Assembly: GCA_011388275.1 (NCBI GenBank)
Contig: DSAB01000092.1
Location: 1-60,070, forward strand
DNA length: 60,070 nucleotides
DNA from: a bacterium
GTDB lineage: Bacteria; Zhuqueibacterota; QNDG01; DSAB01
Direction: 5' to 3'
Positions 1-60,070 of the stretch are shown in pieces. Made by a program: the position numbers and the translations under genes. The notes under the pieces are model-generated. The model was not told the DNA's origin. It saw only the letters and a list, made by a program, of their open reading frames with translations, and searched no databases. The number at the start of each line of letters is the position of its first letter. Positions within the stretch are counted from its first letter, which is position 1.

Positions 1-60
1 CGTCAGGACCGGAAGACCTTTTTCTTTTGACATCTAACTATCTCACGTTTTTTCCAGCCC

Positions 61-149
61 TTCGAAATTCGAAATGCTTTTCCGCTTCGCGCTTCGCGCT
101 CTGCGATCTGCGTCTTTTCGCCTTACGAATGACGATTTACGCATTACGG
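61..149. repeat. Iterated short-word low-complexity spacer
   Basis: The left-edge spacer is built from short words repeated with drift. TTCGAAATTCGAAAT lies at 61-75, CGCTTCGCGCTTCGCGCT at 83-100, CTGCGATCTGCGTC at 101-114, and TTACG/GACGATTTACG/GCATTACGG at 123-149. GAAATGCTT occurs at 71-79 and again at 162-170. No convincing gene is present in 1-281. The remaining part is AT-rich and carries the lepA promoter. Confidence 0.45.
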
Positions 150-244
150 CTTTTTCAATCCGAAATGCTTCTCTCCTACACGCTTCTTTCACCTTTCTGG
201 TTTTTTTCGGCCGCCTGAAAAATATTTTCCTTATTTTTTCATCA

Positions 245-273
245 TTGACTATCGATTGTAAAATCGATATATT
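245..273 (+). promoter_or_regulatory. Sigma70-like promoter of lepA
   Basis: TTGACT (245-250) and TATATT (268-273) are separated by 17 bp. The -10 box ends only 8 nt before the lepA ATG, so transcription should start at about 280 and give a nearly leaderless mRNA. The spacer carries the inverted repeat ATCGAT-tgtaaa-ATCGAT. No Shine-Dalgarno sequence precedes the start codon. Confidence 0.55.
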
Positions 274-281
274 TTAATTCT

Positions 282-2078
282 ATGCAAAAACAGGACATTC
301 GAAATTTCTGCATCATCGCCCATATCGACCACGGGAAATCCACTCTGGCCGACCGGCTGCTGGAAGCCACGCACACCGTGTCTCCCCAGGCCATGATCGA
401 CCAGGTTCTGGACAACATGGACCTGGAGAGGGAACGGGGCATCACCATCAAGGCCCACGCCATCACGATGTATTATGAGGCCCCCGACGGCCGGCGGTAT
501 CACCTGAACCTGATCGACACACCGGGCCATGTGGATTTTTCCTATGAGGTCTCACGAAGCCTGGCCGCCTGCGAAGGGGCCCTGCTCCTGGTGGATGCCT
601 CCCAGGGCGTGGAAGCCCAGACACTCAGCAATATCTACCTGGCCATGGAGAACGACCTCACCCTCATCCCGGTCATCAATAAAATAGACCTGGCCAATGC
701 GCAGACCGAAGCGGTAAAAATTCAGATCCAGGAACTTCTGGGCGTGGAGGAAGACGAAATTCTTTCGGCCAGCGCCAAACAGGGCCTGGGTATCGAGGAA
801 ATTCTGGAATCCGTGGTCAAACGCATTCCCCCGCCGGCGGGAGAAACCGGATCTCCCCTGCGGGCTTTGATTTTCGACTCCGTTTTCGATTATTACCGGG
901 GAGTCATCGCCTACATTCGTGTCGTGGACGGCCAGGTCGCAAAGGGAGACCGGATTCGTTTCATGGCCGGACAAAAAGAGTTCGAGGTGGACGAGGTCGG
1001 CACCCTGCATCTTCACCGCCTCCACCGGGATCATTTGCAGACGGGTGAAGTGGGTTATCTCATTGCGAGTGTGAAAAACCTCAAAGACGCCCGTGTCGGC
1101 GATACCATCACCCACGCCGACCGTTCCGCGGCAAAGCCCCTGAAGGGCTTTCAGGAACCGAAATCCATGGTGTTTTCCGGCCTGTTCCCGGCTGACGCGG
1201 ATGACCTGGACGAGCTGCGCAACGCCCTGGACCGGCTTCAGCTCAACGACGCGGCTCTGAACATTCAGCCCGAAAGCTCGGAGGCGCTCGGTTTTGGGTT
1301 CCGAGTAGGATTTCTGGGGCTGCTTCATATGGAAATCGTCCAGGAACGTCTCGAACGGGAATACGGCCAGAATCTCATCACAACCATTCCCAATGTTCAG
1401 TACCGCGTCACGCTCAGAGAAGGCGGTGTGCGGCTCATCGACAAGCCCACGGACCTGCCCGCTTCCAATAAAACAGACTGGATTGAGGAGCCGTATATCA
1501 CCGCCCAGATCATCACTCCATCCGAATATATCGGCAATCTCATGCAGCTTTCCCAGGAACGGCGGGGAATCTATAAAAACACCGACTACCTGGACGCCTC
1601 CCGGGTCAATCTTCACTATGAATTTCCTCTTTCGGAAATTATATTCGATTTTTACGACAAGCTGAAGACTCTGTCGCGCGGCTATGCCTCGTTTGATTAC
1701 GAATTTCTTGATTTTCGGCGTTCTGACCTGGTTCGTCTTGACATTCGTATCAACAGCGATCCGGTGGACGCGCTCTCCATGATCGTGCACAGGGACAAGG
1801 CCTATGAGTGGGGCCGGAAGCTTTCATTGAAATTGAGGGAGCTGATTCCCAGGCAGCTTTTCGAAGTCGCCATCCAGGCCACACTGGGTTCCAAAGCCAT
1901 CGCCCGGGAAACGGTCAAGCCCTTACGGAAAAACGTGACTGCCAAGTGTTACGGCGGCGATATTACCCGGAAACGGAAACTGCTCGAGAAACAGAAAGAG
2001 GGAAAGAAACGCATGAAACAGCTGGGAAAAGTGCAGATCCCCCAGGACGCCTTTCTGGCGGTTTTGAAAATACGCTGA
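282..2078 (+). CDS. lepA: Elongation factor 4 (LepA) GTPase
   Basis: Ribosome-associated translational GTPase of 598 aa, the usual LepA length. It acts on stalled or mistranslocated ribosomes in the cytoplasm, at the membrane under some conditions. G1 AHIDHGKST lies at residues 13-21, ERGITIK (switch I) at 51-57, DTPGH (G3) at 79-83 and NKID (G4) at 133-136. The C-terminus ends in the family-typical [11 protein letters not shown] segment. The N-terminus ([20 protein letters not shown]) aligns with known LepA proteins, so the ATG at 282 is secure although no ribosome binding site precedes it. hemW follows 41 nt later, a common bacterial pairing, so the two are probably co-transcribed. Identity is certain; regulation is inferred from the promoter immediately upstream. 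Confidence 0.98.
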
Positions 2079-2119
2079 AGCGGTCCCGGCAGAAAATCAG
2101 TATTTTAAAGATCCGATTC

Positions 2120-3235
2120 ATGAATCAATCCAGAGCCGCAAACATTTATATCCATTTCCCCTTTTGTCTTCAAAAGTGCGGATATTGTGATTTTTACTCC
2201 GTAACCGGAGACATGGATGATATGACAGCTTACCTGGAGGCTCTGGAGCTGGAGCTGTCCGGTTCCGTTTTCGCCGCTTCGCCCGAGGTCGAAATTCGAA
2301 GCGTGTACATTGGAGGCGGCACGCCCTCGCTCATGCCCGCGCCGCTGTTGCAAAAGCTGTTTGTCATGCTGAGAGAACGCTTTACAATCCGGAACACGGA
2401 AATCACCCTGGAAGCCAATCCCCGGCCCGATCTGAACAGTCTGCTTCCGCTCATGAAAAATCTGGGCGTCAACAGACTGAGCCTGGGAATTCAGTCCCTG
2501 TCCGGCAAGGAGCTGGCTTTTCTCGGCAGGGACCATACCGTCGAAGACGCGATCCGGGCCGTGCAGTCCGCCCGTTCGGCGGGATTTGAAAACCTCGGCG
2601 CGGATCTCATCTTCGGCCTGCCCGGCCAGTCTCTCAAAACCTGGGAAAGGACTCTGGACGGCATTCTCGATCTGCCGCTGACCCACATCTCCGCGTACGC
2701 CCTTACCTGGCATACTCACAGCCCTCTCGGGCGGGCTCTGGTGCGGGGTGAAATCAAGCCTCTTTCGGATGACCGGACCGCGGATCAGTTTCTTCTGGCC
2801 CATAAACGGCTCGAAAAAAAAGGATTTGAACACTATGAAGTGTCCAATTTCGCCCGGCCGGGTTTCAGGTGCCGCCACAACGAAGACTGCTGGACAGGTG
2901 TCTCCTACCGCGGATACGGTCCGTCCGCCCACTCCTGGGACGGCCTCCGTCGTTTCTGGAATGTTGCAAATGTTCGGGAATACAATTCTCGGCTCATGAA
3001 CGGCCACTCTGCCGTTGCCGGAGAGGAAACCATTTCACCCGCCCGCCGCCGGCTGGAAAAACTGGCGTTGGGACTTCGGCGGAAGGAAGGCATCCCCCTG
3101 AATGCTGTCGAAACGGCCCGCGACTTCAGCGAATGGGGAGAAATGGGACTGATCCGAATCCATAAAGGGCATCTTGTGCTGACGGCATGCGGCCTGCTGC
3201 TGGCCGACGAACTAACTCTGCATTTGGCAGAATAA
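2120..3235 (+). CDS. hemW: HemW-like radical SAM protein (heme chaperone family)
   Basis: 371-aa radical SAM protein of the HemN/HemW family. The CxxxCxxC cluster motif is C16, C20, C23 in HFPFCLQKCGYC, and GGGTPS follows. HemW proteins bind heme and an iron-sulfur cluster and are thought to insert heme into respiratory enzymes. They are often misannotated as coproporphyrinogen dehydrogenase. The short N-terminus, direct start at the radical SAM core and C-terminal HemN_C-type region favour HemW. The heme-binding HNxxYW motif appears here as HNEDCW at about residues 250-255, with Cys in place of Tyr. The ATG at 2120 was chosen because it gives the normal N-terminus; the frame stays open upstream inside lepA without a domain there. 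It is probably translated from the lepA transcript. Confidence 0.92.
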   Translation: MNQSRAANIYIHFPFCLQKCGYCDFYSVTGDMDDMTAYLEALELELSGSVFAASPEVEIRSVYIGGGTPSLMPAPLLQKLFVMLRERFTIRNTEITLEANPRPDLNSLLPLMKNLGVNRLSLGIQSLSGKELAFLGRDHTVEDAIRAVQSARSAGFENLGADLIFGLPGQSLKTWERTLDGILDLPLTHISAYALTWHTHSPLGRALVRGEIKPLSDDRTADQFLLAHKRLEKKGFEHYEVSNFARPGFRCRHNEDCWTGVSYRGYGPSAHSWDGLRRFWNVANVREYNSRLMNGHSAVAGEETISPARRRLEKLALGLRRKEGIPLNAVETARDFSEWGEMGLIRIHKGHLVLTACGLLLADELTLHLAE

Positions 3236-3263
3236 AAAAAGTCCCGGACGGAATATCCGGGAC
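3233..3263 (-). terminator. Rho-independent terminator, convergent genes
   Basis: The stem GTCCCGGA (3241-3248) pairs with TCCGGGAC (3256-3263). On the minus strand a run of seven U follows the stem, so it terminates the TPR gene at 3287-4060. It may also slow plus-strand transcription from hemW. Confidence 0.8.
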
Positions 3264-3286
3264 TCTGGAATGTTGTTTAAAAGGAG

Positions 3287-4060
3287 CTAATAGTTCAATT
3301 TGCTGAGCATGGCTTTGGCTTCGGCCTTGAATTCGTCGTCATCTTCCTCCACCGAGGGAAGAGCCAGAGCCGCTTCCAGGGGCTCTTTCATCAGATCCCA
3401 GCGTTTCATGAATTCATAGGTCCGGGCCAGCTCCAGGTGATGTTCGATATGATCGGGATTGATTTCAATGGCTTTTTTAAAGTGCTCCACCGCCTCCTCA
3501 TTGCTTGCCGGAGGAACGCCGCCGTACAGCACCTTGGCGAAAAACTTCAGTACGCCGCTGAGATTGGCCACATTCTGATGCCAGCGTCCCAGCACATGAT
3601 GGACCAGATCCGCCTCGGGATTCAGCTCCAGCGACCGGGTCGCCGTTTCTTTGACCTGTTGAGACAGCTGGACCTTTTCCTTTCCGCCCCGGAAAAGAGC
3701 GAGCCGGCCCAGAGCCACGGAAAGGCGGAAATGCCCCTCCCAGCCGTCGGGGTTGACTTCAATGGCCTTCTCACACAGCATCCTGGCTTTTTCAAAGATC
3801 TCTTCTTTCTTTTCTTTCTGATTGTCGGGAAGTCGGTCGGCCCAATCCGTATACTGATCTCCGGCGTTCCAGAGTGCTTCGTAATTATCCGGATCCAGAT
3901 CGAGCACCTTCATGAAGACCTCGGCCGAGCCTTCATGATCCCATTTTTCCGCCAGGGAATGAGCCTTGGACATGAGTTCGGCAATCTCGGGACTGGCCTC
4001 CTGGCTCCATACCGGAAAAACGGCAAACAGGAAGAATACAAGGATGATCCCTTTCTTCAT
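3287..4060 (-). CDS. Exported TPR protein, RMDN-like
   Basis: 257-aa protein with a signal peptide (MKKGIILVFFLFAVFPVWSQ, probable cleavage after WSQ). It is therefore probably periplasmic or outer-membrane associated. Tetratricopeptide helices follow: AEVFMKVLDLDPDNYEALWNAG at about 46-67, ATRSLELNPEADLVHHVLGR at about 140-159, and EEAVEHFKKAIEINPDHIEH at about 188-207. The segment GRWHQNVANLSGVLKFFAK followed by a TPR resembles the RMDN/FAM82-type TPR family, which also occurs in Bacteroidota-like bacteria. It is a single gene with its own terminator, divergent from uvrA. The start has GGAGGG-type pairing 7-8 nt upstream. No enzymatic domain is visible and the precise role is unknown. Confidence 0.85.
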   Translation of the reverse strand: MKKGIILVFFLFAVFPVWSQEASPEIAELMSKAHSLAEKWDHEGSAEVFMKVLDLDPDNYEALWNAGDQYTDWADRLPDNQKEKKEEIFEKARMLCEKAIEVNPDGWEGHFRLSVALGRLALFRGGKEKVQLSQQVKETATRSLELNPEADLVHHVLGRWHQNVANLSGVLKFFAKVLYGGVPPASNEEAVEHFKKAIEINPDHIEHHLELARTYEFMKRWDLMKEPLEAALALPSVEEDDDEFKAEAKAMLSKLNY

Positions 4061-4084
4061 AATTCTTGCCCTCCTGATGGGTGT

Positions 4085-4114
4085 TAGACAATGGTCTTAA
4101 CGCGAGAATATAAG
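4085..4114 (+). promoter_or_regulatory. Candidate uvrA promoter
   Basis: TAGACA (4085-4090) and TATAAG (4109-4114) are separated by 18 bp in the 102-bp spacer between the divergent TPR gene and uvrA. I see no LexA-type palindrome in this spacer, so SOS control is not evident. Confidence 0.4.
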
Positions 4115-4162
4115 AGAATATTTAATTAAAAAAACAAACAAACACAAGGTGTTTTTAACAAA

Positions 4163-6985
4163 ATGAAAAATCATGATTATTTGGTCATCCGCGGAGCCAG
4201 GGAGCACAACCTGAAAAACATCAACCTGGATATTCCGCGAAATCAGCTGGTGGTCATTACAGGTCTTTCAGGTTCCGGAAAATCCTCTCTGGCCTTTGAC
4301 ACAATCTACGCCGAAGGTCAGAGGCGTTATGTGGAGTCTTTGTCGGCTTATGCCCGCCAGTTTCTGGGACTCATGGAAAAGCCCGATGTGGATGTCATCG
4401 AGGGCCTTTCACCGGCCATTTCCATTGAACAGCGTACGGCCGGAAAGAATCCCCGTTCCACTGTGGGAACCGTAACGGAAATCTACGATCACCTGCGCCT
4501 TTTATACGCCCGTATCGGCATCCCGTACTGCTATCAATGTGGACGGCGTATCGAAAAACAGACCGTGGAGCAGATGGTGGACTCGATCCTTCAGATGGAG
4601 GAGGGTTCAAGAATCATGATTCTCGCGCCTCTGATACGCGGGCGAAAAGGAGAATACCGGGATGTTTTTGAGCAGATCCGCAGGGACGGATATCTGAGAA
4701 TCCGGGTGGACGGCAAGCTGATGGATGTGGATCAACCCGTCAGGCTGGACAAACAGAAGAAGCACACCATCGAAGTGGTGGTCGACCGGTTGATTGTCAA
4801 TTCCACCATCGTCTCCCGATTGACCGATTCCCTGGAAACAGCCATGAATCTTTCGGGCGGCGTCGTTCTGGTCCACATCATCGACAGGGAAGAGCGCCTC
4901 TATTCCGCTAATTTTGCCTGTGTTCACTGCAATATCAGCTACGAAGAACCTTCACCCCGAATGTTTTCATTCAATTCACCCTACGGGGCGTGTCCGACCT
5001 GCAACGGGCTGGGAACCATCATGAAGATCGATCCGGACCTGGTCGTTCCCGATAAAACCAAAAGCATCAACGAAGGCGCTGTTATCCCCTGGGGTGAGTT
5101 ACGCGAAGGCTGGTACTTCAGCCGCCTTCAAACCCTTGCCAAAACTTGTGGATTCGATCTGGATACCCCTTTTCAGGATATGGAACCTGAACATCAGAAG
5201 CTGATTCTGGAAGGTTCAGGCGGCCGGGAATTTCGATTCAACTATCAGTCGGCAGACAGAAAAGCCAGCGGAGTGTTTATCAACGCTTTTGAAGGCATCG
5301 TGCAAAACCTGGAAAGACGCTACCATCAAACCCATTCCCAATATATACGGAACTGGATCGAAGGATTCATGAACGTCCTGACCTGCCCGGACTGCAAGGG
5401 AAGCCGGCTGAAAAAGGAAAGCCTGGCCGTGCGGGTTCATGAAAAAAACATTTACGATATCACCCGTCTTTCTATCAGGGATGTGTCCGCTTTCTTTCAA
5501 AAGTTGACTCTCAACAAACGCGAACAAACCATCGCCCATCAAATTCTGAAAGAGATCAATGCGCGCCTGCGTTTTCTCAGTGACGTGGGGCTCGACTACC
5601 TGAGTCTGGACCGGGCCACGGGCACTCTTTCGGGCGGCGAGGCACAGCGAATTCGTCTGGCCACCCAGATCGGTTCGCGTCTTGTCGGAGTTCTTTACAT
5701 TCTCGACGAACCCTCGATCGGCCTGCATCAGAGAGACAATCGGCGTCTAATCGACACGCTGTACGCCCTGCGCGATCTGGGAAATACGGTTCTGGTTGTA
5801 GAACACGACCGGGCCACAATCCAGGCGGCCGACTGGGTCATCGATCTGGGACCCGGAGCCGGAGATCACGGCGGTCAGGTAGTCGCCAGCGGCGCGCCTG
5901 ACAGAATCGCTTCGCATCCATCTTCCATCACCGGACATTATCTGGCAGGCAAACAGCAAATTCCGGTACCGGAAAACCGGCGCTCATTCGAAAAAAAACT
6001 CATACTCCTGGGAGCCAGAGGCAATAATCTCAAGTCCATCGATGTGCGTATTCCACTGGGAATCTTTGTGTGTGTCACAGGCGTATCAGGATCCGGAAAA
6101 TCCACCCTGATCAACGAAACCCTTTTCCCCCTTCTCCAGCGTCATTTCCACCGAAGCAAGGCCGTTCCTCTCCCCTGCGACGGGCTGGAGGGCATCGAAC
6201 ACATCGACAAGGTGATCGATATCGATCAGTCTCCGATCGGCAGAACGCCCCGGTCGAATCCGGCCACGTATACCGGCGTGTTCACCCACATACGGAATCT
6301 TTTTTCCCGGCTTCCGGATTCAAAGATAAGAGGTTACAAGCCGGGCCGGTTCAGTTTCAACGTAAAAGGCGGACGCTGTGAGGCGTGTGAAGGCGATGGG
6401 ATCATTAAAATCGAAATGCATTTTCTTCCCGATGTTTACGTGCCCTGCGAAATCTGCAAGGGAAAGCGCTACAACCGGGAAACCCTGGAGGTGAAATATC
6501 GGGGCTACTCCATCGCGGACATACTGGACATGACCGTTGAAGAAGCCTTTCGATTCTTTGATCGCATCCCCGCCATCCGGCGAAAACTCCAGACCCTGAC
6601 CGATGTGGGCCTGAGCTATATTCATCTCGGACAGCCCGCCACGACGCTTTCGGGCGGTGAGGCCCAGCGGGTCAAACTGTCCACCGAGCTGTCACGAATG
6701 TCCACAGGGAAGACTTTTTACATACTCGATGAACCCACAACCGGCCTTCATTTTGAAGACATCAAGATGCTTCTGACCGTTCTCAACAGCCTGGTCAACA
6801 AAGGAAACACTGTGGTGGTCATCGAACACAACCTGGATGTCATCAAAACCGCCGACTGGATCATCGATCTGGGGCCCGAAGGCGGAGATGGCGGCGGCCG
6901 CCTGGTGGCCGAAGGCCCGCCGGAATCGGTGATGAAAGAGGCGGCATCCTATACGGGACGCTTTCTGGAATCGGAACTGAATTAA
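4163..6985 (+). CDS. uvrA: Excinuclease ABC subunit A
   Basis: DNA-damage recognition ATPase of nucleotide excision repair, 940 aa, the normal length. It carries two ABC modules. The first has Walker A GLSGSGKS at about residues 34-41 and signature [12 protein letters not shown]. The second has Walker [10 protein letters not shown] and signature [12 protein letters not shown]. Zinc-binding cysteines are visible in CVHC/CPTC of the first module and in CEAC/CEIC of the second. UvrA dimers load UvrB at bulky lesions; uvrB and uvrC are not in this window. The ATG at 4163 is preceded by AAGGTG at an 11-nt spacing. The gene stands alone between a divergent TPR gene and a membrane-protein gene with its own promoter. 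Confidence 0.98.
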
Positions 6986-7035
6986 AAGATTTGTTTTTCC
7001 GTATGATCTTTTCAAGACCCGACTCAATAATTTTC

Positions 7036-7064
7036 TTGATTTTAGCGGATATTTTTTTTAATAT
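7036..7064 (+). promoter_or_regulatory. Sigma70-like promoter of the prenol-kinase fusion gene
   Basis: TTGATT (7036-7041) and TAATAT (7059-7064) are spaced 17 bp, within an AT-rich stretch 51 nt upstream of the ATG at 7115. Confidence 0.55.
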
Positions 7065-7114
7065 TTACGAATATACTTGTTCATCGGCAGATCGACCGAC
7101 AATAAAGGTTTATT

Positions 7115-8641
7115 ATGTCATGGTTTGAATTTCTGGTACGCGCGCCTGTTTCTGAATGGATCCGATTCGGACTCTTCCTCACTGGCATTCTTCTCTTTAT
7201 CGGCATCGCCGAGAAAACCCGTCTTGTTCTGAAATGGTCACCGGAAATCAATCGAAAACTGGTTCACATCCTTACAGGCGTATTGATCTTTTTCTCTCCC
7301 TGTTTTTTTGAATCCAACCGTCCCCTTGTCTGGATGGCGGTTTTATTTATAATTCTGGATTTTTGGGCCGTCAAGACCCGGCGCCTGCCGGGCATGCACG
7401 GCACGCGACATCGAAGCTACGGAACGGTTTTCTATCCCCTGTCCTTCCTGATTCTGGTCGTTCTATGCTGGCCGGATTACCAGTCCGTTCTGGTTGTGTC
7501 CATGGCTGTCATGGCCTTTTGTGACGCCGCAGCGGCTGTCATCGGAGAAAACATTCACAATCCGCATGAATACCGGCTCTGCCGCGACACCAAATCACTG
7601 GAAGGATCGGCCGTCATGGGTCTTTCAACCCTGATCGTTGTATCCCTGCTTCTGCCTGCAGCGGGAAAAATGGATCAGCTGAGTATCGGTTTGGGGACCG
7701 CCGTCCGGATCGCCGCAGTTACTGCGGTCATGGCAACCGTGCTGGAAGCCCTTTCCTCCCGCGGTTCCGATAATCTGAGTGTGCCCCTGGGCAGCGCCTT
7801 CGTCATTCACTTTTTCCTGACACAGAGTCCGGAGGCCCAAATGCAGTTTGCCGCGGGGATGGTCCTGGCCGGTTTGGTGGCATTCCTCTCGTACCGGGCC
7901 CGCTTTCTTTCGGCCTCCGGAAGCGCCGGAACGTTCATTCTGGCCACACTGATATTCGGTGTCGGAGGATGGACATGGAGTGTTCCCATCCTGACCTTCT
8001 TTCTTCTTTCCAGCCTGCTTTCCGAAGCAGGGAAAACCCACAAAAAACAGTTCGGCCTGATATTTGAAAAGTCCGGCCGGCGGGACATCGGACAGGTGCT
8101 GTCAAATGGAGGAATGGCCGGAATTTTACTTCTGGCATACAGTTTTCGGCCGTCGGCATTCTGGTACGCGCTGTATCTCGGCGCGTTGGCCGCAGCCAAC
8201 GCCGATACCTGGGCGACAGAGATCGGGGTTTTTTCACGTATCGATCCACGGTCGATCGTCGGCTTTCACACGGTTCCCGCCGGAACGTCAGGAGGAATTA
8301 CACTCCTGGGAACTCTGTCCGCTCTGGCGGGATCCCTGGTCATCGCTCTGAGCGGATGGCTGGCCGCGCCGGCGGCATTTGGTTATCATCCGGGCAGACG
8401 AATTTTCTGGGCGGTCACAGCCGCCGGGTTTCTGGCCAGTCTGGTAGACAGCATTCTGGGGGCGACGCTGCAGTCGCAGTATCGCTGCGCGGTATGCGGC
8501 AAGATCACGGAAAAGCGTTTTCATTGTCAGCAAAACCCGACACAGCGTGTCACCGGCCTGCCCTGGCTGGACAACGACCGGGTCAACGCGATCTGCTCGA
8601 TAAGCGGATCTGTATTTGTATGGATATTGACACGATTTTAA
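7115..8641 (+). CDS. Fusion of dolichol/phytol kinase-like and DUF92 (VTE6-like) membrane domains
   Basis: 508-aa polytopic membrane protein made of two families normally found separately. The N-terminal half (about 1-230) looks like a CTP-dependent polyprenol/phytol kinase (SEC59/VTE5 type), with RKLVHILTG at 47-55, FCDAAAAVIGE and TKSLEGS. The C-terminal half (about 250-508) is a DUF92/TMEM19 domain with ANADTWATEIG at about 359-369, GTSGG at about 389, VDSILGATLQ and a CAVC...C pair. In plants VTE5 phosphorylates phytol and the DUF92 protein VTE6 phosphorylates phytyl phosphate, so the fusion could convert an isoprenoid alcohol to its diphosphate. That function is an inference; the substrate is unknown. 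The gene has its own promoter and an AAAGG site 7 nt before the ATG. ugd follows 58 nt later. Confidence 0.8.
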   Translation: MSWFEFLVRAPVSEWIRFGLFLTGILLFIGIAEKTRLVLKWSPEINRKLVHILTGVLIFFSPCFFESNRPLVWMAVLFIILDFWAVKTRRLPGMHGTRHRSYGTVFYPLSFLILVVLCWPDYQSVLVVSMAVMAFCDAAAAVIGENIHNPHEYRLCRDTKSLEGSAVMGLSTLIVVSLLLPAAGKMDQLSIGLGTAVRIAAVTAVMATVLEALSSRGSDNLSVPLGSAFVIHFFLTQSPEAQMQFAAGMVLAGLVAFLSYRARFLSASGSAGTFILATLIFGVGGWTWSVPILTFFLLSSLLSEAGKTHKKQFGLIFEKSGRRDIGQVLSNGGMAGILLLAYSFRPSAFWYALYLGALAAANADTWATEIGVFSRIDPRSIVGFHTVPAGTSGGITLLGTLSALAGSLVIALSGWLAAPAAFGYHPGRRIFWAVTAAGFLASLVDSILGATLQSQYRCAVCGKITEKRFHCQQNPTQRVTGLPWLDNDRVNAICSISGSVFVWILTRF

Positions 8642-8699
8642 CGGGGTTGACACGAATTATCCTGATCACTCTGAATCGAAGGAATAGAAAGGAGACTCG

Positions 8700-10010
8700 A
8701 TGAAACTGGCTGTAATCGGAAGCGGATACGTCGGACTGGTAGCCGGAGCCTGCTTTGCCGAATCAGGCAACCAGGTGATCTGCATGGACAATGATCAAAA
8801 CAAGATCGACTCACTGAAAAATGGAATCATTCCCATCTATGAACCCGGCCTGGACACTCTCGTCAAACGCAATGTAGAAAGCGGCAAATTGACTTTTTCA
8901 ACGGACATGGAGTCTACAGTCAAGAATTCGGATATCCTTTTTATCGCGGTGGGCACGCCCCCTGATGAGGACGGATCAGCCGATTTGAGGCATGTCATTG
9001 CGGTCGCCAAATCCATCGGGAAATATATGGACCGTCCGAAAATTGTGGTGGATAAAAGCACAGTTCCTGTGGGAACCGCACAGAAAGTCAAAGAGGCTGT
9101 TCAGTCTGAAACCGCCATTCAGGTGGATGTGGTCTCCAACCCGGAGTTTCTGAAAGAAGGCGCCGCCATCGATGATTTCATGTATCCGGACCGAGTAATC
9201 ATCGGTACGAGCAATCCCGAAGTGGCCCAAACCATGCGAGACCTATATGAACCCTTTCTTCGAACGGGAAATCCAATTGTCATCATGGACGAAGTCAGCG
9301 CGGAACTGACCAAATACGCGGCCAATTCCATGCTGGCCACAAAAATCTCCTTCATGAACGAAATCGCCAACATGTGCGACCGGGTCGGCGCGGATGTGGA
9401 AATGGTTCGCAAGGGCATTGGATCCGATTCCCGAATCGGTTATTCCTTCATCTTCCCGGGCGTGGGATACGGCGGTTCCTGTTTCCCCAAGGATGTCAAG
9501 GCTCTGATTCGAAGTGCTGATTCATACGACTTTGACATGCGAATCCTTAAGGCTGTCGAGGCGGTCAATGAAGATCAGAAAAAGATTCTGATTCCAAAAA
9601 TTATCAATTATTTTTCATCAAATCTGAAGGGAAAAACATTGACCATATGGGGTCTGAGCTTCAAACCGAAGACCGACGACATGCGTGAAGCCCCTTCCCG
9701 GGTCATCATCGATGAACTCCATGGGCTGGGTGCCCGGCTCAAAGGTCACGACCCCGAAGCCATGGATGAGGCCCGCCGCCTGAAACTGGATGAAAAAATA
9801 ACCCTGTTCGATGACAATTATGAAGCGCTGAAAGACTCGGACGGCCTGATTCTGGTTACGGAATGGCTCGAATACCGCGAACCGGACTTTGACAGGATGA
9901 AAGCCTATATGAATACACCCGTTATTTTTGACGGCCGGAATATCTATAGGCCCAGAAAAATCCGCGAGATGGGTTTTACCTATTTCAGTATCGGCCGGCC
10001 GTTTTCGTAA
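8700..10010 (+). CDS. ugd: UDP-glucose 6-dehydrogenase
   Basis: 436-aa NAD-dependent enzyme oxidising UDP-glucose to UDP-glucuronate, a precursor for surface polysaccharides. The N-terminal Rossmann motif [10 protein letters not shown] lies at residues 8-17. The catalytic cysteine is in [10 protein letters not shown] (Cys at about 260). The C-terminal UDP-binding domain includes [14 protein letters not shown]. Length and order of the three domains (NAD-binding, central helix, UDP-binding) match the family. A close relative such as GDP-mannose dehydrogenase is less likely given these motifs. The start has a strong GAAAGGAG site 5-6 nt upstream. No glycosyltransferases sit next to it here; it is followed by eno after 42 nt. 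Confidence 0.95.
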
Positions 10011-10040
10011 TAGAAACAGTCCGATCCTTCTTTCCATTGA

Positions 10041-11345
<1,305 letters not shown>

Positions 11346-11367
11346 AACAAGACTCAAATCCAATATA

Positions 11368-11667
11368 ATGACTATGAAAAAAAAGAGAGCAAATCGAAGA
11401 GTCCTGATCCTGGGAGCACTGGCTGTCGTTGGCATGCTGCTTCTTTTCGCCTCCGGCAAACGGGGCTTCCTGCAGCAGTTTCGAATTCACCGGAAAAAAA
11501 TCGTTCTTGAAAAAGAGATCGAAGTCCTGCAGCAGGAGAAAAGACATTTGACGAGTGAAAAGGCGAGCCTCGATTCCCTGGAAACGATCGAACGAATCGC
11601 CCGTGAGAAATACGGTATGGCCAAAGAGAACGAAAAAATCTATCGCGTTGTCCCGGTTGAGAAATAA
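11368..11667 (+). CDS. Septum formation initiator, FtsB/DivIC-like
   Basis: 99-aa bitopic protein with a basic N-terminus (MTMKKKRANRR), one membrane segment (about residues 12-27) and a coiled coil (about 38-70, rich in K, E and L). The short motif ERIAREKYGMAKENEKIYRV is typical of FtsB/DivIC proteins. In the divisome, FtsB with FtsL and FtsQ transmits the signal to start septal peptidoglycan synthesis. Its position 22 nt after eno reproduces the eno-ftsB order known from many bacteria, which supports the call. FtsL and FtsQ are not in the window. Confidence 0.85.
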   Translation: MTMKKKRANRRVLILGALAVVGMLLLFASGKRGFLQQFRIHRKKIVLEKEIEVLQQEKRHLTSEKASLDSLETIERIAREKYGMAKENEKIYRVVPVEK

Positions 11668-11722
11668 CCGTATTTCAGCGAACACATAAGACCATGACAG
11701 CCGGATTGGGAACAAACCTGTT

Positions 11723-12190
11723 ATGAAAAAAATTCAGCCCGAGACCATTCAAATGACCGTCAAGAGCCGGCTCAAAGAATTGAAACGCGTTGAAAAACTG
11801 GCCATGGAAATCGCTTCCAGAATCGGGCTGACCAGAGATCAGACCGACAATCTTTCCATTGCCATAACCGAAACCGTGGGCAATGCCATTGTCCATGGAA
11901 ATAAAAAGGATCCCGACAAGGATGTTGATATAGCCGTCATCATTCAGCCGGATACAATCCGCGTTCAGGTTCAGGACCGGGGAGAAGGCTTCGATCCCGA
12001 TTCCCTTTCCGACCCGCTGGATCCTGAAAACCTGCTGAAAGAAAGCGGACGGGGCATATTTATTTTAAAGAGTCTGATGGACAATGTCTCATTCTCTTTT
12101 TCACCCAAGGGGACTCTGGTCGAGTTTGAGATGAGCCTTCGCCGCTCATCAGACTCGGAAAACGGGACCGTAAAGAAACCGGAACGTTAG
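11723..12190 (+). CDS. RsbW/SpoIIAB-like anti-sigma factor serine kinase
   Basis: 155-aa single-domain GHKL ATPase. The N-box is AITETVGNAIVHGNKKDP (about 49-66), the G1 box is DRGEGFDP (about 90-97) and the G2 box is SGRGIFILKSLMD (about 113-125). No sensor or His-phosphoacceptor domain is present, which fits RsbW-type kinases that phosphorylate a STAS-domain antagonist or hold a sigma factor. Neither a STAS protein nor a sigma factor is adjacent. A SpoIIE-type phosphatase at 53207-54310 could be the opposing enzyme. It lies 55 nt after the ftsB-like gene and 11 nt before rlmN, so it is probably co-transcribed with them. Confidence 0.88.
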   Translation: MKKIQPETIQMTVKSRLKELKRVEKLAMEIASRIGLTRDQTDNLSIAITETVGNAIVHGNKKDPDKDVDIAVIIQPDTIRVQVQDRGEGFDPDSLSDPLDPENLLKESGRGIFILKSLMDNVSFSFSPKGTLVEFEMSLRRSSDSENGTVKKPER

Positions 12191-12201
12191 CCGGATTCGC
12201 A

Positions 12202-13263
12202 ATGAACCGCATCATCCTCAACTCCCTGGACAAGGAGGAACTGGCCCGTTTTTTCGAAAACCTGGGTCAAAAGCCCTTCCGTGCGCGTCAGATCTGGTCA
12301 TGGGTGTATGGAAAGGGAATTCACGATTTTGAAGCGATGACCAACATGTCCGCCGCCCTGCGGCTTCAGCTGTCCCGCATAGCCCGTTTCAGCCGGCTCG
12401 GTCTTGCAGGTGACATGCTTTCCGCTTCGGGCACACGCAAGTTTGTTTGGGCGCTCGAAGACGGCCTGTTCATTGAATCCGTATACATCCCTGACGGAAA
12501 ACGTCACACCGTATGTGTCTCCAGCCAGGTCGGCTGCAGACTGGGATGCGCTTTCTGCGCCACGGCAAGGATGGGATTCAAACGCGATCTCATGCCCCAT
12601 GAAATCGTTGACCAGGTTCAGTCCATGCAAGCCCTGACCGGAGTGAAACCCACCAATCTGGTGGTGATGGGTATGGGCGAGCCGTTCCTGAACTATCACT
12701 CCGTGATCAAGGCGCTGAACATCATCAACGACCGTGAGGGCATTGCCATCGGTCATCGGAAAATCACCATTTCAACGGCCGGAATCATACCCCGTATCCG
12801 TCAGTTTGCCGATGAAAAGCATCCCTATCTTTTGGCGGTTTCGCTCAACGCTTCCACAGACGCCCTTCGGCAGCGTCTGATGCCCGTTGCCCGCCGCTAT
12901 CCCTTGAAAGACCTTCTGGATACGGCCCGCTATTACACGGCTAAAATGCGTAAACGGATGACCTTCGAATATGTGATGCTTCGGGGAATCAATGACCGGA
13001 TGGAGGATGCCCGCCGGCTGAAGGATCTGTTGAAGAATATTCCCTGTAAAGTCAATTTGATTGCCTACAACCCCACACCCGGAGCCTTTCATAGGCCCTC
13101 CGAAGAACATATCATCGCCTTCGCGGAAGCCCTTCGTCCGCTGAGCGCCCCGGTAACGCTTCGGCTGAGCCGGGGTGATGATATACAGGGAGCCTGCGGC
13201 CAGCTGGCCGCTGGAACTCGCGGCCATGGTTCTTCATTCAAAACCGAAAAGGACCGTTCATGA
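12202..13263 (+). CDS. rlmN: Dual-specificity 23S rRNA/tRNA m2A methyltransferase RlmN
   Basis: 353-aa radical SAM methyltransferase that makes C2-methyladenosine in 23S rRNA (A2503) and some tRNAs. The cluster motif is CRLGCAFC (CxxxCxxC, about residues 112-119), followed by the RlmN-type GMGEPFLNY. The C-terminal GACGQLA carries the conserved methyl-carrying cysteine. The partial N-terminal helical domain (FRARQIWSWVYGKG) is also typical. The ribosome binding site is weak, so expression may rely on coupling to the gene ending 11 nt upstream. No antibiotic-resistance variant (Cfr) features are apparent. Confidence 0.96.
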   Translation: MNRIILNSLDKEELARFFENLGQKPFRARQIWSWVYGKGIHDFEAMTNMSAALRLQLSRIARFSRLGLAGDMLSASGTRKFVWALEDGLFIESVYIPDGKRHTVCVSSQVGCRLGCAFCATARMGFKRDLMPHEIVDQVQSMQALTGVKPTNLVVMGMGEPFLNYHSVIKALNIINDREGIAIGHRKITISTAGIIPRIRQFADEKHPYLLAVSLNASTDALRQRLMPVARRYPLKDLLDTARYYTAKMRKRMTFEYVMLRGINDRMEDARRLKDLLKNIPCKVNLIAYNPTPGAFHRPSEEHIIAFAEALRPLSAPVTLRLSRGDDIQGACGQLAAGTRGHGSSFKTEKDRS

Positions 13264-13409
13264 ATGTCCTCCTTCAAAGGAACGATACTCCGTTGCCGGC
13301 GTTAGAAAAATGGCAGCAAAACTCCAAATGGTCCCGGTATTTAATCCTGAAATGGAGTATTTACACACAACCCGAAAAAGGTGTTTTCACGGCATCGAAA
13401 GGATACGGC

Positions 13410-14432
13410 ATGAAAAGAAACCTGGCAATGGTCATTGTTTTGCTGCTTGCGGCGGCATGCGCACGAAAACCCTCATTGCCCTATGACAAGGAGAGTCCTG
13501 AATATGCATTTTTCAAAACAATTGCCGATTCCATGGATCTGGACGTGCTGAATCCCGACAAACCTGTGATTTTGGCTTCCTGCAACAAATTTAAAGTCTG
13601 GAACGTCGATATCATGCCCGGATTCGTCCGCATGTACCTTCAGGCGGCCCCGCAGATTCTTGCTCTTCCCAGAGAGCAGCTCGTCGCGAGCGTTCATCAA
13701 CTCATTGACAGGATATCCGAGGACCGTCTTCTCGATGAAGCGGCTCAGGCGGCCGGTATTTCCGTGGAACCGGACGCGGCGGAACAGGAACTTCTTGACA
13801 TTGCCGGACGATTCGGGGGCATCGATTCTTTTCGGGTGGCCATGGAAAATATAGGCATGACCCTTAAGGAAGTGAGACAGGATATTCGAAACCGCCTGTC
13901 CCGAAGGCAGTATGTTTATAACTCGGTCCTGGACAGTATTCCCATCTCTGAGGATGAGGTCAAACAGCTGTATGGAGAAGATTTAAGTGCCACGGTTCGG
14001 CATATTCTGTTTGTCACATACGGAAAAAGCGACTCCGAAAAAGACACGATTCGAAACAAGGCACAGGAGATTCTGAACAGGATCCATCAGGGCGAACCAA
14101 TCAGCGACCTGGCCCGGCAGTATTCGGAAGACCCTGTTTCAAGAGAGCGGGGCGGTCTTTATGAAAATATTGTCCGGGGTCAAATGTCCGAACCCTTCGA
14201 GCAGGCCGCGTTCTCCCTGCCTGTCGGGGATACGGACCTTATCGAAACCGAATTCGGAATCCACATCATGCAAGTCATCGGCCGGCAAACCGAAAGCCGA
14301 ACCTACGCCCGGGCCCGGCCCTTCCTGATTCAGACTCTTCTGTCCAGAAAACGGCAGGAAGCGCTGGCCGCCCATGTGGAGCAGTTAAAGGATCAATACA
14401 AATACAAACGCCTGTATACGGAACATTTATAA
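13410..14432 (+). CDS. SurA/PrsA-like peptidyl-prolyl isomerase lipoprotein
   Basis: 340-aa periplasmic folding factor. The start at 13410 gives a clean lipoprotein signal (MKRNLAMVIVLLLAAAC, lipidation Cys17) with AAAGGA 6 nt upstream. The frame is open further upstream to 13260 but that extension has no signal features. An N-terminal SurA_N-like chaperone region (about 60-190) precedes a parvulin domain (about 193-285). The parvulin domain contains RHILFVTYGK, ARQYSEDPVSRERGGLY, FEQAAFSLPVGD and EFGIHIMQVIG. Such proteins assist folding of exported or outer-membrane proteins. It is the last long gene of the run before the convergent terminator. PpiD or PrsA naming is equally possible. Confidence 0.88.
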   Translation: MKRNLAMVIVLLLAAACARKPSLPYDKESPEYAFFKTIADSMDLDVLNPDKPVILASCNKFKVWNVDIMPGFVRMYLQAAPQILALPREQLVASVHQLIDRISEDRLLDEAAQAAGISVEPDAAEQELLDIAGRFGGIDSFRVAMENIGMTLKEVRQDIRNRLSRRQYVYNSVLDSIPISEDEVKQLYGEDLSATVRHILFVTYGKSDSEKDTIRNKAQEILNRIHQGEPISDLARQYSEDPVSRERGGLYENIVRGQMSEPFEQAAFSLPVGDTDLIETEFGIHIMQVIGRQTESRTYARARPFLIQTLLSRKRQEALAAHVEQLKDQYKYKRLYTEHL

Positions 14433-14479
14433 TCAAACCGGACAATTCTTCAAAAACTTCAAAAAGGAGGTATCTATTC

Positions 14480-14659
14480 ATGACCAATTGTCATTCCATG
14501 AAAAAAGGTGAAGTCTACATTTGTGAAGAATGCGGTCTCGAGCTGGAAGTGGTCAAAGAATGCCGGGACAGCGGCAAACCGGCCGAATCCTGCGGCTGCC
14601 ATGATCACGGCGACCCCTGTTCTCTCTCCTGCTGCGGATGTGAGCTCAGGAAAAAATAA
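14480..14659 (+). CDS. Small Cys-rich, desulforedoxin-like metal-binding protein
   Basis: 59-aa protein with ten cysteines (4, 15, 18, 28, 38, 40, 47, 51, 52, 54) and several histidines. VYICEECGLELEVV at 12-25, followed late by CCG at 51-53, recalls the desulforedoxin/desulfoferrodoxin N-terminal metal site (CxxCG ... CC). A His-rich CGCHDHGD insert (38-45) separates the halves. A strong AAAGGAGG site lies 9 nt upstream of the ATG, so translation is well supported. It sits 47 nt after the SurA-like gene and just before a strong terminator. Iron, zinc or heavy-metal binding is likely; the biological role is unknown. Confidence 0.75.
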   Translation: MTNCHSMKKGEVYICEECGLELEVVKECRDSGKPAESCGCHDHGDPCSLSCCGCELRKK

Positions 14660-14698
14660 TCTGTGAAGCCTCGTGATTCGTCAACATTCCGCGTAAAG

Positions 14699-14730
14699 AA
14701 ACGGGCCCCGTTTTTCATCGGGGCCCGTTT
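14699..14730. terminator. Bidirectional rho-independent terminator
   Basis: A stem of 9-11 bp pairs ACGGGCCCC (14701-14709) with GGGGCCCGT (14720-14728), with an A/T extension on both sides. It lies between the convergent Cys-rich gene and the acyl-activating enzyme and can serve both. Confidence 0.85.
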
Positions 14731-14754
14731 ATCTTCATGCAAAAACGGGTTGTT

Positions 14755-16272
14755 TTACTGAGTGATCATCTCCCGCACCATTTCCGTAATCCTGCGAAAG
14801 TCCATCTTGCCGCTGCCCAGCTTGGGCATTTCGGAAATGACGAGAAACTGACTGGGAATGGCGATCGGATGCAGCTTCTTGCTCATTGCCTTGATGATCT
14901 CTTTTTCATTGACTTTGCCCGTTACCGTGGCCACCAGACGGGCTCCCTTTCGCTGGTCGGGCACCTCCACCACACAGCATCCCACGCCTTCGGGAAGCAA
15001 TTCATCCAGCACGGATTCGGTCTTGACCAGAGAGACCATTTCGCCTCCGATTTTCACGAACCGTTTGAGCCTTCCCCGATGCCAGAGATAACCGTCCTGG
15101 TCGATGAAACCCATATCGCCCGTATCGTACCAGCCGTCCTTGATGCGGTAAGACGTCTCTTCCACGTCATCAAAATATCCCTTCATCACCAGATCTCCCT
15201 TGACCAGGACCTTGCCTTCCTTGCCCGTTGGGAGAGGCTTCCCGGTTTCGATATCGGTGATCTTCAAACTGACCGAAGGCAACAGGGGGCCGATACTGCC
15301 CGGCCGGTTGGCATCCGGACGATTCACGGAAATAACGGGACTGGTTTCCGTGGTTCCATAGCCTTCCAGCAGCTCCAGATTGTGTTTCTTGCGATATCCT
15401 TCACGAAGCGAATCCGGCGTTTTATCCGCGCCCGCCACCGCCAGCCGGACCGAAGCGAAATCACCGGGATCCGACTCCCGCAGGTATCCCGAAAAGAAGA
15501 TGGGCGTGCCGGCGATCATGGTCACTCCGTTTTCCTTGATCAGCTTGGGGATCCGCTTGTAATCCAGGGGATTGGCGTAAGTCACCGCCGTCATTCCCTG
15601 GGTCATGGGAAGCCAGAAATTGGTGGTCAAACCGAACACATGAAACAGGGGCAGGATGGACATGATGACATCATCCGAACTCAGCCCCATGACTGCCATG
15701 ATGTCTTCCAGATTCGACCCGATATTCCGATGGGTCAGCTGAACGGCCTTGGGTTCTTTTTCACTGCCGCTGGTGAAGAGGATCACCACGTTGTCGTCGA
15801 TGTCCGGCTTGGGAAACGACCGGGTAATCGCCTTCAAAGACATCTTCGATTTCAGCGCCGCCGAGAGCTTGTCTTTTACCGAAATGGTTTCCATGATTTC
15901 TTCGATAAATACCATGCCGGGAACCACGCGGCATCCGATCTTTTCCAGCAATGCCTTGGATGTGATGATCGTCTTGAAATTGATCTTCTTCTGGGCGTAC
16001 TCCGAGTTTTCCGCGGCTCCGGTCGAATAATTGATCATGGCCGGCACCTTTCCCGCCATGATCAGACCCACTGTGACGAGGAACGAGCCGGCCGACGTCG
16101 GAATCATGACGCCGATATATTTCTCCTCATACTTCTCAAACTTTTTGGCCAGAATCAGTGACGCGATCAAGGCCTTTTCAAATGGCACATTCTTGTCGGT
16201 GGTCTTGTCGATGATGGCCATTTTGCCGCCGAATTTCTTCGCCGACTTGATGAATTCATGGTGTAAGATCAT
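14755..16272 (-). CDS. AMP-dependent fatty acyl-ACP/CoA synthetase, Aas C-terminal type
   Basis: 505-aa adenylate-forming enzyme. The phosphate-binding loop is FTSGSEKEPKAVQLTH. The A5 core is LEGYGTTETSPV, YDTGDMGF is followed by GRLKRFVKIGGEMV, and the catalytic C-terminal lysine lies in GSGKMDFRRI. The motif wording is closest to the acyl-ACP synthetase domain of E. coli Aas, but the acyltransferase half of Aas is missing. It probably activates fatty acids for membrane lipid repair or uptake. The start at 16272 (MILHHEFIKSAKK) has GGGAGGAG 8 nt upstream; the open frame further upstream is AT-rich and unlike protein. A bidirectional terminator lies downstream. Confidence 0.85.
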   Translation of the reverse strand: MILHHEFIKSAKKFGGKMAIIDKTTDKNVPFEKALIASLILAKKFEKYEEKYIGVMIPTSAGSFLVTVGLIMAGKVPAMINYSTGAAENSEYAQKKINFKTIITSKALLEKIGCRVVPGMVFIEEIMETISVKDKLSAALKSKMSLKAITRSFPKPDIDDNVVILFTSGSEKEPKAVQLTHRNIGSNLEDIMAVMGLSSDDVIMSILPLFHVFGLTTNFWLPMTQGMTAVTYANPLDYKRIPKLIKENGVTMIAGTPIFFSGYLRESDPGDFASVRLAVAGADKTPDSLREGYRKKHNLELLEGYGTTETSPVISVNRPDANRPGSIGPLLPSVSLKITDIETGKPLPTGKEGKVLVKGDLVMKGYFDDVEETSYRIKDGWYDTGDMGFIDQDGYLWHRGRLKRFVKIGGEMVSLVKTESVLDELLPEGVGCCVVEVPDQRKGARLVATVTGKVNEKEIIKAMSKKLHPIAIPSQFLVISEMPKLGSGKMDFRRITEMVREMITQ

Positions 16273-16547
16273 AGAATACTCCTCCCTGTTGATGAGAAAA
16301 AATCGTCCTCTCATAACCCAAGTGTTGTTTTCTGGAGGGAAATAGTGGCTTATTATTCCCAATTTGGAAAATTTATGAGACGTTGTCAAGTTGTATTTGC
16401 AGACTTGAAAAAAATCATGTTTCACAAAAAAAAATGAAAAAATACTGAACCTGTGGAAAAATTTTTGTATATTAAGGATCATTGAACGAGAAGGCTTCGG
16501 TTCTCGGAGCCGACAACCAAAATCGATTCCATGGAGAAACGCCTGCC

Positions 16548-17489
16548 TTGAAAACGAACCCATCGGAAAACCTTACACCGGTGGACGCAGAAACATCCGC
16601 TCCTCCGTCACGGACCCTGGCTCCGCGCCGCTGGTGGCTGGCCGGTTTTCTGACGGTTATCCTGCCGGGGCTCGGCCAGATGTACAACGGACAGCCCGTC
16701 CGGGGACTGCTTTTCTTCGGTCACTTTATATGGCTTCAGGGAATTCTGCTGCACGCGATTTTGCGGCCCGAAAGCGGCTTTTCCCGCATCCATTTCATTT
16801 TATCGGCAATCATAATCGCCATCCTGTTCGTTTTGTTCATCGTTATTCTGGCCGATGCCATCCGCCGGGCCCGCCGTCATCCGCGCATTCAGGCGACGCC
16901 TTTTCATCGCTGGCCGGTTTTTTCAGCCATGATTCTGCTGAGCCTGTCATTTCATTTTCTGGCACAGCGGCGGATTAATGAAATGGCATTGAAAACATAC
17001 CGTATTTCTTCGTTCAGCATGCTGCCCACGCTGCGGCCGGGCGACCATGTAATCAGCAGCCGGTTTGTTTTTCTCGGCCAGAATCCACAAAGAGGGGAAG
17101 TGGTGCTCTTTAAAAACCCGGGCAACCATAGACAGACCTTCGTGAAACGAATCATCGGCCTTCCGCGGGAAACCCTTGAGATCCAGGGTCAACAGGTACT
17201 GATCAACGGAGAAATTTTATTCGAACCCTATCTTCCGGACAGGCAGGCCTCCGATACGCTTGCTTTTACCTATCCGTCTGTCAGACTGAAAGACGGTCAG
17301 TATTTTGTCATGGGAGACAACCGGAAAAACAGCCTGGACAGCCGGTTATTCGGTCCTGTTGACCGGTCTTTGATCAGAGGCAAACCACTGGTCATTTTCT
17401 GGTCATGGGATGGAACCATTCCCCGAAGCAACTGGTTAAAGCGTTGGTTTTCTCTTCGTATATCCCGTATCGGACGACAAATTCAATGA
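16548..17489 (+). CDS. Signal peptidase I with an extra N-terminal membrane domain
   Basis: About 313 aa. The C-terminal two thirds is type I signal peptidase. The catalytic Ser is in SSFSMLPTL, the general-base Lys is in FVKRIIGLPRE, and MGDNRKNSLDSRLFG forms the C-terminal box. Before this sits an added membrane domain with LPGLGQMYNGQPVRGLLFF and two further hydrophobic segments, a motif known from small polytopic domains fused to signal peptidases. The TTG at 16548 is preferred (GGAG 11 nt upstream). A TTG at 16482 would add 22 residues, but its AGGA lies only 3 nt away. A -10-like TATATT at 16468-16473 supports the downstream start. A second signal peptidase gene follows after 41 nt. Confidence 0.85.
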   Translation: MKTNPSENLTPVDAETSAPPSRTLAPRRWWLAGFLTVILPGLGQMYNGQPVRGLLFFGHFIWLQGILLHAILRPESGFSRIHFILSAIIIAILFVLFIVILADAIRRARRHPRIQATPFHRWPVFSAMILLSLSFHFLAQRRINEMALKTYRISSFSMLPTLRPGDHVISSRFVFLGQNPQRGEVVLFKNPGNHRQTFVKRIIGLPRETLEIQGQQVLINGEILFEPYLPDRQASDTLAFTYPSVRLKDGQYFVMGDNRKNSLDSRLFGPVDRSLIRGKPLVIFWSWDGTIPRSNWLKRWFSLRISRIGRQIQ

Positions 17490-17530
17490 GACAAAAAGCC
17501 GAATAATTCTTCTACAAGAAAGGTTTGATA

Positions 17531-18496
17531 ATGACCAATCAAACATCCTCACAGTCCTCGAGCGCCTCACAGAAGAGGAAAAATTTCTATAAAGAATGGA
17601 TTGAACCGATTCTCTGGGCGATTCTCATCGCTCTGGGTATTCGCATCACCATCATCGAGCCATTTCGTATCCCTACCGGATCGATGGAGAACAATCTCCT
17701 GGTCGGCGATCATATCATGGCCAACAAGTTCGTCTACGGAATCCGCACTCCTGACTGGATAGGCATTCCATACACGGAAATCGGTTTCAAGGCGCCCTTT
17801 TTACGCACTCCCGGTTTTCGAAAACCCGTTCCCGGAGATGTGGTTATTTTTAAATTTCCAGAAGAGACGCGGCTCCATTATGTCAAACGCTGTGTGGCCC
17901 TGAGCGGAGACACGGTGTTCATCCGCAATAAAAAACTTTTCGTCAATGGTGAACGCTTTCCTGATCCCCCCCACGCCAAATACATCGATCCCATGATCTA
18001 TCCGGAAAACATGAAAGACCGGAACACGGTTCCTCCTCACGCGGGAAACCGCGATAATTACGGCCCGGTTCGTATCCCGGCCCCGGGGGACACGCTGGTG
18101 TTTCATGAAACCAACCGGAACAGATGGATGGAATGGCTTCGAATCATTCTATATGAGGGCGGAACCGTCTCGATCAACCGTTCCGGTGAAACAACCCGAA
18201 TCCATCCGCCGGACCTGAAACGTCTGGCTTCAGCCATTCAGGCCGCGCCGGCTGGTGATATTCATGTGAACGGCCTGCCATTGACAGACCTGGTTTATAC
18301 CATCCGTTACACGCAGTATTTTATGATGGGTGACAACCGGGACAACAGTGAAGACAGCCGTTTTTGGGGATTCGTTCCCGAAAGGCATATCGTGGGAGAG
18401 GCCATGGTGATCTGGTGGTCCTGGGATTCGCGAATGCCGATGTACCGGTTTCTCAGAAAGATTCGGTTCGGCCGTCTCTTCAACCTGATTCATTGA
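17531..18496 (+). CDS. lepB: Signal peptidase I (LepB family)
   Basis: 321-aa membrane serine peptidase that removes signal peptides on the periplasmic side. It has one N-terminal membrane segment (PILWAILIALGIRITII, about 29-45). The catalytic Ser is in RIPTGSMENNLL and the catalytic Lys in HYVKRCVALSGDT. MGDNRDNSEDSRFWG forms the C-terminal box. A substrate-side insertion of about 120 aa lies between the Lys region and the final box. The ATG at 17531 is chosen over a TTG at 17525 because GAAAGG lies 8 nt upstream. With the preceding gene it forms a tandem signal peptidase pair upstream of several exported hydrolases. Confidence 0.94.
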   Translation: MTNQTSSQSSSASQKRKNFYKEWIEPILWAILIALGIRITIIEPFRIPTGSMENNLLVGDHIMANKFVYGIRTPDWIGIPYTEIGFKAPFLRTPGFRKPVPGDVVIFKFPEETRLHYVKRCVALSGDTVFIRNKKLFVNGERFPDPPHAKYIDPMIYPENMKDRNTVPPHAGNRDNYGPVRIPAPGDTLVFHETNRNRWMEWLRIILYEGGTVSINRSGETTRIHPPDLKRLASAIQAAPAGDIHVNGLPLTDLVYTIRYTQYFMMGDNRDNSEDSRFWGFVPERHIVGEAMVIWWSWDSRMPMYRFLRKIRFGRLFNLIH

Positions 18497-18531
18497 TTCT
18501 TATCTTACCTATAAACATGGAGTCCTGCATC

Positions 18532-19695
18532 ATGAAACGCAACCTCATTATCGGTCTTTTCGCATTGACTTTTCTGGCGCGGCCGCTGTTTTGCCAGGAG
18601 GAAACAACCGATAGGCCTGTCTATCAGTTCACTATCGAAAAAGAATTGAAGCACACACCCGTCAGGGATCAGGCCCGGTCATCCACTTGCTGGTGTTTTG
18701 CCGCCCTTTCTCTGATGGAAGCCGAGCTTCTTCGCGCGGGCAGGGGGGAGTTTGATCTTTCGGAGATGTTTGTGGTCCGTCATACCTATCCCATGAAAGC
18801 CGAAAACTACATCCGCATGCACGGAAACGCCAATTTCGGCGGAGGCGGATACTATCACGATGTCCTCGAGGTCATGAAGACCCATGGCCTGGTTCCGGAG
18901 TCCGTCTATACAGGGATGAATATCGAAGAATCCCGGCATAATCACGGTGAACTACACTCCGTGATTCGCGGCATGCTGGACGGAATCCTGAAACGGCGCG
19001 GCTCCCGGTTGACTCCGCGGTGGCAGGAAGCCGTCTCCGCAGTTCTGGATGTGTATATGGGCGCTCCGCCGATTTCTTTCGAGTTTGAAAAAACACGCTA
19101 CACACCGAAAAGCTTTTTAAAGGATCGTCTTCAGCTTGATCCCGATGATTATATTGAGATCACATCCTATTCGCATCATCCTTTTTATCAAACCTGCCGC
19201 CTGGCACTGCCCGATAATTGGATGTGTTATGATCAATTTTACAATGTACCCCTGGAAGACTTCTCAAACATCATCGAAACCAGTCTTCAGAAAGGATATA
19301 CCGTTGTCTGGGGCGGAGATGTCAGCAACGATGATTTTTCCACCCGTCAGACCGGATACGGAATCGTTCCACTGAAGGACCGGGAGGAGATGACCGCCGA
19401 AGAACGCAAGGCGAAAATCACGGAACCGGTGATAGAGAAAAAAATCACTCAGGCCATCAGACAGAAAGCATACGACAGTTTCTCGACGACAGACGATCAC
19501 GCCATGCATCTGGTGGGTCTGGCCACTGACCAGCTGGGAAACCGGTTTTATCTGACCAAGAATTCTCACAGCACGGACCGGAAATTCGACGGCTATGTGT
19601 ATCTGTCCCGGCCCTATGTGCTTCTGCACGGGATAGCCATTATGGTTAACAAGGCCGCCCTGCCGAAAACAATAAAAAAACAACTGGGGCTTTAA
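18532..19695 (+). CDS. Secreted C1-family cysteine peptidase, bleomycin hydrolase-like (copy 1)
   Basis: 387-aa papain-like peptidase with a signal peptide (about residues 1-21). The oxyanion Gln47 and catalytic Cys53 are in RDQARSSTCWCFA. The His is in TDDHAMHLVGLA and the Asn in YLTKNSHS. Overall layout matches aminopeptidase C/bleomycin hydrolase (cytosolic in most organisms), but this copy is exported. The GGAGTCC site 9 nt before the ATG at 18532 supports the start. A paralogue follows 36 nt later. The Asn context (KNSHS rather than KNSWG) is unusual. The expected role is trimming peptides outside the cytoplasm. Confidence 0.9.
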   Translation: MKRNLIIGLFALTFLARPLFCQEETTDRPVYQFTIEKELKHTPVRDQARSSTCWCFAALSLMEAELLRAGRGEFDLSEMFVVRHTYPMKAENYIRMHGNANFGGGGYYHDVLEVMKTHGLVPESVYTGMNIEESRHNHGELHSVIRGMLDGILKRRGSRLTPRWQEAVSAVLDVYMGAPPISFEFEKTRYTPKSFLKDRLQLDPDDYIEITSYSHHPFYQTCRLALPDNWMCYDQFYNVPLEDFSNIIETSLQKGYTVVWGGDVSNDDFSTRQTGYGIVPLKDREEMTAEERKAKITEPVIEKKITQAIRQKAYDSFSTTDDHAMHLVGLATDQLGNRFYLTKNSHSTDRKFDGYVYLSRPYVLLHGIAIMVNKAALPKTIKKQLGL

Positions 19696-19731
19696 ACCGG
19701 AGTTGCGAATGATTCTGAACGGAGGTCAAAT

Positions 19732-20892
19732 TTGTTTAGAATAAACAAGATACGTACGGCTCGTGTACTTTTCCTGATTACAGTCATGGGATTATCGGCA
19801 TGGGCCCGGGAAGAAAACGCCTACCGGTTTACGATCGATTTTCAGCTGGACCATACACCGGTTAAAAATCAGGCCCGGACCGGAACCTGTTGGTGCTTTG
19901 CCACGGTGTCTTTTCTTGAATCGGAAATTTTAAGAACGTCGGGCATCAGGACGGATCTGTCAGAGATGTTTATCGTGCGCATGACCTATCCCCATAAAGC
20001 CGAGAATTATGTGCGTTTGCACGGGCAGGCCAACTTCGGTCAGGGCGGACAGAGCCACGACGTGTTCGATCAGATACGCCGATACGGCATTGTGCCCGAA
20101 TCCGTGTATTCCGGTCAGCGTATCGGTGAAAGACTGCACAATCACGGGGAGATGTTCGGCATCCTTGAGTCCATGCTCACGAGCATCACCAAACGCCGCG
20201 GGCCCCTGACGCCCCGATGGATGGAGGCCTTTGAAGCCGTTTTGAACGTGTATCTGGGAAAACCTCCTGAAACATTCGATTTCGAAGGTCAATCGTTTAC
20301 GCCACGGTCCTTCGCCGCGCATTTGGGAATACAACCCGATGACTATGTGGAGCTCACCTCATTCAGCCATGTTCCATTCTACGAAAAGGTTCGCCTGGAA
20401 GTCCCGGATAACTGGAGCTTCGACAGCGGATATCTGAACGTGCCCATCGACGATCTTGAAGTCGCGGCGGATCACGCCCTGAAATCGGGCTACACGGTGG
20501 CGTGGGACGGCGATGTCAGTGAACGTGACTTCTCGACCCGGGAGACCGGTTACGCGGTGGTGCCGCTGAAAGAACCCGAAGCGATGAGCCGGGAGGAGCG
20601 CGACCAAAAGATCACGGAACCGGTCGAAGAGAAAACCGTCACTCAGGAAATGCGCCAGGAAACCTTCGACAATCAAACAACCACCGACGATCACCTGATG
20701 CACATCGTCGGCATCGCCCACGACCAGAAGGGCACCAAATACTATTACATCAAGAACTCCGGCGGCACCGAGCGGAAAAATGAAGGATATGTATACATGT
20801 CGCAGGCCTATTTCCGGCTGAAAACCATCGCACTCACCGTGCATCGCGATGCCCTTCCGGAACACATCAGGAAACGCGTCATGAGCAATTAA
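19732..20892 (+). CDS. Secreted C1-family cysteine peptidase, bleomycin hydrolase-like (copy 2)
   Basis: 386-aa paralogue of the preceding gene, collinear along its whole length. It has an N-terminal signal peptide (ending near ARE, about residue 26). Gln47 and Cys53 are in KNQARTGTCWCFA, at the same positions as in copy 1. The His is in TDDHLMHIVGIA and the Asn in YIKNSGG. It starts with TTG, supported by CGGAGGTC 6 nt upstream. Shared segments such as LSEMF, TYPHKAENY, HNHGE and LTPRW show recent duplication followed by divergence. It is probably co-transcribed with copy 1 and the hydrolases downstream. Substrate unknown. Confidence 0.9.
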   Translation: MFRINKIRTARVLFLITVMGLSAWAREENAYRFTIDFQLDHTPVKNQARTGTCWCFATVSFLESEILRTSGIRTDLSEMFIVRMTYPHKAENYVRLHGQANFGQGGQSHDVFDQIRRYGIVPESVYSGQRIGERLHNHGEMFGILESMLTSITKRRGPLTPRWMEAFEAVLNVYLGKPPETFDFEGQSFTPRSFAAHLGIQPDDYVELTSFSHVPFYEKVRLEVPDNWSFDSGYLNVPIDDLEVAADHALKSGYTVAWDGDVSERDFSTRETGYAVVPLKEPEAMSREERDQKITEPVEEKTVTQEMRQETFDNQTTTDDHLMHIVGIAHDQKGTKYYYIKNSGGTERKNEGYVYMSQAYFRLKTIALTVHRDALPEHIRKRVMSN

Positions 20893-20908
20893 TCAAAATC
20901 ATGTTCCC

Positions 20909-22807
20909 ATGAGCCGTCACGGTATGGACTCTTTCTTTCTCCCGGTACGTCAGAGCAGTTATAAAATCCGCCTTCTGTTTTCAGCGTTACTGCTTATTTC
21001 GACTCCGGGCCCCGCCCGAAACACCGATTTGGATGGTCGGATTCATATGCTTGAGCGGTCCATGGAAGAAGCCGTTCAAACCGGCAAGATTCCAGGCGGT
21101 GTCCTGACTCTGGTCCATGGTTCCCGGATTCTTCTCAACCGGGGATTCGGCCTGGCCGATGTGAACCGGCAAATACCGGCAGATTCCGATTCGACGATTT
21201 TTCGAGTAGCCTCGATTTCAAAAATCATAACGGCCATGCTGACTTTGCAAATGGCCGAAAAGGGCCTCGTCTCGCTGCAGGATCCGGTCAATCCATTCTG
21301 CCTGCCTGTCCGAATCGAGAATTCATTTGAAAGTCCCGTCACCTTTTTTCACCTGCTGACGCATACCGGCGGCTTCGACCGGTATAATCAGGACCTCCGA
21401 TCCGCAGATCCGGCCGCTTTTACCGATCTGGAGAAAATCCTGAAACGCCGGCTTCCTCCGGTTATCTTCCCGCCGGGTGAAGTGTTCCTGTACTCCAATC
21501 ACGGCATGGCCCTGGCCGGATACGCGGCTCAGTCCGTAACCGGCCTTCCCTTTAACCGGCTGGCCGAAGAATGGATTCTGAATCCTCTGGGCATGCGCGA
21601 TTCCGGATTCGATCCCTCCCGGCTCGATTCAAGCCGGTTCGCCACAGGGTATCGAAACAACGAATTTTCGGATCCCCACCCCTTTGAGTTTACGGAAACC
21701 GCCCCTTCCTCCATGTTTATGACCACCGGGCTGGACATGGCCCGTCTGATGCGCTTTCTTCTTTCGAATGAACACGGTTCTCGAGACACGATCCTTTCCC
21801 GACGCTCGATTTCAGCCATGATGGAAAGACAATTTACGAATCACGGTGCCTTTCCCGGAATGGGCCTCGGTTTCATGGAAGACCGTATTCACGGAAATAC
21901 CGTGTGGGTTCACGGCGGATCCTTGAACGGCTTTCACGCGTATCTGGCTCTGGACCCGGGGCATAGTCTGGGTTTTTTTATGGTGTGCAATGAGTGGGAA
22001 GGCGGTTACGAGCTGCGTGAGCGCCTCCTGCCGGACTTTTTTCCCCGGGGGGCGCCGGCCGCTCTTTCGCCGTATCCGGAACCGGAAAAACCCGCCGACC
22101 TTAAAAAATACCGGGGCATTTACCAGTATGCGCGGGCCATCAGCCGCACCACAGCCGAAAAACTCAACAGTTTCCGTGGCGGCGGTCAATTCCCGATCCG
22201 GACCTTCAGCGACACGCTATGGGCCGGAGAAACGCCTTACCTGAAATGCGGCCGCCATCTTTTTAAAAGGGCAACGTCCGGCGGGAACGCCGCGCCTTTT
22301 CTGGGATTCAGTGAAGATCACCAGGGTAAAATCCGTTACATGACAACCGGAGGCATGGATACGTATATCCGGCTCAACTGGCATGACTACGCGTCTTTGC
22401 ATCGAATGATTCTGTGGTTTGTAATCAGAGGGTTCATTGTCCTGGGACTGATCTCTTTTCTCTTTCTGATGACATTCACCGTCCGGCGGCGGTTTCGGTT
22501 TTTATCCGCGTCCGGGCTGATGGTTTTATCAATGCTTCTGGTATGCGCACTCCATCTTCTGTTCATCCAGGGTATCCGTCATATCGAAGGCCCCGGATCC
22601 GATGGGGTGTCAACGGCTTTTGTTTTCTTGCTGTGCCTGCCCCTCTTATCCCTGGTCCCGAGTGTCCTTATTATTGTTCTGAATATCGCCCGTCCCGGCC
22701 GGCTGACACCCCCGCTTCGCTGGACCGGGTGGCTGACAACGGCCGTCTGCCTGCTGTTTCTGTTTTTTCTGAACAACTGGAATCTGCTGGGATTCCATTT
22801 AAAATAA
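20909..22807 (+). CDS. Membrane-anchored beta-lactamase/esterase-fold serine hydrolase
   Basis: 632-aa protein with an N-terminal export segment (about 18-35), a class C beta-lactamase-fold domain (about 45-370) and a C-terminal part with four predicted membrane helices (about 495-630). SxxK is SISK at 102-105, YxN is in LYSNHG at about 194, and the third box is HGGS in VWVHGGSLNG. Such proteins are usually peptidases or esterases acting on peptides, D-amino acids or cell-wall fragments rather than true antibiotic resistance enzymes. The ATG at 20909 has no clear ribosome binding site and lies 16 nt after the previous stop, so translation may be coupled. An ATG at 20924 is the alternative. 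Confidence 0.87.
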   Translation: MSRHGMDSFFLPVRQSSYKIRLLFSALLLISTPGPARNTDLDGRIHMLERSMEEAVQTGKIPGGVLTLVHGSRILLNRGFGLADVNRQIPADSDSTIFRVASISKIITAMLTLQMAEKGLVSLQDPVNPFCLPVRIENSFESPVTFFHLLTHTGGFDRYNQDLRSADPAAFTDLEKILKRRLPPVIFPPGEVFLYSNHGMALAGYAAQSVTGLPFNRLAEEWILNPLGMRDSGFDPSRLDSSRFATGYRNNEFSDPHPFEFTETAPSSMFMTTGLDMARLMRFLLSNEHGSRDTILSRRSISAMMERQFTNHGAFPGMGLGFMEDRIHGNTVWVHGGSLNGFHAYLALDPGHSLGFFMVCNEWEGGYELRERLLPDFFPRGAPAALSPYPEPEKPADLKKYRGIYQYARAISRTTAEKLNSFRGGGQFPIRTFSDTLWAGETPYLKCGRHLFKRATSGGNAAPFLGFSEDHQGKIRYMTTGGMDTYIRLNWHDYASLHRMILWFVIRGFIVLGLISFLFLMTFTVRRRFRFLSASGLMVLSMLLVCALHLLFIQGIRHIEGPGSDGVSTAFVFLLCLPLLSLVPSVLIIVLNIARPGRLTPPLRWTGWLTTAVCLLFLFFLNNWNLLGFHLK

Positions 22808-22835
22808 TCCATCCCAATCGCGAGGAGGAAACATC

Positions 22836-24302
22836 ATGCGACACAAAATCATCCGGTCCCTGGCGGTCCTGCTGGTATCGGTCCCTTTGATGATGCACGG
22901 AGAACATAAGAACATCGAAACGGGCAAACGGTATGACCGCCTGATAATCCGAAACGTGATTCTGATAGACGGTAAAGGCACCCCACCACGCGGACCGGTG
23001 GATGTGATACTCAGGGAAAACCGGATAGAGAGCATTCGGTCAACACGAAATGAATCCGCGTATGCCGGAGAGACTCATGTTCTGGACGGCGGGGGCCGCT
23101 TTCTGCTGCCCGGTCTCATCAATATTCATGCCCATATACACGACAATCGTGGCGGAATGCCCATCTCTTTTCAATATATATACAACCTCTGGCTGGCCTG
23201 CGGCATCACCACGGTCCGGGATGTGGGAAGCAACACCGAACTGACTGTGGAAGAGCGCCGGAAGAGTCGGGAAGGAACCATTACCGCGCCCCGTATCTAT
23301 CTGTACATGCGGGCGGGCGGCAATACACCCGAAGAGGGACGCCGAAGCGTTCAGCGCGTTCAAAAACAAAAAGCCGACGGAATCAAAATTTTCGGACTGG
23401 ACCGGGATGTGATGAAAGTTATCATGGAGGAGGCACGAAAATGGAATCTCCGAACGGCCCATCACGTCGGAGTGGAAGAGACCGATGCCTGGGACGATAT
23501 CCGTTTGGGGACTGCCTCGATCGAACACTGGTACGGCATTCCCGATGCGGCCCTGCACGGTGTTCAGAATTTCCCCCCGCATTACAATTACAGCAATGAA
23601 TCCGATCGTTTTCGTTACGCGGGCCATCTCTGGAAACAGGCCGATCCGGAAAAACTGGAAAAAGTGCTTCAAGCCATGGTGGATGCCGGAGTGGCCTGGT
23701 GTCCGACCTTTGTGATCTACGAGGCCAACCGGGATCTGCAGCGGGCCGTCAATCAACCCTGGTTTGAACATTACCTGCATCCGGCGCTGGAAAAATATTT
23801 TATCCCCAACCCGGCCCATCACGGCTCTTTTCAGTGGGATTGGACCACGGCGGATGAGATCGAATGGAAAAACAACTTCCGGTTATGGATGAAGGCGGTT
23901 CGCCGGTTCGCCGATCTGGGAGGTGTCGTGGGTGTAGGAGAAGATGCCGGATATATTTACATGATGTATGGATTCAGTCTGATTCGGGAACTGGAGCTGC
24001 ATCAGGAAGCGGGGTTCCATCCCATCGATGTCATACAAAACGCCACAAGCGGCAACGCACGGATCCTCGGGCTGGAAGATAAACTGGGCCGGATCCGTTC
24101 CGGCTACTGGGCGGATCTGATTCTGGTCAATGAAAACCCTCTGGAAAACATGAAATGCCTGTATCCAACCGGAGTGATGAGATTAAAGGAAGGAGAAATC
24201 ATTCAACACGGCGGCGTGGAATGGACCATCAAGGACGGAATCCTCTATCATGCGCCCACACTTTTAAAAACTGTTCAGGATATAGTAATCGAGGCCCGTT
24301 GA
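22836..24302 (+). CDS. Exported metal-dependent amidohydrolase
   Basis: 488-aa amidohydrolase-superfamily enzyme with an N-terminal export signal (MRHKIIRSLAVLLVSVPLMM). The metal-binding HxH is in LINIHAHIHDN, GIKIFGLD carries the likely bridging lysine, and AHHVG and ASIEHWYG supply further histidines. VGEDAG carries the late aspartate. It resembles the imidazolonepropionase/Xaa-Pro dipeptidase-like branch (Sgx9260 type), which cleaves cyclic amides or dipeptides. GAGGAGG 7-8 nt before the ATG is a strong ribosome binding site. As the last gene after two peptidases and a beta-lactamase-like enzyme, it may finish degradation of exported peptides. Substrate not predictable. Confidence 0.87.
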   Translation: MRHKIIRSLAVLLVSVPLMMHGEHKNIETGKRYDRLIIRNVILIDGKGTPPRGPVDVILRENRIESIRSTRNESAYAGETHVLDGGGRFLLPGLINIHAHIHDNRGGMPISFQYIYNLWLACGITTVRDVGSNTELTVEERRKSREGTITAPRIYLYMRAGGNTPEEGRRSVQRVQKQKADGIKIFGLDRDVMKVIMEEARKWNLRTAHHVGVEETDAWDDIRLGTASIEHWYGIPDAALHGVQNFPPHYNYSNESDRFRYAGHLWKQADPEKLEKVLQAMVDAGVAWCPTFVIYEANRDLQRAVNQPWFEHYLHPALEKYFIPNPAHHGSFQWDWTTADEIEWKNNFRLWMKAVRRFADLGGVVGVGEDAGYIYMMYGFSLIRELELHQEAGFHPIDVIQNATSGNARILGLEDKLGRIRSGYWADLILVNENPLENMKCLYPTGVMRLKEGEIIQHGGVEWTIKDGILYHAPTLLKTVQDIVIEAR

Positions 24303-24321
24303 TCCGGGGGCTACTAAAAGT

Positions 24322-24342
24322 AACGCCTTTTTCGGCGTTTTC
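24322..24342 (+). terminator. Short hairpin terminator between convergent genes
   Basis: The stem AACGCC (24322-24327) pairs with GGCGTT (24334-24339), followed by a short T run. It lies between the plus-strand amidohydrolase and the minus-strand MlaD gene. Confidence 0.5.
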
Positions 24343-24377
24343 ACAGACGGGAATCGGCTTAAAGCCACGACCACCCG

Positions 24378-25208
24378 TTAAAATATAGAAAATTTCACAT
24401 ACTTTTTCGGATTCTTTCGAATATCCGAAATCAGTGAATCCAGACCGAAACAGGTTTTCATGAGCTGATCGTGAAGCCAACGATCATTGATCAGAAGACC
24501 CAGGGTGCCTTCATCCAGGCGGCTCGCCAGATTCCGTATCATCTCGGCCGTGCTGTCCATATTGACAACCATCCTGTCGAGATGCGCCAGAGTCGAATCG
24601 TCGTGCAAACGCTTGGAAAGATGCTCCAGACGGTCCACGGTCAGCCGCACCTGGCGTCGGTTTTCGAATAAAACCGTTCTGGCGGTTTCGGAAGTTTCAT
24701 TCAGATTTGCCAGAGTCTCGGCGATTCGTCCATTGTCTATCAGTGCCTGAAGACCGTTGAGCAAAGTATCGACTCGTGTGAGCGTCTGACCGGCCGTAAG
24801 AAGAAACTGCCAGATGTCCGCTCCGTTTTCTCCCTGATGCACACGGTCCATGTCGGCCGGTATTCCGCTTTCACCGGGAACCAGTATAACATGCTTGCCC
24901 CCCATCAGTTCCCGGGAGCCGATATAGGCTTTAAAGTCGGAAAAAAGTCTTACATCATCACGCAGCCAGAGTCGAACCAGAGCGTATGCCTCTTTCAGTT
25001 CGATGCTTTGCACCTTGCCCCGGGTCAGACCCCGAACCGATACCAGATCCCCCTTTTCCAGCCCCTGGACATCATCAAAACGAACCTGTACAAAATACCG
25101 GGAGGTCATAAACTCTTCGCCTCTTCCCCAGATAACGCCTGTGACAAAAATAGCGATCCCCAAAGACACGATCAAACCGACCAGGATCTCCGTCCGTTTC
25201 TCCGTCAT
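24378..25208 (-). CDS. MlaD/MCE-domain lipid-transport protein
   Basis: 276-aa protein with one N-terminal membrane helix (ILVGLIVSLGIAIFVTGVIW, about 8-27). An MCE domain follows (about 38-120) with VQGLEKGDLVSVRGLTRGKV and a SRELMGGKHVILV segment. The remainder is helical and rich in leucine (about 130-260), as in substrate-binding subunits of Mla-type lipid ABC transporters that bridge the periplasm. The ATG at 25208 is chosen because GGAG lies 6 nt upstream. The permease and ATPase partners that usually accompany mlaD are absent from the window. It is the last gene of the long minus-strand block, 60 nt after hprK. Confidence 0.88.
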   Translation of the reverse strand: MTEKRTEILVGLIVSLGIAIFVTGVIWGRGEEFMTSRYFVQVRFDDVQGLEKGDLVSVRGLTRGKVQSIELKEAYALVRLWLRDDVRLFSDFKAYIGSRELMGGKHVILVPGESGIPADMDRVHQGENGADIWQFLLTAGQTLTRVDTLLNGLQALIDNGRIAETLANLNETSETARTVLFENRRQVRLTVDRLEHLSKRLHDDSTLAHLDRMVVNMDSTAEMIRNLASRLDEGTLGLLINDRWLHDQLMKTCFGLDSLISDIRKNPKKYVKFSIF

Positions 25209-25268
25209 TTTGCACTCCGTGATGAATGTTCTGAATACATCAGATTCGTGTCGCGTCAAGCCATGGAA

Positions 25269-26255
25269 TTACTCGAAATCATGATCGAGATAATCTTCCA
25301 AAGCCTTGAGTTTTTTATTCATGGTTTTGGTCAGCCGCTCCGTCAAATGCCTGGCCGAGTACACGCCGAACAGTTTCAACAGTTGATTCAGGGCAATGGT
25401 CTCTACAATAACCGAAATGTTTTTACCCGGATAGATGGGAAGACGGACCAGGGGCACGGATTCCCCCAGCATATCAATGGTCAGATCATCCAGGCCGAGC
25501 CGTTCATATTTTCCCGAATTATCCCAATCGGTCAGCTCAACCTGAACTTCAACGCGTTTCTGCCTGCGAATGCCTCGTATTCCAAAAATGGAAGAAATAT
25601 CGATAACTCCGACACCGCGGATTTCCATGTTGTACCGAAGCGTATTGTTGCCCCGGCCGATGATAATGCCTCCTGTATGGCGCATAACCGTCACCACATC
25701 ATCGGCCACCAGCCGATGCCCCCGGGCCACCAGATCCAGGGCCACCTCACTCTTGCCGATACCACTCCTTCCGGTTATCAGAATCCCAATCCCATAAACA
25801 TCCACCAGAGAACCGTGAATATACGCTCTGGGCGCAAACTTTTCATCCAGATAATCACCCAGAATCTGGGTGACCTTGGTGGTGGCGAAAGGGGTTCGAA
25901 AAAGAGGAGTCCCCTTTTTTTCGGCCGCTTCGATCATCTCACAGGGGATTTCATTGTCGCTGGTCACGATCATACAAGGGATCTTGAAATCAAACACACG
26001 CTTCAGAGTGCCGGCTCTGTGAGACGATGAGAGCTTCTGCAGATAGAGCATCTCTGTATTGCCGCAGATCTGAACCCGCTGATAGGTAAAAAGGTCAACA
26101 AAACCGGCCAGGGCCAGTCCGGGCCGATGAATATCCTTGGACAAGATTTCATGATTCAGCCCGGCCCGACCGGCCGAAAAAACCAATTTTAAAGAGTCCC
26201 GATTCTCTCTGTAAAGCGTTTTAACCGTGAGTATCGATTTTTTCTCTTTTGGCAA
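25269..26255 (-). CDS. hprK: HPr kinase/phosphorylase
   Basis: 328-aa bifunctional kinase/phosphorylase acting on the regulatory serine of HPr. The Walker A is GRSGIGKSEVAL, flanked by VADDVV. The family signature EIRGVGVIDISSIFG lies in the C-terminal third, and the N-terminal regulatory domain is present. The only in-frame candidate start with the expected N-terminus is TTG at 26255, with GAGGAG about 12 nt upstream inside hpf, so translation is probably coupled. HPr and enzyme I genes are not in this window. In many Gram-negative bacteria hprK sits near hpf and controls carbon- or cell-envelope-linked responses rather than sugar uptake. Confidence 0.95.
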   Translation of the reverse strand: MPKEKKSILTVKTLYRENRDSLKLVFSAGRAGLNHEILSKDIHRPGLALAGFVDLFTYQRVQICGNTEMLYLQKLSSSHRAGTLKRVFDFKIPCMIVTSDNEIPCEMIEAAEKKGTPLFRTPFATTKVTQILGDYLDEKFAPRAYIHGSLVDVYGIGILITGRSGIGKSEVALDLVARGHRLVADDVVTVMRHTGGIIIGRGNNTLRYNMEIRGVGVIDISSIFGIRGIRRQKRVEVQVELTDWDNSGKYERLGLDDLTIDMLGESVPLVRLPIYPGKNISVIVETIALNQLLKLFGVYSARHLTERLTKTMNKKLKALEDYLDHDFE

Positions 26256-26258
26256 TGT

Positions 26259-26615
26259 TTATTCTATCTCCTCTGTTTCATTGGGCGTTTGTGCGTTGAG
26301 GAGCTCCTCTACCGGAAGTTTTTCATGATCGAAGTCTCTCATTCGCTGTTTGTATTTCTTTAATTGTCTTTCCAGTTTGTCCACGGCCAGACTAATCGAT
26401 TTTTTCATGTCATCGGTTCTTTCATGGGCTGTAAGAATCGTTCCGTATACGGCGATATTGATCTCCGCCAAACGGTCTTTTTTCTCCCAGCCGAGAACAA
26501 TCTCGGCGTCTATGATGTCTGAATAGTATTTTTTCAGACGGTAGACCTCCTCCTCGGTAAACTGTTTCAAATCCTCATTCAATCGAAATCGTCGAGCTGT
26601 GATATTGATCCGCAT
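26259..26615 (-). CDS. hpf: Ribosome hibernation-promoting factor, short form
   Basis: 118-aa protein of the HPF/YfiA family, which stabilises inactive ribosomes in stationary phase by binding the 30S subunit. The core is MRINITARRFRLNEDLKQF, IVLGWEKKDRLAEINIAV, and the helix DDMKKSISLAVDKLERQLKKYK. It lacks the C-terminal dimerisation domain of long HPF. The start at 26615 has AAAGGAG at 5 nt spacing. It sits between xerC/D and hprK (3 nt apart), reproducing the hpf-hprK pairing seen in other Gram-negative phyla. Confidence 0.94.
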   Translation of the reverse strand: MRINITARRFRLNEDLKQFTEEEVYRLKKYYSDIIDAEIVLGWEKKDRLAEINIAVYGTILTAHERTDDMKKSISLAVDKLERQLKKYKQRMRDFDHEKLPVEELLNAQTPNETEEIE

Positions 26616-26634
26616 AAACGACTCCTTTTTGGTT

Positions 26635-27564
26635 TCAGTGTGATGTGCTCCGTCCGGAAGCACTGGATTTGTCAGCTCTGGGATGGGCCTGATGATAGAT
26701 TTGTCGCAATCTATCGATCGTCATATGTGTATAAACCTGCGTTGTCGAGAGACTCGCGTGTCCAAGGAGCTCTTGAACAGCTTTGAGATCCGCACCGTGT
26801 TCCATCAAATGCGTGGCAAACGTGTGGCGGAGCACATGCGGACTCAGCCTGGTTTTCTCCGATACCTGTTCGAGACGATGACGGACAATCCATTGGACCC
26901 CCCGGGCCGATAAGCGCTTGCCCTTTTGGCTCAGGAAAAACGCATTCGTTTCCGCCTTTCCCATCATCATGCGCCTGGCCGGAAGATACTGTTTGATCAG
27001 GGCCATCAAGTTTCTTCCCAGAGGAAGCACCCGTTCTTTACGCCCCTTTCCTATAACAGAAACCAGTCCGGTTTCCGAATGGACATCCTGAACATTCAGC
27101 TCAACCAGCTCTGACAAGCGGACGCCTGTGCCGTAAAAAAATTCAAGAATAGTCCGGTCCCGAATTCCGACATTCGATTGTATATCGACTTTTTCAAGAG
27201 CTTTTTGTATCTCTTCCTCGCGCAGGAACTCGGGCAAATAATCTCCTTTTCTGGGAGAGACGACATTCAGAGTCGGATCTTTGTCAATTTGACCCGTTCG
27301 CAGCAAGTATTTGAAAAACGCCCTCAACGAAGCCAGTTTTCGAGCCACACTTCTTCTGTTAAAACCATGGGAAACCAGTCCGGAAAGAAAATTCCGGCAT
27401 TCACTTTTGGTTATGGCACATGGATCGACAGATGAGCGTCCTGATGATTGAACGAGATAATCGTGAAACTGTTCCAGATCCCGGCGGTAGGCTTCCTGAG
27501 TATGAATGGAATACTGCCTTTCCCTTTCCAGATAACGGATAAATGTCTCGATCATTGATTCCAT
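26635..27564 (-). CDS. Tyrosine recombinase XerC/XerD
   Basis: 309-aa site-specific recombinase that resolves chromosome dimers at dif. It has an N-terminal SAM-like DNA-binding domain (about 1-90) and a catalytic domain. The catalytic residues are Arg in GTGVRLSELVEL, Lys in GKGRKERVLPL, HxxR in SPHVLRHTFATHL, His in LLGHASLSTTQ and the nucleophile in VYTHMT. Housekeeping length and position next to topA argue for a cellular Xer protein rather than a phage integrase. XerC and XerD cannot be separated from sequence alone. The ATG at 27564 has GGAG 9 nt upstream; an internal ATG at 27555 is possible. It begins 15 nt after topA. Confidence 0.93.
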   Translation of the reverse strand: MESMIETFIRYLERERQYSIHTQEAYRRDLEQFHDYLVQSSGRSSVDPCAITKSECRNFLSGLVSHGFNRRSVARKLASLRAFFKYLLRTGQIDKDPTLNVVSPRKGDYLPEFLREEEIQKALEKVDIQSNVGIRDRTILEFFYGTGVRLSELVELNVQDVHSETGLVSVIGKGRKERVLPLGRNLMALIKQYLPARRMMMGKAETNAFFLSQKGKRLSARGVQWIVRHRLEQVSEKTRLSPHVLRHTFATHLMEHGADLKAVQELLGHASLSTTQVYTHMTIDRLRQIYHQAHPRADKSSASGRSTSH

Positions 27565-27579
27565 CCAAACAGTCTCCGG

Positions 27580-29793
27580 CTATTCCGGTGTCTCCTGCTG
27601 AATGATATGCTTGCATTGAGGACACTGAAGGAATCGTCCGCGGGTTTTGGTGTTTTTTTCTTCCATGATGGCATATTGACACTTCGGACAGGTTCGAGCA
27701 ACCGGCCGGTTCCAGGTAGCAAACTGACAGGATGGATAACTTGAGCATCCATAAAATATCTTTCCCCTGCGGCTCTTGCGTTCGATCAGACGGCCTCCGC
27801 AGTCCTTCTGCGGGCAGGGTATGCCCAAAGAGAAAGGTTTGGTATGTTTGCATTCCGGATAGTTTGAGCAGGCGAGAAAACGACCGAATCGTCCCACCTT
27901 GACCACCATGGAGGTGCCGCATTTCTCACATAATTCATCCACCTCGACCGTATCCCTCTCCAGTGGCCGTGTATATTTGCATTCGGGATACCCGGTACAG
28001 GCAATGAAACGTCCGTTTCGTCCCCATTTGACCACCAGATCCGATCCGCATTGCGGACACTGTTCATCCCGTTCATCCTGCAGAGACTCCCGAATCGCCT
28101 CCTTTTTTTTCATGGCTTCATGCATGTCCTGCATGAAGGATCCGTAAAAATCTCGTATAACCTGGACCCGGCCCTTTTCTCCGGTTTCGATCTGATCGAG
28201 CTCTTCCTCCATTCTGGCGGTGAAGTCCACATTAAATATGTCGGGAAACTGATGGATGAGAATGCGATTAACGGCCATACCCAGATCCGTGGATTTCAGA
28301 CTTCGGTTCTCCCGTTCAACATAATGACGATCCAGAAGAGTCGAAATAATCAGTGCATACGTGGATGGACGTCCTATTCCCAGTCGATCCAGCTCCTTGA
28401 CCAGACTGCTCTCATTGTACCGGGCCGGGGGTTTGGTAAAATGCTGCCGGGGATTCAGTTCCATGAGATGAACGGTCTCGCCCTTCGTTATTTTTTCGGG
28501 TATGGCGGAACGTTTCGTCTCTTCGGTTTCCATCTCTTCCCAAATTTGCATGAATCCCTTAAAAAGGATAATCGAACCTGTGGAACGGAAAAGATAATCT
28601 CCGGCTGTAACATCCACAACCGTCTGTTTGAGTTTGGCCGAAGCCATCTGGCAGGCCACAAAACGGTTCCAGATAAGAAGATAGAGTTTTTGCTGAGCCG
28701 GCGTCAGATAAGGAGCCACACTCTTGGGTGTTCGTTTCAATGATGTGGGACGGATTGCTTCATGCGCGTCCTGGGCCGATTTCCTGTTTTTAAAGAAACG
28801 CGGCTTATCAGGCACATACCTGAGCCCGTAATTGTCGGCAATATATTGACGCGTTTGTTCGACTGCCGAAGATGCGATCCGGGTGGAATCCGTACGCATA
28901 TAGGTTATGAGCCCCACCCGCCCTTCCGGAAGATCGATGCCTTCATAGAGCTGCTGGGCTATGGCCATAATCCGTTTGGTGGTCATATTGAGCCGGCGGG
29001 TCCCGTCTTGCTGGAGTGTGCTGGTGGTGTAAGGCGGATAGGGGTTGCGCCTGATCGTATGTTCGTCCACGCTGGAAATGACATATTCCAGACCGCGCAG
29101 AATTTCGACATGCTTCCGGGCTTCCGATTCATCGGCTATCTCTGCATCCCGGCCGCTGATTTTAATCAGTTTTGATCCGAATTTCTCATGCTGCCCGGTC
29201 TCGAAATCGGCTTCAATACTCCAGTATTCGCGAGTGACGAATTCCGTTATCTCGGTTTCACGTTCACACACAAGCCGCAGTGCGACAGACTGCACCCGCC
29301 CGGCTGACAATCCCCGGTAAAGTGTTTTCCAAAGAAAAGGGCTGACCTGATAACCGACCAGACGGTCCATAACCCGGCGGGCTTTCTGGGCTTCCACTTT
29401 ATTATGATCGACCTCAAGAGACTTTTCGATGGCTTCCCGTATCGCTCTCTGTGTTATCTCATAAAAAAGAACACGGCTGATGCGGTTGTTTGCGCCTTGT
29501 ATTTCAGTTGACAAATGATGCGCGATGGCCTCTCCTTCCCGGTCCGGATCGGTGGCGATGTAAATCCGGTCCGAGGCGCCCGCAATCCGTTTCAATTCCT
29601 TGAGTATTTTCCCCCGACCCCGTATGGTAATGTATTCCGGCTCGAACCCGTTGTCAATATCCACTCCCAGACGGTTTTTCGGCAGATTCTTGACATGTCC
29701 GATGGAAGCTCTGACTACATAGTCCTTTCCCAGAAACCGATTGATTGTTTTTGATTTTGCTTCCGATTCTACAATAACCAAAGATTTTCCCAT
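27580..29793 (-). CDS. topA: DNA topoisomerase I (type IA)
   Basis: 737-aa enzyme that relaxes negative supercoils. The Toprim domain starts MGKSLVIVESEAKSKTI and has DPDREGEAIAHHL. The active-site Tyr is in GLITYMRTDSTR. Four C-terminal C4 zinc modules follow (about 575-730), beginning CPQCGS, CEKCGT, CPQKDCGG and CPKCQY. The third has an extra residue between its first cysteines. The GGAAAGGA site lies 11 nt before the start. It follows secA by 18 nt, so co-transcription is likely. The zinc modules bind single-stranded DNA or RNA polymerase in related enzymes. Confidence 0.97.
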   Translation of the reverse strand: MGKSLVIVESEAKSKTINRFLGKDYVVRASIGHVKNLPKNRLGVDIDNGFEPEYITIRGRGKILKELKRIAGASDRIYIATDPDREGEAIAHHLSTEIQGANNRISRVLFYEITQRAIREAIEKSLEVDHNKVEAQKARRVMDRLVGYQVSPFLWKTLYRGLSAGRVQSVALRLVCERETEITEFVTREYWSIEADFETGQHEKFGSKLIKISGRDAEIADESEARKHVEILRGLEYVISSVDEHTIRRNPYPPYTTSTLQQDGTRRLNMTTKRIMAIAQQLYEGIDLPEGRVGLITYMRTDSTRIASSAVEQTRQYIADNYGLRYVPDKPRFFKNRKSAQDAHEAIRPTSLKRTPKSVAPYLTPAQQKLYLLIWNRFVACQMASAKLKQTVVDVTAGDYLFRSTGSIILFKGFMQIWEEMETEETKRSAIPEKITKGETVHLMELNPRQHFTKPPARYNESSLVKELDRLGIGRPSTYALIISTLLDRHYVERENRSLKSTDLGMAVNRILIHQFPDIFNVDFTARMEEELDQIETGEKGRVQVIRDFYGSFMQDMHEAMKKKEAIRESLQDERDEQCPQCGSDLVVKWGRNGRFIACTGYPECKYTRPLERDTVEVDELCEKCGTSMVVKVGRFGRFLACSNYPECKHTKPFSLGIPCPQKDCGGRLIERKSRRGKIFYGCSSYPSCQFATWNRPVARTCPKCQYAIMEEKNTKTRGRFLQCPQCKHIIQQETPE

Positions 29794-29811
29794 AAACAGA
29801 TCGATCCTTTC

Positions 29812-32800
29812 CTAAATATTTCGTCCATGACACTGTTTGTACTTTTTCCCGCTGCCGCATGGACAGGGCGCGTTGCGTCCCACTTTTTGTTCGACACGCA
29901 CGGGCTGCCGTTTCCCGGCTCTTTGGGGGCGTTGTCCTGAATCGGCCGACGCGCCCTCTCCGGGTTCCCCTCCGTGTCCAGCAAACCCCATGCCGGCTGC
30001 CTCTTCATGAACCGCTGCCATCTCCACAGGCTGCCGGCGCCTTTCCCAGGCGGAAGCCGGCTCCACCTGAATATGAGCCTTGAATACAATTTCCAGGATC
30101 TCTTCATTGGTTCGGGCCAGCATGTCCATAAAGGTCCGGAAGCCTTCCTGTTTGTATTCAATGAGAGGATCTTTCTGCCCATAGGCCCGAAGACCGATTC
30201 CCTCTTTGAGCTGGTCCATTTCGTAAAGATGTTCTTTCCATCGATCATCAATGGTCTTCAGTGTCGCATACCGCTCGAGCTGAGCCATGAGTTCATTGCC
30301 CAGCATCCTGGTTTTCTTATGATAGTTCTCCTTCGCCCGGGTGATCAGATCATCGCTCAGATCAGAAGGAATCAGGTCTTCGGAAGGCTGTTCAAGCAGA
30401 GGCGACGTCAGCAGCATGACTTTGATCAGTTCATCTTTCAGAATATCGAGTTCCCACGAATCCGGAGAACCGCCGCCTGTACAGCGGCTGACGGAGTCTT
30501 CGATCACGTCTTCTATCATATCGAATATGTCATCGCGAAGATTTTCGCCTTCCAATGCTCTTCTACGCCGAGTATAAACCACTTCCCGCTGCTTGTTCAT
30601 CACGTCGTCATATTCAAGCAGATGCTTGCGAATCTCGAAGTTGCGATTTTCCACCCGTTTCTGGGCCCGTTCAATAGACTTGGTGATCATGGGATGCGTG
30701 ATCACTTCGCCCTCTTCCACACCCATGCGATCCATGATACCGGCGATTCGGTCCGATCCGAACAGCCGCATCAAATCGTCTTCAAGAGAAAGGAAAAACC
30801 TTGAAGCGCCGGGATCCCCCTGACGGCCCGATCGTCCCCGAAGCTGCCGGTCGATGCGGCGTGCTTCATGCCTTTCCGTTCCAAGAATAAAAAGGCCCCC
30901 TTCGGCCCAATCCCTTGCTTTTAAATGCACCAAATTGCCTTCGGCCACACGTGAGTCCGTGACGGCAGCCATGGATTTGGGAATCACGCCGATGGTTCCT
31001 CGATTCAGCAATCGTCCGTCTTTGAGCATGGCTTCTTTTTGATCTTTCTCACAGACCACGCAGCCGCGGTCCAGTTTTTTCACCTCTTCTTCGAAACGTC
31101 CGACCTCCCTGTCGGGAATCTCATGAACCAGCACCTCATGACCACCCGAAAGTCCTGCGGCTTTGCGCGCCAAATTGTGCATGGCCGTTTCAGAGAATCT
31201 AATAACACCGACTCCCAGCTTGATATCCGTTCCGCGGCCGGCCATGTTTGTGGCAATGGTGACCATGCCGGGTTCACCGGCCGAAGCCACGATTTCGGCC
31301 TCCTGCCGGTGATGTTTCGCGTTCAGAACCGAATGACGGATATCGCGGCGCCGAAGCATCCTCGAGAGCGTTTCGGACACCTCCACAGTGACTGTTCCGA
31401 CCAGGACGGGAATTCCCTCCTCGTGCAGTCTCTCTATCTCGTCGATGATGGCATTGTACTTTTCCCGTTTCGTCCGGTAGACCACATCATCCATATCGTG
31501 ACGCCGAATGGGTTCATTGGTGGGAATGACAACGACATCCAGCTTGTAGATCTCCCAAAATTCTCCCGCCTCGGTTTCCGCGGTTCCCGTCATACCCGCC
31601 AGCTTGCTGTAAAGCCTGAAAAAATTCTGCAGAGTAATGGTGGCCAGAGTCTGGGTTTCCCGTTCGATGGTCACATTTTCTTTGGCTTCTATAGCCTGAT
31701 GGAGCCCGTCTGAATAACGACGCCCCGGCATCAATCTTCCGGTAAACTCGTCAACGATCATGACCTTTCCGTCTTCGGAAACGACATACTCCACATCCTT
31801 TTCAAACAGGGAGTAGGCCCTCAACAGTTGGCTGATATTGTGCAGCCGTTCAGACTTTTCGGCATAATCGTTCTGCAGAACCTCCCTTCTTTTTTCTTTT
31901 TCCTCAAGGGCAAGCTGTTCGTCCCCCTCGATCTCGGAAAGGCTGGTCGCCAGATCGGGCAAAACAAACATTTCCGGATTGTTGGGCGCGATTTTTTCCC
32001 GCCCCTTCTCCGTCAAATCGATAGTATGTTGTTTTTCTTCAATGACAAACAACAGATCCGCATCCAGTTCATGAAGCTTTTTATCCCTCATGTAATCGGA
32101 TTCGACTCGCCGGATCAGACGCTGAATTCCGGGCTCCTGCAGCATTTTCATCAAACGTTTGTTCTTGGGCGATCCCCTCTGGGCCTGAAGCAGCTTGGTT
32201 CCGGCTTCATATTCCTTGTCATCACGCACCAGCTGTTCGGCTTCAGCAATAAGCCGGTTTACTAAAACCATCTGATCACGGACCAGCCGGTCTACAACAG
32301 GACGCATCTCGGCAAAACGATTTTTTGATTCACCCACCGGACCGGAAATGATCAGCGGAGTGCGGGCTTCATCAATCAGGACCGAATCGACTTCGTCAAT
32401 AATGGCGTAATGATGCCCCCGCTGCACCAACCCTTCCGGAGAAACAGCCATATTGTCGCGCAGATAATCAAAACCGAATTCATTGTTGGTGCCGTAAGTG
32501 ATATCCGCCTGATAGGCCTTTTTCCGCGCCGAAGGATCCATGTCATTGGTAATATAGGAAAACGTAAGGCCCAGGAATTCATAGATCTTTCCCATCCATT
32601 CCGCATCGCGGCGGGCCAGATAGTCGTTGACCGTAACCAGATGAACGCCTTTTCCCACCAGTGCGTTCAAATAGACCGGCAGCGTGGCGACCAGGGTTTT
32701 CCCTTCTCCGGTGGCCATTTCCGCGATCTTTCCTTCGTGAAGCACGATTGCCCCCAGAAGCTGAACGTCAAAAGGAATCATGTCCCACTGTTGATCGCTT

Positions 32801-33195
32801 CCCACCACTTTCCAGGTTTGTCCGACCAGACGCCGACAGGTTTCCTTGACCACAGCGAACGCTTCCGGCAGAAGTTTCAGGAGAATCTCTTCCGTCTTCT
32901 CACGCTCCTCCTTCTCCAGAACCTCGATATTGCGCCGTACATCATCAAAATCCACCGCTTCTTCCTCGGTCACGGATTTGAGTTTATACCGCTCTTTTTC
33001 AATTCGTTCCTGGATATCTCCAACCGCCTGCCGAATTGTTTCTTTAAAAGTCTCTGTTTTCCCTTGCAACTCTTCGTCCGTCAAGCTGTGAAGCGTCTCA
33101 TAGATTTCATTGATTACACCCACAAGGGGCGTGAGTCGCTTGACATCTCTTTCGTGTTTGCTCCCGAAAAATTTCCGAAGCCATCGATCAATCAT
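29812..33195 (-). CDS. secA: Preprotein translocase ATPase SecA, enlarged form
   Basis: 1127-aa motor of Sec protein export, about 225 residues longer than E. coli SecA. Walker A is MATGEGKTLVATL, DEVDSVLIDEARTP is motif II, and GRGTDIKLG and QLRGRSGRQGD belong to NBD2. A C-terminal zinc-binding tail NAPCPCGSGKKYKQCHG contacts SecB or ribosomes in other species. Extra sequence occurs near residues 60-105, after GPVGESKNRF (about 275-350), and in NBD2 between GRGTDIKLG and GGLFILGTERHE. The NBD2 part is about 100 aa and includes the CVVC motif. The first two resemble enlarged SecA of FCB-group bacteria. GGAGA lies 6 nt before the ATG. Confidence 0.97.
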   Translation of the reverse strand: MIDRWLRKFFGSKHERDVKRLTPLVGVINEIYETLHSLTDEELQGKTETFKETIRQAVGDIQERIEKERYKLKSVTEEEAVDFDDVRRNIEVLEKEEREKTEEILLKLLPEAFAVVKETCRRLVGQTWKVVGSDQQWDMIPFDVQLLGAIVLHEGKIAEMATGEGKTLVATLPVYLNALVGKGVHLVTVNDYLARRDAEWMGKIYEFLGLTFSYITNDMDPSARKKAYQADITYGTNNEFGFDYLRDNMAVSPEGLVQRGHHYAIIDEVDSVLIDEARTPLIISGPVGESKNRFAEMRPVVDRLVRDQMVLVNRLIAEAEQLVRDDKEYEAGTKLLQAQRGSPKNKRLMKMLQEPGIQRLIRRVESDYMRDKKLHELDADLLFVIEEKQHTIDLTEKGREKIAPNNPEMFVLPDLATSLSEIEGDEQLALEEKEKRREVLQNDYAEKSERLHNISQLLRAYSLFEKDVEYVVSEDGKVMIVDEFTGRLMPGRRYSDGLHQAIEAKENVTIERETQTLATITLQNFFRLYSKLAGMTGTAETEAGEFWEIYKLDVVVIPTNEPIRRHDMDDVVYRTKREKYNAIIDEIERLHEEGIPVLVGTVTVEVSETLSRMLRRRDIRHSVLNAKHHRQEAEIVASAGEPGMVTIATNMAGRGTDIKLGVGVIRFSETAMHNLARKAAGLSGGHEVLVHEIPDREVGRFEEEVKKLDRGCVVCEKDQKEAMLKDGRLLNRGTIGVIPKSMAAVTDSRVAEGNLVHLKARDWAEGGLFILGTERHEARRIDRQLRGRSGRQGDPGASRFFLSLEDDLMRLFGSDRIAGIMDRMGVEEGEVITHPMITKSIERAQKRVENRNFEIRKHLLEYDDVMNKQREVVYTRRRRALEGENLRDDIFDMIEDVIEDSVSRCTGGGSPDSWELDILKDELIKVMLLTSPLLEQPSEDLIPSDLSDDLITRAKENYHKKTRMLGNELMAQLERYATLKTIDDRWKEHLYEMDQLKEGIGLRAYGQKDPLIEYKQEGFRTFMDMLARTNEEILEIVFKAHIQVEPASAWERRRQPVEMAAVHEEAAGMGFAGHGGEPGEGASADSGQRPQRAGKRQPVRVEQKVGRNAPCPCGSGKKYKQCHGRNI

Positions 33196-33317
33196 ATTCC
33201 ATCTCCGTTTATGAAAAAGTCGAAAGAATCGTCTTCATGCCGCGTTTTCCTTAAACCGTGAGGCTTTCGAGGGAGTTCCTGAACAGAGGAAATCTGTATT
33301 CTTGCCGGATGATGCCT

Positions 33318-33761
33318 TCAGGAATCAACCAGTCCGCGCCCCTTTTTATGAATCCGCTCTTCCATCTGATATTTTTTAAAAAGCGAATCTAAAATTCCAT
33401 TGACGAAGCGGCCGCTCTCCGCTGTGCTGTATTTTTTTGCCAGATCGATCGCTTCATTAATGGTCACCTTGGGCGGGATCTCGTCAAAATACAGGATTTC
33501 ACACAGAGCCATTCTCAGTATCAGACGATCAATGAGCGCGATTCGGGAAAATTCCCAGTTTAGAACCGATGCGGAGATGTCTTCATCGAGCATGTTTTTA
33601 TTTTGTATGGTTCTCCGATAAAGCTCACGGGAAAACTCCAGAATCTCTTCATCGTCATTCCGTGCAAAGACCTCCACTCCCGTATGCGTCTTGTTTTCGG
33701 ACATCTCCCAGGCATACTGCGCCTGAAGCGCCAACTCTCGTGCCCTGCTTCTTTTTTTCAT
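33318..33761 (-). CDS. nusB: Transcription antitermination factor NusB
   Basis: 147-aa all-helical RNA-binding protein. It begins MKKRSRARELALQAQYAWE and carries the conserved ALIDRLILRMALCEILYFDEIPPKVTINEAIDLAKKYSTAESGRFVNGILD. With NusE (S10) it binds boxA in rRNA leaders and supports antitermination. AAAGGA lies 9 nt before the start. It sits 34 nt after recJ and 122 nt before secA. That 122-bp gap shows no clear terminator or promoter. Confidence 0.96.
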   Translation of the reverse strand: MKKRSRARELALQAQYAWEMSENKTHTGVEVFARNDDEEILEFSRELYRRTIQNKNMLDEDISASVLNWEFSRIALIDRLILRMALCEILYFDEIPPKVTINEAIDLAKKYSTAESGRFVNGILDSLFKKYQMEERIHKKGRGLVDS

Positions 33762-33795
33762 GGTGTTGAATCCTTTGCCCCGGATTTGTAGTTCC

Positions 33796-35487
33796 CTATC
33801 GAAGATCCTTGACTCTCAGCTGAACTTTGTTCTGTCCGTTCCAGTTATTTTCTTCCACCACATATACCAGATCCAGATTGTTCTCGCCCGGTGTCAGCCG
33901 GTAAAAAAATGCGCCCAGATTAAACCCGATAGCCTCAAAAATCCTGTCTCCCTGCCGAACCCTGAATTTCAGATGGTTTTTCCCTACAACACGCGGGGTT
34001 CCAACGACCTGCACATTGCGCGTGAGAAAAACAGGCCGCATATTCTGCGGGCCGAAGGGAGCAAATGAATTCAAGATTTGAACGGTTGAATCGGTAATTT
34101 CGGGAAGATCGACTTCCTGATCGACCCAGATCCGTTGAATCAGATCTTCTTTTTTGATCATGGATTGAGCCAGCTGTTTGAACCCGCTTGCAAACGAATC
34201 GATCTTGTCAGTCTCAATAGTCAGACCGGCCGCATACTTATGTCCCCCAAACCCAAGCAGATACGATTCGCACTCCTTAATCGCCGAATAAATATCGAAT
34301 CCGGCGATGCTGCGGGCCGAGCCTTTGCCCACGCCATCTTCCACGGCGATCATAATGGTGGGTCGGTGCACTCTCTCGGCGATCCGCGAAGCCACGATTC
34401 CGATAACGCCTGAATGCCAGCCTTCTTTCGCCAATACCACAGCTCGATCGTTTTCCACATCACACTGACTTTCCATCAGCTCCAGGGCCTGTAAAAAGGT
34501 TTCTTCATCAATATTCTTACGGTTTCGATTTTCCATTTCCAGTATTTGCGCAATCTCCCGGGCGCCGGGTTCCGAATCGCTGATCAATAGCCTGACCGCT
34601 CTTTCCGCATTTCCAAGCCTGCCGACGGCATTGATTCTCGGAGCGATCAGAAAAACCAGTTGACCGGTACCGATTTTCTTACGGGACAATCCCGAAATTT
34701 CCATCAGAGCCTTGAGGCCCAAACGATCCTGCTGATTGATTTTCTCGAGTCCCTTTTTAACCAGGATTCGGTTCTCATTGATCAGAGGCACGATATCAGC
34801 CGCACTGCCAAGAGCCACCAAATCGATAAACTCCTGATGCGTATCTTCAGGCAATTGCAGGCTCCTTGAAATGGCCTGAATCAGTTTATAGGCAACACCG
34901 ACTCCGGCCAACTCCTTGAATGGATAGGCACAATCGGCCCGCTTGGGGTCGATAATCGCGGCTGCCCGAGGAAGGACGGTGCCGGGTTCATGATGATCGC
35001 TGATTATGACATCGATACCCCGTTCAACGGCCAGATCCACTTCCTCAATCCCCGTAATCCCGCAATCCACGGATATTAGCAATGTGGCCCCCACGCTGAC
35101 GGCCTGATGAATCCCGTGCTCCGATAAGCCGTATCCCTCCTTTAGACGGTCAGGAATGTAAAAATGCACTTCCAGGCCCAAGCTAATGAAAAACAAATAC
35201 AAAAGGCTGACCGAGGTGATGCCGTCCACATCGTAGTCGCCATAAATAAAGATCTTCTCCCGTTTTTCTACAGCTTCTAAAATCCGGCTGACCGCTTTGT
35301 CCATATCCTTCATTAAAAATGGATCATAGAGATCATCCCACTCCGGTTTGAAAAACCGGCGGGCGTTCTCCTCATCCTGTATCCCAAGATTGATCAACGC
35401 AATGGCCGCCACACGGGGTATATTCAACTGCTTCATGACCTGCATGATGAGATCCCGATCCGGACACTCTCTAATGATCCACTGCAA
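33796..35487 (-). CDS. recJ: Single-stranded-DNA-specific exonuclease RecJ
   Basis: 563-aa 5'-3' single-strand DNA exonuclease of recombination and mismatch repair. DHH-domain motifs are YGDYDVDGITSVSLLY, ISVDCGITG and ISDHHEPG. The DHHA1 region has GFGGHKYAAGLTI, and an OB-fold C-terminal domain follows. The TTG at 35487 is chosen because AGGAGG lies 5 nt upstream and it gives the normal LQWIIRE-type N-terminus. The frame continues 12 codons further into the rnpB 3' flank without support. Its start lies 28 nt downstream of the rnpB 3' end. nusB follows. Confidence 0.95.
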   Translation of the reverse strand: MQWIIRECPDRDLIMQVMKQLNIPRVAAIALINLGIQDEENARRFFKPEWDDLYDPFLMKDMDKAVSRILEAVEKREKIFIYGDYDVDGITSVSLLYLFFISLGLEVHFYIPDRLKEGYGLSEHGIHQAVSVGATLLISVDCGITGIEEVDLAVERGIDVIISDHHEPGTVLPRAAAIIDPKRADCAYPFKELAGVGVAYKLIQAISRSLQLPEDTHQEFIDLVALGSAADIVPLINENRILVKKGLEKINQQDRLGLKALMEISGLSRKKIGTGQLVFLIAPRINAVGRLGNAERAVRLLISDSEPGAREIAQILEMENRNRKNIDEETFLQALELMESQCDVENDRAVVLAKEGWHSGVIGIVASRIAERVHRPTIMIAVEDGVGKGSARSIAGFDIYSAIKECESYLLGFGGHKYAAGLTIETDKIDSFASGFKQLAQSMIKKEDLIQRIWVDQEVDLPEITDSTVQILNSFAPFGPQNMRPVFLTRNVQVVGTPRVVGKNHLKFRVRQGDRIFEAIGFNLGAFFYRLTPGENNLDLVYVVEENNWNGQNKVQLRVKDLR

Positions 35488-35515
35488 AAAAACCTCCTCT
35501 TGAAACTTAAATCCC

Positions 35516-35891
35516 GGGGGCAAAACTGTAAGCCGGATTCTGTTTCCCGGTATGAACCGGGACGGTGATCATTCATCTGATGCGGCTTACCCGTGAGTCG
35601 AACGGGACGGGTCATCCCGCGCTCCGGATTGAATCCAAAGCCTCCTCACCTATTCAGCCTTGCTCCAGGTGGGGTTTGCCGTGCGTTCAGCGTCGCCGCC
35701 GAACCGGTGAGCTCTTACCTCGCCTTTTCACCCTTACCCGCCTGAGGCGGGCGGTTTGTTTTCTGTGGCACTTTCCGTCCTTCCCCTCTCGGAGAAAGCC
35801 TCCGATCATCGGAGCACCACGCCCTGTGGAGTCCGGACTTTCCTCTCTCCTTCTGGTTCCCCGAAGAAGAGCGATCACCCGTTTTACCCCC
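35516..35891 (-). ncRNA. rnpB: RNase P RNA, bacterial type A
   Basis: Catalytic RNA of RNase P, which matures tRNA 5' ends; about 376 nt. Read on the minus strand, the 5' region contains GAGGAAAGTCCGGACTCC (complement of 35828-35845). The 3' region contains ACAGAATCCGGCTTA (complement of 35529-35543). These are the two universal halves of the P4 core. The terminal P1 helix can be seen directly: GGGGGTAAAAC (35891-35881) pairs with GTTTTGCCCCC (35526-35516), with a single G-U pair. It is packed 12 nt from the RNase HI-like gene and 28 nt from recJ. Confidence 0.95.
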
Positions 35892-35903
35892 GGGAATCGA
35901 TTG

Positions 35904-36314
35904 TTAAATTTCCGACCTTGTCTCGGCCGCCCTGGAAGCGAGCCGGTCGGCTTCTTTGTTCTGTTCTCTGGGAATATGGACAATACGGAACCGGAGAGAG
36001 CGTTGTTGAAGGGTTTCCTTGATTGTTCGGAATAGTTCCTGCAGATGCGGCTGTTTGACTTTATACAACCCATTCATCTGATTGACAAGCAACAGACTGT
36101 CTGAATAGACAGTGAGCGATTGCACGGAAAAAGTCTCGATCAAGGAGAGGCATCCCATTAATCCTTGATATTCAGCGACATTATTGGTTGCTTTTCCAAT
36201 GAAGCGTCCCACGCTCTTCATTACCGTACCGTCTTCAGACTTGATAACCACACCATAGCCTGCGTCTCCCGGATTACCCAAAGACGCTCCATCTATGTAA
36301 GCGAACAGATTCAA
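35904..36314 (-). CDS. RNase HI-like protein
   Basis: 136-aa RNase H-fold protein of the short bacterial/archaeal class. Catalytic acids are Asp in AYIDGASLGNPGDAGYG, Glu in NNVAEYQGLMG, Asp in LTVYSDSLLLVNQMNG and Asp in NKEADRLASRA. It is expected to cut RNA in RNA-DNA hybrids. The TTG at 36314 is chosen because it gives the usual N-terminus, has GAGG 7 nt upstream, and overlaps the stop of the preceding gene as TTGA, indicating coupled translation. The longer open frame lies inside that gene. Classical RnhA is about 20 residues longer. Confidence 0.9.
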   Translation of the reverse strand: MNLFAYIDGASLGNPGDAGYGVVIKSEDGTVMKSVGRFIGKATNNVAEYQGLMGCLSLIETFSVQSLTVYSDSLLLVNQMNGLYKVKQPHLQELFRTIKETLQQRSLRFRIVHIPREQNKEADRLASRAAETRSEI

Positions 36315-37036
36315 TGCTCTTCCTCCGTCAACCGATCTTCCCAAACCAAAATCCGGCCGCATACTTCACAAAAGCGAATCGATTGCATATTCCTGATCTC
36401 CAGGATCTTCTGGGGAGGCAGCGTTTTAAAGCAGCCCCCGCACGCGTTTCTGACCACAGGAACAACAGCCAGTCCGTTTTTCGCGCCGGCGATGCGCTTG
36501 TAAACGGATAAATTTCTCGGATCGATTCGTCTGATAATTTTATCACGTTGATCTTTCAGGTAGATCTCATCTTTCTCTGTCTCGGCTATCCGGTCCTCCA
36601 ACTCTTTTTTCCTTTGCTGATACTCCTTTTCAAATCCGGCCAGTTTTTCCTGTTGTGTCTGAAGGAATTGATCGGTCTCTTCTTCCAGTGTCATCAGTTC
36701 CAGAATGCGGTCTTCGGCTTTCCGAACAGAATTTCGAACGCTTTCCAGTTCCATGGTGACTGCATCATATTCCCGATTATTTTTTACCTGATACAATTGA
36801 TCCTTATATTTATTTTCTTTCTCCTTCAGCCCCTTGATCTCCATTTCCAGAAGATTTCTTTCTTTCTGGTATTCCAGAAGCAACTGCTTTTTTTGCTCAT
36901 ACTCCTCCCGTGCGGCCTTAAACCGCTTTTCGAGATGATTGACCTGTTGGGGGAGGTCTCCCCGTGTACTTTCCAGTTTATGCAAATCCAAATCCACTTT
37001 TTGCAATTCCACCAACCGCTTCAGTACCTCTTCCAA
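36311..37036 (-). CDS. Coiled-coil protein with C-terminal C4 zinc ribbon (DUF164/zf-RING_7 family)
   Basis: 241-aa protein with a long antiparallel coiled coil (about 8-175). It contains the family hallmark YKDQLYQVKNNREYDAVTME at about 77-96. A C-terminal zinc ribbon follows, CGGCFKTLPPQKI ... FCEVCGRIL, with two CxxC pairs (about 199-230). Related proteins bind nucleic acids or act in cell division or flagellar regulation, but no general function is agreed. The stop overlaps the start of the RNase HI-like gene. A terminator and the CAT tRNA lie upstream, so it probably begins a new transcription unit leading into rnpB and recJ. Confidence 0.88.
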   Translation of the reverse strand: MEEVLKRLVELQKVDLDLHKLESTRGDLPQQVNHLEKRFKAAREEYEQKKQLLLEYQKERNLLEMEIKGLKEKENKYKDQLYQVKNNREYDAVTMELESVRNSVRKAEDRILELMTLEEETDQFLQTQQEKLAGFEKEYQQRKKELEDRIAETEKDEIYLKDQRDKIIRRIDPRNLSVYKRIAGAKNGLAVVPVVRNACGGCFKTLPPQKILEIRNMQSIRFCEVCGRILVWEDRLTEEEH

Positions 37037-37075
37037 ATAAACCTCCTCTCCAAAGCCCTTTATGAGTTGCCCATT

Positions 37076-37100
37076 AAAAAATGCACCCCCCGGAGGTGCA
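37076..37100 (-). terminator. Terminator after the CAT tRNA
   Basis: The stem TGCACC (37082-37087) pairs with GGTGCA (37095-37100). On the minus strand a U run follows the stem. It should end transcripts running from dnaG through the tRNA. Confidence 0.7.
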
Positions 37101-37199
37101 CTTGATAATATGCCGATTGTTGCGTCCCCGCCTGAGCCGGGGATTCCTCACTTCTGTTCTCATTCGTCCTCAATACCGATTCGGTTCAAGATCAATAAC

Positions 37200-37276
37200 T
37201 GGTGGGCCCAGGAGGACTCGAACCTCCGACCAACGGATTATGAGTCCGCCGCTCTGACCAACTGAGCTATGGGCCC
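37200..37276 (-). tRNA. tRNA with CAT anticodon (Met, or lysidine-modified Ile2)
   Basis: A 77-nt cloverleaf including an encoded 3' CCA. The acceptor stem GGGCCCA pairs with TGGGCCC. The T arm is GGAGG-TTCGAGT-CCTCC, and the anticodon loop CTCATAA has CAT at 37240-37242. The first base pair and loop suit elongator Met or Ile2; initiator Met is unlikely because position 1-72 pairs as G-C. It lies 23 nt downstream of the dnaG stop. Confidence 0.95.
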
Positions 37277-37299
37277 GAATCAACATAAAAAAAAAATTA

Positions 37300-39096
37300 T
37301 CAAATTTCAACATCTTTTTTCCAGGCTTCAAGTATCAGAGTCCGAAGCGCTGCCAGCTGATTTTTCAATTCCATCCACTCCCGCGCCAATTCCTGTGTAT
37401 CCAGATGTTGCTTCTCATGGCTTTGAATCTGACTCTTTATGTGATCCATCTGTTTCCGGATCGAATGTTCCCGAATACAGGCCATGCAATCGATGCCATA
37501 CTGCAGCCGGTCCAGATCATCTGCCAGCGGCTCCGTTAACAAGTTCGAGATCAAACGCGCCACGGACCCATCGGATGCTCCATCGGGAAGTTCCTTCGCG
37601 TCTGGAATGCGGCCCTTCAAATAACCCTGATACAGCCGGTCAGCTATCTGTCGACTCACCTTATGGGTAAAATCATGCGGCTTTATATATTTAAATATCG
37701 GCAAAGCCCATTGCGAACCGCCTTCCAGAAGCAATCTCAGTAAACCCATCTCCGCTTTTTCGACCAGTGACGGTTCCGATTCGCCGGGCGGTGTCTGTTC
37801 GAAAGTCTGGCGGTGCTCTGATTTCATCGAATCCGCCAGAATCGCCTCGTCGATTCCGATCTTTTCGCCCAAATCCTTGATCATGAGCGCCCGTTCCACC
37901 GGATCTTTGATTTTCGATATGGTTTCCAGCAGAATACGGGCTGCCGCGGCCCGTTGAGACGGTGTCTGCATCTTCTTTGCACTTTGCAAACGATGAAGCC
38001 TGAATTCGATGAATGTCCGCGTGCTTTTCAGGAGATCTTTCATGGCTTCGGCGCCCCGATCGCGCAGAAAACTGTCCGGATCCGATCCACGCGGCAAAGA
38101 AGCGATCTCGACATGCAGGCCCTCGGCCAGGAGGACATCAATCCCGCGCAGAGCCGCCTGAAAACCGGCTGAATCACCGTCGTAAACCAATACGACCTGA
38201 TCCGTATACCGTCGGACGAGCCGGGCCTGTTCTTCGGTCAAGGCGGTTCCCGAAGAAGCCACAGCAAAATCAAAACCGCATTGATGAAAACGCATGACGT
38301 CGGTATATCCTTCAACCAGGAGCAATTTTTCTTCCCGGCGTATACCCTGCCGACAGACAAAAAGTCCGTACAGTAAACGGCTTTTCTGGTAAACAGGTGT
38401 TTCAGCCGTATTGATATATTTTGGCTTTGAAGGATCTTCGATCAGAATTCTTGCACCGAAGCCCACAATTCGTCCTGATATGTTCATAACCGGAAACATC
38501 AGCCGCCCTCGAAAGCGGTCAAAGTATCCCCGGCCGTCTTTTCGCCGTGAAATCAGCCCGGCCTTTTCCAGTATGGACGTTGAAAACCCTTCCTTTTCGG
38601 CTCGTTTCAACAGTCCATCCCAGATTTCCGGAGCAAATCCCAGCATGAACGTATCGATCGTTTCGGCCTTGAATCCCCGGCCGGTCAGATAGTCAAGGGC
38701 CGGTTTTCCCGCCTGTTTTTTTAACAGCACCTGCCGGAAATATTGCGCGGCAAATTGATTGGCCTGATAGAGATTTTCGACGTCGCTGGCCCTTTCGTCA
38801 GAAAATATCGGCAGTGAAATCCCGGCTTTCTCCGCCAGGGTTTTTACCGCCTCCGGAAAGTTGATCTTTTCTGTCTCCATTAAAAACGTGAAAACATTGC
38901 CGCCGGCTCCGCATCCGAAACAATGATAGAATCCGCGCACCGGATCAACGCTGAAACTGGGGGTTTTTTCTGTATGAAAAGGGCAGAGCCCCATGAAGGT
39001 TTTCCCCTTCTTCTTCAGCGTGACGTATTGGCTGACGATCTCAACGATATCCGTCGCCTCACGAATTTCCTGGATTTTATCTTCAGGTATCTTCAT
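37300..39096 (-). CDS. dnaG: DNA primase
   Basis: 598-aa replicative primase. The N-terminal zinc-binding domain has GLCPFHTEKTPSFSV and YHCFGCGAGGNVFTFL (about 37-70). The Toprim core has LLLVEGYTDVMR and VLVYDGDSAG. The C-terminal DnaB-interacting region is helical and divergent. Length is normal. Its ATG overlaps the mutS2 stop (ATGA), so translation is coupled. In classical macromolecular-synthesis operons dnaG lies between rpsU and rpoD. Here rpsU is about 3.6 kb upstream with mutS2, cvpA and yqeY between, and no rpoD follows. Confidence 0.97.
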   Translation of the reverse strand: MKIPEDKIQEIREATDIVEIVSQYVTLKKKGKTFMGLCPFHTEKTPSFSVDPVRGFYHCFGCGAGGNVFTFLMETEKINFPEAVKTLAEKAGISLPIFSDERASDVENLYQANQFAAQYFRQVLLKKQAGKPALDYLTGRGFKAETIDTFMLGFAPEIWDGLLKRAEKEGFSTSILEKAGLISRRKDGRGYFDRFRGRLMFPVMNISGRIVGFGARILIEDPSKPKYINTAETPVYQKSRLLYGLFVCRQGIRREEKLLLVEGYTDVMRFHQCGFDFAVASSGTALTEEQARLVRRYTDQVVLVYDGDSAGFQAALRGIDVLLAEGLHVEIASLPRGSDPDSFLRDRGAEAMKDLLKSTRTFIEFRLHRLQSAKKMQTPSQRAAAARILLETISKIKDPVERALMIKDLGEKIGIDEAILADSMKSEHRQTFEQTPPGESEPSLVEKAEMGLLRLLLEGGSQWALPIFKYIKPHDFTHKVSRQIADRLYQGYLKGRIPDAKELPDGASDGSVARLISNLLTEPLADDLDRLQYGIDCMACIREHSIRKQMDHIKSQIQSHEKQHLDTQELAREWMELKNQLAALRTLILEAWKKDVEI

Positions 39097-41462
39097 CTCA
39101 ATTCAATAACCGTCACACCCGTGTCGCCTTCATTCCACATTCCCAGCCGCTGATGTTTGACAAGAGGATGCTGTTTTAAAAACTCGCCAATGGCCTGTCT
39201 CAACATTCCGGTCCCCTTCCCATGAATGATGCGAACGAACTTGAACCCCGTCATTCGAGCGTCCGCCAAATAGCTGTCCACAAGCGGCAAGGCCTCATCA
39301 ACCCGCATCCCGCGCACACTGATCTCATCCCGTACCTCTCTGGATATTTGAATATGGGCCGCTCCGCTGACCTTTGCAATCTTTTTCGGAGGTTTTTCCG
39401 GTTTGAGTTCAGACCGATGCAGCTTCATCTTTGCATGATCCCATTGAACCATGACGCGTCCTTCACGATCCGGCCCTGAAACCACTTGCCCTGTACCGGG
39501 ATGTCCCTGCCAGGTGACCCATTCACCTTCATGAACTTCACGCTTTTTCTCCGGTTTCGGCGGCCGCCCCATCTTGGATATTTCCTGAACCTTCTTTTTC
39601 TGCTGTTCCAGCGACGCTTTGGCCTTCTTGATGACATCGCTCCGGGCCTGGGTCTCACGGATTTCGCGCACCAGATTTTCCACGGTCACATTGGCATTCC
39701 GAAGCAGGGCTTCGGTTTCCTCGATGATTGCCTTCTGTCGGTCGGAACCCTCTATTTCGAGACGCTGTATCCGGTCTTCATACATTCTGATCAGACTCGA
39801 AAGACGGCTTTCCTTGTTTTCAGCCGCAGCGAGCAGCTCATGGGTTTGCTGCAACTCTTTCTGAAGATGGACAATCAAATCATCCATTCGGCCTCGGCCA
39901 TCACCCAGGCGCTGCCTGGCCCGATCAACCAGATCAGGGGATATCCCAAGCCTCTGGGCAATCTCAAACGCGTAAGAAGACCCCGGGACCCCAAGCTGAA
40001 ACCGATATGTGGGTTTCAGAGTTTTCTGATCAAAAATCATCGATCCGTTTTGCATGTCCGGAGATTCATGAGCGAACACCTTTAAAGAGCCCATATGCGT
40101 TGTGGCGAGAGTCAGACAGCCCCTGCCGGTCAGGGTCTGAAGAAAAACTTCGGCCAGAACCGTCCCCTCGGCCGGATCCGTTGATGAGCCGAGTTCATCC
40201 AGAAGAACCAGAGATTGTTCATCCGCCTCCTCAATGATCTGCCGAATATTTTGAATATGCGAGGAAAAAGTAGACAAATCCTGCTGAATGGACTGGCGAT
40301 CACCGATATCGGCAAAAATGCGATTGAACAGAGGAACACAAGATCCCCCTTCCACGGGAATATGAAGACCCATCCGATGCATCAGTGAAAGGAGCCCGAC
40401 CGTCTTGAGAGCCACGGTTTTTCCGCCCGCGTTGGGTCCCGTAATGATCAGTGTTTTGAAATTCTTTCCCATTTCCAGATCGAGGGGAATCACATCGCCT
40501 TCCTGACGCACGATCAAAAGCGGATGTCGTGCCTGATTGAGCCGGAGTTCTCCCGCCTCACCCGGCTCAGCCGAACAGGCCTTGAGCTCCATGGAAAATC
40601 TCGCTTTAGCCGCCAGGGCGTCCAGATCACCCGCAGCCTGACGGTTCTCATCAATATGCAATCGTTCAGTCCTGACCGCATCGGTCAGCCGGATCAGAAG
40701 CCGTTCAATCTCCTGTTTTTCGTGAATTTTCAAACGACGGATATCGTTGTTGATTTCCAGAACTTCCAGGGGTTCAATAAAGAGTGTTGCACCGCTGGAC
40801 GACTGGTCCACCACCACACCCTTCAGCCGGCCCCGATGCGGTTCCTTGACCGGGATCACGAGCCGGCCTTCGCGCAGCACCAGGGCATCTTCCTGGGTAT
40901 ATCCCGCGGCCGACAGCTGATGCAGAATCGATTCGAGCCTTTTCCGAGCCCTGAGTACAACCCGATGCAGTTCCGCGCGCAAGCGGTGAAGAGCGGGAGA
41001 AGCGCTGTCTTTGATCTCGCCATTGCCGTCCAGAATGGCATCGATGGCTTTTTCCAGATCCGGAAGAAACTTCAGCCGCCGCACCATGGGCTGAAGCAAG
41101 GCATAACGTTCGGGCCGTTCATCAAAATAGATTCTGATGCGACGAATCAGCTGTAAAAATCCGCGAAGAAGGATAAAATCTTCAGGATGAAGACTTCCGC
41201 CCTCCACCCGGCATCGATCCAGGAGTGGAGATAAATCCTCAAAAACGATCGATGGAAACGGATCTCCATATTCCAGAAGATCCTTCATTTCCGTGACCCT
41301 GTCCAGCTCCGAGTGCAAATTCCCGGAATCGCGATAGGGAAATAAATTGCCGATCCGTTTTCGGCCTTCCCAGGAATCGGCCAGTGCTTTTACCCGTTCA
41401 AGGATCGAATTCCACTCAAGACATTTTTGGGACACTCCGAATGCATCTTCATCACCTTTCAC
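39093..41462 (-). CDS. mutS2: Endonuclease MutS2
   Basis: 789-aa MutS-family ATPase with a C-terminal Smr domain. Walker A is IITGPNAGGKTVALKT, Walker B is LVLLDELGSSTDP, and the Smr segment is ISVRGMRVDEALPLV followed by RIIHGKGTGML. MutS2 restrains recombination and, in some bacteria, splits collided ribosomes. It lacks the mismatch-recognition domain of MutS. The GTG at 41462 is proposed because GAGGGGG lies about 10 nt upstream and it gives normal family length; it overlaps the end of cvpA by 11 nt. A GTG at 41435 is an alternative. The longer open frame to 41618 lies wholly inside cvpA. Confidence 0.93.
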   Translation of the reverse strand: MKGDEDAFGVSQKCLEWNSILERVKALADSWEGRKRIGNLFPYRDSGNLHSELDRVTEMKDLLEYGDPFPSIVFEDLSPLLDRCRVEGGSLHPEDFILLRGFLQLIRRIRIYFDERPERYALLQPMVRRLKFLPDLEKAIDAILDGNGEIKDSASPALHRLRAELHRVVLRARKRLESILHQLSAAGYTQEDALVLREGRLVIPVKEPHRGRLKGVVVDQSSSGATLFIEPLEVLEINNDIRRLKIHEKQEIERLLIRLTDAVRTERLHIDENRQAAGDLDALAAKARFSMELKACSAEPGEAGELRLNQARHPLLIVRQEGDVIPLDLEMGKNFKTLIITGPNAGGKTVALKTVGLLSLMHRMGLHIPVEGGSCVPLFNRIFADIGDRQSIQQDLSTFSSHIQNIRQIIEEADEQSLVLLDELGSSTDPAEGTVLAEVFLQTLTGRGCLTLATTHMGSLKVFAHESPDMQNGSMIFDQKTLKPTYRFQLGVPGSSYAFEIAQRLGISPDLVDRARQRLGDGRGRMDDLIVHLQKELQQTHELLAAAENKESRLSSLIRMYEDRIQRLEIEGSDRQKAIIEETEALLRNANVTVENLVREIRETQARSDVIKKAKASLEQQKKKVQEISKMGRPPKPEKKREVHEGEWVTWQGHPGTGQVVSGPDREGRVMVQWDHAKMKLHRSELKPEKPPKKIAKVSGAAHIQISREVRDEISVRGMRVDEALPLVDSYLADARMTGFKFVRIIHGKGTGMLRQAIGEFLKQHPLVKHQRLGMWNEGDTGVTVIELR

Positions 41463-42057
41463 GGTTCTTGAGCCCCCTCTGTGCGGATTCAAGTTCCTCC
41501 TTGAGAACTTGTTCTCCGAGCTCCCTGCCAGTATCATCAAGGGTTTCGCGGATTTCTTCCATGAATTCCTTTGTTCTGGGTACAACCCTCTTGACCATAT
41601 TGAACACCGCCGGGGCAACAGTTTTTACCGGACTGTAAAGCAGGGAATTTCTCTGCTCAGCGGCCAACTCTTCGGACATAGGAATCAGGGAAATCAGAAG
41701 AATCAGCAAACTGGCCACCAGCGTTCCCTTAAAAAACCCAATTATAAAACCGCCCGCCCGATCGATCCATCCCAGAAGACTCCAATGCGCCAGTTTTTTG
41801 ATAATCCCGCCGAGTATGCGAAACAGAACCACCACGCCCATCAGAATCAGGATAAAACCCAAAGTGGATGCCAGGAGGTTGGGCATGGCAATGATTCGCT
41901 GGATAAAGGAAGCCGGAACACCCATGCCACGAAGCGCCAGCACACAGCCCAGTAAAAGGCCCATTAAGGTGAATGTCTCCAGAAAAACACCTTTAAACAG
42001 TCCCTTCACGGCGAAAAAACCTATAATGACCAGTATCGTAATATCAATAGTGTTCAT
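41452..42057 (-). CDS. cvpA: CvpA-family inner membrane protein
   Basis: 201-aa membrane protein with four hydrophobic segments in the first 140 residues (IDITILVIIGFFAVKGLFKG, LGCVLALR, TLGFILILMGVVVLFRIL, AGGFIIGFFKGTLVASLLILL). An amphipathic charged tail follows. This is the CvpA/colicin V production family pattern; in several species it contributes to envelope stress tolerance. The ATG at 42057 (MNTIDITILV) is preferred over the upstream ATG at 42096, which would add a non-membrane extension. No strong ribosome binding site is seen. It overlaps the mutS2 start. Confidence 0.88.
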   Translation of the reverse strand: MNTIDITILVIIGFFAVKGLFKGVFLETFTLMGLLLGCVLALRGMGVPASFIQRIIAMPNLLASTLGFILILMGVVVLFRILGGIIKKLAHWSLLGWIDRAGGFIIGFFKGTLVASLLILLISLIPMSEELAAEQRNSLLYSPVKTVAPAVFNMVKRVVPRTKEFMEEIRETLDDTGRELGEQVLKEELESAQRGLKNRER

Positions 42058-42157
42058 TGTTTTCTCATATCTAAAAGAAACAGTTGAATGTAACACACAT
42101 TCAAATAAAAGTCAAGCCGTTGTATTCCAGCGATTTCGACGGCTGAAACATATCGAA

Positions 42158-42191
42158 TAAAAAACCCTGTACAAAACAGCGTACAGGGTTT
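42158..42191 (-). terminator. Rho-independent terminator of rpsU-yqeY
   Basis: The 11-bp stem AAACCCTGTAC (42162-42172) pairs with GTACAGGGTTT (42181-42191). On the minus strand it is followed by a U run. It separates the rpsU-yqeY unit from cvpA-mutS2-dnaG. Confidence 0.88.
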
Positions 42192-42215
42192 GGTTCAAAC
42201 CGGAAATGACAGGGG

Positions 42216-42659
42216 TCAGCTCAACAGCTTTCTGACGTGTTCCTGAATGACTCTTCCGTCAGCCCGCCCTTTCACCCGGGGCATAATATGCCCCATGACC
42301 TTTCCCATGTCGTGAAGGCCGCCGGCATCGGTTTGATCAATGGCTTCCTTCACCAACACCTGAATCTCGTCTTCGGTCAGGGTCTTCGGCAAATAACCCG
42401 AGATGATCTTCAGTTCATGAGATTCTTTCCGGGCCAAATCATCGCGTCCGCCCTTTTCGTACATCTCAATGGCTTCTTTGCGTTTCTTCGCCTCTTTGGA
42501 AAGAACACCCACGATATCGGCTTCATCCAGCTTTCCGCTCCGTTCGATGGCCGCGTTCTGAATCTGGGCGCGTATCATTCGCAATGTCTCGAGAACCTCC
42601 CGGTTCCCGGACTTCAACGCAGAATTCATGTCCTGAAGCAGCTTATCCTGGAGCCCCAT
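42216..42659 (-). CDS. yqeY: GatB/YqeY-domain protein
   Basis: 147-aa protein of the YqeY family. It starts MGLQDKLLQDMNSALKSGN, continues with ETLRMIRAQIQNAAIER, and its C-terminal DMGKVMGHIMPRVKGRADG matches the tail domain shared with GatB/GatE. It probably binds tRNA, but the cellular role is unclear. It lies 32 nt after rpsU, and rpsU-yqeY is a conserved pair in many bacteria. A strong terminator follows. Confidence 0.93.
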   Translation of the reverse strand: MGLQDKLLQDMNSALKSGNREVLETLRMIRAQIQNAAIERSGKLDEADIVGVLSKEAKKRKEAIEMYEKGGRDDLARKESHELKIISGYLPKTLTEDEIQVLVKEAIDQTDAGGLHDMGKVMGHIMPRVKGRADGRVIQEHVRKLLS

Positions 42660-42691
42660 ATCTCCTCGGCCGGTTATTGTACGATGGGATC

Positions 42692-42889
42692 TCAGCCCCC
42701 AAATATGGCCTGAAGTTTGCGCTGTTTACGCTTGGCAGCAGCCATTTTACGCTTCTTTTTCTCACTGGGCTTCTCATAATGCTGATGTTTCTTGATATCA
42801 GACATGAGGCCGGCTTTTTCACATTGCTTTGTGAAACGTTTGAATGCTCGTTCAAAGGGTTCATTATCGCGAACCTTTACTGCTGGCAT
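42692..42889 (-). CDS. rpsU: 30S ribosomal protein bS21
   Basis: 65-aa basic protein (MPAVKVRDNEPFERAFKRFT, then a Lys/Arg-rich tail EKKKRKMAAAKRKQRK). bS21 sits near the anti-Shine-Dalgarno region of the small subunit and helps initiation. GGAAGGAGG lies about 12 nt upstream. It is the first gene of the rpsU-yqeY unit, with a good promoter at 42935-42963. Confidence 0.96.
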   Translation of the reverse strand: MPAVKVRDNEPFERAFKRFTKQCEKAGLMSDIKKHQHYEKPSEKKKRKMAAAKRKQRKLQAIFGG

Positions 42890-42934
42890 AGATAAATCGA
42901 TACCTCCTTCCCTGTCAGTATTTTAATGTTTATT

Positions 42935-42963
42935 AATTTATTAAATTCCCTTCTGAGAATCAA
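42935..42963 (-). promoter_or_regulatory. Promoter of rpsU-yqeY
   Basis: On the minus strand TTGATT (complement of 42958-42963) and TAAATT (complement of 42935-42940) are spaced 17 bp, placing the start about 40 nt before rpsU. Confidence 0.55.
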
Positions 42964-43028
42964 GTGGTTTTTTCGTTAACCCGACACAGAACAGAATCGA
43001 ATGGATCATAAGCCGGTTGTGAATTCAA

Positions 43029-43037
43029 TGTGGATAA
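43029..43037 (-). promoter_or_regulatory. DnaA box 1 (TTATCCACA)
   Basis: Perfect match to TTATNCACA on the minus strand. It lies within TTCAATGTGGATAACATGTT, which recurs in altered form at box 2. Confidence 0.6.
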
Positions 43038-43287
43038 CATGTTAAAATCAACAGGCAGTTTATTGAAAATAACTTGTCAGGCCAGTTTGACATGCCACCT
43101 CTTGGGAGGGAAAAACCGATCTCAATTAGTAAAAATTAATAGAAACATTTCAACGTACTGACAATTATACATTTATATGGCTATAAATGTGTTTTGGAGC
43201 GGACAAAGCCAAAGCGCCGGCAAATCCTGAATAATCAGGCCCCGTAAAAGACTGCAGGCGGCTGATGCCTGAAGGCTGTTGGTTCAA

Positions 43288-43296
43288 TGTGCATAA
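43288..43296 (-). promoter_or_regulatory. DnaA box 2 (TTATGCACA)
   Basis: Perfect match to TTATNCACA on the minus strand, 259 bp from box 1 in the same orientation. The context TTCAATGTGCATAACCTGTG closely parallels box 1. Confidence 0.55.
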
Positions 43297-43308
43297 CCTG
43301 TGAACAGT

Positions 43309-43482
43309 CTATTGTTCCCGGACCCAGCCAATCAGAATCAGCCCGATCAGAATCACCATGCCATACATGATCAACAAAAACAATTCAACAGGCTTCATGA
43401 AAAAACATTCAGCCATGATACCGGCTGCGCCGATAACCATTAAGACAACTCCCCGCAGGGAATAGCGGTCAAATGACTTCAT
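43309..43482 (-). CDS. 57-residue two-helix membrane protein
   Basis: Short protein starting MKSFDRYSLRGVVLMVIGAAG, with two membrane helices (about 11-27 and 34-53), a KP turn at 30-31 and the end WVREQ. A textbook GGAGG lies 7 nt before the ATG, inside the end of the preceding gene, whose stop codon is 1 nt upstream. Translation is therefore probably coupled to the lamin-tail protein gene. The helix-hairpin shape recalls small uncharacterised inner-membrane proteins; no family is recognised. Confidence 0.7.
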   Translation of the reverse strand: MKSFDRYSLRGVVLMVIGAAGIMAECFFMKPVELFLLIMYGMVILIGLILIGWVREQ

Positions 43483-43483
43483 T

Positions 43484-44341
43484 CTACAGCCTCCCGGCCA
43501 GAACGAGTGTCACGCGTTTTTTCAGTATGGCATTTCCGGGACCGCAGGCTTCTGCATAGACCACATAGATACCGATGGCACTTGGCCTCGATTGATCATC
43601 CAGCCCGTCCCACTCAAACCGGCTGCTAGGGCCCGAGTCGGATCCGCCTGCCAGCGTTCTGACAAGCCTTCCCCGAATGCTGAATATTCGCACCCGCAGA
43701 ACGGATCGTCTCCAGGGAGAAGTCACCGTAATAAACGAACGGTCGTCCTGCCCGTCACCATCCGGGGAGAACGGATTGGGTGTGATTGTTACATTCAGGC
43801 CGGCCTCGCTGACGGGTCCGGAAATTGAATTGAGTCTTCCCGGCGTCGCTCCCATTGTATGGGTGCTGCCACCCCAGTTTTCGCTCTTCGAAAAAGATGA
43901 AAAACCGATTCTTTCGAGAGAGATTCCCCGGCCGCCGCCCCATTCTTTCTTATAGGAGACACTGTCCACGCATTCGCCCAAACCGTTCTTCAAAACCACA
44001 CAATCCGCGTCATTGTTGAGTCTGGGAAATCTGTCGATACCCAGAACAGAGATCGCCCAGGGGTATCCGTCGCAGGAATGAACCGATGGCGCCAGCACCA
44101 AATAGTCACCGGGTTTTATAACCACATCACGCGCAGAGATCAGGGCCTGTCTTCCCGTTGCATCGTTCAACGTCCAGCCCCGCAAATTCTGAACGTCTGT
44201 CCCTTCGTTGATGATCTCGACCCATTCATCCCATCCGGAGAATGGATCATACATAATTTCATTGATCCTGATCGTGCTTTCGGCATAAAACGGATTCAAC
44301 ACGACCGCACAGATCAGAATCCACCGATATCGAGTCTTCAT
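43484..44341 (-). CDS. Secreted lamin-tail (LTD) and FlgD-Ig domain protein
   Basis: 285-aa exported protein with a signal peptide (about 1-21, MKTRYRWILICAVVLNPFYA). A lamin-tail domain follows, INEIMYDPFSGWDEWVEI then LRGWTLND (about 25-150). A C-terminal FlgD-like Ig domain begins ITPNPFSPDGDGQDD and contains RVRIFSIRGRLVRTL and GIYVVYAEA (about 190-280). This architecture is common in surface proteins of FCB-group bacteria, where the C-terminal part resembles a secretion-associated module. It was not seen here as a certified T9SS sorting domain. The start at 44341 has GAGGAGGGG 4-5 nt upstream; the longer frame to 44401 adds a polar extension before the signal peptide. Confidence 0.87.
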   Translation of the reverse strand: MKTRYRWILICAVVLNPFYAESTIRINEIMYDPFSGWDEWVEIINEGTDVQNLRGWTLNDATGRQALISARDVVIKPGDYLVLAPSVHSCDGYPWAISVLGIDRFPRLNNDADCVVLKNGLGECVDSVSYKKEWGGGRGISLERIGFSSFSKSENWGGSTHTMGATPGRLNSISGPVSEAGLNVTITPNPFSPDGDGQDDRSFITVTSPWRRSVLRVRIFSIRGRLVRTLAGGSDSGPSSRFEWDGLDDQSRPSAIGIYVVYAEACGPGNAILKKRVTLVLAGRL

Positions 44342-44399
44342 CCACCCCTCCTCACTTCTGTCCATGGACTCGTTTTTCATTGTCACTCTTCCTGCCACC

Positions 44400-44427
44400 A
44401 ATATACAAATGTTTCCGCAGAATTCAA
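44400..44427 (-). promoter_or_regulatory. Promoter of the lamin-tail protein gene
   Basis: On the minus strand TTGAAT (complement of 44422-44427) and TATATT (complement of 44400-44405) are spaced 16 bp, about 50 nt upstream of the ATG at 44341. Confidence 0.5.
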
Positions 44428-44504
44428 CGGCTATTTTTGTTTAAACCAAAACCCGTAAGATGAAAAAGGTCTCATCATTGGTCGGCACTTTTTCCCCTTT
44501 TAAC

Positions 44505-44533
44505 TTGACAATGGAGCTCAAACATTGTAATTT
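44505..44533 (+). promoter_or_regulatory. Promoter of the threonine operon
   Basis: A perfect TTGACA lies at 44505-44510. Either TAATTT (44528-44533, 17-bp spacer) or TGTAAT (44526-44531, 15-bp spacer) serves as the -10. It is the only consensus -35 in the spacer upstream of 44724. Confidence 0.5.
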
Positions 44534-44723
44534 GTTTCACTGGAATCAAACCCGCTCAGGGATCTTTCCAGCACACAAGGAATTGATATTCCGGTTCTTC
44601 AATGAAAACAAATGCCAATCTTCACCGGTTTTTTCTTCCTAAACCACAGCCGTTCGTCTTTTCGAATGAATCTGTGTTTTCGAAAAAAGGGCCGCCGTGT
44701 TCAGTCAATCAAAGGAGGGACTC

Positions 44724-45968
44724 ATGATGCATTATCCGCTGCTGTCCAGGGACGATATGAAAGCCATCGATGCCCTGAAATCATACCATGGAGGGGCCGC
44801 GAAGATCCGCTCCACCATCGATCAGATGCGTGACTACGAGCACCGCCGCAAACTGTGTCAGGAAAAAGGATGGGGAAATTACATTGATGAAGCCGAAACC
44901 TGGGCCAGTAAATTTCCCAAGGTCGACAACTGGAAAAAGGAACACACCATTCAATTTAATCCCAGCTATGGTACGGCCCGCAGCCAGGTTTCCGGCTTCC
45001 AGGGAGCCAAAGTCACCCATCACGCCATTCGGCGCATCGCGGAAAGCGCGGATTCCGACACACCCTGCTTCGCGCCGACCGAGATGATTTCCGTGGTGGC
45101 TCTTACGGACAATTATGTATACAACGGCGACCTGCTGGCCACCCTCACTATGGCTGAAAACATCATGAAAGCCTCCAAATTCTGCAGCACAAACCTGATC
45201 GGTATTCCTCAGCCCGAAAGCCGCTTTCGGAAACTCGAGGAAGTGACCGGAAAGACCTTTGAACGGCGCGATGCGGGTGACGGGCTCTCACAGCTGATAT
45301 TAAAGAACCAGGGCACTTTTTTCGGCAACTTCGGAGGCATCGAGGTCGCCAACGACAACCACCTGATCTATCTGGACGGCATCACGCGGACCGCTCTGGC
45401 CACAGGAGGGAACTTCTATCTTAATCCAAGCTGGAGCACCATTGTGGCAGTCTGTTATTACGGAAGAGATATCAAGAACCTCACCATCAAAGTCTCCATG
45501 CTGCTTTCCACGCAGAACCTGATGCAGTTCCGCATGCTGCTGAACATCATGAAGGAATATCTGCGGGAAGACGGCACCTCGCCCATCTATGAAATCAACG
45601 TGGGCAACGGAGCCACGGCCGAAACGTTCATTCAATGCGCGGAAGAGCTGGACAGAAGCGGTATCAAAGGCGTCAGTCTGGCCGCACATGTCTATATCAA
45701 TCCCGACCTGGGCATGGAGGGATTCAACTGGACCGAAAACATGTTCAGAGTATTGAAAAGCGGCACCAACATGACTTATAAATATGAAAGCGACGGAACG
45801 GCCCGTGAAATGGACACCATGGAGGCCTATTTTCTTCCCGAAGAAGACCGGGATCGGGCCGCTCAGAAGATCGGAGACGTCATCTATTATAAATCCCTGC
45901 AGGCTTCCAGGGACGGCATGGCTATGATGAAAGAGGGCATCCCGGTTGTTTTCGCCGAGAGCTGCTGA
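44724..45968 (+). CDS. Unrecognised 414-aa protein heading the threonine operon
   Basis: Soluble protein without signal peptide or membrane segment. I do not recognise its family. No Rossmann GxGxxG, P-loop, CxxC or radical SAM motif is seen. Striking conserved-looking stretches are FNPSYGTARSQVSGFQGAK (about 78-96), CFAPTEMISVVALTDNYVYN (about 113-132), NLIGIPQPESRF, EINVGNGATAETFIQCAEEL and YINPDLGMEGFNWTENMF. Regular alternation of hydrophobic strands and helices would suit an alpha/beta barrel. AAAGGAGGG lies 4-6 nt before ATGATG, so the start is secure at 44724 or 44727. An aminotransferase follows after 34 nt, then thrC and a homoserine kinase, suggesting an amino-acid metabolic role. 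Confidence 0.8.
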   Translation: MMHYPLLSRDDMKAIDALKSYHGGAAKIRSTIDQMRDYEHRRKLCQEKGWGNYIDEAETWASKFPKVDNWKKEHTIQFNPSYGTARSQVSGFQGAKVTHHAIRRIAESADSDTPCFAPTEMISVVALTDNYVYNGDLLATLTMAENIMKASKFCSTNLIGIPQPESRFRKLEEVTGKTFERRDAGDGLSQLILKNQGTFFGNFGGIEVANDNHLIYLDGITRTALATGGNFYLNPSWSTIVAVCYYGRDIKNLTIKVSMLLSTQNLMQFRMLLNIMKEYLREDGTSPIYEINVGNGATAETFIQCAEELDRSGIKGVSLAAHVYINPDLGMEGFNWTENMFRVLKSGTNMTYKYESDGTAREMDTMEAYFLPEEDRDRAAQKIGDVIYYKSLQASRDGMAMMKEGIPVVFAESC

Positions 45969-46002
45969 ACATTCATTAAACCCTCAAGGCAAGGAGTCCT
46001 CC

Positions 46003-47223
46003 ATGATTGAAAACTGGCCTCCCCGTTATGCTCAAAATATACAGGGATACGGCGGATACTCCATCGGAAAGCTCTTCAAGATGCTTCGGGATCCGGAGAT
46101 CATCTCTCTGGCCGGCGGGCTGCCTTCACCCGACATGTTTCTGAAAACGCAGATCCGGGAAGTGTCGAAACAGCGTCTTGAACAGGATCTGGAAACCATT
46201 TTCCAGTACACGGCCATACAGGGAGAGATTGAACTCCTCGAGGCCTGTATCGCTTTTCTGCGGCGGGACCGGATTCGCGTGAACATGGAAGAGATATTCA
46301 TCACATCCGGCGGTCAGCACGGCCTGGATATTCTGGGACGCTGCTTTCTCGATCCCGGCGACGCTCTGGTGCTGGACCGGCCGACTTTCGCCGGCGCCAT
46401 TACGGCTTTTCAGATGCAGCGCCCTGAATTTCTGGGCGTGGATATCGAAAACGACGGATCGGATATCGATGCCATGAAAAAAGTGATTCTTGGACGGCCG
46501 AAATCCCGCGCTCCCAAATTTATTTACGTGGTGCCCGACTTTCAGAATCCCACAGGGATCGCCATGAGCCTGGAGAAACGCAGGGCATTGCTGGACCTGA
46601 GTTACGAGACGAAAATCCCTGTTGTGGAAGACAGCCCCTATCGGGACTTCCGGTATTACGGAACCTCCATTCCGTCTATTTACAGCCTGGACCAGGAGCG
46701 GGAAGGGGGTCATGTCATCGGCCTGTACACATTCTCCAAGCTCTTCTGCCCCGGCATCCGTGTGGGGTTCAGCATCGGCCCGTCGGACGTGATCCGGACC
46801 ATGATGAACATCAAGGAAGGCAACGTGCTCAACACGCCCAAATACAATCAGGATCTGTGCGCGGCCTTTCTGACCCGGATGGATCTGGACGCCCATTTGC
46901 GTAAATGCATCGCCTATTACCGGGAGAAAATGGATGTTTTCCTGGGAACCATGACATCCCATTTCCCGTCCGATTGGGGTGTGACATGGACCCGGCCCGA
47001 GGGAGGTCTTTTTCTGTGGGTGACCGTGCCGAAACATATCGACACCAAAGAGCTCTTTTACGAAGCCGTTAAATACAAGGTGGCTTTCGTGCCCGGTGAA
47101 GTCTTTTACGGTGAAAATCCATCCAATCATCACATGCGGATCAACTTTTCCTATGCCACCAAAGAGCAGCTGGCCGAGGCGGTGAAGCGTCTGGCCAACT
47201 GTATCGAGAGTCAGATCAAATGA
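46003..47223 (+). CDS. PLP-dependent class I/II aminotransferase, LysN/KAT-like
   Basis: 406-aa fold-type I aminotransferase. The PLP-binding lysine is in YTFSKLFCPGIRVGF (Lys at about 244). Upstream are SGGQHGLDILGR, PDFQNPTGIAMS and EDSPYRDFRY. The sequence belongs to the MocR-like/2-aminoadipate aminotransferase group, whose members accept aromatic, branched or aminoadipate substrates. Its true substrate is open; adjacency to thrC suggests aspartate-family or branched-chain amino acids. AAGGAG lies about 8 nt before the ATG at 46003. It is 12 nt from thrC, so the genes form one operon. Confidence 0.9.
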   Translation: MIENWPPRYAQNIQGYGGYSIGKLFKMLRDPEIISLAGGLPSPDMFLKTQIREVSKQRLEQDLETIFQYTAIQGEIELLEACIAFLRRDRIRVNMEEIFITSGGQHGLDILGRCFLDPGDALVLDRPTFAGAITAFQMQRPEFLGVDIENDGSDIDAMKKVILGRPKSRAPKFIYVVPDFQNPTGIAMSLEKRRALLDLSYETKIPVVEDSPYRDFRYYGTSIPSIYSLDQEREGGHVIGLYTFSKLFCPGIRVGFSIGPSDVIRTMMNIKEGNVLNTPKYNQDLCAAFLTRMDLDAHLRKCIAYYREKMDVFLGTMTSHFPSDWGVTWTRPEGGLFLWVTVPKHIDTKELFYEAVKYKVAFVPGEVFYGENPSNHHMRINFSYATKEQLAEAVKRLANCIESQIK

Positions 47224-47235
47224 CGGGATGAATCC

Positions 47236-48603
47236 ATGAAATCCATTCTGTTCTACTCTACCAATCAGCAGTCTCCGCCTGTCCCGTTCCGCGAAGCCCT
47301 GTTGCAGGGCCAGGCTCCGGACCGGGGACTGTACATGCCGGAATCCATACCGGTGATCGATTCGGAAGAGATCGCCGGGTTTTCGTCCATGGACTACCCG
47401 GAAATCGCTTTTCACGTCAGCCGGCGATTTCTTTGGGATCAGATTGAAGAAGAGGCCTTGAAACGTCTGGTTTACGACGCCTATGATTACCCTGTCCCCC
47501 TTGAAGAGCTGGAGACGGACAAGGTCATCATGCGGCTGGACCAGGGACCCACGGCGTCGTTCAAGGATTTTGCCGCCCGCATGATGGGACGCCTGATGCA
47601 GTACTATCTGGATCGGGAAAATCGGGAGCTGCTGATTCTGACCGCCACCTCCGGGGACACCGGTTCGGCGATTGCCAACGCTTTTTACGGTCTGGGCAAT
47701 ATTCGAGTAGTGGTATTATTTCCGAAAGACGAGGTCACCGCCAGACAGCGGAAACAGATGACTACACTGGGTCAAAATGTCTGCATTCTGGCTCTGGACG
47801 CCAAATTCGACGACTGTCAGGCACTCGTGAAAAAAGCGTTCGCGGATCCGGATCTGGCCGGACTGAATCTTTCCTCTGCGAACTCGATCAATATAGGCCG
47901 CCTTCTCCCCCAGTCCATCTATTACTTTTACGCCTGGGCCAGGCTGCGTCGGAACCGGATTCTTCCGATTGTGTTTTCCGTACCCTCCGGAAATTTCGGC
48001 GACATGATGGGCGGCCTTCTCGCCTTTCGTATGGGACTGCCCGTGAAGCGCTTTGTCATATCCACGAACGAAAACGATGAATTCCCCCTGTTTCTGAAAA
48101 ACGGCCGCTATGAAAAGATCGTGCCCTCCAGAAATTGTCTTTCGAGCGCCATGAACGTGGGCCATCCCAGCAACCTGGCCCGGGTCGTGGCGCTTTACAA
48201 CGGACAAATGGACGAGCAGGGACGCATTTTCCAAAAACCGGACATGGAGGCCATGCGCCGCGACATGGCCTCGTACAGCATCACCGACCGGGAAACGGAG
48301 AAGACGATTCAGCATGTCTACCGACAATACCGGACTCTGCTGGAACCCCATGGAGCCGCAGGATGGGCGGGTCTGCAGCGATTTCTGAACGATCATCCGG
48401 AATCCGCCGAAGATCTGTGTGTCTCTCTGGAAACCGCGCATCCCGCTAAATTCCCGGAGAAACTTCGCGAACTGCTCTCCGTGGATCCCGACCTTCCCCC
48501 CAGTCTGGAAGGCCTGGAATCCAAAAACGAAGACTATGAACATCTGCCCAACACCTATGAAGCGTTCAAGCATTTTCTCACGGATCGTTACGCCAAAGGA
48601 TGA
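47236..48603 (+). CDS. thrC: Threonine synthase
   Basis: 455-aa PLP enzyme converting O-phosphohomoserine to threonine. The N-terminus is the threonine-synthase N domain (FYSTNQQSPPVPFREALLQG, DRGLYMPE). The PLP lysine is in GPTASFKDFAARMMG (Lys at about 110). LTATSGDTGSAIANAF binds the cofactor phosphate, and SVPSGNFGDMMGG follows. It belongs to the E. coli/fungal-type long class. GGGATGAATCC precedes the ATG weakly; 12-nt spacing to the previous gene suggests coupling. A homoserine kinase of the phosphoglycerate-mutase type follows. Confidence 0.95.
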   Translation: MKSILFYSTNQQSPPVPFREALLQGQAPDRGLYMPESIPVIDSEEIAGFSSMDYPEIAFHVSRRFLWDQIEEEALKRLVYDAYDYPVPLEELETDKVIMRLDQGPTASFKDFAARMMGRLMQYYLDRENRELLILTATSGDTGSAIANAFYGLGNIRVVVLFPKDEVTARQRKQMTTLGQNVCILALDAKFDDCQALVKKAFADPDLAGLNLSSANSINIGRLLPQSIYYFYAWARLRRNRILPIVFSVPSGNFGDMMGGLLAFRMGLPVKRFVISTNENDEFPLFLKNGRYEKIVPSRNCLSSAMNVGHPSNLARVVALYNGQMDEQGRIFQKPDMEAMRRDMASYSITDRETEKTIQHVYRQYRTLLEPHGAAGWAGLQRFLNDHPESAEDLCVSLETAHPAKFPEKLRELLSVDPDLPPSLEGLESKNEDYEHLPNTYEAFKHFLTDRYAKG

Positions 48604-48643
48604 ACGACTGAATCCAGACCATGGAAAGATCAATGAGGCTGAC

Positions 48644-49861
48644 ATGAAAACCATCATTATACTCGCCGACGGCATGGCCGATTATCCCGTCGGGATCCTG
48701 GGAGATCTGACCCCCATGCAGAAGGCCGTGACACCCAATATGGACAGTCTGTGCCGTATGGGACGATCGGGCCGTCTGGTCACGGTTCCGGAAGACATGC
48801 CGCCGGGCAGCGAAATCGCCAACCTGTCCGTTCTCGGATACGATGTTCACAAGGTGTATCAGGGGCGCGGCGTACTGGAAGCCGCTGCCATGGGTGTGGA
48901 GCTGGACGATACGGATCTGGCCATGCGATGCAATCTCATCTGTATCGAATCAGACCGGATCAAGAACCACAGCGCCGGCCATATCTCGTCCGAAGAGGCC
49001 CGTGAACTGATCGAATGCCTCAACAAGGACCTTGGAACCGACCGTATTCGTTTCTATCCCGGAGTCAGTTACCGCCATCTGCTGGTGGTGAAGAACGGTC
49101 GCAGCGATGTCGATTGCACGCCGCCTCATGACGTGCCCGGAACGCCGTTCCGGGATGTACTGGTCAAGCCCTCGAGCGGGGCCGGAAAAGAAACGGCCGA
49201 CCTGCTCAATGATTTGATACTGAAATCACATGACACACTGGCCCGGCATCCGGTGAACCGGAAACGGCATGCAGAGGGAAAAGATCCCGCAAATTCCATC
49301 TGGGTCTGGGCGCCGGGTCACAAGCCGCGGATGAAGACGCTCAAAGAGAAATACGGAATCACGGGCGCCGTGATCTCCGCAGTGGATTTGATTTTCGGCA
49401 TCGGCGTCTACGCGGGCATGAAAGCCGTACATGTGGAAGGAGCCACGGGACTTTACGATACCAATTACCCGGGAAAAGCTCGGGCCGCTATGGATGTACT
49501 GAAGGAGGTGGACCTGGTCTATCTGCATATCGAAGCTCCCGACGAGGCCGGCCATGAAGGCAATGCCGAACTCAAGATCCGGACCCTGGAAGACATCGAC
49601 AGTCAGGTTGTCGGTCCTATCATGAAGGCTGTCGAAGAGATGGAGGAACCTGTCACGCTGGCCCTCTTGCCCGACCATCCAACGCCTTGCGCGATTCGAA
49701 CCCATGTCCGTGACGCGGTGCCCTTTGTCATCGCCCGTCCCGGCGAGGAGCCGGACGGAGTGACAGAATTCAACGAATTCAGCGTGGAAAAAGGATCCTA
49801 CGGCCTTTTGAAAAACGGTGAATTCATGGACGTTCTGTTAAACCGCTCCATCAAATCCTGA
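48644..49861 (+). CDS. ApgM-family homoserine kinase (ThrB2 type)
   Basis: 405-aa alkaline-phosphatase-superfamily protein of the cofactor-independent phosphoglycerate mutase archaeal-type family. Metal-binding features are ILADGMADYP at the N-terminus, GSEIANLSVLGYD (phospho-Ser), HIEAPDEAGHEG, and LPDHPTPCAIRTH. The same family includes phosphoglycerate mutases and homoserine kinases. The direct operon link to thrC argues for homoserine kinase, supplying the thrC substrate. The ATG at 48644 has GAGG 7 nt upstream; the longer open frame starts within thrC. Homoserine dehydrogenase and aspartokinase are absent from the window. Confidence 0.88.
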   Translation: MKTIIILADGMADYPVGILGDLTPMQKAVTPNMDSLCRMGRSGRLVTVPEDMPPGSEIANLSVLGYDVHKVYQGRGVLEAAAMGVELDDTDLAMRCNLICIESDRIKNHSAGHISSEEARELIECLNKDLGTDRIRFYPGVSYRHLLVVKNGRSDVDCTPPHDVPGTPFRDVLVKPSSGAGKETADLLNDLILKSHDTLARHPVNRKRHAEGKDPANSIWVWAPGHKPRMKTLKEKYGITGAVISAVDLIFGIGVYAGMKAVHVEGATGLYDTNYPGKARAAMDVLKEVDLVYLHIEAPDEAGHEGNAELKIRTLEDIDSQVVGPIMKAVEEMEEPVTLALLPDHPTPCAIRTHVRDAVPFVIARPGEEPDGVTEFNEFSVEKGSYGLLKNGEFMDVLLNRSIKS

Positions 49862-49888
49862 CACCGATAAAACAAGCAGAGAAGAATC

Positions 49889-51604
49889 ATGGATAACAAT
49901 TATCCTCACCTCTGTCTTCGGTCATCGGCGAAAAAAATGCTTGCCGTCTTGGTTCTCCTGACAGTATGTGTCCCGCATAACGGAATATCCGACACAAGAA
50001 CAGACAGCCTTCTGACGCGTCTGAGGGAAAATCCTCCTCCGCCGGAACGGTTGAGCGCGCTTCTTCTTCTGGCCAGCGAAGCCCTTCAAACGGAAACAGA
50101 CACGGCTCTGAAGGCTGCTCGTGAAGCCATTGAACTGGCCCGCCGGCTGAAACAGGATCTTGAACTGAGCCAGGCTCTGGAACTGGCGGCCCGGGCTTTA
50201 TGGAATCAGCGACGGCACCAGGAAGCGCTTCGCCATTTTCAGGAAGAAAAATTGTTGATCCGGCGTCTCTCGCCCGACAACATAGACCTCTCTCCTTTCT
50301 GGACCAGACGCCGGACAGCCAATTTAAACCATCTGATTGGTCTTTACCATGACATGGACATGCATGAAAACGCGGCCAGGCACTGCGAGGAACTGCTGGA
50401 ACTCGAAGCGGTTCTGAAAGACCATGAAGTGCTCCATGCACTGAGCATGGCAGGATACTTTTATTATTTGTCCGCCGATTATACTCGGGCCCTGAAAACC
50501 AAGCTGCGGTCCGTGCGTCTGGCCGAATCACTCAAAGACACCGCCTATCTGATCAGCGAGACCAGTCATTTGGGATTCATTCACCGGGACATGGCCAATC
50601 TGGAATCCGCCATGGAACTTTTTCGGAAAGCCGCCGGCCTGGCCCGGACCACCGGTGATATCGGCATGACCATCTCATCCCTCAATGAGATCGGGAATGT
50701 TCATTTTTATAATCATGATTATGATCAAGCCCTGTCAATAAAAACCGAAGCCCTGAACCTGGCCCGGTCGTTGAATTCACCTTCGCATATCGCTTTCGTA
50801 TCACATGATATAGGACTGATCTACCAGCAGCAGGGTCAGCATGAACGGGCCCTCGAACACTTTCAATCTGCCTGTGAGACAGATCGAAAAAGCGGAAATA
50901 CTCGCGGAGTGACCATCTCCCTGATCAATATCGGTCAGGCTTATTATTATCTGGGACATCACGCTCCGGCATTGAAAGCGTATCACGAAGCCCTTGGACT
51001 GGCCGAGAGCGCCGACCTTCATTCTCTGCGTCAGACCCTTTACGATGCCATCGCCCGCACCTATGCCGCGCTGAACGATTACTCTCTGGCTTTCAGTTAT
51101 CTGAATCGTTCGATCGCCCTGAAAGACAGCCTCTTCAATCAGGAGATCGCCCGTATCACGACCGATCTGCAAACCCAGTATGAAACCGAACAGAAGGAAC
51201 AGCAAATCCGCCTGCTGACGCATGAAAATGAACTCAAACAGCTCAGTCTGTCGCGGCAGCGAATATTCATGATGCTGATCTCAACGGCCCTGGTTTTTTT
51301 ATCCGTTTTAACACTGATTGTTATACGGCAATACAGGGTGAATCGCCGGACCCATAAAACCATCCAGGAGCAGAATGTACGGCTCAGGGAAACGCTGGAA
51401 AACATCAAGACATTGAAAGCCCTGCTTCCGATCTGTTCCTCCTGCAAGAAAATCCGGGACGACGAAGGGTACTGGGAACAGGTGGAAATCTATATCCAAA
51501 AGCAGGTGGGAACGGCGTTTTCCCATGGAATCTGTCCCGATTGCGCGAAACAATACGAGGCGGAACTGACCGCCTTTGAATCCGAAAAAGGAGTCGAAGA
51601 ATGA
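49889..51604 (+). CDS. TPR-membrane protein with C-terminal CxxC signalling module
   Basis: 571-aa protein. An N-terminal hydrophobic export segment (about 14-34) is followed by about seven TPR repeats (about 40-420). Then come a coiled coil (about 420-450), a membrane helix (about 457-477, MMLISTALVFLSVLTLIVI), a second short coiled coil and a C-terminal module (about 505-560). That module, LLPICSSCKKIRDDEGYW, ending GICPDCAKQY, has two CxxC pairs. It occurs at the end of many PAS- or receiver-domain proteins and has no assigned function. The layout mirrors TPR histidine kinases but the kinase is absent. The stop overlaps the next gene (ATGA), so they are coupled. Confidence 0.85.
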   Translation: MDNNYPHLCLRSSAKKMLAVLVLLTVCVPHNGISDTRTDSLLTRLRENPPPPERLSALLLLASEALQTETDTALKAAREAIELARRLKQDLELSQALELAARALWNQRRHQEALRHFQEEKLLIRRLSPDNIDLSPFWTRRRTANLNHLIGLYHDMDMHENAARHCEELLELEAVLKDHEVLHALSMAGYFYYLSADYTRALKTKLRSVRLAESLKDTAYLISETSHLGFIHRDMANLESAMELFRKAAGLARTTGDIGMTISSLNEIGNVHFYNHDYDQALSIKTEALNLARSLNSPSHIAFVSHDIGLIYQQQGQHERALEHFQSACETDRKSGNTRGVTISLINIGQAYYYLGHHAPALKAYHEALGLAESADLHSLRQTLYDAIARTYAALNDYSLAFSYLNRSIALKDSLFNQEIARITTDLQTQYETEQKEQQIRLLTHENELKQLSLSRQRIFMMLISTALVFLSVLTLIVIRQYRVNRRTHKTIQEQNVRLRETLENIKTLKALLPICSSCKKIRDDEGYWEQVEIYIQKQVGTAFSHGICPDCAKQYEAELTAFESEKGVEE

Positions 51605-52182
51605 TTAAAGTGGCCGCCTTTAACGGCAGCCCCCGAAAGAACGGAAACACCGCCATTCTGCTGCAAACCGTTCTGGATACGCTGCGTAAACAGGAGATTG
51701 AAACCGCATTTATTCAGGCGGGCGGAGAGAGAGTCTCCGGCTGCCGGGCCTGCTATCAATGCCGGAAAAACCGGGACGGGCGATGCTCCATCACGGACGA
51801 TCCGGTCAATGAATGGATCGGCCTGATGCGGGATTCTCAGGGCATACTGCTGGGATCTCCCACCTATTTCGCAGACATCACCCCGGAGATGAAAGCCCTC
51901 ATCGACCGGGCCGGTTTCGTATCCCGAATGAACGATCATTTTCTCAGGCGCAAGGCCGGTGCCGCGGTGGTCTCCGTAAGAAGAGCCGGTGCCATTCACG
52001 CGTTCGATACCATCAACCATTTTTTCACCATCAGCCAGATGATCGTTCCCGGATCGACCTACTGGAATCTGGGTATAGGCCGGAATATCGGCGACGTCAG
52101 GGAAGACGAGGAGGGCCTGGCCACGATGACCGCGCTGGGAGAAAACATGGCCTGGCTTCTCAATAAATTGCACGGCGGGTGA
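51601..52182 (+). CDS. NADPH-dependent FMN reductase-like flavoprotein
   Basis: 193-aa flavodoxin-fold protein of the NADPH-dependent FMN reductase/iron-sulfur flavoprotein group. The FMN phosphate loop is NGSPRKNGNTA (8-18), followed by CRACYQC (about 49-55) and a GSPTYFADITPEMKALIDR segment. The CxxCxxC arrangement with a further Cys in GRCSIT matches iron-sulfur flavoproteins or Cys-bearing members of this family. It starts within the ATGA overlap of the TPR gene, indicating coupled translation and a possible redox link to its CxxC module. Substrate unknown. Confidence 0.87.
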   Translation: MIKVAAFNGSPRKNGNTAILLQTVLDTLRKQEIETAFIQAGGERVSGCRACYQCRKNRDGRCSITDDPVNEWIGLMRDSQGILLGSPTYFADITPEMKALIDRAGFVSRMNDHFLRRKAGAAVVSVRRAGAIHAFDTINHFFTISQMIVPGSTYWNLGIGRNIGDVREDEEGLATMTALGENMAWLLNKLHGG

Positions 52183-52240
52183 CGCTGCCGATCCGGCCGC
52201 ATCCGGCGGCCGGAAAAAGGGTCGATAAAAAGGAGGTGCG

Positions 52241-53053
52241 ATGCGCCGAATCAAATGGGCTGTCTTCCTGTTTGCCCTGGTTCTTCAATGCGCGGTTTTT
52301 CAGGAGCTGATTCAAAAGCCCGTGGTAACCTACGACGGCTTATCTCTGAAAGACCCGTCGCTGAGTCAGGCGACTCTGGTTTTCCGTCTGAATGTGGAAA
52401 ATCCCAATCCGGTCGGTCTTCCCGTCCGTGAAGCGACCTACAGGATCCGGCTTCAGGAAAAAGAATTTCTTTCAGGCGCGCTGGAAAACATTCAGCTGTC
52501 GCCCCAGGCGGTCAGCCGTGTCGCCATTCCCTGTACCGTGCAGTACCTGGAGTTTTATCAATCGCTGATCGACATATTCCGTGAGGATTCACTCTCCTAT
52601 CACCTGAGCGGCACCATGAAAGCGGGGCCTTTTTCGATTCTCTATCAGGCCGGAGGCAAAGTCCCCTTGCCCAAACCACCTTCCATCGCTCTGGCTGGAA
52701 TTCACGTAAACCGGATTCAGAATACCGGAGCCCGGGTCACTTTCTCCTTTCATCTGCAGAATCGAAATGATTTTCGTTTCGAAATCCAGGGTCTGGACTT
52801 CGATCTGACCGTAGGGGAAATCTCTCTGGCTTCCGGCGAATCGAAGAAAACGACTTCCCTGGAAAATGAAATGACGACCCTGGATCTTCCCATGGACATC
52901 AGTTTTATCAATCTGGGCCTTTCGGCCTTTCAACTGCTGTCCAAATCTTCAGCCGATTACCGGCTTCAGGGGCACTTTTACATCCTTTCTCCCGGGGGAA
53001 AAACTATTCCCCTGTCGTTTCAGAACTCGGGTCCGGTACAGATCCGGCGATAG
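52241..53053 (+). CDS. Exported LEA14/WHy-like protein
   Basis: 270-aa protein with an N-terminal signal segment (MRRIKWAVFLFALVLQCAVF). Two LEA type 2 (WHy/LEA14) beta-sandwich domains follow. The first (about 30-130) has the hallmark FRLNVENPNPVGLPV; the second (about 140-265) has FSFHLQNRNDFRFEIQGLDFDL. Such proteins occur in plants, archaea and bacteria, usually linked to desiccation or stress; the biochemical role is unknown. The AAAAGGAGG site lies 7-8 nt before the ATG. The signal has Cys at 22 but its context (LVLQC) is a poor lipobox. Confidence 0.82.
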   Translation: MRRIKWAVFLFALVLQCAVFQELIQKPVVTYDGLSLKDPSLSQATLVFRLNVENPNPVGLPVREATYRIRLQEKEFLSGALENIQLSPQAVSRVAIPCTVQYLEFYQSLIDIFREDSLSYHLSGTMKAGPFSILYQAGGKVPLPKPPSIALAGIHVNRIQNTGARVTFSFHLQNRNDFRFEIQGLDFDLTVGEISLASGESKKTTSLENEMTTLDLPMDISFINLGLSAFQLLSKSSADYRLQGHFYILSPGGKTIPLSFQNSGPVQIRR

Positions 53054-53206
53054 TCGCCGTCATTCAGGCATTCACGGTCTGCCGCGGCTGCTTTTCGTCT
53101 TGCAGCCGGAACGCCGCCTCAAGACCGCAAGCCTTTGCCCTGCCGGCGGTTCACGGAGCCCGGTTTTTTAAACCTTTACCCGAAACCGCACGTATAAGAA
53201 TACAGA

Positions 53207-54310
53207 ATGAAAAAGAATCAAAACCAAAATGAACCCAATTTTCGCCGAACACTCATCAATGACATCAAACAGGGCGGATTCAAGAGAACCATCAGGCAGG
53301 ACCTGAATGAAATCACGCGGTTTTATCTGGACAGCCGGACGCTCAAGCGGCTGGAATCCATGGGCCGGATCCGCCGCTGGTTTGCCAAATGGTTCTGGAT
53401 CATCAAGAGCCTCATCCTCAAACTGACACCCGTGCGCAGGGTGCTGCTGGTATTCAGCCTGATCCTGACCTTCGGCCAATCCAGATTCGAGCTTGGAGGC
53501 GGCCATGTTTCCACGGATCTCCGCCCTTTTGCCTATTTCATCATGCTCTTCATTCTCATGCTTGAGCTGAAAGACAAGCTCCTGGCGCGTGACGAACTGG
53601 CTGTGGGGCGTGCCGTTCAAAGCGCTCTTCTGCCCCGGGACAATCCTCTGTGGGCCGGCTGGGACATCTGGATGGTGACGCGCCCCGCCAATGAAGTCGG
53701 CGGAGACCTGGTGGACTATCTGGAAACGGAAGACAGCCTGTACCTGTTTCTGGGTGACGTCGCCGGAAAAGGGCTGGGAGCGGCCCTTCTCATGAGCAAG
53801 CTGCAGGCCACGCTGCGCGCGGTCACACCGGGCGAACCGTCTCTGGGTGCACTGGGTGTCAAGATGAACCATATATTCCGACGGGACGGCCTGCCCAGCC
53901 GGTTTGTCTCGCTGATCACCCTGGCAATCGGCCGCCGCGAAAGCCGTGTTCGGTTCCTCAATGCCGGCCACATGCCGCCCCTGCTTCTTCGATCGGGCCG
54001 CGTGAGGGAACTGCCATCCGGTCACGCGGCATTGGGAATTCTTCCCGACGCCGAGTATGAAGAACAAATTCTGAACCTGCATAAAGGTGACTGGATTCTG
54101 ATCTATTCCGACGGCCTGACCGAAGCCAGAGCTGACTCCGGTGAATTCTTTGGCGAAGAACGTCTTTTTTCTTTGCTGAAGGACTCCGGTTTTCAGTCGG
54201 CCTGCGAAATGGGAAACGCCATTCTGGAAACCATCGGCCGTTTTATCGGATCCAGCCGGCCCAGCGATGATCTCTCCATGATCCTTCTGCATTACACGGG
54301 TTCTCCGTAA
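53207..54310 (+). CDS. Membrane SpoIIE/RsbU-type PP2C phosphatase
   Basis: 367-aa protein with two hydrophobic segments (about 75-92 and 105-125) and a C-terminal PP2C-like SpoIIE domain (about 135-365). Metal-binding aspartates are in EVGGDLVDY and LFLGDVAGKGLGAAL; later ones are in YSDGLTEA and SSRPSDDLSM. RsbU/SpoIIE enzymes dephosphorylate STAS-domain antagonists in partner-switching circuits. An RsbW-like kinase at 11723-12190 could act on the same antagonist; no STAS gene is nearby. The N-terminal 70 residues are basic and cytoplasmic. The 153-bp spacer upstream holds a small hairpin but no obvious promoter. Confidence 0.9.
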   Translation: MKKNQNQNEPNFRRTLINDIKQGGFKRTIRQDLNEITRFYLDSRTLKRLESMGRIRRWFAKWFWIIKSLILKLTPVRRVLLVFSLILTFGQSRFELGGGHVSTDLRPFAYFIMLFILMLELKDKLLARDELAVGRAVQSALLPRDNPLWAGWDIWMVTRPANEVGGDLVDYLETEDSLYLFLGDVAGKGLGAALLMSKLQATLRAVTPGEPSLGALGVKMNHIFRRDGLPSRFVSLITLAIGRRESRVRFLNAGHMPPLLLRSGRVRELPSGHAALGILPDAEYEEQILNLHKGDWILIYSDGLTEARADSGEFFGEERLFSLLKDSGFQSACEMGNAILETIGRFIGSSRPSDDLSMILLHYTGSP

Positions 54311-54577
54311 CCATTCAAATGCCACTCCTGAACCGTTCATCAGGAAAGAACCCGGACAGGTTCATTTTTCGGTTGTATATTTTTTTATTATGCGTTATCT
54401 TGTTTATTCAATGGAATATGAATTGAAGGTTGAATGAAGCCGCTGACCGCCATGTTTTCTGAAGAACCGCCATGCTTCTGTTCCCCGGACCCATTAAGGG
54501 GTCTTTATTCTCACGCCTTAAACGATCTATTGTCCTGTCCATATTTCAAGGCATCAAACCATAAGCAAGGAGGATTT

Positions 54578-57500
54578 ATGAAACGCCTTTCTCTAACGAT
54601 CGGGCTGTTTCTTCTGTTTGCCGCCACGGGATTTGCAGCCCGGCAGTCCGCAACCAAAAGTCCGGTGAATGAAGCCACGTTCTCCGGTTTGAAATTCCGC
54701 AACATCGGACCGGCCTTCACATCGGGCCGTATCGGTGATTTCGCGGTGAATCCCGATGACTTCAGTGAGTATTACGTGGCCGTGGCGTCGGGACATATCT
54801 GGAAAACGGAAAATCACGGCGTCACCTGGAAACCGGTATTCGACCGTTACGGCTCCTATGCCATCGGCTGTGTGGTCATGGATCCCAATAATTCCCATGT
54901 GGTCTGGGCCGGCACGGGCGAAAACAACAGCCAGCGGGCCCTGGGGTACGGCGACGGGGTCTACAAAACCACGGACGGAGGCCGGTCATGGAAAAACATG
55001 GGACTGAAAGAATCGCGCCAGATCGGCGAGATTCTGATCGACCCCCGTGACTCGGACGTCGTCTATGTGGCGGCTGAAGGTTCGGTATGGGGACCCGGCG
55101 GTGAGCGGGGCCTGTACAAGACCACCGACGGAGGCAAGACCTGGAGCCGCGTTCTGGAAATCAGCGAGCACACAGGCGTTTCCGACCTGGCCATGGATCC
55201 CCGTGATCCCGATGTCATCTACGCGGCCTCGCATCAGCGCCGCCGGCATGTGTTCACCAAGATCAACGGCGGACCCGAGAGCCGGATTTACAAGACGGTG
55301 GACGGCGGCAAGACCTGGACAAAACTCACATCCGGACTTCCCGGAGGCGACGTGGGAGCCATCGGCCTGGCCATCTCACCGGTCAATCCCGACTACGTAT
55401 ATGCCATCATCGAAGCCGCGGGAAACAGCGGCGGTTTCTTCCGCACCACCAATCGGGGCGCATCCTGGGAAAAAATGAGTTCGTATGTGTCCGGAAGTCC
55501 CCAGTACTACAACGAGATTTTCTGTGATCCCAAAGATGTGGACAAGGTTTACTCCATGGATGTCTACACTCGTGTCACCACGGACGGCGGCAAGACCTGG
55601 AACGTCCTGGGCAATGACAACCGGCATGTGGATGATCACGCCCTTTGGATCAACCCGAACGACACGCGCCATCTGCTCATCGGAGGTGACGGAGGCGTCT
55701 ATGAGTCCTGGGACGGCGGTTCCAAATGGGATTTCAAGGCCAATCTGCCCGTCACCCAGTTCTACCGCGTGGCCGTGGACAACTCGGAGCCTTTTTACTG
55801 GGTCTACGGCGGCACGCAGGACAACAACAGCATGGGCGGCCCTTCGCGCAACCTCAGCAGTCAGGGTGTAGTCAATGACGAATGGATCGTGACCAACGGC
55901 GGCGACGGTTTCTGGTCCCAGATCGATCCCCTGAATCCCGATATCGTTTACGCGGAATCCCAGTACGCGGGCATGGTCCGGTACGACAAGAAGAGCGGCG
56001 AATCCATTTCCATTCAGCCCCAGCCTCGCAAGGGAGAATACACCTACCGGTGGAACTGGGATACGCCCCTGATCATCAGCCCCCATTCTCATACCCGGCT
56101 CTACTGCGCGGCCGAGAAGGTGTTCCGCAGCGAAGACCGGGGCGATACCTGGCAGGTCATCAGTGACGATCTGACCCGTCAGATCGACCGGAACAAACTG
56201 CCCGTCATGGGCAAGGTGTGGAGTGTGGATGCCGTGGCCAAGAACACGTCCACGTCTCTCTACGGCACCATCGTATCCCTGGTGGAATCCCGGGTTCGAG
56301 AAGACCTGCTCTACGCCGGCACCGACGACGGCCTCATTCAGGTGACGGAAGACGCGGGACAGAACTGGACGAAAATCGCCAGCTTCCCCGGAGTCCCCGA
56401 ATTCACCTATGTGAGTGATATCTGCGCGTCCAAGCATGACGCCAATGTGGTCTTCGCCGCTTTCAACAATCATAAAGAGGACGACTTCAAACCCTACATT
56501 CTGAAAAGCGAGAACAGGGGAAGGTCCTGGAAGTCCATCGCCGCCAATTTGCCCGAACGGGGTTCGGTGTGGACCATCGAGCAGGATCACATCAATCCCG
56601 ATCTCCTTTTCGTCGGCACGGAATTCGGCTTCTTCGTGTCCATCGACGGCGGCGGAAACTGGGTGCAGATGAAAAACGGCCTGCCGGTCATCCCGATCCG
56701 CGACATCGCCATTCAGGAGCGGGAAAACGACCTGGTGCTGGCCAGCTTCGGCCGGGGCTTCTTTATCCTGGACGACTACACGCCGCTGCGTGCGTTCGAT
56801 CCGGACATTCTGAAGAAAGACGCCCATATCTTCCCCGTTAAAAAGGCCCTGGCCTATATGCAGACAAGAGCGCGATACGGTCAGGGTTCGAACTATTTCG
56901 CCGCGCCCAATCCCGAATACGGTGCTGTTTTCACCTTTTATCTGAAAGAATCCCTTCAGACCCTGGAACAGATACGAAAACAGAAGGAATCGAAACTCGA
57001 TAAGGAAGGCAAGCCCATCCCTTATCCTGACTGGGATGAACTGCGCGCGGAAGCGGAAGAAGAAAATCCCCGGCTCATTTTCACCATCGAAGACGAAGAA
57101 GGCAGCGTGGTGCGCCGTCTGAGCACCGGCGCAAACAAGGGGCTGCGCCGGTTCAACTGGGATCTGACCTATCCGTCAACAGCACCTGTCCGCGTCAGCG
57201 GCAGCAGAGGAGGCCGGACCGGCGGCCGCGGTGGCTTTATGGTGATGCCCGGAACCTACAGAGTCTCGATCGCGAAAAAAGTGCGCGGCACGGTCACCCA
57301 TCTGGCCGGACCGGAACCGTTCGAAGTCGTCTCTCTGAACAACACCACCCTTCCCGCTCCGGACCGAAAGGCCATGGTGGAGTTCCAGAAAAAAGTGTCT
57401 GAGCTGACCCGCCTGGTACAGGGTGCGATGCAGGAAGCGGAAAATCTGAACAACACTCTGGCCCATATCAAAGCGGCACTGTATGAAACCCCGGGCGCCA

Positions 57501-57835
57501 CGCCGGAGATGACAGACGCGGCCCTGAAGATGGAATCGGAGCTCAGCGCGATTCAGCTGAAGCTGACCGGAGACCGGATCATCGCCCGAAACAGCGAGAA
57601 TCCGCCGACCTCCATCGCGAGCCGCATGCGGACCATGGCCTATACCCATTACCGGTCCACATCCGCTGTCACGCAGACGGAAAAGGACGCCTATGAAATC
57701 GTCAAAGAGGAGATGGGGCCTCTCTACGCCAGACTGAAGCAGCTGATCGAAGTGGACCTCAAGAAGCTTGAGGCACAGCTCGAAGCCGTTCACGCGCCCT
57801 ATACACCCGGCCGTCTGGACGAGTGGAAATACTGA
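54578..57835 (+). CDS. Secreted BNR/VPS10-repeat protein
   Basis: 1085-aa exported protein with a signal peptide (MKRLSLTIGLFLLFAATGFAA). A large beta-propeller region (about 45-740) contains many BNR/Asp-box repeats. These read TTDGGRSWKN, TTDGGKTWSR, TVDGGKTWTK, TTNRGASWEK, TTDGGKTWNV, SEDRGDTWQV, TEDAGQNWTK and SENRGRSWKS. This is the sortilin/VPS10-like glycosyl hydrolase-related family common in Acidobacteriota-like and FCB-like genomes; enzymatic activity is unproven. The C-terminal third (about 800-1085) includes a Gly/Arg-rich GGRTGGRGG turn and helical segments. The ATG at 54578 has AAGGAGG 6 nt upstream; the open frame before it is unlikely coding. It is a single gene followed by a hairpin. 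Confidence 0.87.
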   Translation: MKRLSLTIGLFLLFAATGFAARQSATKSPVNEATFSGLKFRNIGPAFTSGRIGDFAVNPDDFSEYYVAVASGHIWKTENHGVTWKPVFDRYGSYAIGCVVMDPNNSHVVWAGTGENNSQRALGYGDGVYKTTDGGRSWKNMGLKESRQIGEILIDPRDSDVVYVAAEGSVWGPGGERGLYKTTDGGKTWSRVLEISEHTGVSDLAMDPRDPDVIYAASHQRRRHVFTKINGGPESRIYKTVDGGKTWTKLTSGLPGGDVGAIGLAISPVNPDYVYAIIEAAGNSGGFFRTTNRGASWEKMSSYVSGSPQYYNEIFCDPKDVDKVYSMDVYTRVTTDGGKTWNVLGNDNRHVDDHALWINPNDTRHLLIGGDGGVYESWDGGSKWDFKANLPVTQFYRVAVDNSEPFYWVYGGTQDNNSMGGPSRNLSSQGVVNDEWIVTNGGDGFWSQIDPLNPDIVYAESQYAGMVRYDKKSGESISIQPQPRKGEYTYRWNWDTPLIISPHSHTRLYCAAEKVFRSEDRGDTWQVISDDLTRQIDRNKLPVMGKVWSVDAVAKNTSTSLYGTIVSLVESRVREDLLYAGTDDGLIQVTEDAGQNWTKIASFPGVPEFTYVSDICASKHDANVVFAAFNNHKEDDFKPYILKSENRGRSWKSIAANLPERGSVWTIEQDHINPDLLFVGTEFGFFVSIDGGGNWVQMKNGLPVIPIRDIAIQERENDLVLASFGRGFFILDDYTPLRAFDPDILKKDAHIFPVKKALAYMQTRARYGQGSNYFAAPNPEYGAVFTFYLKESLQTLEQIRKQKESKLDKEGKPIPYPDWDELRAEAEEENPRLIFTIEDEEGSVVRRLSTGANKGLRRFNWDLTYPSTAPVRVSGSRGGRTGGRGGFMVMPGTYRVSIAKKVRGTVTHLAGPEPFEVVSLNNTTLPAPDRKAMVEFQKKVSELTRLVQGAMQEAENLNNTLAHIKAALYETPGATPEMTDAALKMESELSAIQLKLTGDRIIARNSENPPTSIASRMRTMAYTHYRSTSAVTQTEKDAYEIVKEEMGPLYARLKQLIEVDLKKLEAQLEAVHAPYTPGRLDEWKY

Positions 57836-57908
57836 TGTTTAATCCGGCCGCCGGCTCCGGTAAAGAATCCCTTTCAGGACCCGGAACAGGCGGCATTTCG
57901 CAGATCAG

Positions 57909-57936
57909 GGACGGTCATGCTCCGGCATGACCGTCC
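57909..57936 (+). terminator. Strong hairpin after the BNR-repeat gene
   Basis: A perfect 12-bp stem GGACGGTCATGC (57909-57920) pairs with GCATGACCGTCC (57925-57936) around the loop TCCG. The following T-rich stretch is interrupted, so termination may be partial. Confidence 0.6.
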
Positions 57937-57971
57937 ATTCTTGTCATTTGCCAAAGGAGGATGATAATCAT

Positions 57972-59594
57972 ATGATGATGAACCGGAAATATTCAAGACC
58001 GATGTTCTGGGCACTGATGCTGGTAGTGATTCCAACCCTCACCGCCACGGCCTGCACGAACTTTCTGATCAGCAAAGGAGCCTCTACCGACGGATCGGTG
58101 ATGATCACCTATTCCGCCGATTCGCATGTGCTGTACGGCGAACTGTATTACACGCCGGGCGGCACGCATCAGCCCGGCACCATGCTGGATATTTACGAGT
58201 GGGACACGGGGAAATATCTGGGACAGATTCCCCAGGTGGAAAAAACCTACACCGTGGTCGGCAACATCAACGAGCATCAGGTAGCCATCGGAGAGACCAC
58301 GTACGGCGGCCGCCGCGAGCTGCGGGATCCCGAGGCCATCATGGATTACGGCAGCCTCATGTATGTCACGTTGCAGCGGGCCCGCACGGCGAGGGAAGCC
58401 ATTCGGATCATGGATGAGCTGGTTTCCGAATACGGCTACTACAGCTCCGGGGAATCCTTCTCCATATCCGATCCGAACGAGGTCTGGATCATGGACCTCA
58501 TCGGCAAGGGACCCGACAATAAGGGCGCCGTATGGGTGGCCCGCCGGGTTCCGGACGGGTATATCAGCGCCCATGCCAATCAGGCCCGGATTCGAACCTT
58601 TCCTTTAAACGACAAGAAGAACTGTCTCTATGCCGAAGATGTCATCTCCTTTGCCAGAGAAAAGGGCTATTTTAAGGGCGCGGACAAGGATTTCAGCTTC
58701 GTGGACGCGTACGCACCGCCGGATTTCGGCGGACTCAGGTTCTGCGAGGCGCGTGTATGGAGTATGTTCCGCCGCGCGGCTCCGTCCCTGAACCTTCCCA
58801 CGGATTACGTAGCCGGCGACCCGGAAGCCGAACCCCTGCCCCTGTGGATCAGGCCGGACAGAAAACTGTCCGTCCACGATGTGATGGAGCTGATGCGCGA
58901 CCATTTCCAGGACTCCCCCTTTGATCTGTCCGTGGGCCTGGGTGCCGGACCCTACCGCCTGCCCTACCGGTGGCGGCCTTTGACCTGGGAGGTGGACAGT
59001 GTCCGGTACTGCAACGAGAGGGCCACTTCCACCCAGCAGACCGGTTTCTCATTCGTGACCCAGTCTCGCTCCTGGCTGCCCGATCCCATCGGCGGCATCA
59101 TCTGGTTCGGCGTGGACGACACCTACAGCACGGTGTACGTGCCCATGTACTGCGCCATCAGCGAGGTGCCCGAATCCTTTGCCGTGAGAACGGGATCCTT
59201 TACCGAGTTCACCTGGGAGTCGGCCTTCTGGGTGTTCAATTTCGTGGCCAATTACGCCTATTCCCGGTACAGCGACATGATTCAGGATATTCAGGTCGTG
59301 CAGCGGGAGCTGGAAGGCCGCTTCCTGGCCGATCAGCCCCAAATCGACCAGGCCGCTCTGGCACTCTACAATCAGTCGCCGCGTTTGGCCGTGGATTACC
59401 TGACCCGATACTCAATAAAAAAGGGCAATGACACGGTCAGACGGTGGAGAGCGCTGGGAGAACATCTCATTGTCAAGTACCTGGACGGCAACGTGAGAGA
59501 CTCTCTGGGCCGCCCCACCCACCCGGGTTACCCGCAGGAATGGCTGCGCCGGATCGTGGAAGCGGACGGGGAGAAGATTAAGGTGAAGGAGTAA
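57972..59594 (+). CDS. C69-family peptidase (dipeptidase)
   Basis: 540-aa Ntn-hydrolase. After an export segment (MFWALMLVVIPTLTATA) the chain continues CTNFLISKGASTDGSVMITYSADSH, where the Cys is the expected N-terminal nucleophile exposed by cleavage. GETTYGGRREL and SISDPNEVWIMDLIG match the acid ceramidase-like/C69 fold. C69 enzymes include dipeptidase A, often with broad dipeptide specificity. GGAGG lies 11 nt before ATGATGATG at 57972; an ATG at 57961 is closed by a stop after four codons. Secretion of a Cys nucleophile peptidase fits the other exported peptidases here. Confidence 0.88.
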   Translation: MMMNRKYSRPMFWALMLVVIPTLTATACTNFLISKGASTDGSVMITYSADSHVLYGELYYTPGGTHQPGTMLDIYEWDTGKYLGQIPQVEKTYTVVGNINEHQVAIGETTYGGRRELRDPEAIMDYGSLMYVTLQRARTAREAIRIMDELVSEYGYYSSGESFSISDPNEVWIMDLIGKGPDNKGAVWVARRVPDGYISAHANQARIRTFPLNDKKNCLYAEDVISFAREKGYFKGADKDFSFVDAYAPPDFGGLRFCEARVWSMFRRAAPSLNLPTDYVAGDPEAEPLPLWIRPDRKLSVHDVMELMRDHFQDSPFDLSVGLGAGPYRLPYRWRPLTWEVDSVRYCNERATSTQQTGFSFVTQSRSWLPDPIGGIIWFGVDDTYSTVYVPMYCAISEVPESFAVRTGSFTEFTWESAFWVFNFVANYAYSRYSDMIQDIQVVQRELEGRFLADQPQIDQAALALYNQSPRLAVDYLTRYSIKKGNDTVRRWRALGEHLIVKYLDGNVRDSLGRPTHPGYPQEWLRRIVEADGEKIKVKE

Positions 59595-59610
59595 AGCGGC
59601 CTTCGGCCGC

Positions 59611-59653
59611 GACCGCGGACCGCAGACGGCGGACCGCAGACGGCGGACCGCGG
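59611..59653. repeat. 14-nt tandem repeat, 2.8 copies
   Basis: The unit GCGGACCGCAGACG occurs at 59615-59628 and 59629-59642, with a partial copy to 59653. It starts right after the hairpin GCGGCC-TTC-GGCCGC (59596-59610). It is followed by a second word repeat ATGCATGG/ATGCATGG (59659-59674). Confidence 0.8.
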
Positions 59654-59683
59654 AAAAAATGCATGGATGCATGGTTGCATCCG

Positions 59684-59815
59684 TACGTGATTTGCGGTCA
59701 TGCCCAATCATATTCACGGGATTATTGTATTGGGAAAAAACGATGCCGATATGAGGGCGAATGTAGAGACAAGGCAATGCCTTGTCTCTACAAATAATAA
59801 TGATAACAGCACTGC
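59684..59815 (+). pseudogene. Remnant of a REP-associated tyrosine (Y1) transposase
   Basis: The translated motif MPNHIHGIIVLGKND (from 59700) is the HUH signature region of REP-associated/IS200-like Y1 transposases. The preceding codons read GTG ATT in another frame, so a frameshift separates the usual YVI-MPNHIH join. Neither the N-terminal part nor the catalytic Tyr region is present. A perfect palindrome (59763-59791) interrupts it. It is a decayed fragment. Confidence 0.65.
59763..59791. repeat. Perfect 14-bp-arm palindrome in transposase remnant
   Basis: GTAGAGACAAGGCA (59763-59776) and its exact reverse complement (59778-59791) flank a single A. A further right-arm-like GTCTCTAC lies at 59819-59826. 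This is REP/BIME-like in form. Confidence 0.8.
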
Positions 59816-59822
59816 AGCGTCT

Positions 59823-60070
59823 CTACATCCTCCACCCCTGAACCGGATAGAAATCCCGGACAATCCGGTCTTTGGTCAGGATCGGCAATCCCCGCAGGCG
59901 GGCGGTGGCCACGATGGTCCGGTCCGCCGGGTCGGTAGGAGACCACTCTAACCTCAGGTTTTCCGGACCGGACGTGCGACGCGTCTGCCGGGTGCGTCGC
60001 ACGTATTCGCTCACTTCACCAGCTCCCCGAGGCTCCCCCTCCGCCGGACGACCCCCCTCCACCCGAGAAA
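59823..60070 (-). CDS. PIN-domain (VapC-like) protein, 3' part only
   Basis: Partial gene running off the right edge. The last 38 codons read DPADRTIVATARLRGLPI then LTKDRIVRDFYPVQGWRM, the typical C-terminal PIN-domain segment with its DxADR metal-binding region and late Asp. VapC-type toxins are Mg-dependent RNases paired with a VapB antitoxin, which would lie outside the window. The upstream part (60060 to about 59950) is Arg/Gly-rich and unlike a usual VapC helix, so a frameshift or decay is possible. Confidence 0.6.
   Translation of the reverse strand, partial: SRVEGGRPAEGEPRGAGEVSEYVRRTRQTRRTSGPENLRLEWSPTDPADRTIVATARLRGLPILTKDRIVRDFYPVQGWRM

Follow-up and report, generated by a model that had tools for sequence, protein, structure and literature searches.

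The 60,070-nucleotide stretch of DNA analyzed here (the window) carries on its plus strand, at positions 7115 to 8641, an open reading frame of 508 amino acids with an ATG start, in which an N-terminal prenol kinase-like domain is fused to a C-terminal DUF92 domain. We consider it probable, at roughly two chances in three, that the protein is a bifunctional integral-membrane CTP-dependent kinase that converts a prenol to the prenyl monophosphate and then to the diphosphate, the likeliest conversion in this organism being that of geranylgeraniol to GGPP. The choice of a C20 substrate, taken alone, we place somewhat short of even odds. In the proposed mechanism, the N-terminal domain, of the dolichol/phytol kinase type, would use CTP and a divalent metal to make the monophosphate of an isoprenoid alcohol, the DUF92 domain would add the second phosphate, and the joining of the two domains would keep the monophosphate local. 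In this bacterium, geranylgeraniol would most likely pass through GGP to GGPP, which would go back to the prenyltransferases of the cell, above all the archaeal-type GGGP and DGGGP synthases. We infer catalytic activity, the order of the steps, and the use of CTP; the characterized VTE5, FOLK, and VTE6 enzymes prefer CTP and require divalent cations (PMC9782597).

A preliminary description of this DNA had claimed that both domain types occur in one membrane protein of this length, and the claim was borne out by the DUF92 match of one half and by the motifs and CdsA-like fold of the other. Domain boundaries could be drawn by HMM for the C-terminal half, where residues 251 to 498 (positions 7865 to 8608, plus strand) matched PF01940 with an E value of 5.9e-69 and 232.6 bits (cut-off, 27.5) over model positions 2 to 250/251, but not for residues 1 to 243 (positions 7115 to 7843, plus strand), which on their own had no Pfam match and no meaningful NCBIfam match. 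The C-terminal domain is of the VTE6/COG1836 type and presumably a prenyl-phosphate kinase, an assignment for which we also drew on a search of the organism's own genome; COG1836 was tied to phytol-phosphate metabolism in a 2011 proposal (PMC3223725). The score against TIGR00297, the NCBIfam DUF92 equivalog, was 127.5 bits, below the cut-off of 205.85, and by these scores the protein lies inside PF01940 and outside the equivalog. Among the aligned DUF92 halves, the signature NADTWATE (residues 362 to 369, positions 8198 to 8221, plus strand) is invariant from N362 to E369, including the first putative catalytic aspartate, D364. The second conserved aspartate, D445, is likewise invariant and opens the motif DSxLGATxQ (residues 445 to 453, positions 8447 to 8473, plus strand). 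The structural model of this half (pLDDT, 92.7) had CdsA as its best, albeit weak, PDB hit (probability, 0.44); CarS ranked ninth. On the basis of the models, both halves look like members of the CTP-using membrane superfamily, to which DUF92 was assigned by HHpred in a published passage (PMC5898192).

For the N-terminal half, the evidence came from alignments of 35 homologous domains and of a larger set of 61, together with the structural model. PF01148 (CTP_transf_1) was the family most commonly matched, although weakly and by 6 of the 35 domains (best E value, 0.003), and all other families were matched by no more than 2 each. Fourteen columns were invariant in the 35 domains (R47, K48, H51, G103-T104, D137, A140, G144, G164, M168, E211, G217, D219, and N220), and the 61-domain set concurred except for M168. 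Four motifs stand out on the plus strand. The first, RKLVH (positions 7253 to 7267), with R47, K48, and H51, forms an invariant charged clamp that presumably orients the CTP phosphates and is kept in the 60 of 61 N-terminal domains that have these columns. The second, D137xxAAxxG144 (positions 7523 to 7546), is a putative metal- or nucleotide-binding helix. The third, KSLEG (residues 160 to 164, positions 7592 to 7606), is an instance of a K[ST]xEG motif in which serine or threonine occupies position 161 in all rows with that column. The fourth is the acidic/GxDN motif E211...G217xD219N220 (positions 7745 to 7774). PfPolK, an assayed Plasmodium prenol kinase, has a proposed CTP clamp with the same Arg-Lys-x-x-His spacing (Arg29, Lys30, and His33) and a hinge made of Thr144 and Glu179 (PMC10849223). 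From R47 to S161 of KSLEG there are 114 residues, compared with 115 from the clamp to Thr144 in PfPolK; beyond the clamp, a correspondence between S161 and Thr144, and one involving E211, is suggested by this kind of spacing.

The AlphaFold model of the N-terminal half (mean pLDDT, 92.8) is built mainly of transmembrane helices, to which a small beta hairpin is added. When it was compared with the PDB, ranks 1 to 4 were all chains of CdsA, a CTP-dependent cytidylyltransferase (probability, 0.97 to 0.99; E value, 0.025 to 0.087; TM-score, 0.36 to 0.38), and the equivalent archaeal domain has been linked by HHpred to COG0170/Sec59 at 99.85%, as given in a passage of reference PMC5898192. Because the invariant motifs, the confident CdsA-like model, and this published result point in the same direction, an assignment to the dolichol/phytol kinase type with a CdsA-like fold is supported. 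Neither Pfam nor NCBIfam nor the PDB structure search gave a non-kinase membrane family a better score, and the conserved kinase residues were present on alignment, two points on which the preliminary description could have failed. Sequence searches of the PDB with the whole protein or with either domain alignment found no relative, and matches of HIV gp120 entries to the string RKxxHIG were dismissed as chance. An internal duplication was also rejected, the profile-profile comparison of the two halves being not significant (probability, 6), though D137 was aligned with D364.

These alignments also bear on whether both halves are active. The N-terminal half could, for example, bind or present prenols while DUF92 carries out both steps, or DUF92 could be a structural partner, and such a division would suit the many genomes in which DUF92 is found with no N-type kinase, as well as the suggestion, noted in a review, that VTE6 perhaps phosphorylates phytol directly (PMC5694494). 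Position 82 might be added, where the window protein has aspartate and 56 of the 61 N-terminal domains have asparagine. However, aspartate is present there in 4 of the 61, which is why we do not read D82 as a loss, and the residues presumed to be catalytic do not vary between phyla in either half, which would be unexpected if a half were degenerate. We regard a noncatalytic half as very unlikely.

The fusion of these domains is in itself prior art. Two-domain archaeal proteins of arCOG02245, such as Mbar_A3310 of Methanosarcina barkeri, were predicted to act as isoprenoid kinases by Makarova and Koonin in 2015, in a single paragraph without biochemistry whose text does not mention a spread in bacteria or adjacent gene pairs (PMC5898192). 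The window protein shares with them one chain and an identical order, with a Sec59/dolichol kinase-like N-terminal half followed by DUF92, where Sec59-like refers to motifs and fold and not to a match with a curated family. It is thus a well-conserved bacterial member of a known arrangement, and what is new here is the distribution in bacteria, the translationally coupled pairs, the repeated fusion or splitting, and the pathway context, which speaks against menaquinone and for ether lipids as the sink. The plant and cyanobacterial phytol and farnesol kinases VTE5 and FOLK, judged by motifs and fold, resemble the N-terminal half in type, as polytopic membrane CTP-dependent prenol kinases of the dolichol kinase superfamily, but they are separate single-domain enzymes acting on phytol or farnesol. 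No annotated VTE5 turned up among plasmid records. VTE6 (COG1836), the phytyl-phosphate kinase, belongs to the same Pfam family as the C-terminal half, PF01940; it stands alone in plants and cyanobacteria, whereas the DUF92 domain of the window is fused behind a first kinase in a genome that points to ether lipids and not to chlorophyll. PfPolK, for which farnesol and geranylgeraniol kinase activity has been shown, shares the RKxxH clamp and a comparable K[ST]xEG spacing with the N-terminal half but is eukaryotic and single-domain, with the second kinase unfused (PMC10849223). CdsA (CDP-DAG synthase; PDB 4q2e and 4q2g) is the nearest solved fold of both halves, with low TM-scores (0.33 to 0.38), and differs in that it transfers CMP instead of phosphate.

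In a survey of the frequency of the fusion, a check that the preliminary description had called for, the complete one-frame fusion was present in 55 of the 82 genomes of the window's phylum. In about 6 more, by our own count, the gene looked interrupted by a frameshift or by the end of a contig. Given this recurrence and the invariant columns (14 in the N-terminal half and dozens in the C-terminal half), the fused reading frame is neither a product of chance nor an assembly artifact. Outside the phylum, fusions were found in Calditrichota, Heliobacteriaceae, Tepidanaerobacter/Thermosediminibacter, Symbiobacteriaceae, Chloroflexota (including Chloroheliaceae), two Archangiaceae, and one planctomycete. 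At seven loci, the two domains were encoded by neighboring genes, on opposite strands in one case. Three of these pairs (L010:6613-6621, L018:2081-2089, and L020:6625-6633) lie in the same frame, with one stop and one further codon before the ATG of the second gene, and the first gene has a GGAGG-like sequence within its end or close to it; a similar same-frame pair has four codons from stop to ATG (L016:3754-3771). Such in-frame stop-ATG pairs appear to represent a stage between coupled and fused genes.

A quick tree built from the DUF92 halves placed the window's phylum together with Calditrichota in one fused clade (support, 87), and on it the fused label required six changes, of which at least four were forced by starred branches. 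This indicates that fusion or splitting took place more than once, the counts being approximate. The fused kinase of “Candidatus Chloroheliaceae” (Chloroflexota; L025) grouped with those of heliobacteria (L011, L014, L015, and L017; SH-aLRT, 83), which suggests a transfer between two phototroph lineages.

Several lineages have the two domains either in one chain or encoded side by side almost in frame, which indicates that they work together. Both domains are intact, and the single-chain salvage of a prenol to its diphosphate advanced in the preliminary description is the most economical reading. This reading does not extend to obligatory coupling, as DUF92 occurs alone elsewhere. Among 35 genomes with a stand-alone DUF92, an N-type relative was close in 3, more distant in 15 (E values of 1e-21 to 1e-30), and marginal in 3, while in the other 14, including most of the Paenibacillus genomes tested and Tumebacillus, no N-type kinase was detectable; these 35 are mostly metagenome assemblies of unstated completeness, so that some of the absences may be gaps. 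By these searches, the two kinase steps are not obligatorily coupled everywhere, and where DUF92 lacks an N-type kinase in the genome, it would have other substrates or partners.

The neighborhood of the fused gene was set aside as a clue to the pathway, with only housekeeping genes nearby. Upstream lies uvrA (positions 4163 to 6985), conserved as a neighbor in L002, L005, L006, L007, and L083, and downstream are a UDP-glucose/GDP-mannose dehydrogenase gene, ugd (8700 to 10010), and the enolase gene eno (10050 to 11345), both identified by Pfam and synteny; all three are on the plus strand and serve as context. The order of uvrA, ugd, eno, and ftsB around the fused kinase was maintained in relatives, and no isoprenoid gene stood among these neighbors. 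Farther along the window, at positions 16482 to 20892, two tandem signal peptidase (S26) open reading frames come before a tandem pair of open reading frames for papain-like C1 peptidases.

A different neighborhood was observed in three Calditrichota (L009:3629-4510, L030:4967, and L032:2162), in which a DUF368 (PF04018) gene resembling those of undecaprenyl-phosphate translocases precedes the fused kinase. That position would suit an enzyme recycling long-chain polyprenols (undecaprenol or dolichol-like) into the carrier-lipid pool of cell wall or glycan assembly, and so would the N-terminal domain, which falls on the dolichol kinase side of the superfamily, and the presence of uppS next to archaeal COG1836 genes, as described in a passage of reference PMC5898192. 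We rank this possibility lower and hold it to be unlikely because it is the monophosphate form of a carrier lipid that is used, whereas DUF92 should supply a second phosphate, and the diphosphate would have to be dephosphorylated again. Moreover, the window's genome has a second, stand-alone N-type prenol kinase-like gene that suits the role better (L125:5749-6486, minus strand; G000:C45; 224 bits to the fused-family profile). Its neighbors are genes for a PF03706 flippase-like protein and an aminotransferase-like protein, and it possibly encodes a dolichol kinase-type enzyme for glycan carriers.

In order to place the proposed bifunctional kinase in a pathway, we considered the isoprenoid sinks of the genome, which is 96.5% complete. 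A quinone side chain, one of the substrates contemplated in the preliminary description, proved unlikely here: no match to MenD or to MqnA/D was found, and with these markers no known menaquinone route. The supply of menaquinone or another prenylquinone would parallel the plant VTE5/VTE6 route, whose products go into tocopherol and phylloquinone (PMC9782597), and menD or mqn genes do occur in many of the other genomes of the phylum that carry the fusion. However, by our own count neither marker was present in 36 of the 55 fused genomes, 22 of which are at least 90% complete, and one family of the phylum (f12) has menD throughout, yet carries a stand-alone DUF92, or gives no match, in place of the fusion. 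For this organism, we consider a role in quinone supply highly improbable.

The same genome encodes a GGGP synthase, a DGGGP synthase-like UbiA, and a geranylgeranyl reductase (L122:6734-7489, minus strand; L123:6811-7641, minus strand; L124:5138-6364, plus strand). The GGGP synthase scored above the TIGR01769 equivalog cut-off; the UbiA protein had DGGGP synthase models as its best matches, below their cut-offs; and the reductase scored above TIGR02032, with the archaeal digeranylgeranylglycerophospholipid reductase model as its best match, below the cut-off of that model. Together, these genes are candidates for an archaeal-type ether-lipid pathway, in a bacterium that apparently has no menaquinone. 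CarS was not detected in this genome and was found in 1 of 82 in the phylum, and a CarS-based archaeal phospholipid pathway was discarded for the phylum. The gene set present here is the one proposed to make archaeal-type ether lipids in bacteria of the FCB group, likewise without CarS, and FCB bacteria lacking CarS have working GGGP and DGGGP synthases (PMC7852524). A kinase taking geranylgeraniol to GGPP would suit such a set, and activities phosphorylating geranylgeraniol and GGP were described from Sulfolobus in work of 1996 (cited in PMC9385802). Because the MenD and MqnA/D markers are missing while the GGGP synthase, the UbiA protein, and the archaeal-type reductase are present, recycling of geranylgeraniol for archaeal-type ether lipids seems likelier here than a use in quinones.

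The link between the kinase and ether lipids is circumstantial. Co-occurrence in the phylum, a check put forward in the preliminary description, did reveal a near-universal GGGP synthase (72 of 82 genomes, including all 49 near-complete ones), but this does not discriminate, since the synthase is found whether or not the kinase is present; G026, G027, and G032, all near complete, have it and gave no match to the fused kinase. Outside the phylum, PcrB was present in only 7 to 8 of 27 genomes with fused or adjacent domains. Therefore, we rejected co-occurrence with GGGP synthase as proof. The product is probably put to different uses in different lineages. The fullest picture, that a phylum with archaeal-type ether-lipid genes has one two-headed kinase taking geranylgeraniol directly to GGPP, which would be the first enzyme to salvage a prenol to its diphosphate in one polypeptide, with repeated fusion from translationally coupled pairs, is tentative and in our judgment rather doubtful as a whole.

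According to a 2022 review, prenol salvage needs two independent enzymes, for which few genes are known beyond plants and cyanobacteria, and E. coli is reported to be without these activities (PMC9782597). The fusion described here offers strong genomic support for DUF92 acting directly after a VTE5-type step in bacteria, and the conserved one-chain kinase is a compact, testable candidate enzyme for turning cheap prenols into GGPP or FPP. If the link to ether lipids is true, the mixed-membrane pathways proposed for bacteria of the FCB group (PMC7852524) would gain a branch for salvage.
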